Notes under the pieces: model-generated | Seen by the model: the letters and a program-made list of their open reading frames with translations, nothing else | What the model was told of the DNA's origin: nothing | Databases searched by the model: none | Part shown: piece by piece, positions 1 to 38,455 of the stretch | How the letters are laid out: every line of letters begins with the position of its first letter | Numbering within the stretch: the first letter of the stretch is position 1 | Made by a program: the position numbers and the translations under genes | DNA from: Micavibrio sp. | Lineage (GTDB): Bacteria; Pseudomonadota; Alphaproteobacteria; Micavibrionales; Micavibrionaceae | Length of the DNA: 38,455 nt | Direction of reading: 5' to 3' | Assembly (NCBI GenBank): GCA_012960155.1 | Contig: DUBU01000039.1 | Span: forward strand, 338,683 to 377,137

Positions 1-739
1 CACCTTCAGCAACTTTCAAAGCAATATTACCTGTAAAGCCGTCAGTCACAACAACATCCACTGTGCCCATCGGAATATCATTACCTTCAACGAATCCCGT
101 AAATTCACCCGGAAAATCAACATGGGCAAGAATAGAAGCCGCCTCACGAACGCTTTCAGGGCCTTTCATATCTTCTGAACCAACATTCAGAATACCGACC
201 GAAGGACGTCCCAAGCCGCGCACTGTACGCGCATAAACAGAGCCCAGAAGTGCGAACTGAACTAAAATCTCAGCATCACAAGCAAGGTTAGCACCCAGAT
301 CAAGCATAACCGTGTCATCTTTTTTCGTCGGAAACACACTGGCAATCGCAGGACGGTTAATACCTGGCAGGCATTTAAGCACCATTTTGGCTGTGGCCAT
401 CAACGCGCCCGTATTACCTGCAGAAACGATACTATCCGCTTGCCCTTCTTTCACAGCATCAATCGCAAGCCGCATACTGGATTCACGACCGGTACGCAAA
501 GCCACAGAAGGCTTTTCGTCATTCGCAATCATTTTATCTGTATGACGGACGCGGGATACATTTTGAAGCGCCTCATGCTTGGCTAGCAAAGGCTTGATAC
601 GGTTTTCATCACCGAAAAAGATAAATTCAATATTGCCACCAAGCTCTTCCAAAGCAGCCGCAGCCGCAGGAACGACAACTTCAGGGCCAAAATCGCCCCC
701 CATAGCATCTAAGGCCATAGTTTGATGTTCTGATGACAT
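1..739 (-). CDS. plsX: Phosphate acyltransferase PlsX, C-terminus beyond window edge
   Basis: PlsX converts acyl-ACP and phosphate to acyl-phosphate, the donor for PlsY in phospholipid synthesis. It is a peripheral cytoplasmic enzyme. Translating the minus strand from the ATG at 739 gives an uninterrupted frame to the window edge, 246 complete codons. The N-terminal region has the family hallmark MALDAMGGDFGPEVVVPAA, followed by SIVSAGNTGALMA and LGRPSVGILNVGSED, all typical of PlsX. The visible part ends at DGFTGNIALKVAEG, so roughly the last quarter is missing. The gene lies 73 bp downstream of rpmF on the same strand, the usual rpmF-plsX order, and fabH would be expected next. The identification is secure; only the 3' end is unseen. 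Confidence 0.96.
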   Translation of the reverse strand, partial: MSSEHQTMALDAMGGDFGPEVVVPAAAAALEELGGNIEFIFFGDENRIKPLLAKHEALQNVSRVRHTDKMIANDEKPSVALRTGRESSMRLAIDAVKEGQADSIVSAGNTGALMATAKMVLKCLPGINRPAIASVFPTKKDDTVMLDLGANLACDAEILVQFALLGSVYARTVRGLGRPSVGILNVGSEDMKGPESVREAASILAHVDFPGEFTGFVEGNDIPMGTVDVVVTDGFTGNIALKVAEG

Positions 740-765
740 GATTTAACAATACCTCGAAATAGCAA

Positions 766-790
766 ACGCTGCGAAATACACTCGCAGCGT
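766..790 (-). terminator. Strong hairpin between rpmF and plsX (partial terminator or processing site)
   Basis: ACGCTGCGA (766-774) and TCGCAGCGT (782-790) form a perfect 9-bp inverted repeat around a 7-nt loop. It lies in the 73-bp gap between the rpmF stop and the plsX start. On the transcribed minus strand the stem is followed by TTGCTATTTCG, which is only moderately T-rich. That suggests an attenuator or an RNA-stability/processing element more than a full terminator. Stem seen directly; function inferred. Confidence 0.55.
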
Positions 791-812
791 CCGAGATGAA
801 TGTCAATTATGA

Positions 813-992
813 TTAATCGGCGACTTCGATTACCTGACGACCCTTGTACATACCTGTTTTCAGGTCGACATGGTGGCGGCGCACAGGTTCGCCTGTGTTC
901 TGGTCTTCAACCCAGTTAACAGCAGTCAGCGCATGGTGCGCACGACGCTGGTCGCGTCTGGACTTAGAAGTTTTTCTCTTTGGAACAGCCAT
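813..992 (-). CDS. rpmF: 50S ribosomal protein L32
   Basis: This small basic protein of the large ribosomal subunit has 59 codons. The translation starts [20 protein letters not shown] and ends [10 protein letters not shown], the alphaproteobacterial L32 form. It lacks the CxxC zinc-ribbon cysteines found in some L32 proteins. The ATG at 992 is preceded by an AAGGATT ribosome-binding site. It sits between the DUF177 gene and plsX on the same strand, the widely conserved yceD-rpmF-plsX arrangement. Sequence and context agree fully. Confidence 0.97.
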
Positions 993-1063
993 TTTTCTAA
1001 TCCTTTTTAATAATGAGTGCGTTTTCTATCGCAAATATGCCCCATTGGCAAGAAAAAAACAGA

Positions 1064-1663
1064 TTATTCTGCTTTCTCTTTTTCCTTTTTTTCTTTTAAC
1101 GCCTTTAAACCTGCAAAAGGGTTTTGACGTTCCTCGTTCGGACGTTGAACAAAACTCTCGTCGCCTGTCTCGAAATGCTCACCTTCCTTATGCGGAAACG
1201 GATCTAATTGCAAAGACAAATGCTGCGTAACCAGCTCGCCAATATCAATCAAACCATCAACAATCGGCTCAGGATCATCCTTCTCATCGATCATCGGCAC
1301 TTCGCTTTCACCCTTTTTACTCTTTTTAATATTGCGTGCCTTATCTAAAGACACAATATGCGCAGGATTAGCAAACCAGCCCTCAACATCGCCATTCATG
1401 ACGCTATCAAAGGCATCACCGCTCACAACACAAGTTTGTGTAACATTGGCTTCAAACTGACCACTCACGTTAATCACGCTCTTACCGGCCTGCTGGCTCA
1501 GCACCAAATCAGCCTTCAAACTATTGACGGCTTCAATGCCTAGGCGGCGCGCAAGGTCTTTACGCTGCTGTGGAGAAGCTGAAATCTGTTTTCTAACAGG
1601 ATGATCGCCGATATCTTCGGCTTCTACGTTATGCGACCATTCTGGAGGTGTTACCTGTTTCAT
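1064..1663 (-). CDS. DUF177 (YceD-like) protein
   Basis: The protein is about 199 aa and belongs to the DUF177/YceD family encoded upstream of rpmF. In plants and bacteria the family is linked to 23S rRNA accumulation. Family features visible are TQTCVVSGDAF in the middle, DPEPIVDGLIDIGELVTQHL followed by LDPFP, and a C-terminal NPFAGLKALK with a Lys/Glu-rich tail. I chose the start at 1663 (MKQVTPPEW) because it has a GAAGAAAGAAG purine-rich site and begins where family similarity begins. The longer reading frame upstream only shadows the preceding gene. The start lies 35 bp inside the 3' end of the chaperone gene, which suggests translational coupling. Confidence 0.9.
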   Translation of the reverse strand: MKQVTPPEWSHNVEAEDIGDHPVRKQISASPQQRKDLARRLGIEAVNSLKADLVLSQQAGKSVINVSGQFEANVTQTCVVSGDAFDSVMNGDVEGWFANPAHIVSLDKARNIKKSKKGESEVPMIDEKDDPEPIVDGLIDIGELVTQHLSLQLDPFPHKEGEHFETGDESFVQRPNEERQNPFAGLKALKEKKEKEKAE

Positions 1664-2228
1664 TCTTCTTTCTTCCTTCCACGATATTATGGCTGAATAC
1701 GTTTTTGGCTTCAAGCAACTGGTCCAATGACATGACGGCAATATGCTTGTGGTTAGTGCGGATATAATCTGCAATAACCTTTAACGTCTCGCTCTCTACA
1801 GTATCATCCATCCCGAACAAATTACGTCTGATGACCTCCCGAAGCATTCCATTATCATCAACCTTCAGGGCTTCCTGATAGGCAAAGAAACGTCCTTTAT
1901 AGGCATTCATCATACGCTTCACATGACGCGGCACGCTAAGATCACCAATACCCATTTCACGCAAAGCGTATTCAAACTGCTTAAATAACACATCAAAAAG
2001 CGCCTGTGACATACGCTGGCCTTCCTTGCCTTCAAGCTGCATACGGCTCATAACCAAAAAGCTATGAAGACATATCAGGTCAAAACGCCCATCCACAGTA
2101 TCAGCAACGCCGTAATCACGATAAAATGCCTCCTGACGAGCTTGATCATTCAAGACATCATAAAGCGCACGCGCGGTTTGTTTTCTTGTAGGATTCTTTT
2201 CAAATAGGCCAAACATGTTTACAACCAT
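1629..2228 (-). CDS. Ubiquinol-cytochrome c chaperone (CBP3/UQCC1 family)
   Basis: This 199-aa protein belongs to the CBP3-like family (ubiquinol-cytochrome C chaperone domain), which helps assemble cytochrome b of complex III. Seen in the sequence: an N-terminal ALYDVLNDQARQEAFYRDYG, then DTVDGRFDLICLHSFLVM, then a helical FKQFEYALREMGIGDLSV and KRMMNAYKGRFFAY. These match the family core in order. ATG at 2228 has AGGA very close to it, so ATG at 2216 (MFGLFEKNP) is an alternative start. The gene is divergent from the bamE-like gene and leads the DUF177-rpmF-plsX operon, a conserved alphaproteobacterial arrangement. Its presence implies an aerobic bc1 complex elsewhere in the genome. Confidence 0.92.
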   Translation of the reverse strand: MVVNMFGLFEKNPTRKQTARALYDVLNDQARQEAFYRDYGVADTVDGRFDLICLHSFLVMSRMQLEGKEGQRMSQALFDVLFKQFEYALREMGIGDLSVPRHVKRMMNAYKGRFFAYQEALKVDDNGMLREVIRRNLFGMDDTVESETLKVIADYIRTNHKHIAVMSLDQLLEAKNVFSHNIVEGRKKNETGNTSRMVA

Positions 2229-2288
2229 TTTCCTGCAATTGATTTGTGCTATTCAGCAAGCTATATATCATTTTTAAGGGTAAACACC

Positions 2289-2723
2289 ATGAAAAACTTG
2301 AAATTGACATCATTCGCTATTTTGACCGCTGCAGGCCTAGCCGCCTGTACGCCGACACATAATGTGCGTGGCAACCTAATTGAGGATTACCAGCTGGAGG
2401 ACATCCAAGCGGGCGTAGACGGCCGTAGCGACATCCTACGCAAATTAGGGTCTCCTACTACCCGTGCCCCGTTTGATGACGATGTATGGTATTATCTGGG
2501 CCAAGAAACAGAAAAACGCGGCGTATTCGACCCCGAAGTTAAAAACGAACGTGTTGTCGTTGTCTTTTTCAACGATGACGGCATGGTCGAGAAAATTGAA
2601 GACGTCGACACTAACCGCATGAATATCCCCGTTGCACGTGACAAAACCCACACTTCGGGCAACGAAATAACTGTAATGCAGCAGCTTCTGGGCAATATCG
2701 GGCGCTTCAAGCCGCCTGAATAA
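2289..2723 (+). CDS. bamE: BamE/SmpA/OmlA-type outer-membrane lipoprotein
   Basis: BamE is an accessory lipoprotein of the outer-membrane beta-barrel assembly complex. The 144-aa product begins MKNLKLTSFAILTAAGLAAC, a lipoprotein signal peptide with the acylated Cys at residue 20. The mature part has IQAGVDGRSDILRKLGSPTT and the DDVWYYLGQETEKRG core, characteristic of the SmpA/OmlA fold. A C-terminal helix, GNEITVMQQLLGNIGRF, follows; this extension is common in alphaproteobacterial members. The start at 2289 has an AAGGGT site, and the upstream in-frame ATG would spoil the lipobox position. It is divergent from the CBP3 gene, the usual context. Confidence 0.93.
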   Translation: MKNLKLTSFAILTAAGLAACTPTHNVRGNLIEDYQLEDIQAGVDGRSDILRKLGSPTTRAPFDDDVWYYLGQETEKRGVFDPEVKNERVVVVFFNDDGMVEKIEDVDTNRMNIPVARDKTHTSGNEITVMQQLLGNIGRFKPPE

Positions 2724-2786
2724 GCGAATTTGCCACTTACCATAAAAATAAGACAGAATACCCCATCATATTAGATGAGGTGTGTA

Positions 2787-3251
2787 ATGAAAGGCTATAA
2801 TCGTACAGCAGGACTTGCCCTATCAGCATTTATGCTGGTAAGCCCCATTGCCAATGCAGGCTCCATAACATTAGAAGACCCAGGATCCACACCCATTATT
2901 AGTGATGACTTCGAGAGCGATACACTCAAATCAATACAAAAATTCGAATGTATAGAAGACATAAATGGCATCAAACTCGCCCGATTCGAACACACAGAAG
3001 AAGATAAAGAGCATTTCGGATGGACTGATGAAGATCAACCACCAAGCTATTACACCATCGAAATGGTACGTTACTTAAAAGAACAGCTCGTTGAAAACTC
3101 CGAAGATAAAGATAGTGCTTGGTACAAGGAAAAACTAAAGCAGTACGATGCCGCCATAGAGGCACTAGAAGGTCACAATCAACAATGTGAAATAAACACA
3201 TATGACCCAACACTGCCCATAACCCCTCCCCCGCGCAGAGAACCTTCATAG
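2787..3251 (+). CDS. Secreted protein of unknown function
   Basis: I do not recognise this 154-aa protein. It starts MKGYNRTAGLALSAFMLV and has a Sec signal peptide with likely cleavage after IANA (residue 24). The mature part is acidic and probably helical in the middle (YYTIEMVRYLKEQLVE), has two cysteines (FECIED and QQCEIN) that could form a disulfide, and ends in a proline-rich tail (LPITPPPRREPS). ATG at 2787 is chosen over the in-frame ATG at 2775 because GAGG at 2777-2780 is well placed for it. The gene lies 63 bp after the bamE-like gene on the same strand and ends at a strong hairpin. A periplasmic role is inferred from the signal peptide only. Confidence 0.75.
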   Translation: MKGYNRTAGLALSAFMLVSPIANAGSITLEDPGSTPIISDDFESDTLKSIQKFECIEDINGIKLARFEHTEEDKEHFGWTDEDQPPSYYTIEMVRYLKEQLVENSEDKDSAWYKEKLKQYDAAIEALEGHNQQCEINTYDPTLPITPPPRREPS

Positions 3252-3261
3252 CAAGTATAAA

Positions 3262-3285
3262 AAAGCCCCGCATGAACGGGGCTTT
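3262..3285. terminator. Bidirectional rho-independent terminator between the secreted protein and hppA
   Basis: AAAGCCCCG (3262-3270), a CATGAA loop and CGGGGCTTT (3277-3285) form a perfect 9-bp stem. Read on the minus strand, the stem runs into TTTTTTATA, a good U-tract for ending hppA transcription. On the plus strand the tail TTTCTAATT is weaker. It lies between two convergent genes, 11 bp after one stop and 22 bp from the other. Confidence 0.88.
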
Positions 3286-3307
3286 CTAATTAAATCTAGA
3301 AATCAGA

Positions 3308-5413
3308 TTACATCATTGTCTTTGCAACGATCGCTACCAACAAGATCGCAACAATATTTGTGATCTTGATCAGCGGGTTTACAGCAGGACCAGCCGTATC
3401 TTTGTACGGGTCGCCAACTGTATCACCAGTTACTGATGCCTTATGTGCTTCAGAGCCTTTACCGCCGAAGTTACCGTCTTCGATATACTTCTTGGCATTG
3501 TCCCATGCACCGCCACCAGACGTCATTGAAATCGCAACGAACAGACCGGTAACAATCGTACCCATCAGCATCGCACCCAAAGCCTGAAATGCTGGCAGCA
3601 TATCACCGGTAATGTAGAACACACCGAAGAACAGCACGACAGGTGCCAGAATTGGCAGCATAGACGGCACAACCATCTCACGGATCGCAGCTTGCGTCAG
3701 GATATCAACGGCACGGCCATATTCAGGCTTGGTTTTGCCTTCCATGATACCTTTGATTTCCTTGAACTGACGACGCACTTCCTGAACAACGTCTTGCGCT
3801 GCACGGCCAACCGCCAGCATAGACATCGCACCGAACAGATACGGCAGCAAACCACCAAGGAACAGACCGATCACAACATAAGGGTTCTGAAGCGGGAATG
3901 TAATGCCCGCAAGATCAGGAATATAATGTTTGATCTCTTCTGTATAAGCCGCGAACAACACCAGAGCAGCAAGACCGGCTGAACCAATCGCGTAACCCTT
4001 AGTCACAGCTTTCGTTGTGTTACCAACAGCATCCAGAGCATCCGTAGTCTCACGCACCTTCTTAGGCAAGTTTGACATCTCGGCAATACCGCCTGCGTTA
4101 TCTGTTACAGGACCGTAAGCATCAAGTGCCACAACCATACCTGCCAAAGACAACATCGTCGTCGCAGCAATCGCGATACCGAACAGACCTGCTTGCGCGA
4201 ACGCAATCAGAATACCAGCCGCAATAACGATAACAGGCAATGCTGTTGCTTCCATTGAGAAAGCCAGACCCTGGATCACGTTTGTGCCATGACCTGTTTC
4301 TGACGCTTTCGCAATTTCACGCACAGGACGGTAGTTTGTACTTGTATAGTACTCTGTAATCCAGACGATCAGGGCAGTAACACCCAGACCTGTCAAGGCA
4401 CAGTACATCAAGTTCGTCAGCGTAATTGATTCGCCATTAGCTAAACCAATCGGAGCATCCATACCCATATTGGCAAACAATGCAGCGATCATGCCCACAG
4501 ACAAGACACCACTGACAATCAGACCCTTATAAAGAGCGCCCATGATATTTGTACCGTTTGTCGGCAACTTAACGAAGAAAGTACCGATAACAGATGCAAT
4601 AATACATACAGCACCAATCATCAGGGGAATCATCATCATTGGCTGAACATATTCAGCAGCAAACACACTGGATGCAATCAACATCGTCGCAACAACCGTC
4701 ACGGCATATGTTTCAAACAAATCAGCCGCCATACCCGCACAGTCACCAACGTTGTCACCAACGTTATCGGCAATTGTCGCAGGGTTGCGTGGGTCATCTT
4801 CAGGAATACCGGCTTCAACTTTACCAACCATGTCACCGCCAACGTCAGCACCTTTTGTAAAGATACCACCGCCCAGACGGGCAAAGATGGAGATCAGAGA
4901 CGCACCAAAGCCCAAACCAACTAGACCTTCGAGAATTTCGCGATCTGTCAGATTGTAGTAAGCCAGTGCCATGTAATAAATACCAACACCCAGCAAACCG
5001 AGGCCAACAACCAGCATACCTGTAACGGCACCTGATTTAAATGAAACGTCAAGCGCCTCATTAAGCCCCTTAGTCGCAGCCTGTGTAGTACGAACATTGG
5101 CACGCACAGATACGTTCATACCGATGTAACCGGCAATACCTGACAAGACAGCACCAATAACAAAGCCAACGGCGACGTGCATACCGAGCAGGAAGTGCAG
5201 CAGTGCAGCCACACCAATACCAACGATAGCAATTGTCTTATATTGACGGTTCAGGTAAGCAGCAGCGCCTTCCTGAATAGCAGACGCAATTTCCTGCATC
5301 TTCTTTGTGCCGGCATCTGCCGACAAGACCTTGCGTGCGGTGTAGGCGCCATAAAACAATGCCACCAGACCCGAACACAGGATCAGTAGGTTAATACTAG
5401 TTTGTTCAATCAT
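3308..5413 (-). CDS. hppA: Membrane-bound proton-translocating pyrophosphatase, K+-independent type
   Basis: This 701-aa integral membrane enzyme couples PPi hydrolysis to H+ pumping. The substrate/Mg site is visible as [20 protein letters not shown] (about residues 186-204), followed by [18 protein letters not shown]. The second acidic cluster is [20 protein letters not shown] near the C-terminus. The cation-dependence motif reads GNTTKA with Lys468. Known K+-independent enzymes carry Lys here and K+-dependent ones Ala, so K+-independent H+ pumping is expected. Many hydrophobic segments fit the roughly 16-helix topology. ATG at 5413 ([10 protein letters not shown]) has GAGGGAACT directly upstream; the longer frame has no support. 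It ends at the bidirectional terminator and probably has its own promoter in the 221-bp gap upstream. Confidence 0.97.
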
Positions 5414-5583
5414 AGTTCCCTCGTGTTTTGATTGTTTATTATTTCCATCCCTGGGAATTTTTAGGATGTACGAAGGTGCACAATATAATGACACTTCGCA
5501 AGGCCAATTTTACTAATACAATCAATTCCTTGGTGATAAAAACCATGATAAAAAAATGCTGCAGTTGCGTAATAAACGCAAAA

Positions 5584-5604
5584 GGACCGCACATGATGCG
5601 GCCC
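5584..5604 (-). terminator. Probable terminator downstream of fliL
   Basis: GGACCGCA (5584-5591), CATGA loop and TGCGGCCC (5597-5604) form an 8-bp stem with one G-U wobble. Read on the minus strand it is followed by TTTTGCGTT. It lies 31 bp after the FliL stop, within the otherwise geneless 5414-5634 gap. The short T-run makes it a moderate terminator. Confidence 0.6.
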
Positions 5605-5634
5605 CAAAACTATTGATTTATATTACTTTGAAAC

Positions 5635-6111
5635 TTAAACGGGTCTCTGCTGAACAACCTGCAAAAGTACGCCGTTAATTACATCGTCGCCCATTACCTT
5701 ATGGCTAATATCTTGTAGGTGCTTTTTAATCATATCAACCTTAATAACACCGCCTTGCAAGGCAACATGCTTATTAAGTACACCATATAACTCCTGAATA
5801 TAGGCATCTTTCAAGCGAGGCTCGTATTTACGTACCTCTTCTGCTTTCTTTTCATTCTCTACTTCAATCACAACAACCAGGCTCACAACTTGGCTTACCC
5901 CATTATTATCAATGATAGGAAGAATCAAAGGATCAAGCTCAACAAAAGCACTTTTGCCATGACCACCGCCATGGGCATCTGCTTTGGTTTCTTTATGCTT
6001 AGCTGTATCGCCAATCGATGCTTGAGCAGGTTGCTGAAAATAAAAATAGGCACCAGCCCCACCTGCGCCAAGAATTAATATTGCCAACAAAGCCATAAAG
6101 GCTGATTTCAT
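5635..6111 (-). CDS. fliL: FliL-like flagellar basal-body-associated protein
   Basis: FliL proteins are single-pass inner-membrane proteins that surround and stabilise the flagellar stator. The 158-aa product has a transmembrane helix at residues 4-24 (FMALLAILILGAGGAGAYFYF), then a short His/Gly-rich linker (AHGGGHGK, about 47-53). The periplasmic domain contains SAFVELDPLILPI, IEVENEKKAEEVRKYEPRLKD and a C-terminal INGVLLQVVQQRPV resembling the FliL signature end. ATG at 6111 has a GGGAG site. It stands alone, with no other flagellar gene adjacent, although motA and motB lie about 11 kb away. Family assignment rests on topology and conserved blocks, so it is good but not absolute. Confidence 0.82.
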   Translation of the reverse strand: MKSAFMALLAILILGAGGAGAYFYFQQPAQASIGDTAKHKETKADAHGGGHGKSAFVELDPLILPIIDNNGVSQVVSLVVVIEVENEKKAEEVRKYEPRLKDAYIQELYGVLNKHVALQGGVIKVDMIKKHLQDISHKVMGDDVINGVLLQVVQQRPV

Positions 6112-6220
6112 AATTATTACTCCCGGTACACGAACCCTTCTACAAATATTAGAATAATACAATTTACTTAATGTTAGGTTACATAATGATGGCATTTTAT
6201 ATAAATGCGCCATAAGAAGC

Positions 6221-6247
6221 ATAAAGCGCTTAGAAAAAGCGCTTTAT
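6221..6247. terminator. Perfect 11-bp inverted repeat between nusB and fliL
   Basis: ATAAAGCGCTT (6221-6231), AGAAA loop and AAGCGCTTTAT (6237-6247) form a perfect 11-bp stem. It follows the nusB stop by about 58 bp on the minus strand. The stem carries its own A/T flanks, so it can act as a bidirectional terminator, but the sequence beyond it (GCTTCTTATG) is only partly T-rich. Confidence 0.6.
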
Positions 6248-6304
6248 AATCAAGTGGTTAAATTTAGGGGGTACTATGTATACGAAAGTATAGAAAATTA
6301 ATTC

Positions 6305-6796
6305 TTAAAGACCGTCACGAAATGCCTTGAAAGCAGCATCCAACACACCGTTAATCAGTTTGCTTTCCTGACCACTAAAAAATGCATGAGAAACGTCAAC
6401 GTAATCATTGATAATAACAGGTCCATCAACATCCTGATGCGCCATCAACTCAAAACCACCACATAGCAAAATGCTCCGCATCAGTAAATCAGTCAAAAGC
6501 TTCGGATTCTCTGCAGTTGACGCACCCCTACTATTCAAAATAGTAGTAATAACAGGTTCAATATCTGTCTCACGAACCTCCACGCCCCTCACAATATTGG
6601 TGAAAAGCGTGCCATCAGGAAACACCATTTCCTGATCATCAACTTTCTCTTCTAGACGATTATCCTTAAAATCCTGAATAACCAGATCAGCCTTCTGGTC
6701 ATTAGCTGCCATCTGATAAACAGCCTGAACAGCATAAAGACGGGCCGCTTTGTTACGAGCCTTACGGGAGCTTTTATTAGCGTGGTTCTGGGACAC
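6305..6796 (-). CDS. nusB: Transcription antitermination factor NusB
   Basis: NusB binds boxA RNA with NusE (S10) and supports rRNA antitermination. The 163-aa all-helical protein shows RKARNKAARLYAVQAVYQM near the N-terminus and, toward the C-terminus, DVDGPVIINDYVDVSHAFFS and KLINGVLDAAFKAFR, the conserved NusB pattern. Translation starts at a GTG (6796) with AAGGTG seven bases upstream. It is the last gene of the rpiB-glyA-nrdR-nusB run, 23 bp after nrdR. In many alphaproteobacteria riboflavin genes sit between nrdR and nusB; here they are absent. Confidence 0.94.
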   Translation of the reverse strand: MSQNHANKSSRKARNKAARLYAVQAVYQMAANDQKADLVIQDFKDNRLEEKVDDQEMVFPDGTLFTNIVRGVEVRETDIEPVITTILNSRGASTAENPKLLTDLLMRSILLCGGFELMAHQDVDGPVIINDYVDVSHAFFSGQESKLINGVLDAAFKAFRDGL

Positions 6797-6819
6797 GTTA
6801 CACCTTACTCTATTATGAA

Positions 6820-7296
6820 TTATGCAGCTTCTACTGCGGATTTACGAAGATCTTCAACTTCTTCAAGGAAATCATTGAAATCCTCGGGCTTACGGAAGTC
6901 TTTATAGACAGACGCATAGCGGATGTAAGCCACCATATCAAGACGCGCAAGCGCCTTCATTACTAACTCACCGATATCATCTGAATTAATCTCAGCATCG
7001 CCCATGCTCTCGAGCTGTCGCACGATAGAGTTAGCAGATTTCTCGATATCTTCAAGTTCTACCGGACGTTTACGCAATGCAATCTGCATGGATTTGATCA
7101 TCTTATCACGATCAAAAGGCTGCTTACGATCACCCGCCTTTAGCACTGTCATCTCGCGCAGCTGTACCCTTTCAAAGGTTGTAAAACGCGCACCACAAGA
7201 GGGGCAAGACCTGCGTCTGCGGATCGCCGAATTATCTTCGGTAGGCCTAGAGTCCTTAACCTGCGTTTCTTCACTACTGCAAAAAGGGCATCGCAT
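6820..7296 (-). CDS. nrdR: Transcriptional repressor NrdR
   Basis: NrdR represses ribonucleotide reductase genes in response to dATP/ATP. The 158-aa product opens [18 protein letters not shown] and has a complete zinc ribbon: Cys3, Cys6, Cys31 and Cys34. The ATP-cone follows from about residue 46, with [19 protein letters not shown] and the [12 protein letters not shown] end motif. The ATG at 7296 has AAGGAG eight bases upstream, which settles the start; the upstream in-frame ATG would lie inside glyA. It begins 13 bp after the glyA stop, so the two are almost certainly co-transcribed. Confidence 0.97.
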
Positions 7297-7309
7297 CACG
7301 CGTAACTCC

Positions 7310-8620
7310 TTACTTCTGGTAGACAGGGAACTGATTACACAGATCCTGCACCTTGTTCCAAACAGCTTTTTCCAGATCAGCATTGCCTTCAGGGCCGTTC
7401 GCAGACAGACCGTCAATGACTTCAACAATCATTTCGCCAATCTGCTTAAACTCAGCAACACCGAAACCACGTGTCGTGCCTGCTGGCGACCCCAAACGCA
7501 CACCGCTGGTCACCATCGGCTTCTCAGGGTCGAACGGCACAGCGTTCTTATTACAAGTCATACCAGCGTTCTCAAGCGCAACCTCGGCAATATTGCCTGT
7601 TACACCCTTAGGGCGCAGATCAACAAGAACGATATGACTATCAGTACCCCCAGATACGATATCAAGACCGCCGGCCTTAATCGCAGCGGCAAGAACCTGA
7701 GCGTTTTCTAATGTTGCTTTAGCGTAATCCTTAAAAGATGGCTTCAAAGCCTCACCAAAGCATACTGCTTTACCGGCAATAACGTGCATAAGTGGCCCGC
7801 CCTGAATACCAGGAAAAATTGCTGAGTTAAGCTTTTTGGCAATCTCTTCGTTATTTGTCAGGATGACACCGCCACGAGGACCGCGCAGCGTTTTATGTGT
7901 TGTAGATGTTACAACATCAGCATGCTGCACAGGGCTTGGGTAAACACCGCCTGCAATGAGACCGGCATAGTGTGCCATATCAACCATGAAATAAGCACCA
8001 ACCTCATCAGCGATGGCTCTAAAACGCGCCCAATCAATGACACGTGGATAGGCCGACGCACCTGCGATAATCATCTTAGGTTTATGTTCTCTCGCCAGAC
8101 GCTCTACCTCATCGTAATCAATTAGAGAATCTTCTTCGCGCACACCATACTGAACCGCATTAAACCATTTACCCGATTGATTAGGCTTCGCACCATGCGT
8201 TAAGTGACCTCCTGCTGCCAGAGACATGCCCAAGATAGTATCGCCAGGCTGCAAAAGTGCCTGCATAACACCCTGATTAGCTTGTGAGCCTGAGTTTGGC
8301 TGCACATTGGCGAATTGTGCGCCAAACAGCGCGCACACACGCTCGATTGCCAATTTCTCAACAATATCAACATATTCACAGCCACCGTAGTAACGCTTTC
8401 CTACATAGCCTTCAGCATATTTGTTTGTCATTACAGAGCCCTGTGCTTCCATTACAGCAGCAGAAGTCATGTTTTCTGAAGCAATTAGCTCAATATATTG
8501 ATGTTGTCTCTCAAATTCTTTATCGATAGCGGCCTTAACTTCCGGGTCCACCACAGAGACTAAATTATTATAAAAACCAAACGTTGCGTTATCATCAATT
8601 TTCTTAACTGCTTCAGACAT
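7310..8620 (-). CDS. glyA: Serine hydroxymethyltransferase
   Basis: GlyA interconverts serine and glycine with tetrahydrofolate, supplying one-carbon units. It is a cytoplasmic PLP enzyme. The 436-aa protein has [19 protein letters not shown] near the N-terminus, the YYGGCEYVD block, and the PLP-lysine motif [14 protein letters not shown] with Lys243. Length is normal for the family. ATG at 8620 has an AAGGA site. It lies 49 bp after rpiB and 13 bp before nrdR. Folate enzymes FolP and FolK are also in the window but in a separate cluster. Confidence 0.98.
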
Positions 8621-8669
8621 TTAACAATCCTTTTAATATCTAGGTTTAATGTATCGTAATTCGTAATCT

Positions 8670-9095
8670 TTAATCATCTAGCTTGTTAACGCGGCGCTCA
8701 TGACGGCCACCTTCAAACTCTGTGCCCATAAAAGCATCAACGCAGTCCAAAATAACCTCAAAGCCAGTGATTCTGGCGCCTAGCGCCAAAACATTCGCGT
8801 CATTGTGCAGTCTGGTCAATTTTGCCATTGTTGCGTTCGTGCAAAGCGCCGCACGCACACCTTTATGTCTATTCGCTGCGATCGAAATGCCAATCCCTGT
8901 ACCACAAATAATAATGCCTTTAGCGACCTCATTTTGCTCCACCGCTTGCGCCAGCTTATGACCGAAATCAGGGTAATCTACAGAGGCTTCAGAATCCGTG
9001 CCCAGATCCAGCCATTCATATTGATCACCGTAATGTTTTTTGATTTGTTCCTTAACGTCGTAACCGGCATGGTCACTGGCAATTGCAATTTTCAC
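8670..9095 (-). CDS. rpiB: Ribose-5-phosphate isomerase B
   Basis: RpiB interconverts ribose-5-phosphate and ribulose-5-phosphate in the pentose phosphate pathway. The 141-aa protein of the RpiB/LacAB family has SDHAGYDVKEQI at the N-terminus, the catalytic-Cys loop IIICGTGIGISIAANRHKGV (Cys64), LHNDANVLALGAR and the C-terminal HERRVNKLDD. The ATG at 9095 begins MKIAIASDHAG. It precedes glyA in the conserved alphaproteobacterial order rpiB-glyA-nrdR. Confidence 0.97.
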   Translation of the reverse strand: MKIAIASDHAGYDVKEQIKKHYGDQYEWLDLGTDSEASVDYPDFGHKLAQAVEQNEVAKGIIICGTGIGISIAANRHKGVRAALCTNATMAKLTRLHNDANVLALGARITGFEVILDCVDAFMGTEFEGGRHERRVNKLDD

Positions 9096-9140
9096 GAGGC
9101 AGCTCCTTTGTTGGGCTTATATATAAAGGTCTGGCGCCCC

Positions 9141-9341
9141 TTAAATCAATCCTTTCTTTTTAAGAACATATTCAAGGCGCTTCACAGCATTGCGCCTTAG
9201 CATCGCCTCCCCTGCGCTGGCAGGTCCGGATATAGTCACCTCGGTCAACGTTTTAGTATCCATAGCCGATACCCTTACTAAATGACCAATGGGGCTAAAC
9301 TCGATTATCACTTCGCGTCCGGATAACAGGTCTTCTGGCAT
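9141..9341 (-). CDS. Small DUF6898-like protein
   Basis: This small protein of 66 aa begins MPEDLLSGREVIIEFSPIGH, continues VRVSAMDTKTLTEVTISGPA and ends KRLEYVLKKKGLI. It resembles the DUF6898 family, short alphaproteobacterial proteins of unknown role often found near rpiB/glyA; that assignment is from memory. ATG at 9341 has an AGAGGAAG ribosome-binding site, which is why I reject the longer frame. It lies 45 bp upstream of rpiB and probably starts that transcript. It is divergent from the acyl-CoA dehydrogenase gene, so the 57-bp gap 9342-9398 should hold promoters for both. Confidence 0.75.
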   Translation of the reverse strand: MPEDLLSGREVIIEFSPIGHLVRVSAMDTKTLTEVTISGPASAGEAMLRRNAVKRLEYVLKKKGLI

Positions 9342-9398
9342 TGTTCTTCCTCTCTTCCTGCTATAAATTAAATAGAAACACGCCAAGAGACAACAACC

Positions 9399-10607
9399 AT
9401 GATTGCTGAAATTAAAACCATGACAAACAAACCTTCACTTAAACCTGAATTCGACTGGCAAGACCCACTGTATTTAACCGAGCTTCTTAGTGAAGAAGAG
9501 CGCATGGTCATGGAAACAGCCCGCGGATACGCGCAGGAAAAACTTATGCCTGGCATTATAGAAGCCAACCGCCATGAAAAATTTGACCCACAAATTATGC
9601 GTGATATGGGTGAACTTGGCCTATTAGGCAGCTTTATAGATGGCTATGACTGCTCCGGCGTGTCTCAAGTATCATATGGCCTGATTGCGCGGGAAATCGA
9701 GCGCGTGGACAGTTCATACCGCTCTGCTCTCTCCGTACAATCTTCACTGGTGATGTACCCTATCTACACATTCGGAACCGAGGACCAGAAAAAAAAGTAC
9801 CTGCCCAAACTGGCATCTGGAGAATTTATCGGCTGTTTTGGCCTAACTGAGCCCGATGGTGGTTCTGACCCAGGCGGCATGACTACACGTGCCAAAAGCG
9901 TAGACGGCGGCTTTAAAGTTTCAGGAAATAAGCAATGGATTACAAACTCACCAATTGCCGATGTCTTTGTCGTCTGGGCCAAAAATGACGAAGGTAAAAT
10001 TATAGGCCTAATCCTTGAAAAAGGCATGGAAGGTCTGACCGCCCCAAAAATTGAAGGTAAATTCTCCCTGCGCGCATCCATTACAGGCGGCATTTCTATG
10101 GATGAAGTGTTTGTGCCTTCTGATAACCTGTTACAAGTCGAAGGCCTTACAGGCCCCTTCTCATGCCTGAACAGCGCACGCTATGGCATTTGCTGGGGCG
10201 CGATGGGCGCGGCTGAAGCCTGCTGGCATCAAGCACGTGACTATGTCATGGAACGTATCCTATTCGGCAAACCATTGGCCGCACAGCAGCTCATTCAAAA
10301 GAAACTCGCCGATATGCAGACAGAGATTACTCTTGGCACAATATCAGCTTGGCGCCTAGGCAGCCTACGTGATGCTAAAAAAGCAGCACCTGAAGCTATA
10401 TCAATGTTAAAACGCAATAACTGTGGTAAAGCCCTTGATATAGCCCGTATAGCCCGCGATATGCTGGGTGGAAATGGCATTGCCGACGAATATCATGTAA
10501 TCCGCCACATGAACAATCTCGAGGCTGTGAACACCTATGAAGGAACACACGATATTCACGCCCTGATCCTAGGACGCGCCCAAACGGGAATACAGGCATT
10601 CTCTTAA
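9399..10607 (+). CDS. gcdH: Glutaryl-CoA dehydrogenase
   Basis: This enzyme oxidises and decarboxylates glutaryl-CoA to crotonyl-CoA in lysine, tryptophan and aromatic degradation. It is an FAD enzyme of the acyl-CoA dehydrogenase superfamily. The 402-aa protein has [19 protein letters not shown], whose Arg108-Ser109 correspond to substrate-binding residues of known glutaryl-CoA dehydrogenases. It also has the FAD motif [30 protein letters not shown], and the catalytic segment [17 protein letters not shown] with Glu381. This combination separates it from short-chain acyl-CoA dehydrogenases. The ATG at 9399 has only a weak AAGAGA site; ATG at 9420 is a possible alternative. It is a lone plus-strand gene, convergent with the pseudo-receiver gene, with 3 bp between their ends. 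Confidence 0.95.
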
Positions 10608-10610
10608 AAA

Positions 10611-11699
10611 CTAGTCTTCAGAAGATCTATAGCGACCCGTTTTAGGGTCAAGGTTTATAACTGACACTTCGCCTTCAACCTCGGCTGAACGGTCAGCTAC
10701 ACCGCCATGATCATCGTAATCACGGCAAGTTAAGCCTGACAAAGGATTGGGTTCTTGTTCTAGGCGCTGCGCCAAAGACTTGGCACTATTATAGCCTTCT
10801 GTGTCCAGACTGCGGTGTAATTGATTATAGTCATTATCCGCACTGCTCATATTATCGAACTTACCACGAACACCCATTGGCATAGTCTGGATAATCTTTT
10901 CAATTTTAAAAAGCTCTGATTCAGAAACTCCGCCACAACGGAACATCTCTATAATCTCTTCCCATATAGAATCAAAACCGCGCAAACCCACCATTTGACT
11001 AGCGGCCTCAAGCTGTGCCTCTTCCTGCTGGGCTATACTTTCTTTCGTAGCAGTTTGCGCAAACCTCAGCTGGCGAGCAACCAGCTCGTGATGTGTGATG
11101 TAATGACCGAAAAGCGTTGCAACCATATCAACGCCTTGGTCGCGCTCCGGCCATAAATCAAGTGTTGCCGCTTTACGAACCGCACGCTCCGGCTTATCAC
11201 TATTCTTAGTAGAGCTCCCATCAGCACGTCTATCAGGACCACTATATGACGGATCATCGATACGACGCCTATCAGGCCCCTTGTATTCAGTGGACTCTAC
11301 AAAATCCCGCTTGTTATTAACGACATACGTAACAACACGCATAAGGGCATCAACCGTAAACGGGGCTAACAGCAACTCACTAAAGCCAGAATTACGAACA
11401 TCTTGCACCGATAGATCATCTGTCTTGCCCGTCACTAAAATAATAGGAACCGATTTTAAATCATCAGAAAGTCCGCGTATATTTTGTGCCAGCCATTCAC
11501 CGTTTTTCTCACCGATATTAAGCTCGGTGATAACAACATGAGGCTTACGAGATTTATAAAGTTCTAGCGCTGAAGCACCATCAAACGCTTCATAAACATT
11601 ACGGATGTTATGTATCTTGAGAGTTTTTACAATTTTTCCGCGCATAGACGCATCTGCATCTGCGACAAGAACATCAATGTTTGAAAAGTTTAACGCCAT
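10611..11699 (-). CDS. Pseudo-receiver domain protein with GPDRR motifs, unknown output
   Basis: This 362-aa protein has an N-terminal CheY-like receiver domain (about 7-130). The phospho-acceptor position is Glu59 (HVVITELNIGEKNG) instead of Asp, the conserved Lys is Ala112 (LLLAPFT), and one acidic-pocket residue is missing (VLVADADA). Thr90 is kept. Phosphorylation by a histidine kinase is therefore unlikely, and Glu may mimic the phosphorylated state. Two GPDRR motifs follow at 141-145 and 154-158, then a helical, Gln/Glu-rich region (about 190-290) and an acidic C-terminal tail; I recognise no output domain. It lies 18 bp downstream of a membrane-protein gene, which is 16 bp downstream of a MarR-type gene, so the three look like one operon. 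Function unknown. Confidence 0.85.
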   Translation of the reverse strand: MALNFSNIDVLVADADASMRGKIVKTLKIHNIRNVYEAFDGASALELYKSRKPHVVITELNIGEKNGEWLAQNIRGLSDDLKSVPIILVTGKTDDLSVQDVRNSGFSELLLAPFTVDALMRVVTYVVNNKRDFVESTEYKGPDRRRIDDPSYSGPDRRADGSSTKNSDKPERAVRKAATLDLWPERDQGVDMVATLFGHYITHHELVARQLRFAQTATKESIAQQEEAQLEAASQMVGLRGFDSIWEEIIEMFRCGGVSESELFKIEKIIQTMPMGVRGKFDNMSSADNDYNQLHRSLDTEGYNSAKSLAQRLEQEPNPLSGLTCRDYDDHGGVADRSAEVEGEVSVINLDPKTGRYRSSED

Positions 11700-11717
11700 A
11701 ATAAACCCAAAAAATAA

Positions 11718-12320
11718 TTAGCGTAATGCTACAGCAAGACCAAGATCCTGTGCAAGCGTTGTTGCAAATTGCGACGCCTCCTGCATGCTGTTGAAATCAT
11801 TTATATTAATCGTTTTACCCTTATCCGTTTTATGCACTAAAAATACAGCATATCTGGTAATTCCTTTTTTTGTCTTAACCTTTCCGGTTGTAACACCTAA
11901 AAATTTACCAATACGCTCTTTTTGTGGACGGCCGGACACCCCGAGCCCTAATGCACCCAAATTAAAAAATGTCACACCATCACTCTCAAGTACATATCGG
12001 CCGTAATTGGCCTGACGCGGAATAACGATTTTCAGAAAAATGAAATACTCAATAATAATCAGAAATACGATGCCCCCACTAACCATCATCAATTGCTGGC
12101 TCTCGATAAAGCTCCCATCATGCGCTAAAAATTTTAGCCCCGTGCCGATAACCACCAAAAGGACTAAAGTCACCAAGGCAAGCATACGCATGGTGCCAAT
12201 CCATCGAGATTCACCCTCAATCGGGAAATTTGTACGAGATGTAGGAGATTTAGGAAGTGGTTCGTTAGAAGGGGGTAATTCGGCCTTCAGCTCTTCAGTC
12301 TTATCTGATGCCTCCGACAT
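11718..12320 (-). CDS. Two-helix inner-membrane protein of unknown function
   Basis: I do not recognise a named family. The 200-aa protein has a Pro/Ser/Glu-rich cytoplasmic-looking N-terminus (1-38), two hydrophobic helices (about 46-66 and 77-100) joined by a short loop, and a C-terminal domain of about 100 residues. That domain (GRYVLESDGVTFFNLGALG, then FLGVTTGKVKTKKGITRYAV) alternates beta-like segments and ends in an amphipathic helix, reminiscent of a PH-like fold; this is inference only. ATG at 12320 has a GGGGGG site. It sits between the MarR-type gene (16 bp) and the pseudo-receiver gene (18 bp), in a tight minus-strand run. Confidence 0.75.
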   Translation of the reverse strand: MSEASDKTEELKAELPPSNEPLPKSPTSRTNFPIEGESRWIGTMRMLALVTLVLLVVIGTGLKFLAHDGSFIESQQLMMVSGGIVFLIIIEYFIFLKIVIPRQANYGRYVLESDGVTFFNLGALGLGVSGRPQKERIGKFLGVTTGKVKTKKGITRYAVFLVHKTDKGKTININDFNSMQEASQFATTLAQDLGLAVALR

Positions 12321-12336
12321 ATCCCCCCACTAAATG

Positions 12337-12798
12337 TTAAATGCCTGAAAAGCTTGATTGGCTTGCCCAGAAGCGTTCCAGCATATGCATAGTTTTATTG
12401 AGCTCCTGCAGTCTTTCACCTGAAAGCTCTGTACCAGCAATCTTTTCATTGTGACGCTGGAACATGGCTGTAATCAGCTCGCACAGTTCCTTGCCTTTAT
12501 CAGACAACTTAACACGGATAGAACGCTTATCATGGACTGAACGCTCCTGAATAAGGTAACCGTTCTCAACCATCTTTTTAACGTTATAGGAAACGTTAGA
12601 ACCAAGGTAGTAACCACGAATCGTCAATTCACCAACCGTAAGCTCGTCATGGCCGATATTGTACAAGATCATGCTTTGTACGTTGTTGATGTCTTGAATG
12701 CCCTTACGGTCTAATTCAACTTTTAAAACGTCCAGAAAGTGCCTGTGAAGGCGCTCGATCAGCTGAATCGCATCGTAATATGGTGTCGCGGTTGTCAC
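12337..12798 (-). CDS. ldtR: MarR-family regulator, LdtR-like
   Basis: This winged-helix transcriptional regulator has 153 aa. The N-terminus YYDAIQLIERLHRHFLDVLK and the segment RGYYLGSNVSYNVKKMVENG (recognition region), followed by the wing SVHDKRSIRVKLSDKGKEL, closely match my recollection of LdtR. LdtR is the alphaproteobacterial MarR protein first characterised in Liberibacter and Rhizobium as a regulator of an L,D-transpeptidase gene. The start is a GTG (12798) with AGGGG about nine bases upstream. An L,D-transpeptidase gene is in this window but about 14 kb away. The MarR assignment is firm; LdtR orthology is likely but from memory. Confidence 0.85.
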   Translation of the reverse strand: MTTATPYYDAIQLIERLHRHFLDVLKVELDRKGIQDINNVQSMILYNIGHDELTVGELTIRGYYLGSNVSYNVKKMVENGYLIQERSVHDKRSIRVKLSDKGKELCELITAMFQRHNEKIAGTELSGERLQELNKTMHMLERFWASQSSFSGI

Positions 12799-12830
12799 GG
12801 TTATAACCCCTATTAAAGTTCGAAATCTGT

Positions 12831-12844
12831 ATGACGAATGTCAT
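12831..12844. promoter_or_regulatory. Inverted repeat upstream of ldtR-like gene, candidate operator
   Basis: ATGAC (12831-12835), GAAT, GTCAT (12840-12844) is a perfect short inverted repeat. It lies 33 bp before the GTG start, just downstream of a plausible -10 element. MarR-family proteins commonly bind such repeats and repress their own genes, so this is a candidate autoregulatory site. Repeat seen; binding inferred. Confidence 0.35.
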
Positions 12845-12855
12845 TATCAAAAAAC

Positions 12856-12883
12856 ATTCTAATCAAAACCATATGTTACGCAA
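12856..12883 (-). promoter_or_regulatory. Candidate sigma-70 promoter for the ldtR-like operon
   Basis: On the minus strand TTGCGT (12883-12878) is separated by 16 bp from TAGAAT (12861-12856), a fair -35 and a good -10. Transcription would begin around 12849, just before the ATGAC/GTCAT repeat and about 50 bp before the start codon. No other part of the 92-bp gap scores better by eye. Confidence 0.35.
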
Positions 12884-12890
12884 GCACTTC

Positions 12891-13961
12891 TTAGTCAAGT
12901 ATTTGCTCTACATTAAGAAAATAGTCGCTTACAAGTGCATCACTAACAGCAGACAGGTTCGCAGGCTGCCATACGGGCTTACTGTCTCTGTCAATCAAGA
13001 CAGCACGCACGCCTTCGTAAAAATCATGAGCTTTCAAAAAGTTCTGCGCCAAAACAAAGTCGCGTGCAATTACACTATCAAAATCATCGTTCTGCGCCAT
13101 TCTGAAGTGCTGTAGTGCCACCTTAACACTTAAAGGTGACCTCGATTGTAGCAGCTCTAACTTCTCAGCACACCATGGGTCATCTTCAGCTTTCAGCGCT
13201 GCAACAATGTCCTCAACGGTATCCAAACCAAAACAACGATCGATCAATACCTGCTTATCCTGCAGAACAGACGCTGCCTCTGGCGCGGAAGAAAATTCAT
13301 CCATTAAAGTCTTTAACGCGGCATCATCGCCTTCAAACGCTAGCAGCGCCTTCATAAAATCAGGCTGAATATCTTGCGGAATATAGTGTGTTGCAAGACC
13401 ACAATACATTATATCAGCCACAGGTATTCGATCACCTGTAATAGACAGATAAGCGCCAATCTCGCCCGGCGCCTGCGCTAAATAATAAACACCGCCAATA
13501 TCAGGAAAAAAGCCAATCGCTGTTTCAGGCATAGCAAACAGACTATCCTCGGCACAAATACGATAGCGGCAAGCCCCCGCAATACCATAGCCGCCCCCCA
13601 TTACAATGCCATTCATCAAAGCAATCAGAGGTTTGCGGGCATGAAAAAGACTACGGTTCAGACGATACTCATCGGCATAAAAAGAGGCTGCCTCCGCAAG
13701 AGTAATCTCACCCTGCTTAAACGCCGTACCGGCCATATGAGCAGCCTTCACATCGCCGCCAGCACAAAAAGCGCGATCCCCTGCCCCTTTTATCAATACG
13801 GCCTTAACACGCTCATCACGTTCCCATTCAGGTAAATAATGCGTAAAGCCATCAATCATTTGATAGCTAAGAGCATTCAAAGCCTTCGGGCGGTTCATTG
13901 TTACTTGAACTAAAGCGCCCTCTTGCTGTAATAATAATTCCGGCTCGCTGGTATTCTCCAT
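12891..13961 (-). CDS. 3-hydroxyisobutyryl-CoA hydrolase (enoyl-CoA hydratase family)
   Basis: The enzyme removes CoA from 3-hydroxyisobutyryl-CoA in valine breakdown. The 356-aa length exceeds that of ordinary enoyl-CoA hydratases and fits this subfamily. Seen are MNRPKALNALSYQM, the oxyanion-hole segment AFCAGGDVKA, ALMNGIVMGGGYGIAG, and AMPETAIGFFPDIGGVYYL with the acidic pair Glu146 and Asp154 expected of HIBCH, followed by GLATHYI. I chose ATG 13961 (MENTSEPEL); neither it nor an in-frame TTG at 13991 has a clear ribosome-binding site. It is divergent from hemB with only 46 bp between the starts. Confidence 0.92.
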   Translation of the reverse strand: MENTSEPELLLQQEGALVQVTMNRPKALNALSYQMIDGFTHYLPEWERDERVKAVLIKGAGDRAFCAGGDVKAAHMAGTAFKQGEITLAEAASFYADEYRLNRSLFHARKPLIALMNGIVMGGGYGIAGACRYRICAEDSLFAMPETAIGFFPDIGGVYYLAQAPGEIGAYLSITGDRIPVADIMYCGLATHYIPQDIQPDFMKALLAFEGDDAALKTLMDEFSSAPEAASVLQDKQVLIDRCFGLDTVEDIVAALKAEDDPWCAEKLELLQSRSPLSVKVALQHFRMAQNDDFDSVIARDFVLAQNFLKAHDFYEGVRAVLIDRDSKPVWQPANLSAVSDALVSDYFLNVEQILD

Positions 13962-14007
13962 GGCAGAAAGACTAGCAGTACCCTCAATCAAAACAAGAAG
14001 AATTAAA

Positions 14008-15051
14008 ATGGCTGACGGAAAAACTCTTGATAACGTAATTCAGGCAAAGCAAATGGGTCGTGCAAATATGAAGCATGACATGACAACACGCATGCGCAGA
14101 GGCCGCAGTTCGCAAGGTATTCGTAACCTATTGCGCGAGAATGACCTTCTGCCGAACCATTTGATCCTCCCGCTATTTGTTGAAGAGAATGCCACAGAAC
14201 GTCAACCTATCGCCTCCATCCCGGGTGTTTACCGCGAGACAGAAGACAGTATCGTGCAAATCGCCAAAGAAGCCGAAGAGGCTGGCTTGGGCGGCATCAT
14301 GCTATTCGGCGTCTCACATAATAAAGATCATAGTGGCAGCGATAGCCTGAAAAAAGGCGGCTTGCTCGATCGCATGATCAGTCGCGTCAAAGACGCAACG
14401 TCGGATCTGCCAGTTATCGCTGATTTGTGCTTCTGCGAATATACAGATCACGGTCATTGTGGCCCGTTAACGGAAACAGGAACCGTAGATAACGACATCA
14501 CAATTGAGAACATCGCAAAACAAGCCGTAATCGCGGCAGACGCAGGCGCAGACATAGTTGCGCCATCAGGTATGATGGACGGTCAAGTTTCTGCCATCCG
14601 CAGCGGTTTGGACGAAGCAGGCTTTGAAATGACACCTATCATGGCCTACGCCGCCAAATACGCTTCACATTTCTATGGTCCGTTTCGTGATGCTGCCGGA
14701 TGCAGCCTACAAAAAGGTGACCGAAAGACATATCAGATGGACTACGCCAACGGTGACGAAGCCTTGCGTGAAGTCGCACTAGATATCGAGGAAGGTGCCG
14801 ATATGGTCATGGTAAAACCCGGAATGCCTTATCTGGATATAATTTGGCGTGTGCGCGAGACATTTGCTATGCCGACATTCGCCTATAATGTCAGCGGTGA
14901 GTTCGCCATGTTGAAATTCGCAGCTGAAGCCGGCTGTCTTGATTACAACAATGCCCTGATGGAAATGTTAATGTCATTCCGTCGCGCGGGAGCCCAAGGC
15001 ATACTCACTTATGGTGCTTTGGATGCTGCAAAAATAATCAAAAACAGCTAA
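14008..15051 (+). CDS. hemB: Delta-aminolevulinic acid dehydratase (porphobilinogen synthase), zinc-type
   Basis: HemB condenses two 5-aminolevulinate molecules to porphobilinogen in haem synthesis. The 347-aa protein has both active-site lysines: Lys217 in AYAAKYASHFYGPFRDAAG and the Schiff-base Lys270 in MVMVKPGMPYLDII. The metal-loop DLCFCEYTDHGHCG carries three cysteines (141, 143, 151), the zinc-binding arrangement. Many alphaproteobacterial HemB proteins instead have Asp/Ala there and use magnesium. Overall phrasing resembles the Bacillus/E. coli type. ATG at 14008 has a weak AAGAAG site; the longer frame overlaps the divergent gene. A monocistronic unit is likely. Confidence 0.96.
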   Translation: MADGKTLDNVIQAKQMGRANMKHDMTTRMRRGRSSQGIRNLLRENDLLPNHLILPLFVEENATERQPIASIPGVYRETEDSIVQIAKEAEEAGLGGIMLFGVSHNKDHSGSDSLKKGGLLDRMISRVKDATSDLPVIADLCFCEYTDHGHCGPLTETGTVDNDITIENIAKQAVIAADAGADIVAPSGMMDGQVSAIRSGLDEAGFEMTPIMAYAAKYASHFYGPFRDAAGCSLQKGDRKTYQMDYANGDEALREVALDIEEGADMVMVKPGMPYLDIIWRVRETFAMPTFAYNVSGEFAMLKFAAEAGCLDYNNALMEMLMSFRRAGAQGILTYGALDAAKIIKNS

Positions 15052-15106
15052 CCCCTTTTAATAAAATATAAATTACCGTTCTGTCATAGTATTAAGAGTG
15101 TTAAAC

Positions 15107-15127
15107 TGGGCATAGACTCTACGCCCA
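15107..15127. repeat. Near-perfect inverted repeat in the EAL gene leader
   Basis: TGGGCATAGA (15107-15116) and TCTACGCCCA (15118-15127) are complementary at 9 of 10 positions around a central C. The repeat is 17 bp upstream of the EAL start codon, next to the GGGGAT ribosome-binding site at about 15135. The one-base centre makes a protein-binding operator more natural than an RNA hairpin. Function inferred. Confidence 0.35.
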
Positions 15128-15143
15128 TAACCTTGGGGATCTT

Positions 15144-16790
15144 ATGGCAGACAAAGGCAGCTTAAAGGAACAGCGCGACCGCTTCTTGGCGTTCTCTTTC
15201 GCGTCAGCTGACTTGTTTTTGGAGCTCGATGATGCAAAGAAGATAGTATTTGCCTTAGGAGCAGCCAAAAGCCTTACTGGCATCGACCCAGAACAATTAG
15301 AAGGAAAGTATTGGCTCGATATTCTTGCAGAAGAGTGCCACCCGCACGCTATTCGCCTTCTTAAGGGTGCAAAAGATGCGGTCCGCAAAGGCCCTATAAA
15401 AATCCGCATGACAGAAACTTTGGCCAATGGTTGCGAAGCCATCCTGACAGCTATCAAAATGCCGGATAACAAAAACATCTATCTGACTATCGGCTTTGCG
15501 ACAGAGGTAATGCAGCAACTCGCAGAAATTGTCAGCGAGAACGAAAAAGCCGAACTCATGGATAAACAAAGCTTTCTGCACGCTGCGCAAGAAGCATTTG
15601 ACCATGCCAGAACTATCGGCGCAGACGCCGAGCTGACAATGTTCGAGTTTCCGCGAACCACCGAAATCAAAGAAGTCTTAGGGGCTGAACTTTGGGATCA
15701 ATTGACCGAAACAATTACAGACGTTCTAACCATGTCCTCTATTGATGGTTACTCAGCCGCCATCGTTGAGGAAGGTAAATACAGCTTCATCCACGATCAC
15801 TCCGTTAATCCTGATGATATCCGTGAGCAACTAACGCAATTATCCAAAGATAAAGACCCGAATGGTGAAGGGTTTGATATTCAGGCCAAGACGGTAACAG
15901 CAGAGCTAGAAAGTCTCAGTGAACGTGAGACCACTAAAGCCCTCGTCTATACAATCAATGAATTTGAGCGCAAAGGCGCTGATTTCAATATTGAAACCCT
16001 CAATACGGGCTTTAAAGCCTATGTCAGTGCAAACGCCCAAAAAATTCACGAATTCAAAACAGCAATCGAACAGCTGAACTTTAATCTGACATTCCAACCT
16101 ATCGTCGATTTACAGGCAAAAACAGTCAGCCATTTCGAGATACTATCAAAGTTCAAAAAAGGAGAATCAACACAGGAATGGATCATTTTCGGCGAAGATA
16201 TCGGAATGGCGGCAGACTTTGATATGGCTGTTGTGGAGCGCGTACTTAACTATCTGCGCTACAAAGGCGCAAATAACAGCATGACGTTCTCAATGAACCT
16301 GTCTGGTCAATCCATGCAAAACGAACAGTTCTTCAAAACACTGATGGCAAAACTTGAACTTCACCCCAACTTAGCCAAACGCATGATCTTCGAAATCACA
16401 GAATCATCGACAATCAAAGAACTTGAGCTGGTCAATCACTTCATCAAACAGCTGCAAACAGCGGGCTTCAAAGTATGTCTTGATGACTTCGGTGCAGGCG
16501 CCGCTTCATTTAAGAGCATACAGCAACTCCACGTTGACTTTGTGAAACTCGACGGTCAATACACTAGACGCATTTTGAGTTCACACAGAGACCAAATTAT
16601 GGTCAAAAATCTGGTGCAAATGTGTGCCGATCTTCATGTTCCGGTTATTGCCGAACAGCTCGAAACCATAGAACACGTGGATAAAATGCTCGAGCTCGGC
16701 GTTGACATGGGGCAAGGATACTATTTCGGCTACCCTCTATCCAATCCCGCATACGATCCGGATAAACTTCCAGCAAAGCCCCAAAAATAA
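15144..16790 (+). CDS. PAS-EAL domain protein, probable c-di-GMP phosphodiesterase
   Basis: This 548-aa protein has no obvious transmembrane segment. Residues about 10-125 look like a PAS sensor (LFLELDDAKKIVFALGAAKS, GKYWLDILAEECHP). Residues 135-295 form a middle region I cannot assign, possibly a degenerate GGDEF. The EAL domain spans about 305-540. The signature is EILSK (Glu332) in place of ExLxR, but the metal and catalytic residues are kept: Asn385 (SMNLSGQ), Glu417 (FEITES), Asp447-Asp448 (LDDFGAG), Lys468 (VKLDG) and Glu504 (IAEQLET). Phosphodiesterase activity is therefore plausible. It lies 162 bp before motA on the same strand, which suggests a role in motility control. The start has a GGGGAT site. 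Confidence 0.88.
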   Translation: MADKGSLKEQRDRFLAFSFASADLFLELDDAKKIVFALGAAKSLTGIDPEQLEGKYWLDILAEECHPHAIRLLKGAKDAVRKGPIKIRMTETLANGCEAILTAIKMPDNKNIYLTIGFATEVMQQLAEIVSENEKAELMDKQSFLHAAQEAFDHARTIGADAELTMFEFPRTTEIKEVLGAELWDQLTETITDVLTMSSIDGYSAAIVEEGKYSFIHDHSVNPDDIREQLTQLSKDKDPNGEGFDIQAKTVTAELESLSERETTKALVYTINEFERKGADFNIETLNTGFKAYVSANAQKIHEFKTAIEQLNFNLTFQPIVDLQAKTVSHFEILSKFKKGESTQEWIIFGEDIGMAADFDMAVVERVLNYLRYKGANNSMTFSMNLSGQSMQNEQFFKTLMAKLELHPNLAKRMIFEITESSTIKELELVNHFIKQLQTAGFKVCLDDFGAGAASFKSIQQLHVDFVKLDGQYTRRILSSHRDQIMVKNLVQMCADLHVPVIAEQLETIEHVDKMLELGVDMGQGYYFGYPLSNPAYDPDKLPAKPQK

Positions 16791-16952
16791 ACGAAATATA
16801 GTGGCTTTCTATAAGTAGTGGGTTTCTTTGCCCATAAAAAACAGGTAAATTTGTAAAGCTGTTACAGTCTGTTAACACCTTTATGGCACTCTATGCAGAT
16901 ACACTAATATGTTCTGCACCCGATCGACCTCAAGAAAGGATTTCTTGTTCTA

Positions 16953-17819
16953 ATGAAAATCGCTGCGCTTTTATTCATCTTTATTTGTGTGTTTGGCGGC
17001 TTCATCCTATCGGGTGGTAAAATGGAGCCTGTGCTAAAAGCGCTACCTTTCGAGATAATGATTATCGGCGGCGCTGCCGTGGGTGCCTTCCTGATTGCTA
17101 ACTCGATGCATACAGTTAAGGCAACGCTTAAGGGCTTGAACTGTATGATCAAGCCAGAAGCACATAATAAAGAATCCTATTTAGAACTACTAAGCGTATT
17201 ATTTATGCTTTTCAAACTCGCGCGCTCAAAGGGCTGGCTTGCTCTGGAATCTCACATCGAAGAACCAGAGGCAAGCGACCTATTTAGCCAGTTCCCTGGT
17301 TTCCAGCATAACCATCACGCTGTTCACTTCCTTTGTGACTACCTACGTATCATTTCTTTGGGTAACGAAAACCCGCATGAAATCGAAGCTCTGATGGATG
17401 AAGAGATTGAAACGCTGGAGCATGAATTTATGCATCCTTCTCACGCAATGCAGACAATGGCCGACGGTATCCCGGCCCTGGGTATTGTTGCAGCTGTTTT
17501 GGGCGTTATTAAGACTATGGGTTCCATTACCGAGCCCCCTGAAGTTCTCGGTAAGATGATTGGTGGCGCCCTAGTGGGTACATTCCTTGGTGTGTTTCTG
17601 GCCTATGGCTTTGTGGGCCCTCTGGCAGGTGCACTTGCCACAAAAGGTGAATCACAAATACTTTATTATCGCGCAATCAAAGTCGCCATGCTGGCCTTTT
17701 TGAACGGCGCCGCTCCGCAAGTAGCTGTGGAATTTGCTCGCAAATTCCTGCCCCACCATGTACAGCCGACCTTCCTTGAACTCGAAGAGAAGCTCAACGA
17801 ATTACCTAGCCCGGGCTAA
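16953..17819 (+). CDS. motA: Flagellar motor stator protein MotA
   Basis: MotA with MotB forms the proton-driven stator of the flagellar motor in the inner membrane. The 288-aa protein has four hydrophobic segments. Key residues correspond to those of E. coli MotA: Arg91 and Glu99 in the cytoplasmic loop (RSKGWLALES) that interacts with FliG, and prolines 174 (GIPALGIVAAVLGVIKTMG) and 222 (VGPLAG) near the channel. It starts at ATG 16953 and is 12 bp upstream of motB, so it is co-transcribed with it. The 162-bp upstream gap should hold the promoter; I found no convincing sigma-28 or sigma-54 site. Confidence 0.96.
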   Translation: MKIAALLFIFICVFGGFILSGGKMEPVLKALPFEIMIIGGAAVGAFLIANSMHTVKATLKGLNCMIKPEAHNKESYLELLSVLFMLFKLARSKGWLALESHIEEPEASDLFSQFPGFQHNHHAVHFLCDYLRIISLGNENPHEIEALMDEEIETLEHEFMHPSHAMQTMADGIPALGIVAAVLGVIKTMGSITEPPEVLGKMIGGALVGTFLGVFLAYGFVGPLAGALATKGESQILYYRAIKVAMLAFLNGAAPQVAVEFARKFLPHHVQPTFLELEEKLNELPSPG

Positions 17820-17831
17820 GGAGATTTACCC

Positions 17832-18860
17832 ATGGCTAAAGGCGGCAAGCAAGACGAACTCCAACCTATCATCGTTAAGAAGGTCATCAAAAAAGGTGGC
17901 GGCCATCACGGCGGCGCATGGAAAGTGGCGTATGCAGACTTTGTGACAGCTATGATGGCGTTCTTTTTGCTGCTCTGGCTACTGAATGTAAGCACTGATG
18001 ACGCGCTAGAAGTTATCTCCAGTTACTTTGACCCCTCCCACCCAAAAGTCTCGACATCCACCAGTGGTGCCGGCGGCGTTATGGGCGGCCTGACAATGAC
18101 CCCTGACGGTAGCATGGCCGAAAACAGACAACGTCCAGTCCCGCAACAAAACTCAGGCACGAACCAAATGGGTAAGGACAGCAAAGACAATACGATAAAA
18201 AAACTGGAAGAAGAACTGCGCGCAGCTGAGAACAAAAGATTTGAAGAAGCTAAACAAGAACTTGAAGAACAGCTTCGCACAAACCCTGAGCTTGCGGAAC
18301 TTGCAAAGCATTTGATGGTAGACATTACGCCGGAAGGTCTGCGCATTCAGATTATTGATCAAGAAGGTAAGCCCATGTTTGCTTCGGGCAGTGCAGAAAT
18401 GCTGCCTAACATGGAAAAGCTAATGTCACAGGTCGCTGGCGTAATTATTCCTATGCATAACGATGCATCTGTGAGGGGCCATACAGATGCCGTCCCCTAC
18501 CCGCCTGGCGCAACCTACACAAACTGGGAACTATCTGCAGATCGTGCAAATTCTGCCAGACGAGCCCTAATCGGTGAAAATGTGCCCAAAGAGCGCATTG
18601 GCAACGTGATGGGCAAAGCAGACACGGAGCATTTAATAGAAGACAACCCACGCGATCCGCAAAACCGCCGTATAAGTATCATCATGCTACGTGAATCTTT
18701 GGCCGAAGCTTATGAACGCGGCGCCTTTGATGAGAGCGAGATAGATCAGGAAACTGAAGACGCGATTGAAAGCGGTGATTATAGAAATTATTTGCCGCAA
18801 ATCAATGATTCTCCGACTGGTAGCTTCCAGAAAACGCCAGGATCGGTATATTTCCCTTAA
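17832..18860 (+). CDS. motB: Flagellar motor stator protein MotB
   Basis: MotB anchors the stator to peptidoglycan and carries the proton-binding residue. The 342-aa protein has a cytoplasmic N-terminus (KKGGGHHGGAWKVAYADF), a single transmembrane helix (FVTAMMAFFLLLWLLNV) with the essential Asp36, a Gly/Gln-rich plug/linker, a Glu/Lys-rich helix (about 117-155), and an OmpA-like peptidoglycan-binding domain (about 160-285) with VRGHTDAVPYP, NWELSADRANSARR and DPQNRRISI. Preceded by CTAAGGAG, an excellent ribosome-binding site. The acidic C-terminal extension of about 55 residues after the OmpA domain has no assigned role. Confidence 0.96.
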   Translation: MAKGGKQDELQPIIVKKVIKKGGGHHGGAWKVAYADFVTAMMAFFLLLWLLNVSTDDALEVISSYFDPSHPKVSTSTSGAGGVMGGLTMTPDGSMAENRQRPVPQQNSGTNQMGKDSKDNTIKKLEEELRAAENKRFEEAKQELEEQLRTNPELAELAKHLMVDITPEGLRIQIIDQEGKPMFASGSAEMLPNMEKLMSQVAGVIIPMHNDASVRGHTDAVPYPPGATYTNWELSADRANSARRALIGENVPKERIGNVMGKADTEHLIEDNPRDPQNRRISIIMLRESLAEAYERGAFDESEIDQETEDAIESGDYRNYLPQINDSPTGSFQKTPGSVYFP

Positions 18861-18902
18861 TATTGTTTGACCTGTCCCCATGATTGGCCTTAATAAGACC
18901 CT

Positions 18903-19736
18903 ATGGGAGACATTCTAAAGCAAAAAGAAAAGACGATCCGTCGCATTGAAAGACTTGCCACTATTTTTGCGGTGGCTTCAGGCTTACCTGCGCTAAGAGC
19001 CCTAAATCTACGCATTGTTTCAGAACCTATAAAACTGCACAACAGCAGGATTTTATCGCCAGATCATATAATCCAACAAATTGCAGACGACCTTGCGGCA
19101 CCATTAGGTGTAGAAGTACAAGTGGAAGTCGCTGATCCGGAAAAAAAGCTATACAGTGCCTTCACATACGCAACTGAGCGTACAAACGGAATTGGTAATA
19201 TTCGCGCAGTCAGAATTGTATTCTTGGGGAATCCCTTAAAATCATTTGATCCTGACCTTATGAGCAAAGGCATCATAGCTCATGAACTAGGCCATATTCA
19301 GCAAATGAATAGCCCTACTTTCACCTGTAATCGTGCCAATATGCATATAAGCGTAATATTAACGCTTGCTTGTGCCGGTATGTCGGCGATTTCACCGGCC
19401 TTACTGCCCATTACCGGGGCTGCTGCGGCATTATCATTCGCAATAACGGCATTCAATCAAATGGAAGAACGATGCAACGAATTTCTTGCTGATTTACGCG
19501 GCGCAAAAATTCTAGGATCGCATGAAGATATGGCGCGCGCGCTCGCCTATATTGAAGATATGAGCATCACGGAATACGAAAAAACCTTCAAAGACAAAAA
19601 GCCGACATTGTTAAGCCGTATCTTTAATCACAGTGCATTTGCGGGACACCCGCCAGTACAAAAAAGGATTGAGACACTGCTAAAACAAGATGCTTATCTT
19701 AAGCAGACCACTCAAAACAGCTCTCGCAAGCCCTAG
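18903..19736 (+). CDS. M48-like zinc metallopeptidase
   Basis: The 277-aa product contains the zinc motif [11 protein letters not shown] (His127, Glu128, His131) and a downstream [17 protein letters not shown] whose Glu193 fits the third ligand of M48 peptidases. The C-terminal [15 protein letters not shown] matches the HPP...R...L end typical of HtpX/M48 proteins. Between the motifs are two hydrophobic stretches (about 147-165 and 168-186), suggesting membrane association. There is no signal peptide. Substrate unknown; membrane-protein quality control is a guess from the family. It follows motB by 42 bp but has no clear functional link. Its TAG stop shares the palindrome CTAG with the convergent parC stop. 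Confidence 0.82.
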
Positions 19737-21976
19737 CCCCCGAATTTGTTCTTCTGTGGGAATCCATTAGGAGGCAAACGACCAGCTTGCGCACGCTTAC
19801 CAACCCAAGGCGTAATATCATCTACGACAGTCTCACCAGCACCATATTTAAAGCTCAGCCCCTGCTCCATATTAAATGGCTTAATATCGGACAGTTTGCC
19901 GTCTTTAATACGCTGAATGATAACGCCTTTACCGCGGCTCATCTCAGGCATTTCTGACAGTTCAAAGACCAGCATTTTACGGTTTGTACCGATAGTAGCC
20001 AAGTGATCCGCGTCCTTAGGCAATGCGATACAGAGCTTTGCTTCTGCCTTGGCACCTACATTCAGAACCTGTTTACCGTTACGGGTCTGCGCCAGAACTT
20101 CTTTTTCAGCCACGATAAAGCCATGCCCCCCATCAGAGGCTACAATTAGCTTACCCTCAGGCTCATAAATTTTTAGCTCGGTGATATCCGCATCATTCGG
20201 CAAGTCAGCCATAAGACGCAGCGGCTCACCAAAGCCCCTACCAGATGGCAGCTTATCACAGCCGATCGTATAGAAACGCCCGTTAGTACCAAGAACAAGC
20301 AGCTTATCAGTTGTCTGTCCTTCGATAACAAACTTACCTTTATCGCCATCCTTGTACTTGATGTCCTTCGGGTTATGGCCATGCCCTTTAAAGGCGCGGA
20401 TCCAGCCCATAGATGAACAAATCACTGTGATCGGCTCTTTCTCGATCATCGCTTCTTCAAGCTCTTCAATATCAATCGGCGCTGGTGCAGAGCCAATTTC
20501 AGTGCGACGGCGCCCCAATTCAGTATCAGGACCAAACAGCTTTTTCAGCTCACCGATCTGCTTACGGATTTCTTTCCACTGTTTGGCTTCAGAGCCAATA
20601 AGAGCCTGCAGACTGTCACGCTCAGCTTCCAAAGAGCTATGCTCTTTCTTGATTTCCATTTCCTCAAGCTTACGTAAGTTACGTAAGCGCATATTCAGAA
20701 TAGCTTCAGCTTGAACATCTGTTAGACCAAACGCCTTAATTAGCTCTTCTTTCGGCTCGTCTTCTTCACGAATTATGCGAATGACTTCATCTAGGTTAAG
20801 ATAGGCAATCAAATGACCTTCCAGAACCTCGATACGGTGTAGCACTTTTTCAAGACGGTATGATGAACGGCGAACAAGCACTACCTGCCTGTGATCCAGC
20901 CAGCTGCGCAGGACATCCTTTAGGTTCATAACCTTCGGCACGAGGCCGCCGTCCAGCACGTTCATATTCAGGTTAAAACGTGACTCAAGCTCCGTATTAC
21001 GGAACAAAGCTTCCATTAGAAGTTCTGGTTCGACGTTACGGTTTTTGGGTTCCAGCACCAAACGAATGTCTTCCGCACTCTCATCGCGAACATCTTCAAG
21101 CATAGGAAGTTTGCGGGCATGAATAAGCTCGGCAATCTTCTCGACCAGTTTGGATTTTTGAACCTGATACGGAATCTCAGTAACAATAATTTGATATTGT
21201 CCCTGCTTTAAATCTTCTTTGTGCCAGCGTGCACGCATACGGAACGCACCGCGGCCTGTCTCGTAAGCATTAATAATGCTGGCTTCATCCTCAACCAGAA
21301 TACCGCCCGTCGGGAAGTCAGGACCTTTGATGTGCTTAACCAGATCCTTAATTTCAGGATCACCATCCATTAGCAATTCACAAGCTTCCAGAATTTCGTG
21401 CACATTATGGGGCGGAATATTCGTCGCCATACCCACGGCAATACCGGATGAACCATTTGCCAGCAGGTTCGGGAAGTTAGCAGGCAACACGATTGGTTCT
21501 TTACCGTCACCATCATAAGTAGCCCGAAAATCAACAGCATCCTCATCAATACCTTCAAGTAGAAGCTGCGCAACTTTCGTCAAACGTGCTTCCGTATAAC
21601 GCATGGCAGCCGCGTTATCACCATCAATATTACCGAAGTTCCCTTGACCATCAACCAGAGGATAGCGCTGCGCAAAGTCCTGCGCCAAGCGTACCATAGC
21701 GTCATAAACTGCTGTATCACCATGCGGGTGGAATTTACCGATAACATCACCGACAACACGCGCCGACTTCTTAGGACCTGTATCAGGCCCCAAACGCAGC
21801 TGATACATTGCGTACATTAGACGGCGGTGCACAGGCTTCAAACCGTCGCGCACATCAGGTAGCGAACGGCTCATAATAGTCGACAGTGCATACGACAAGT
21901 ACCTCTCGGAGAGGATCTCTCCCAAAGGCTGGTCTACAATATCCTGATCTTTATTATCTTGTGTATTCTTGGCCAT
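19733..21976 (-). CDS. parC: DNA topoisomerase IV subunit A
   Basis: ParC forms topoisomerase IV with ParE and decatenates replicated chromosomes. The 747-aa protein begins with [19 protein letters not shown] and [20 protein letters not shown]. It has the catalytic tyrosine in [11 protein letters not shown] (Tyr127), and the length fits ParC, not GyrA. The quinolone-resistance region reads [13 protein letters not shown], with Thr88 and Asp92 at the positions of E. coli Ser80 and Glu84. The C-terminal part has the beta-pinwheel repeats, including the [17 protein letters not shown] blade. No GyrA-box QRRGG is seen, consistent with ParC. It is downstream of recO and two unknown genes on the same strand. 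Confidence 0.95.
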
Positions 21977-22049
21977 GGCTCAGATTTAAACGCATTCTAA
22001 GCGCAAATCAAGGCCTATAGCGGAGTTATGAAGAATTTATACGCAAGTC

Positions 22050-22583
22050 TTAAGGCACCATACCGTCAAAATTTCTAACAGCATCAGTCACAGCATTGGT
22101 AGATCCCGCCGCTCTCACCGCATCGGCACCCTGTGCCTCACTATCTCTCAAGGCCTCAGCAGCGCGTGCAGCAGCTGTAAGACTTGCTTGAGAAGCTGCT
22201 TGTATTGCTTGAGGATTAGCGCTGGCATTAAATAAGGCACCAATACCACCCTCTTGCAGCGTCTCCATTATGCGCCCAAAGAAATTCTGTATTGCTTCCA
22301 TAGGATTACTGAAAAATTCTTGAATATCAAAATCGAAAAGATTGCCATTTTCGCGCAGGTCTTCTGCTTCATAAGCCTTTAATATAGCCATTTCAGCATT
22401 ATCAATAAACGCCATCAAATCAGGATCATCAGTCCCTGCATCACGCGCTGTATAAGCTGCATTCAGCTGCGCCTCAAGATTAGCGTATTGCGGAGGAAAA
22501 TCTAGTTCTTCACTCTCGGCAATAAATTCTACAAAGCCTTCCGCTCCATGCTCTTCAAGCAAAGCTGCGTAATCAACTGTCAT
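22050..22583 (-). CDS. Unknown acidic/Ala-rich protein between recO and parC
   Basis: I do not recognise this 177-aa protein. It has no signal peptide or membrane helix. The first half is acidic and helical (YAALLEEHGAEGFVEFIAES), the middle is Phe/Asn-rich (NLFDFDIQEFFSNPMEAIQ, FFGRIMETLQEGG), and the C-terminal third is an Ala/Gln-rich helix (AIQAASQASLTAAARAAEAL). An ATG at 22583 with AAGGTG five bases upstream supports it being translated. It lies 18 bp after the 87-aa gene and 73 bp before parC on the same strand. Recurrent structural features suggest a soluble, partly coiled protein; nothing indicates its role. Confidence 0.7.
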   Translation of the reverse strand: MTVDYAALLEEHGAEGFVEFIAESEELDFPPQYANLEAQLNAAYTARDAGTDDPDLMAFIDNAEMAILKAYEAEDLRENGNLFDFDIQEFFSNPMEAIQNFFGRIMETLQEGGIGALFNASANPQAIQAASQASLTAAARAAEALRDSEAQGADAVRAAGSTNAVTDAVRNFDGMVP

Positions 22584-22601
22584 CTCACACCTTCTTTATA
22601 A

Positions 22602-22865
22602 TTATCTTTTTTCTAATGGAAATACTGATGCGCCCATCATTTGACCGTGATGATAAAATCCCATACCGCAAAAGCCGTAATCTCCAATGGCCTCAATAGT
22701 TTCAGGGCAAATAGGGCAATCTAGTTCCTGCTCGCTGTCATCGTCCATTCTAATCCAGAATAGGCCCGTTTCCTTTTCCAGAATAACTTTTTGAATTGCA
22801 CGGACAAACACCCCCTCGCATTGAAAGGCCACATGTCCGTCTTTAACAAAAAGCTTTATTTCCAT
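22602..22865 (-). CDS. Unknown small Cys/His-containing protein
   Basis: This 87-aa protein is unassigned. Its first half looks like beta strands (MEIKLFVKDGHVAFQCEG, TGLFWIRMDDDSEQEL). The second half has a CPIC motif (Cys50, Cys53) with Cys66 and His72-His73 close by, so metal binding is possible. Cys16 is the fourth cysteine. The ATG at 22865 has no good ribosome-binding site, but the frame is open and the gene is 18 bp upstream of the 177-aa gene. A 12-bp palindrome lies just upstream of the start codon. It is located between recO and parC. Confidence 0.62.
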   Translation of the reverse strand: MEIKLFVKDGHVAFQCEGVFVRAIQKVILEKETGLFWIRMDDDSEQELDCPICPETIEAIGDYGFCGMGFYHHGQMMGASVFPLEKR

Positions 22866-22876
22866 AACAATATTTT

Positions 22877-22888
22877 ACGTTATAACGT
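22877..22888. promoter_or_regulatory. 12-bp palindrome upstream of the 87-aa gene
   Basis: ACGTTATAACGT at 22877-22888 is a perfect palindrome 11 bp before the ATG. It contains TATAAC, which could serve as a -10 element on the minus strand, though then the leader would be very short. A related TAACGTTA is nearby at about 22936-22943, next to the recO stop. Candidate operator; function not shown. Confidence 0.3.
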
Positions 22889-22940
22889 TTATTAAATGCA
22901 AATTCATGCACCATTCTACTGCTACGTAATTAAGGTAACG

Positions 22941-23699
22941 TTAAGGAATAGAGGATTCACCAGCTCTAACTTTATCAAGCAAACGCTCAAAACGCTCCTG
23001 AAATTGAATCCGCGCAGGAGGCACCCCACGAGTATGATGATTAAACACCCAATGCTCCATAAAATAACCTGTTAATTGCAGGCCTTCGTACACAGAACCA
23101 TCATCTACTTCGCCTTTAACAGGCCTTAGAAAACCAGGCAAAGTTAAAAGCTTTTCTTTGTATGGGGCGCCAGCTGCCTTGCTAACCGCATGACCGGACT
23201 TCGGGCTAACATAACACAAATCCTGATTATCCCCGCCACCCGCGCAACGCGTAAGATTAAGACCGAAACCAAGCTCTTTTAGGAAGGCTATTTCCCACAT
23301 CACATAAGCCGCCCCCCAGATTTCAGTGTCCATTGCGTCAAAAAGAGCCTGCAAACCATAAAATAAACCCGGGTGGACTTCGCGCTCAGGCAAAGCTTCA
23401 TCACATAAAGCACAAGCAGATTGCACCGCGGAAAGCTTAACAGGATCAGCCATCAACCCTGCTGTAATATTTTGCTCCTGCTCTAAAACAAAACTACCAA
23501 GACTATCGGCAACACGAGCACTCCACCTGACACCCACAAGATTACCTGGTTCAATTATACCACGCATACGAGAAGATTTAGCGCCGCGAACATACCCTGC
23601 ATGACGTCCATGATGTTCTGTTAAAACAGACACAACCGCCCCGCCCTCTCCATGAGCACGTGCCGATAATACCAATGCTTGATCCTGCCATTCTTCCAT
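22941..23699 (-). CDS. recO: DNA repair protein RecO
   Basis: RecO works with RecR to load RecA onto SSB-coated gapped DNA. The 252-aa protein begins MEEWQDQALVLSARAHGEGG, the N-terminal OB-fold, with GRHAGYVRGAKSSRMRG and GNLVGVRWSAR. It then has FYGLQALFDAM and WEIAFLKELGFGLNL, and the pattern LCYVSPKSGHAVSKAAGAPY typical of alphaproteobacterial RecO. The ATG at 23699 fits the family start, although no clear ribosome-binding site is visible. It is divergent from the phosphatase gene with 41 bp between them and heads the run to parC. Confidence 0.94.
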   Translation of the reverse strand: MEEWQDQALVLSARAHGEGGAVVSVLTEHHGRHAGYVRGAKSSRMRGIIEPGNLVGVRWSARVADSLGSFVLEQEQNITAGLMADPVKLSAVQSACALCDEALPEREVHPGLFYGLQALFDAMDTEIWGAAYVMWEIAFLKELGFGLNLTRCAGGGDNQDLCYVSPKSGHAVSKAAGAPYKEKLLTLPGFLRPVKGEVDDGSVYEGLQLTGYFMEHWVFNHHTRGVPPARIQFQERFERLLDKVRAGESSIP

Positions 23700-23740
23700 G
23701 TATTTTATTATTAAACAGTACACAGGATTTGAATAGGACT

Positions 23741-24397
23741 ATGTCAATGTTACCCGCAAAAGCTTTTTATCTGATTCGTCATGGTGAAACCCACGCCAAC
23801 ATAAATCAAATCAGTGCCGGCGGCGGACTAGAATCGGATCTATCAGAATTCGGGATTAATCAGGCGAAAGCACTAGCGGCCGTTATCACTACATTGGATA
23901 TTAAACCTTCGCATATCTATCACAGTCCTATGCGCCGCGCGACAGACACTGCCACTTATATAAATGAACATCTCGGCCTGCCAATGACAAAGCTAGATGA
24001 TTTTGAAGAACACCGATTCGGTGAATGGGAGGGATTGCATTGGGATGAAGTACTGCCAAATGTGCGAGCCAATGTCCGTCCTGCAGGCGGTGAAAACCGT
24101 GATGACTTTGCAAAACGCATTAAACGTGTCCTCGGCACAGCACTCGAAAGCCACAAAGATGAGGCGCCGCCGATGTTTGTTGCTCATGGCGGTACGTTTT
24201 GGGGAATTATGGACGGCCACAAATGGGCCTACGAAGGCAACATCAAAAACTGCCATTTACATTACTTTGATCCGGAACCCGCCCATGGTCACTTCCCATG
24301 GAAAGTGTGTCAGTTCGATGTAAATTCAGACGCATTAGAGCGTCAAAACGCAAGTTTCTGCCCAAGAACATGGCCTCATCAGACACAGCATAAATAA
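23741..24397 (+). CDS. Histidine phosphatase family protein (phosphoglycerate mutase-like)
   Basis: This is a cytoplasmic phosphatase of the branch-1 histidine phosphatase superfamily, with 218 aa. The catalytic motif is FYLIRHGETHAN with His14. The other phosphate-pocket elements are SPMRRATDTA, the acidic HRFGEWEG block preceded by FEE, and the second histidine in FVAHGGTFWGIM (His149). The substrate is not evident; broad-specificity sugar-phosphate phosphatases, CobC-like enzymes and GpmB-like proteins share these motifs. ATG at 23741 follows AGGACT too closely, so ATG at 23747 (MLPAKAF) is an equally good start. It is convergent with folP, ending 12 bp away. Confidence 0.9.
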   Translation: MSMLPAKAFYLIRHGETHANINQISAGGGLESDLSEFGINQAKALAAVITTLDIKPSHIYHSPMRRATDTATYINEHLGLPMTKLDDFEEHRFGEWEGLHWDEVLPNVRANVRPAGGENRDDFAKRIKRVLGTALESHKDEAPPMFVAHGGTFWGIMDGHKWAYEGNIKNCHLHYFDPEPAHGHFPWKVCQFDVNSDALERQNASFCPRTWPHQTQHK

Positions 24398-24409
24398 GTC
24401 AATACGAAC

Positions 24410-25210
24410 TTACTCTGCTGATTCGATAGCGTGAAAAACACGTAGAGCTTGTACAGTCTCCTGCACATCATGAACACGTATTATATCCGCGCCCTGTATA
24501 GCGACAGACAAAGCGCCACCAATAGAACCGCCAAGCCTATGACCCGTATCAGCATTCTGATCAATCGCTGCAATAAAGCGCTTGCGCGACAAACCAATCA
24601 AAACAGGAAAACCAAGGCCCTTAAAGTAAGAAATATTATTTAATATCAATAAATTATGATCAAGAGTTTTACCAAACCCAATACCAGGATCAATGATTAC
24701 ATTTTGCTCCTGACCACCAGCAGCCAAGAAACACTCTATCCTGCTGAGAATAAATGATTTTATATCATCAAGTACGTGATTATATCGTGGTTCGTTTTGC
24801 ATTGATTGCGGGTCACCTTGCATATGCATTAAACAAACAGGAACATTAGCGGAAGCAGCGCATTCTAGTGCCCCCTGATCCTGCAAGGCGGATACATCAT
24901 TAATAATGCCAGCGCCAGCAGCTAAAGCGACTTCCATAGTTTTGGCATGTCGGGTGTCTACTGATATAGGCTTACCACAATCCCGAAGCCCTTCAATCAC
25001 AGGCAGAATACGACGGATCTCATCGTCAGCAGAAACAGGAGCAGCATCAGGTCGTGTTGACTCACCCCCAATATCAAGAATATCAGCACCCTGACGGATT
25101 AAAGCATAACCATGCTCAATGGCTGCCTTATGATCAAAATAAGCACCGCCGTCGGAAAAACTATCCGGCGTAACATTCACAATACCCATGATTTTTGGCA
25201 AAGATCTCAT
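24410..25210 (-). CDS. folP: Dihydropteroate synthase
   Basis: FolP condenses 6-hydroxymethyl-7,8-dihydropterin pyrophosphate with p-aminobenzoate in folate synthesis and is the sulfonamide target. The 266-aa protein shows both family signatures: IMGIVNVTPDSFSDGGAY and ADILDIGGESTRPDAAPV. It also has IDPGIGFGKTLDHNL and LIGLSRKRFI with the pterin-binding Lys/Arg. ATG at 25210 follows folK by 21 bp on the same strand, so the two folate genes form an operon with the DUF882 gene. Confidence 0.97.
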   Translation of the reverse strand: MRSLPKIMGIVNVTPDSFSDGGAYFDHKAAIEHGYALIRQGADILDIGGESTRPDAAPVSADDEIRRILPVIEGLRDCGKPISVDTRHAKTMEVALAAGAGIINDVSALQDQGALECAASANVPVCLMHMQGDPQSMQNEPRYNHVLDDIKSFILSRIECFLAAGGQEQNVIIDPGIGFGKTLDHNLLILNNISYFKGLGFPVLIGLSRKRFIAAIDQNADTGHRLGGSIGGALSVAIQGADIIRVHDVQETVQALRVFHAIESAE

Positions 25211-25231
25211 GGCATCTTTATGCCTTTAAAT

Positions 25232-25741
25232 TCAGGCAGATAAAAGCTCTTTTTCTTCCATTGGCGTAGCTTCCTGATCTGCAGGAATACGCATTAACAT
25301 GTCTTTTAAGCACTGTCCTGTTAAAGGGTGATACCAAGTTTCAGTGATGTCACTAAGTGGGCGCAAAACAAATGCACGCTGCTGCATACGCGGATGCGGT
25401 ACGATTAATTCGGGCTTATCAAGAATAACGTCGTTATATGCAATCAAATCAAGATCTAGAACACGAGGAGCATTACGAACCGTGCGCACACGGCCAAATT
25501 CATTTTCAATCCCCTGCAACGCTTCTAACAAAGCAAAAGGTGATAGCTCTGTCGCCACTGCAATTACTTCATTGTGATACCAAGGCTGGTCTGAAACAGG
25601 CACTGGCGCCGTAAGCCAAGTGCGAGACTCATTTAAAATGCTAATATTTTGATTTTCTATGGAACGTTTTGCAGATTGTAACGTTTGGTAAGGTGAACCG
25701 AAACGGCTTGGCAAATTCGCCCCTAATGCAATAAGGATCAT
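25232..25741 (-). CDS. folK: 2-amino-4-hydroxy-6-hydroxymethyldihydropteridine pyrophosphokinase
   Basis: FolK transfers pyrophosphate from ATP to hydroxymethyl-dihydropterin, directly before FolP. The 169-aa protein starts MILIALGANLPSRFGSPYQT and contains SRTWLTAPVPVSDQPWYHNE, the signature VRNAPRVLDLDLIAYNDVIL and VPHPRMQQRAFVLRPLSDI. I use ATG 25741 because family similarity begins there; an in-frame TTG at 25783 would overlap the preceding gene. It begins 26 bp after the DUF882 stop. Reads on into folP. Confidence 0.95.
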   Translation of the reverse strand: MILIALGANLPSRFGSPYQTLQSAKRSIENQNISILNESRTWLTAPVPVSDQPWYHNEVIAVATELSPFALLEALQGIENEFGRVRTVRNAPRVLDLDLIAYNDVILDKPELIVPHPRMQQRAFVLRPLSDITETWYHPLTGQCLKDMLMRIPADQEATPMEEKELLSA

Positions 25742-25767
25742 AGCCGTTTCGTCTTTCGTTAAGGTAC

Positions 25768-26370
25768 CTAGGCTTGGTTCCAACGACGCACTTGACCGGT
25801 ATCCATATGCACGAAGTTGCTCTTCGCGTAATAACCGACGCCGCCTGAACGCATACCTTGTGCAAAATCCGCAAGCTTTCTGGTACTTACGCCCGGAAGA
25901 CGCACATCAATCGCCTGCCCTGTCATGTGCAGAGAGTTGCGAGCGACACCTGTCCCATTACGTGCCAAAGTAGAATTTGTCTTCGGTGAACGGTAACCTG
26001 AAAGCACTTCATAAGGTGTTTTCACGTTAGCCTTCTCACGAACAGCAAAAAGAATATCAACCACACGCGGATCAATTGGGAATACTTCGCCGGTTCTGAA
26101 ATCGCGCAGTACCTCGTTGATTTGCTCAAAAGCATCAGGCAAATAACGGCCACCAACTTTAAACGCGCCGCTAAAGCTTTCGCCAGTGTGTTGGTTGCGG
26201 AATGAAATTTTCTGGGCACCAGCATCTTTACCAGGGGACAACAAAGACGCAGCATTCGCTACACCTGCACCCATCGCTGCTAAAGCTATACCGCCTAATG
26301 CACCTCCGGCGAGTATGCGGCGACGTGCCATAAATAGTCCGGAATCAGTTTCAATAAATTGATCAGGCAT
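25768..26370 (-). CDS. Tat-exported DUF882/M15-type peptidoglycan peptidase-like protein
   Basis: The 200-aa protein has a twin-arginine signal (ARRRILAGGALGGIALAAM, Arg16-18, probable cleavage after ANA at about 40) and a C-terminal DUF882/YcbK domain of the M15 metallopeptidase fold. Zinc-ligand-like residues are present: SLHMTGQAIDVR (His148, Asp155) and FVHMD (His188). The conserved VLSGYRSPKTNSTLA precedes them. The family is thought to act on peptidoglycan in the periplasm. The start at 26370 has a strong GAGAGGG site, although the Tat signal proper starts at residue 14. First gene of a unit with folK and folP; an L,D-transpeptidase gene lies upstream. Confidence 0.92.
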   Translation of the reverse strand: MPDQFIETDSGLFMARRRILAGGALGGIALAAMGAGVANAASLLSPGKDAGAQKISFRNQHTGESFSGAFKVGGRYLPDAFEQINEVLRDFRTGEVFPIDPRVVDILFAVREKANVKTPYEVLSGYRSPKTNSTLARNGTGVARNSLHMTGQAIDVRLPGVSTRKLADFAQGMRSGGVGYYAKSNFVHMDTGQVRRWNQA

Positions 26371-26618
26371 AAGACCCTCTCTTTCGTTTCGTACTCTATA
26401 TTTAGTTGGCTTGGTTTACTACGTGAAACTTAATTTCGTAATTAATGATATATACAAACACGTATACATACAGACTAGAAAAGCCTTAGTAAAGCTTAAT
26501 CTACTAAAATGAGTTTATGATGAATTCGCAATTGATGCAAGACACTCAATACGTCATCAAATGATGCAGGAACACCAAAGTGACCCTACATCCAATAACT
26601 TATAACTTGAAATGCTAA

Positions 26619-28364
26619 TTAATTAGCAGATGCATACGCTTGGTTTGCATCGCCACGCCCTGCCAGCTCCGTATCACGAACCTCAGGGAAGCTATACGCT
26701 TCATTAGCTGCCAACACTTCCAGCAATTCCTTATCACGTTTGTATACATCAGGACCAAATACCAGTTTGCCTTTCGTATCCATCCACATGGTGTGGTAAA
26801 CAATATAAGCTGGAAACGGCTTATCAATTTTTAAATCAGTCATCTTGCCTGTATTCACAATACGATCGAAATCAGAAGATGACCAACCATCAGTACCTTT
26901 CATGACGAACTGTGCAATCTTCTCAGGTTCTGAAAGTCTCACACAACCAGAGCTATAAGTACGCTGCGTGCGCTCGAAAAACTCAGGATGGTTCGTATCA
27001 TGGAAGTAAATATTATACTTATTAGGCATCAAGATGCGCACACGCCCAAGAGCATTGTGATCACCGGATGACTGAACCATACGCAGCTTACCCATTTCAG
27101 ACCAAGTCATATTCGCCCAGTCTACAGAGTATGGATCAAGCGTTTGTGCTTCGCTACCATAGCCACGGATAACTTCAATACCTTTATTGACTAAGTAGCC
27201 AGGATCTTCTTGTGCCTTAGGCAAAAGATCCTTCATCTTGATACTCAAAGGCGCAGTCCATGTTGGGTTCAAACGAACACCAGTAACATCGCTTTTAAAG
27301 TCTTTTGTGCGACGCCAAGGCATACCGACTACAACTTTCATTTCATGCTCAACGCGGCCATCTTCAACAGCCCATAGGATCTGCTGCGGTATATTCACCA
27401 GTAAGTAACGCTCAGGTAACGTTTGTGTAAGCCAGCGCTGGCGCTCCAAATTAGCAACTACCTGCTCCATACGTGCGCGATTAGTAAGGTTCAAAACTTG
27501 TAATGTTTGAGGACCTAAAATACCATCGGGTTCAAGATTATGCTCGCGTTGAAACTTCATGACAGCAGCCGCCGTCTTATCGTCATAATAGTTCGGCTTA
27601 CCAAGTGTCTCATCATAAGTGACACCTAAACGGATACGCAGATTAGGAACATCACGGCTCACCTCACCTGGTGTGAAATGATGATCTCCGCCAAATGACA
27701 TAGGCAAAACATGATCATATGCCGCACGTTCTTCGGACAGTTTTACAAGCTCTTCCTGCAGCGCCTTATAAAGCTTATGCTGCGGCGCCATCTTTTCAAG
27801 ACGCTTGACTGGATTACGAGTGGCTGAAATTTGTTCTAAGACAGACAAGGCTGTGTATGGCTGCTGCCAGTAATCAGAGCTGGAATTAATCGATTTAGGA
27901 TCAATGCGCATTCCACTGACATCCTGACCATAACGAATTGCCGCATCAGTCAAAAGCAGTTCAAGCTCTCCCTGTGAAGAAGCAAAGCCCCCCTGCATCA
28001 TTTCACGAATTTCAGAAAAGTGATATTTTTCAGGGTTTAAACCATGTGTCCATGAATTAGCAATGAGCTCAAGCATTTCACGTGCCTCGCTCTGATCCCA
28101 GAACGGCTGTTTCTCACGTGCAGCGTAAAAATCGCGCATTGCTTTCTTATCTTTAAAACGAATACCGCCGAGCTTACCGCGCTCAAGAGCATTACTCACA
28201 GATACCTTGTAGACCATCTTCTGAAGGCTATTGCTTCCCGCAACGGAAGCATCAGGTGCCATTTGCTGCGCACTCGATACAACAGAAAAACCGAGCACTG
28301 CGATTGTAAACAATAGCACTCCGACAAATAACTTTAATTCATTATATTTCTTAATTAGCTGCAT
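26619..28364 (-). CDS. L,D-transpeptidase, YcbB/LdtD-like
   Basis: The enzyme makes 3-3 (L,D) cross-links in peptidoglycan or attaches proteins to it. The 581-aa product begins MQLIKKYNELK, followed by a hydrophobic signal/anchor segment (about 10-33) ending in SSAQQ. An N-terminal scaffold domain follows, then a peptidoglycan-binding helix bundle (YYDDKTAAAVMKFQREHNL, DGILGPQTLQVLN), then the YkuD catalytic domain with IYFHDTNHPEFF (His455) and YSSGCVRLSEP (catalytic Cys474). ATG at 28364 has AGGGG eleven bases upstream; the longer frame is unsupported. The presence of an LdtR-like regulator in the window makes it a plausible regulated target. No obvious co-transcribed partner. Confidence 0.94.
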   Translation of the reverse strand: MQLIKKYNELKLFVGVLLFTIAVLGFSVVSSAQQMAPDASVAGSNSLQKMVYKVSVSNALERGKLGGIRFKDKKAMRDFYAAREKQPFWDQSEAREMLELIANSWTHGLNPEKYHFSEIREMMQGGFASSQGELELLLTDAAIRYGQDVSGMRIDPKSINSSSDYWQQPYTALSVLEQISATRNPVKRLEKMAPQHKLYKALQEELVKLSEERAAYDHVLPMSFGGDHHFTPGEVSRDVPNLRIRLGVTYDETLGKPNYYDDKTAAAVMKFQREHNLEPDGILGPQTLQVLNLTNRARMEQVVANLERQRWLTQTLPERYLLVNIPQQILWAVEDGRVEHEMKVVVGMPWRRTKDFKSDVTGVRLNPTWTAPLSIKMKDLLPKAQEDPGYLVNKGIEVIRGYGSEAQTLDPYSVDWANMTWSEMGKLRMVQSSGDHNALGRVRILMPNKYNIYFHDTNHPEFFERTQRTYSSGCVRLSEPEKIAQFVMKGTDGWSSSDFDRIVNTGKMTDLKIDKPFPAYIVYHTMWMDTKGKLVFGPDVYKRDKELLEVLAANEAYSFPEVRDTELAGRGDANQAYASAN

Positions 28365-28477
28365 AACTTGAAAATCCCCTAAAGAGCCCCCTTGAAAGGC
28401 TTTGACCTTCCTATGATGCCGCAAAAGAATTAAAAGAGACTTACTGTTATATGGCAATTGATATTTATTCGACATAG

Positions 28478-28497
28478 CTGACTGAACCAACAGTCAG
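28478..28497. repeat. Inverted repeat between ilvD and the L,D-transpeptidase
   Basis: CTGACTG (28478-28484), AACCAA, CAGTCAG (28491-28497) is a perfect 7-bp inverted repeat in the 180-bp gap after ilvD. The minus-strand sequence after it is not T-rich, so a simple intrinsic terminator is doubtful. It could also be an operator for the transpeptidase gene, 114 bp downstream. Nothing else is seen in the gap. Confidence 0.35.
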
Positions 28498-28544
28498 AGT
28501 CGCATGGAGTTCAATGAGCAATAAAATGAATTTAAAATGATACC

Positions 28545-30263
28545 TTAAAGATCGACAAAAACGTGCTTTTCGGCTGTAGCACCCGGATGCGTGACAGCAC
28601 CCTTTTCGGCTGAACCGACAGTCTGTGCATACTTCCACAAAGCACCTGATTGGTAATTATGTTCTCTTGGCGTCCATGATTTTCTACGCTCAGTGAGCTC
28701 CTCGTCACTCAATTTCACTTCAAGTGAACCTTCAACCGCATCAATACGAATGATATCACCATCCTTAAGAAGACCGATAGGACCGCCAACAGCAGCTTCA
28801 GGTCCGACATGCCCAACACAGAAGCCACGGGTACCTCCGGAAAAACGCCCGTCAGTAATAAGCGCAACCTTACCACCGGCACCCTGCCCGTATAGCGCAG
28901 CCGTCGTGGAAAGCATCTCACGCATACCGGGGCCGCCCCTGGGACCTTCATAACGTATAACCAGAACATCGCCATCCTCGTACTCGCGATTCTGTACGGC
29001 TTTAAAGCAGTCTTCTTCCGTATCAAAACAGCGCGCAGGTCCCTCAAACACAAGTTCTTCAAGCCCTGCAATTTTCACAATAGCACCCTCAGGTGCCAAA
29101 TTGCCGCGCAAACCGACAACACCGCCAGTCTGACGGATTGGATTTTTTATAGAATAAACGACATCCTGGTCCTCTGGACGCTTCACGCCTTCAAGATTCT
29201 CGGCCAGTGATTTACCTGTCACAGTCAGACAGTTACCATTCAGATAACCACCATCTAATAGTTCCTTAAGAACAACCCCCACACCACCTACATCATAAAG
29301 GTCTTTAGCAACATACTTACCGCCCGGCCGTAAATTCGCAATCAATGGAGTCTTTTTAAAGATCTCGGCAACATCATGCAAATCGAACTCAATACCGGCC
29401 TCATGCGCGATTGCAGGCAAGTGAAGTCCTGCGTTAGTTGACCCGCCAGTAGCTGCCACGACAGCCGCCGCATTCTGCAGCGATTCAAGTGTCACAATGT
29501 CACGCGGTCTAATATTCTTTTTAAGAAGATCCACAACTGCCTTACCTGAGGCTTCTGCATATTCATCACGAGTCTCATAAGGCGCAGGTGCCCCGGCTGA
29601 ATTAGGCAGCGCAAGCCCCATAGCCTCAGAGACACAAGCCATCGTGTTGGCTGTAAACTGACCACCACAAGCACCTGCAGAAGGACAAGCAACACATTCC
29701 AGCTCTTTCAAATCAGCGTCACTAAATTCACCAGCAGCATGCTTACCAACGCCTTCAAACACGTTTACGATATCGACATTCTCACCGCGAAACTTACCGG
29801 GCAAGATTGTGCCGCCATACATAAAGACGGATGGGACATTAAGTCGCACCATAACCATCATCATGCCTGGCAAAGATTTGTCACACCCAGCCAAACCAAC
29901 AAGCGCATCATAACAATGACCGCGCATCGTAAGCTCAACAGAATCAGCGATCACCTCACGGGATACAAGCGAAGAGCGCATGCCTTCATGCCCCATGGCA
30001 ATACCATCAGTCACAGTAATCGTTGTAAACTCGCGCGGCGTAGCCTCCGAAGTGCTCACACCTCGCTTAACAGCCTGCGCCTGTCGCGATAATGAAATAT
30101 TACAAGGAGCAGCCTCATTCCAGCATGTTGCCACACCAACCAAAGGCTGATGAATTTCCTCCTCTGTCATCCCCATCGCATAATAATAAGCACGATGCGG
30201 CGCACTCTTGGCACCCTCTGTTACATAACGGCTGACAAGTTTTGATTTGTCCCACTTACTCAT
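28545..30263 (-). CDS. ilvD: Dihydroxy-acid dehydratase
   Basis: IlvD dehydrates 2,3-dihydroxy-isovalerate and its isoleucine-pathway homologue to keto acids in branched-chain amino-acid synthesis. The 572-aa protein has the iron-sulfur cysteines Cys54 (NEAAPCNIS), Cys127 ([13 protein letters not shown]) and Cys199 ([10 protein letters not shown]). It also has [12 protein letters not shown] and a C-terminal [20 protein letters not shown]. The length, about 570 residues, matches the shorter IlvD class. ATG at 30263 begins [14 protein letters not shown]. It lies 40 bp downstream of the second PH-domain gene, so it may be co-transcribed with pfkA and the PH genes. Confidence 0.97.
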
Positions 30264-30303
30264 GACAAGGTCTCTTCTAAGTTTGGGTGATGTTTATGAA
30301 ATA

Positions 30304-30876
30304 TTAGCTGGTAGCGTGCGTATCTTCATACGTATTCAGGCACTCATCCAGCTCATTACGAAATGCCAAAGCATCGGCAATAAAAGGAATTGCTGTATTG
30401 CGGCTACCCGTGCCCATAATGACAACACTGGCATAACCAAGTATCTGTCCCATGATCGTGCGCTCTGTCTCAACAGACTCGATGCGGCTATGACGGATCT
30501 GGATCGTATCAACGCGCAATATACCATGGCGCAGGAACACACGACGGTTTGTTAGAACAAGTAGCAGAAAATGCTTATACAGCGTAGCAAGACAAAACAT
30601 GATAAAGGCTACAAACGCGACAAAAATGCCCAAGTTAAACGTCGGGATATTGATAATCAGAATCAGCGCCAAGATACCAACCGCCACTGTCTTCCAGTAA
30701 ATGCCCGGGTGGATAGTAGCAACGCGCAGTATCTCCTCACCCTCTTGTAAAAGAGCGTGAATACCTTCAGAACTTTGTCTATTTTGAAATCTCTTGTGAG
30801 GTGGCACTGTTTGCTTAGCTTGCTTAGGAGCCTTTACCTGCTTAGTCTGTTTGTTAGGCGTCTGATTATCAGTCAT
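30304..30876 (-). CDS. Bacterial PH-domain (YdbT/DUF304-like) membrane protein, second of a pair
   Basis: This protein of 190 aa has a basic Lys/Gln-rich N-terminus (NKQTKQVKAPKQAKQTVPPH) and a helical hairpin of hydrophobic segments (about 65-102, including VGILALILIINIPTFNLGIF). The C-terminal bPH2 domain has VLTNRRVFLRHGILRVDTI and IRHSRIESVETERTIMGQIL followed by YASVVIMGTGS. These are the characteristic YdbT/PF03703 elements. Its ATG overlaps the stop of the preceding PH gene by one base (TAATG), so they are translationally coupled and probably act together. The biological role of the family is poorly known; membrane-lipid or envelope functions are suggested. Confidence 0.87.
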   Translation of the reverse strand: MTDNQTPNKQTKQVKAPKQAKQTVPPHKRFQNRQSSEGIHALLQEGEEILRVATIHPGIYWKTVAVGILALILIINIPTFNLGIFVAFVAFIMFCLATLYKHFLLLVLTNRRVFLRHGILRVDTIQIRHSRIESVETERTIMGQILGYASVVIMGTGSRNTAIPFIADALAFRNELDECLNTYEDTHATS

Positions 30877-31406
30877 TAGAGTGTCTTCGCCTTCTCGATA
30901 GATTTACGGAATTTAATCGGATCAGCCAAAGGCGGCAGAATAACTTCGCCGACACCCATGCCGCGCACCATGATACGACCGTAATTAAAGATACGCCCTA
31001 AAATACTCTGCAGAACATTGACACCCTCAATACGGTCAATGCTCATCTCGCCAACCTGACGGGCAACAAGGCCACGTTTGTAAACAAGGCGTGAGTTTGT
31101 AATAGCAATCTCAGTAGTGGCTTTGACAATCATCATCTGTGCAAAGCGCAAGAGACCCATTAGGAAAACGAAAAAGGCAAGAATGCGTAAACCGGGATGC
31201 AACTCGCGTATTTTCCCCAAAACACCTTCGGCATAAAAACCGTCCATGAACTGGGCCTGTAAATAAATTCCGCCCCAAATGACGGCGATACACCCAATCA
31301 CACCCCAAACGATGCTCATGACAGCTGTCAGTGTATAAATCCAGTGAAACTGGCCTACATGAACCAGTTCCTCATCGGGACCAAGAGACTGTTGAATATA
31401 GAGCAC
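30876..31406 (-). CDS. Bacterial PH-domain (YdbT/DUF304-like) membrane protein, first of a pair
   Basis: The 176-aa protein begins MLYIQQSLGPDEELVHVGQF and has two hydrophobic helices (about 25-48 and 74-92) followed by a PH-like domain. That domain has IAITNSRLVYKRGLVARQVG and MSIDRIEGVNVLQSILGRIFNYG, then IMVRGMGVGEVILPPLADP. The pattern matches that of the downstream gene, indicating an ancient duplication or heterodimer. Start 61 bp after the pfkA stop; the stop overlaps the next start. No signal peptide beyond the first helix. Function inferred only from the family. Confidence 0.88.
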   Translation of the reverse strand: MLYIQQSLGPDEELVHVGQFHWIYTLTAVMSIVWGVIGCIAVIWGGIYLQAQFMDGFYAEGVLGKIRELHPGLRILAFFVFLMGLLRFAQMMIVKATTEIAITNSRLVYKRGLVARQVGEMSIDRIEGVNVLQSILGRIFNYGRIMVRGMGVGEVILPPLADPIKFRKSIEKAKTL

Positions 31407-31467
31407 CTTACGACCACTCCCGTATTATGTTGGACAAAAGCTCTGAAAACCTTAGAAACTTATGGGA

Positions 31468-32547
31468 TTAATCACCCAATGAGATACCCAAGGCACGAGC
31501 TGTTTGAACGAGTGTACCATTCAAATCGACTTGTTGGTAGGCCGCAATTGCATCTTCTATCGCAACATCTACAACTTGACGGTTCTGCCACGCCACCATA
31601 CGTCCGAATTTACCTTCTTTAATCAGGTCTACGGCCTTAACACCGAAGGCTGACGCCAAAAGACGATCATTATATGTCGGAGAGCTACCACGCTGCACAT
31701 GCCCCAGAACAGTTACACGCGTCTCAAAGCCTGTCGCTGAAGCAACTTCACGGCTCAGGTAATCACCAATTCCGCCATAACGCTTCTCGCCGCCATGGTA
31801 AGTCACTTGAAACTTCTCGCCATCCGGAGTCTTCACAGCTTCAGACACCACCATCAAGGCAAAGTTACGGCCTGATTTCTTAACATTTTTGATTTTCTCC
31901 GCGATTTTTTCGACAGAGTAATTCACCTCAGGAATAAGAATGATATCAGCACCACCGGCAATACCCGCCGCCAGCGCAATGTGACCCGCATCACGACCCA
32001 TTACTTCCAACACCATAACACGGTCGTGACTTGCAGCTGTTGGCTGCAAACGGTCCAGTGCTTCAGTCGCAACAGTCACCGCTGTATCAAAACCAACAGA
32101 TGTCTCGGTCATACCAATATCGTTATCAATTGTTTTAGGGATACCGACCATGTTGATCTTGCCCTGCTCCGCCAGCTTCTTCAGAATTGCAAAACTGCCG
32201 TCACCACCAATACCGATAACACCATCAAGGTTCAGTGAATGGAACCCTTGGACAATTTCATCAGAGCGGTCTTTGCGTGAACCATCAGGCATCGGAAACG
32301 CAAACGGATTGCCTTTATTGGTCGTACCCAGAATTGTACCACCCAAACGCATTATGTTTCCATCGAACTCGTTAGGCGACAGAATACGATATTGCGGAGG
32401 GCTCTCCATTAAACCGGCAGTCCCATCCAGAATACCGACTGTTTCCCATCCCAGCAGATCCGCACGGTGGACAACGGCACGAATAGCCGCGTTCAAGCCT
32501 GCACAATCACCACCACTGGTAAGAATTCCGATCCGTTTTTTAGCCAT
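31468..32547 (-). CDS. pfkA: 6-phosphofructokinase, mixed ATP/PPi signature
   Basis: The enzyme phosphorylates fructose-6-phosphate to fructose-1,6-bisphosphate in glycolysis. The 359-aa protein has the nucleotide-binding start RIGILTSGGDCAGLNAAIR, GIGGDGSFAILKKL, the catalytic PKTIDNDIGMTETSVGFDTA (Asp141), EVMGRDAGHIA and LGHVQRGSSPTYNDR. The donor-specificity positions are split. Gly117 in GGDG is the ATP-type residue, whereas Lys138 in PKTIDND is the residue found in PPi-dependent enzymes. Such a Gly/Lys pair is known from the group III or mixed class. The phosphoryl donor therefore cannot be decided from sequence. ATG at 32547 has AGGGTG upstream. It is the first gene of a likely unit with the PH genes and ilvD. 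Confidence 0.95.
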   Translation of the reverse strand: MAKKRIGILTSGGDCAGLNAAIRAVVHRADLLGWETVGILDGTAGLMESPPQYRILSPNEFDGNIMRLGGTILGTTNKGNPFAFPMPDGSRKDRSDEIVQGFHSLNLDGVIGIGGDGSFAILKKLAEQGKINMVGIPKTIDNDIGMTETSVGFDTAVTVATEALDRLQPTAASHDRVMVLEVMGRDAGHIALAAGIAGGADIILIPEVNYSVEKIAEKIKNVKKSGRNFALMVVSEAVKTPDGEKFQVTYHGGEKRYGGIGDYLSREVASATGFETRVTVLGHVQRGSSPTYNDRLLASAFGVKAVDLIKEGKFGRMVAWQNRQVVDVAIEDAIAAYQQVDLNGTLVQTARALGISLGD

Positions 32548-32698
32548 ACTGACACCCTAATTTTGCTGGTTTGGTTACAAGTAAATAAATTTTCTATATA
32601 CCTATACAATTCTTTCTTACCAAACAAGGGATTATCTGATACTATTCAAGCTCTTTTGGGGTTGGGATAACAATTTTTTGGATTATTCACGGGTATCT

Positions 32699-32902
32699 AT
32701 GGAAGACGAAGAAGAGCTACTTCAGGAAAGACTGATCGAGCTTGAGAGTGAGCATAAAGATCTGGATGATGTGATTGACCGCATTATTCATACACCTCCT
32801 GTTGATTTCCTGCAGGTGCAGCGCCTCAAAAAACGCAAGCTACAGCTTAAAGACGAAATTCAGCGCATCCGCAGTATGCTGCTGCCAGATATTATTGCCT
32901 AA
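32699..32902 (+). CDS. DUF465 (YdcH-like) small coiled-coil protein
   Basis: This 67-aa protein of the DUF465/YdcH family has unknown function. It is almost entirely helical and rich in Glu, Lys and Arg: [20 protein letters not shown], then [20 protein letters not shown], ending [11 protein letters not shown]. The family features hydrophobic heptads, an L..E.H..L pattern and the [13 protein letters not shown] motif. ATG at 32699 is preferred over an upstream TTG because family similarity begins there; the ribosome-binding site is weak. It lies 20 bp upstream of purE on the same strand. Confidence 0.88.
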
Positions 32903-32922
32903 ATCAAAAATCAGAGGATCAT

Positions 32923-33414
32923 ATGTCCGATAATACAAACGCACTGGTGGGGATCATTATGGGCTCCCAGTCAGATTGGCCCACTATGAAACTTGCTGCT
33001 GATATCCTCGAAGACTTCGGTATTCCATTTGAAAGCAAGATCGTGTCAGCACACCGCACACCGGACAGAATGTTTGAATACGCGAAGTCCGCACGCGATC
33101 GCGGTATAAAAGTCATTATCGCAGGCGCAGGTGGCGCAGCACACTTACCAGGCATGGTCGCCGCAATGACAACCCTGCCCGTTCTCGGCGTTCCAGTTCA
33201 AAGTAAAGCATTAAGCGGCTGGGATAGCCTGCTATCAATTGCACAGATGCCGGGTGGCGTTCCTGTAGGCACACTGGCCATCGGTGAAGCAGGCGCCAAG
33301 AATGCTGGACTATTAGCTGCCTCAATACTGTCTACTAATGATGATGGTATTACAAAGAAACTTGCAGAATATCGCGATAGGCAAACAGCTGCCGTTGCGG
33401 ACGAACCGTCTTAA
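32923..33414 (+). CDS. purE: N5-carboxyaminoimidazole ribonucleotide mutase
   Basis: PurE isomerises N5-CAIR to CAIR in purine synthesis, following PurK. The 163-aa protein has [19 protein letters not shown], the active-site histidine in SAHRTPDRM (His44), [20 protein letters not shown] and [29 protein letters not shown]. All are class I PurE motifs, consistent with a PurK being present. An AGAGGATC ribosome-binding site precedes the ATG. The expected partner purK is separated from it by an opposite-strand gene, and their stops share a TTAA palindrome. Confidence 0.97.
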
Positions 33415-33923
33415 TCAAACCTGAATTGTCGCGAAGTGCCCGATAGAACCTTACCTTGCCCTAGCTGTGTGACAATCTGCACTGCAAGCCAATCATTTAA
33501 AACCGCCTGAACATCTCGCATTTCATCAGAGCTATATTCGCGATGCGTACTAAACGCATCAAAATTATCTGCATGCATTACCCGAATATACTCATAGCTT
33601 ACGCCATTAGAAATCAAACATATCTGAGGCTCGATTGACACATCCATGTCCTCATCAGCATCGCAGTAACCTAAACGCATATATATACGCTCAGCAGGTC
33701 CATCCAAATCGCACTCTAGATTAGCCTTTAAAACTTTACCCTCTAATTTAAATTCGTCCTGCAATGATACCGACTGCAGATAACCCAGTACAGGCATCCA
33801 ACGCGACAAGAATTCATCGATCGCGGCCTGCGCCGCAACCTCATTCTTGGTCATCGTTAAGCACGCAAATTGACGCACCAATGACACCTTTTTGTTCAAA
33901 TCTTTAAATGGATCCTCAGCCAT
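33411..33923 (-). CDS. Unknown protein between purE and purK
   Basis: I do not recognise this 170-aa protein. It has no signal peptide or membrane helix. Helical N-terminal half ([36 protein letters not shown]), then a beta-rich middle ([37 protein letters not shown]), then [18 protein letters not shown] and a C-terminal helix ([19 protein letters not shown]). The ATG at 33923 has AAGGTG seven bases upstream. It is transcribed opposite to purE and purK; its stop overlaps the purE stop and its start is 85 bp before purK. The frame is clean, so it is probably a real gene. Confidence 0.75.
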
Positions 33924-34008
33924 GACCGCACCTTACAGGAGCAAACTACATTATGTCAAAAATTTTTAGGGGTTGCCGTTTTCATCTAAAAACATCATAA
34001 CTACTTCT

Positions 34009-35118
34009 ATGAAACTGGAAACAAAGACTCTTGGTATTTTAGGTGGCGGCCAATTAGGTCGTATGAGCGCACTTGCAGCAGCAAGACTGGGAATAAAAAC
34101 CCACATATACTGCCCCGAATCAGACAGCCCCGCAAGCCAGGTGGCAGCCCAAACTTTTATTGGAAGTTATACCGATAAAAAGAAATTAAAAGCGTTTTGT
34201 GAAACGGTCGATGTCGTTTCCTATGAGTTTGAAAACATACCGCTAGAAACGGTTCAAGAGATTCAAAAATACGTCCCCGTCTATCCAGACGACACATTAC
34301 TTGAAATGGCGCAAGATCGCGGAAAAGAAAAGAAATTCCTGAATGACATCGGCATCCCTACGGCAGGTTGGCGACTGGCTGACACCCCAGAGGAAGCAGC
34401 AAAACACATTTCTGAAATGCCAGGTAGCGATTACATTATCAAAACAACACGTTTCGGTTATGACGGCAAGGGCCAAATTAGCTGTAGTGAGTCTGATGAT
34501 ATAGTGACTAAGTGGAAGTCTCTAAATAGCAAAAACACCATAATCGAGGAAAAGATTGATTTTGCTTGTGAAATCTCGGTTATTGTAGCCAGAGACAAAT
34601 TAGGGCAAACCGCAACATATGGCCCTGTTTTAAACGAACACCGCAATCATATCCTAGCTAAAAGCACAATTCCCGCAGCCATTCCTGCGGAAACCGCGAC
34701 AAATGCGATACGTTTAACTTCACATCTGGCTGACGCCGTCAATTTGATCGGCGTGTTAGCACTTGAAATGTTCGTTACAAAAGATGGCGGCATCATCGCT
34801 AATGAGATAGCCCCCCGCACCCACAATTCAGGACACTGGACAATAGATGCGTGCAGCGTCTCACAGTTCGAACAGCATGTGCGCACAGTGTGTGATATGC
34901 CTGTAGCCCCGCCCGGACGCCACAGTGACGCCGTTATGGCCAACCTGATTGGCAGCGATGTGCGCAATTTAGGGCCGTGGCTTGAACAATCCGGCGCTTG
35001 CCTACATCTCTATGGCAAGTATGACATTAAAGAAGGCCGCAAAATGGGCCATGTCACGGTGTTGAAGCCTATGAATGAAGACAGCCTAAAACTTGATGTG
35101 CTTCAGGACGTGGCGTAG
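34009..35118 (+). CDS. purK: 5-(carboxyamino)imidazole ribonucleotide synthase
   Basis: PurK converts AIR, bicarbonate and ATP to N5-CAIR; PurE then uses the product. The 369-aa ATP-grasp protein begins MKLETKTLGILGGGQLGRMS, then has VSYEFENIPLETV and IIKTTRFGYDGKGQ. The ATP-grasp metal segment is IIANEIAPRTHNSGHWTIDA, followed by SQFEQHVR. A C-terminal HLYGKYDIKEGRKMGHVTVL is typical. ATG at 34009 has a weak ribosome-binding site; the TTG at 33973 is too close to AGGGG. The last 33 bp overlap the convergent murQ 3' end. Confidence 0.95.
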   Translation: MKLETKTLGILGGGQLGRMSALAAARLGIKTHIYCPESDSPASQVAAQTFIGSYTDKKKLKAFCETVDVVSYEFENIPLETVQEIQKYVPVYPDDTLLEMAQDRGKEKKFLNDIGIPTAGWRLADTPEEAAKHISEMPGSDYIIKTTRFGYDGKGQISCSESDDIVTKWKSLNSKNTIIEEKIDFACEISVIVARDKLGQTATYGPVLNEHRNHILAKSTIPAAIPAETATNAIRLTSHLADAVNLIGVLALEMFVTKDGGIIANEIAPRTHNSGHWTIDACSVSQFEQHVRTVCDMPVAPPGRHSDAVMANLIGSDVRNLGPWLEQSGACLHLYGKYDIKEGRKMGHVTVLKPMNEDSLKLDVLQDVA

Positions 35119-36018
35119 ATGTCCATTATGGGCATTAAGTATATTAGCGCCCTCTTCTGCCGTTAGACCGCCAACGATTAAAACCGCTAATTTAACATTC
35201 GCATCACCAACATCTTCGGATTGGCGCAAAGCATCAGCGGCCTCAATCTCATCGCACCCTGTTATACGGCACACCATACGCACTGCACGCTGACGAAGCT
35301 TTTCATTGGTTAATTTCATATCAACCATCAAACCGTCAAATACGTGACCAAGGCGAACCATGATACCCGTTGACAGCATATTCAGCGCGATCTTTTGAAC
35401 CGTGCCTGCATTCATACGTGTAGAACCGCCAACAGGCTCTGCCCCACTATCCAGATAAATAGCTATTTCGGCCGCGGCATTCAGAGAACCATTTTCATTA
35501 CTACTGATCCCAATGGTAAGCGCGCCCGCCTTACGAGCCTCTTCACATGCGGCTACAGTATAAGGCGTTGTGCCACTTGCAGACACAGCAATACAAACAT
35601 CATCCTTAGTCAGCTTAAGAGCCTTAATCTCTTCCCGTGCCTTTTGCGCATCATCCTCAGCACCCTCAACAGCTTCAAACAGCGCTTTACGACCGCCGGC
35701 AATTACAAATGCCATGCGCAAAGGCGACCAACCATATGTAGGCGTTAATTCTGTGCCATCTTGCACCCCTAGTCGTGCCGGCGTTCCTGCCCCTATATAC
35801 ACTAAACGGCCCTTAGTACCGCTCAAACGCAGAGACGCCTCTATCACAGCACGATCTATAGCAGGCACAGCAGAACGCATAGCCGCTACGGCCTTGATCT
35901 GATCTTCTAAAATAGTTGAGAGCAAGCGTTTGGTTGGCCATTCATCAAGCCCTTTGAACCGGTCATCAAACTGTTCGGTCAAACGCTTTTCCCTGTCATC
36001 ATTCTTCTTATTATTCAT
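35086..36018 (-). CDS. murQ: N-acetylmuramic acid 6-phosphate etherase
   Basis: MurQ cleaves the lactyl ether of MurNAc-6-phosphate in peptidoglycan recycling. The 310-aa SIS-domain protein has RLVYIGAGTPARLGVQDGTE with the catalytic Glu90, AVSASGTTPYTVAACEEARK, GSTRMNAGTVQKIALNMLST and GLMVDMKLTNEKLRQRA. The second catalytic acid is in the EGAEDD segment (about 118-123). The usual GAGTSGR motif reads GAGTPAR here: Ser to Pro and Gly to Ala. No sugar transporter, AnmK or NagA is next to it. The start at 36018 has a weak ribosome-binding site. It ends 33 bp inside purK on the opposite strand. Confidence 0.94.
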   Translation of the reverse strand: MNNKKNDDREKRLTEQFDDRFKGLDEWPTKRLLSTILEDQIKAVAAMRSAVPAIDRAVIEASLRLSGTKGRLVYIGAGTPARLGVQDGTELTPTYGWSPLRMAFVIAGGRKALFEAVEGAEDDAQKAREEIKALKLTKDDVCIAVSASGTTPYTVAACEEARKAGALTIGISSNENGSLNAAAEIAIYLDSGAEPVGGSTRMNAGTVQKIALNMLSTGIMVRLGHVFDGLMVDMKLTNEKLRQRAVRMVCRITGCDEIEAADALRQSEDVGDANVKLAVLIVGGLTAEEGANILNAHNGHLRHVLKHIKF

Positions 36019-36131
36019 GGCGTTAAGGCTATCCCAAAATCTTATGTAGGAAAAGCGAAAAGCCCCTTGCCCTTTGCTTGTTAGTCGTCTTTATTACAAG
36101 GGACTAATCTTTATATATAAGGAATAAAACC

Positions 36132-37550
36132 ATGAGTGCTACCACAGCTGTTAAAACAGAAGACACACGCATTGAAACAGACTCAATCGGCGAAATAGCC
36201 GTGCCATTTGATCGTTATTGGGGCGCGCAAACACAGCGCAGCCTTCAGAACTTTAAAATTGGCGGCGAAACAATGCCTGCACCAATGGTACGCGCTTTAG
36301 GCATTCAAAAGAAAGCTGCCGCCCTGACAAACAAAGAGCAAGGTGATCTGGACGCCAAGCTAGCCGACGCCATTATCAGCGCAGCGGATGAAATTATCAA
36401 TGGCCCGCTCGCAGGCGAATTTCCGCTAGTAGTTTGGCAAACCGGTTCAGGCACACAGACGAACATGAACGCCAACGAAGTCATCGCCAACCGTGCGATT
36501 GAGATGCTCGGCGGCACAATCGGTTCTAAAGATCCGGTTCATCCAAACGACCATGTTAATATGGGGCAGTCATCTAACGACACTTTCCCGACAGCCATGC
36601 ATATCGCCGCAGCCGAACAAGTTCACAAGGCATTATTACCCGCTCTGGCACAGCTGCAATCTGCACTTGATAATAAAGCGCAGGAATTCGCCCCTATCGT
36701 TAAGATCGGTCGCACACACTTACAGGACGCAACCCCTGTGACATTAGGTCAGGAATTCTCCGGCTACGCTCAGCAGATCCAGAATGGCATCGTGCGTATT
36801 AAAAACGCCCTGCCACACATCATGGAACTGGCACAAGGTGGCACGGCAGTCGGTAGCGGCATCAACAGCCGCAAAGGTTTCGGCGAACGTTTTGCCAAGC
36901 ATGTCAGTGAGATAACAGGACTTCCTTTTGTAACAGCTCCAAATAAATTTGAAGCATTGGCGGCGCATGACGCACTCGTTGAACTGTCAGGCACATTGAA
37001 TGTATTAGCGGTATCATTGATGAAGATCGCCAACGATATTCGTATGCTAGGCTCAGGTCCACGCTGCGGCATTGGCGAATTGAACCTTCCTGCCAACGAA
37101 CCAGGCTCATCCATCATGCCCGGCAAAGTTAACCCGACACAATGCGAAGCGATGACCATGGTCTGCGCACAAGTCATGGGCAACCACACAGCCGTAACAG
37201 TAGCAGGCAGTAACGGACACTTCGAACTGAACGTGTTCAAGCCCGTTATGATTTATAACGTGTTGCAATCTATCCGCCTGATTGCGGATGCTTCCGTCAG
37301 CTTCACAGAAAAATGCGTCGACGGTATCGAAGCCAACAAAGAGCGCATCGACAAGCTGCTTCACGAAAGCCTGATGCTAGTCACTGCCCTTAACCCGCAC
37401 ATCGGATATGACAATGCCGCCAAAATCGCCAAAAAGGCTCACGCTGAAGGCACAACATTGAAAGAGGCCGGCAAAGCTCTTGGTCTTTTAAATGACGAGC
37501 AGTTCAAAGAATGGATCGATCCGTCAAAAATGACAGGCCCTAGAGACTAA
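36132..37550 (+). CDS. fumC: Class II fumarase
   Basis: FumC hydrates fumarate to malate in the TCA cycle, using no iron-sulfur cluster. The 472-aa protein has the superfamily signature [11 protein letters not shown] (325-335), [19 protein letters not shown] (catalytic His196), [12 protein letters not shown] and [20 protein letters not shown]. The length is typical. AAGGAATAAAACC precedes the ATG at 36132. It lies 113 bp from the divergent murQ start and is followed after 13 bp by the RHH_4 gene. The upstream region contains two interlocking inverted repeats (36064-36108). Confidence 0.97.
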
Positions 37551-37563
37551 GCGTCCTTTAGCT

Positions 37564-37767
37564 ATGCGCAAACGATCGATTAAAATTGCAGGGCATGCCA
37601 CCAGCATCAGTTTAGAAGATGAATTCTGGGATGCCCTCAATGACATTGCCGAGAGTAAATCACTCGGGATCACCGCGCTTATCGAACTTATTGACAAACA
37701 AAGAAAGACGGACAACCTTTCCAGTGCTATCCGTCTTTACGTTCTTGATTACTTTCGCAAAAAGTGA
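37564..37767 (+). CDS. Ribbon-helix-helix domain protein (RHH_4 family)
   Basis: This 67-aa protein starts MRKRSIKIAGHATSISLEDE and continues FWDALNDIAESKSLGITALI, then IDKQRKTDNLSSAIRLYVLD. That matches the RHH_4 family (conserved GHaTSisLE, FW..L, LSSA.RLyVL). These are small alphaproteobacterial proteins with a MetJ/Arc-like DNA-binding fold and mostly unknown targets. It lies 13 bp after fumC, an arrangement I recall in other alphaproteobacteria, so it may regulate fumC or be co-expressed with it. The ribosome-binding site is poor, as expected for coupled translation. Confidence 0.88.
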   Translation: MRKRSIKIAGHATSISLEDEFWDALNDIAESKSLGITALIELIDKQRKTDNLSSAIRLYVLDYFRKK

Positions 37768-37780
37768 TGCGTTTACGCAC

Positions 37781-38455
37781 CTATCTTTGACCACCCAATA
37801 GCCCGTCAATGACGCCAAATATCGCCTCTTCTTTAGTGATAGGGCGTGTTTGCTGTTGAGGTGCAACATTTTGCTCAACTGGCTGTTCGGCGGGAGCTGT
37901 TTCTATAGCTGCCCCCTCTTCCGCAGGCGCTGCTGTTTCAGTCGATGGCGTCGTTTCAGATTGTGACGCAGGTGCCTGCGTCTTTGTAGGATTAGAACTG
38001 CCAACACCTAGAATTCTCTTAATAGTGTCGCCACCTTCGATCTTATCAAGAACAGGACTAAGAACGACGCCCTCCAATTGTTTCTGGAAATACTGGTTAA
38101 GCGCACTCTGGCCAAATGTTTTACCTGGATTATCCAGAGAACCTTTGAACGTTGCCTTCAGCGGCGGAGCATCTTCTGGCTCTTTTAATTGTACAGAGCT
38201 CAAAAGATCAACTGTCCATAATGGCAGGTTCACATTACCCGTCGTGTCAACATCCGCATCAACACCACTCAGCAGCATCTTATCAAAATTGATAACACCT
38301 TCTTTGATCGTGAACTGACCATCCAGAGTTTCAAAGCGAGTCGTGCCACCTTTCATTGAGGCATCAAGAAGCTGCGTGAAGTTCTCGGTAAAGCTTGTTG
38401 ACGCTGTACCCAAAGCACGTGACAGCTTGGCAAGATCAAAACCTTCAAAAACCAA
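37781..38455 (-). CDS. AsmA-like protein, C-terminal part (5' end outside window)
   Basis: The frame runs from the right edge with no start, so the N-terminus lies outside. The visible 224 or so residues contain an AsmA_2-type C-terminal domain: FTIKEGVINFDKMLLSGVDA, VNLPLWTVDLLSSVQL, LKATFKGSLDNPGKTFG and QSALNQYFQKQLEGVV. A long Pro/Ala/Gln/Thr-rich low-complexity tail follows (about 155-205), ending ITKEEAIFGVIDGLLGG. AsmA-family proteins are envelope proteins linked to outer-membrane lipid transport and assembly. The first codon in the window is TTG within the protein, not a start. It is convergent with the RHH_4 gene, 13 bp apart. Confidence 0.85.
   Translation of the reverse strand: MVFEGFDLAKLSRALGTASTSFTENFTQLLDASMKGGTTRFETLDGQFTIKEGVINFDKMLLSGVDADVDTTGNVNLPLWTVDLLSSVQLKEPEDAPPLKATFKGSLDNPGKTFGQSALNQYFQKQLEGVVLSPVLDKIEGGDTIKRILGVGSSNPTKTQAPASQSETTPSTETAAPAEEGAAIETAPAEQPVEQNVAPQQQTRPITKEEAIFGVIDGLLGGQR

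Follow-up and report, generated by a model that had tools for sequence, protein, structure and literature searches.

A candidate Cle-type c-di-GMP effector behind a recurring pair of genes for an LdtR-like regulator and a membrane protein in Micavibrio

Introduction

What joins three closely spaced genes of Micavibrio sp., encoding an LdtR-like regulator, an orphan membrane protein and a pseudo-receiver, and what might the third protein do? The genes lie in a 38,455-nt stretch of contig DUBU01000039.1 (GenBank assembly GCA_012960155.1), the whole of which we call the window. The original prediction, made from the letters of this DNA, treated them as a single module behind one promoter with a MarR-type inverted repeat, possibly coupling envelope state to a signalling scaffold. 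We compared the locus with its relatives in 94 genomes of the order and a sample of 385 genomes of the class. The features discussed below are as follows.

12337-12798, minus strand: LdtR-like MarR-family regulator; GTG start, 153 aa
11718-12320, minus strand: MID, orphan membrane protein; ATG start, 200 aa
10611-11699, minus strand: pseudo-receiver protein, consisting of receiver, arginine-rich region (ARR) and C-terminal domain (CTR); ATG start, 362 aa
11736-12008, minus strand: possible PH-like domain of MID, residues ~105-195, from the structural model and Foldseek
11220-11309, minus strand: ARR, residues 131-160, from the phmmer match to 6sft_A and the motif
10710-11162, minus strand: CTR, residues ~180-330, from alignment A3
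12799-12890, minus strand: region upstream of LdtR; no promoter-like site in the scan and no tight repeat above chance

Results

Gene layout and the region upstream of LdtR

The order of the genes, their common strand and both gaps were as originally described. Read directly, the gap between LdtR and MID covers 12321-12336 (16 bp) and that between MID and the receiver gene 11700-11717 (18 bp), a close spacing that is compatible with an operon. G-rich letters precede all three start codons, those of the receiver gene being the weakest. On the far side, the receiver gene meets a convergent gene for an acyl-CoA dehydrogenase (9399-10607), with 3 bp between the two ends.

The promoter proposed for the three genes did not withstand analysis. 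A scan of 10550-12950 for sigma-70-like promoters and terminator-like sites was negative for promoters on the minus strand, both ahead of LdtR and immediately ahead of the receiver gene, and for terminators throughout. When inverted repeats with 0-8 nt between their arms were sought in the 100 nt preceding LdtR, the longest perfect arms measured 5 nt, a length that 332 of 500 shuffles also reached, and we therefore rejected a MarR-type operator with a tight repeat at this place. The region also holds arms of 6 nt set 12 nt apart, a spacing beyond the 0-8 nt covered by the shuffle comparison.

For comparison we assembled 38 LdtR loci, namely the 30 top matches (window included), 7 lower-ranked matches and 1 locus from the MID search. 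By eye, no palindrome common to the 38 upstream regions was seen. The sequence ATTATGAT occurred in 13 of them (shuffle mean 0.4, maximum 4), all among loci L039-L080, and is absent from that of the window; it could serve as a -10-like element or be bound by a regulator.

A pseudo-receiver with a tandem c-di-GMP motif

Residues 10-123 of the third protein matched Pfam Response_reg (E 5e-13). The phosphosite is degenerate, with Glu59 in place of the phosphoacceptor Asp, Ala15 in place of the second acidic residue and Ala112 in place of the switch Lys; Asp14 and Thr90 are kept. The description of the protein as a pseudo-receiver was thus borne out.

Directly after the receiver comes the ARR, which consists of R131, the tandem copies YKGPDRR (139-145) and YSGPDRR (152-158), and D160. 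When the whole protein was compared with the PDB by phmmer, the 36-residue CleD peptide 6sft_A appeared (E 4.9e-4) among many CheY structures, and when the linker region was used alone it was the sole entry to fall below E 1, with 1.8e-5. In the alignment, RDFVESTEYKGPDRRRIDDPSYSGPDRR stands opposite REWVEAVAYVGPDRRRFNSADYKGPRKR. The motif described for the Cle family is a tandem [YF]XGP[DE][RK]R with Arg before and Asp after it (PMC5677366). Both copies in the window protein fit this pattern exactly, and R131 and D160 flank them as in the published logo. According to the same source, the tandem arginine-rich peptide of the Caulobacter Cle proteins binds c-di-GMP, the cleD allele E70A indicates that CleD also has Glu at its phosphosite, and CleA and CleD remain active when their phosphosites are mutated.

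R102 stands at the place expected for the helix-4 Arg of Cle proteins, a predicted position taken from an alignment that holds no Cle sequence there. Arg fills this column in 13 of the 16 aligned rows; L088 has Lys there, and L082 and L083 have Ile. As these last two carry two exact motif copies, the helix-4 Arg does not seem tightly tied to the ARR. The structure of the receiver predicted without an alignment had a pLDDT of 35.8, too low for the model to be of use. With the helix-4 position left aside, the protein agrees in sequence with the Cle family, and it is most likely a Cle-type protein that would bind c-di-GMP through the ARR.

A phosphorylation-independent scaffold with no affinity for c-di-GMP, in keeping with the reading first proposed, which overlooked the tandem motif, now appears quite improbable. 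The degenerate phosphosite would suit it, as would the existence of fused relatives that lack the ARR. Against it, the window protein alone among the six motif-bearing receivers of its genome has two exact motif copies.

Receivers were matched in all 94 genomes of the order, and at least one motif copy was present in 27 of the 30 receiver loci that were fetched. The six motif-bearing receivers of the window's genome are drawn from 13 matches there; the other five keep Asp and Lys at the phosphoacceptor and switch places, which indicates that a degenerate phosphosite is a mark of the fused kind of protein. Two motif-bearing receivers are neighbours elsewhere in this genome (L095:2389-4553), with KGEERR or KGEEKR as the second copy. 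The genome also encodes FliM, with NQEEIDSLL in its N-terminus, and has nine GGDEF matches.

Three further genes of the window, 2-6 kb upstream of LdtR, bear on c-di-GMP or the motor.

15144-16790, plus strand: EAL protein (Pfam E 2.4e-55)
16953-17819: MotA
17832-18860: MotB

Their proximity does not argue for a joint function, since MotA was matched in 19 and EAL in 8 of 23 LdtR stretches, all of them without a receiver beside LdtR. EAL domains usually carry the motif forms EAL and AEGVE. The window's EAL protein apparently has EIL and AEQLE at these places and keeps DDFG and NLS, and its activity is uncertain.

The C-terminal domain and its association with receivers

Within the C-terminal region of the protein (residues 161-362), the CTR aligns with 11 other sequences. 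It was found in 15 of the 94 genomes of the order, 2 of them with marginal matches, and in 3 of the 385 class genomes, all from the window's family. We looked at 22 CTR genes and set the 2 marginal matches apart. Ten of the remaining 20, the window's included, are fused to a receiver, 5 with and 5 without an ARR, the former counting a frame-split gene in G060 and a gene in G063 with one exact motif copy. The fused form can therefore exist without the ARR. Another 5 follow a same-strand receiver gene immediately, an ARR being present in 4 of these cases, and the last 5 stand alone, one of them (L175) so near a contig end that its neighbour on one side falls outside the contig. The CTR is thus tied to receivers, being fused to one or directly behind one in 15 of 20 genes.

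There was no PDB match to the CTR under E 0.1. Pfam gave scattered weak matches, the best of them to Arg_decarb_HB (E 9.6e-5) and in 2 of the 12 members, while the window member had no match at all; no known family was accepted. In a search of literature listings we recognised no publication on the CTR or on Cle proteins of Micavibrio.

All three genomes of genus g11 (G042, G060 and G065; loci L084, L085 and L086) have a receiver-ARR-CTR gene flanked by ftsA and ftsZ. The receiver gene of G042 stands about 1.5 kb away from ftsA, and the frame-split gene of G060 is that of locus L086. Among 26 ftsZ loci, 25 had no receiver match, 4 of these 25 having no ftsA match in the stretch either.

This position hints at division rather than the motor as the target. 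The window protein might accordingly be imagined to act on cell division or polar organisation, with the CTR as output and c-di-GMP as the gate, and the presence of ARR-bearing fused relatives at ftsA-ftsZ in 3 of 3 genomes speaks for this. We nevertheless consider it unlikely, because the arrangement is limited to that genus, because even there one gene stands well apart from ftsA and another is split, and because the Cle proteins characterised so far act on the flagellar motor (PMC5677366). A Cle-type effector remains our preferred reading of the third gene.

The LdtR-like regulator and MID

The regulator matched the NCBIfam LdtR model NF047395 with E 6.3e-56 and Pfam MarR_2 with E 3.6e-11. 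Its family had been correctly named, though its score of 188.6 bits is below the curated cut-off of 250, and we therefore call it LdtR-like and not an LdtR equivalog. LdtR matches were present in 90 of the 94 genomes of the order, in single copy bar one weak second match. Across the 23 LdtR stretches, hemB was matched in 18, and rpiB and glyA together in 19; LdtR is an old regulator that usually stands in an ancestral hemB…rpiB–glyA block. In the window, hemB (13960-15051) is on the strand opposite LdtR with ECH between them, giving the order hemB-ECH-LdtR-MID.

In Rhizobiaceae, ldtR is reported to lie between hemB and ldtP, and LdtR of Liberibacter to bind its own promoter region and that of the adjoining ldtP (PMC3999280); among the genes under its control are some for motility and the cell wall (PMC5481520; PMC5892913). 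No ldtP was found directly downstream of LdtR in the window, where MID occupies that place. An L,D-transpeptidase (YkuD, PG_binding_1 and scaffold domain) is encoded at 26619-28490 on the minus strand, ~14 kb from LdtR, and is adjoined by an M15_2 peptidase gene (25768-26370, minus strand). By analogy with ldtP of Liberibacter, the transpeptidase is a possible LdtR target. The cell-wall link of the window's regulator comes solely through its homology to the LdtR of Liberibacter and Rhizobiaceae.

Sequence searches with MID gave nothing noteworthy in Pfam, NCBIfam or the PDB. A model built from four sequences (mean pLDDT 66.7; 79-87 per block for residues 131-190) has two predicted helices, at 39-66 and 71-103, followed by strands and a C-terminal helix. 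Modest as it is, this model agrees with the two helices and C-terminal domain foreseen for the protein. Most of the Foldseek rows shown were PH, PTB, FERM or FACT PH chains, the best with E 6.3e-3 and none under 1e-3. VIA gave Z values of at most 7.1, which, according to the guidance supplied with the tool, may reflect no more than a common arrangement. No row of either tool sufficed for a certain fold. None of 5 MID members matched a bPH family of Pfam at E up to 5, a range in which the HMMER filters drop most matches above 0.1. The C-terminal part of MID is likely to be a PH-like domain, possibly cytoplasmic, and on this point the original prediction is probably right, with weak structural support. 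The window encodes another protein with a bPH_2 domain (30304-30876, minus strand; E 5e-13), to which BLASTP found no kinship with MID.

LdtR and MID could together form an envelope-stress unit in which MID has taken the place of the Rhizobiaceae ldtP. The likeness between the hemB-ldtR-ldtP order and that of the window argues for this, as does an L,D-transpeptidase with a PG-binding domain in the same window; the lack of a match between MID and known families, and its absence from 32 of the 38 LdtR loci, argue against it. We hold the idea to be plausible but on balance doubtful, and it is compatible with a Cle-type effector as the product of the third gene.

A recurring pair and a neighbour seen once

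The neighbourhood comparison did not support a conserved three-gene module. Beside LdtR, neither a receiver nor a CTR was present in any of the 37 other loci examined, 14 of which were viewed with ~1.5 kb per side, and MID was present in 5 of them. MID occurs in 5 of the 94 genomes of the order, in 3 of the 4 genomes of the genus and in 1 of the 385 class-sample genomes, the window's own; 3 loci in the named genome collection also carry it, two of them apparently already counted. Each of the 6 distinct MID genes found follows LdtR immediately, on its 3' side and on the same strand, the junction ranging from an overlap of a few nt to a distance of 47 nt, depending on the start codon. In the alignment of MID sequences (A1), two rows were trimmed at the N-terminus.

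In the tree, the window receiver groups with one from the sister genome G063 (support 98/97). That orthologue is on another contig with other neighbours, and the LdtR-MID pair of G063 has no receiver. Further relatives of the receiver are found between ftsA and ftsZ, near gcv genes and among lipoprotein genes. The receiver's absence beside LdtR in the 37 loci, taken with the position of the sister orthologue, shows that the trio is not a conserved module. LdtR and MID are a recurring pair, the part of the proposed module that holds at every MID locus, and the receiver is a neighbour seen only in the window. It may have moved in, or been lost or moved in G063.

We give somewhat less than even odds to the possibility that the receiver is a Cle-type effector whose place is accidental, unconnected with LdtR or MID. 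Its position behind MID at 1 of 38 LdtR loci, the scatter of its family over unrelated places and the separate location of the sister orthologue are what such an accident would leave. The 18-bp gap on the same strand as MID tells against it, as does the scan result for the stretch before the receiver gene, where neither a promoter-like nor a terminator-like site was seen. This possibility shares its c-di-GMP part with the explanation we prefer, and the likelihoods given to the two overlap.

Discussion

We think it probable that the third gene encodes a Cle-type c-di-GMP effector recently placed behind a recurring LdtR-MID pair. In a few relatives MID would have joined LdtR, a long-established regulator in its ancestral surroundings, and LdtR would probably control it, as in Liberibacter it controls ldtP. 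The third gene, for a Cle-type CheY-like effector, would then have come behind MID in the lineage of the window's genome. At high c-di-GMP, the nucleotide would be bound by the ARR, which would dock close to Arg102 of the receiver; the face of the receiver could then bind the flagellar switch (FliM), the CTR could engage a partner, or both. If the genes are co-transcribed, the amount of the effector would follow the LdtR signal through read-through from LdtR-MID. By analogy with CleA and CleD the target may be the flagellar switch, or it may be a division or polar partner.

A broader and rather speculative proposal, to which we assign a low likelihood, is that in the order of Micavibrio the ARR pseudo-receiver passes c-di-GMP occupancy to a lineage-specific CTR, fused or encoded next door, and that one such effector has been captured by the LdtR-MID operon, with envelope state setting its dose.

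If this is true, c-di-GMP control would have a new output in the order of predatory Micavibrio. The preferred reading of the third gene puts a testable candidate c-di-GMP effector carrying the CTR, for which no family was found, in the place of a vague scaffold. The host bacteria seem to be related to predators, and in Bdellovibrio, an unrelated predator, c-di-GMP is reported to control predation (PMC3271064). Genes of this kind apparently also end up in different operons, as seen behind LdtR-MID in the window and between ftsA and ftsZ in another genus.

Comparison with known systems

MID resembles bacterial PH-domain proteins (PDB 3hsa and 3dcx among the Foldseek rows) in the possible PH-like fold of its C-terminal part, and differs from them in lacking a Pfam bPH match and in its weak structural scores.

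With LdtR of Liberibacter asiaticus and Rhizobiaceae, as described in PMC3999280, PMC5481520 and PMC5892913, the window's regulator shares a family-level match, a nearby hemB on the opposite strand and a same-strand gene right behind it. Unlike in those bacteria, ECH lies between hemB and the regulator gene, the gene behind it is MID and not ldtP, and the score falls under the NCBI equivalog cut-off.

Set against the Caulobacter Cle proteins (PMC5677366), the predicted window protein differs in that its C-terminal region is a domain of ~150 aa conserved among relatives within the order and that its gene stands behind LdtR-MID. It is like them in having a single receiver followed directly by a tandem arginine-rich motif, an Arg at the place predicted for helix 4, a phosphosite that is replaced where theirs is replaced or not needed, and a further C-terminal region.
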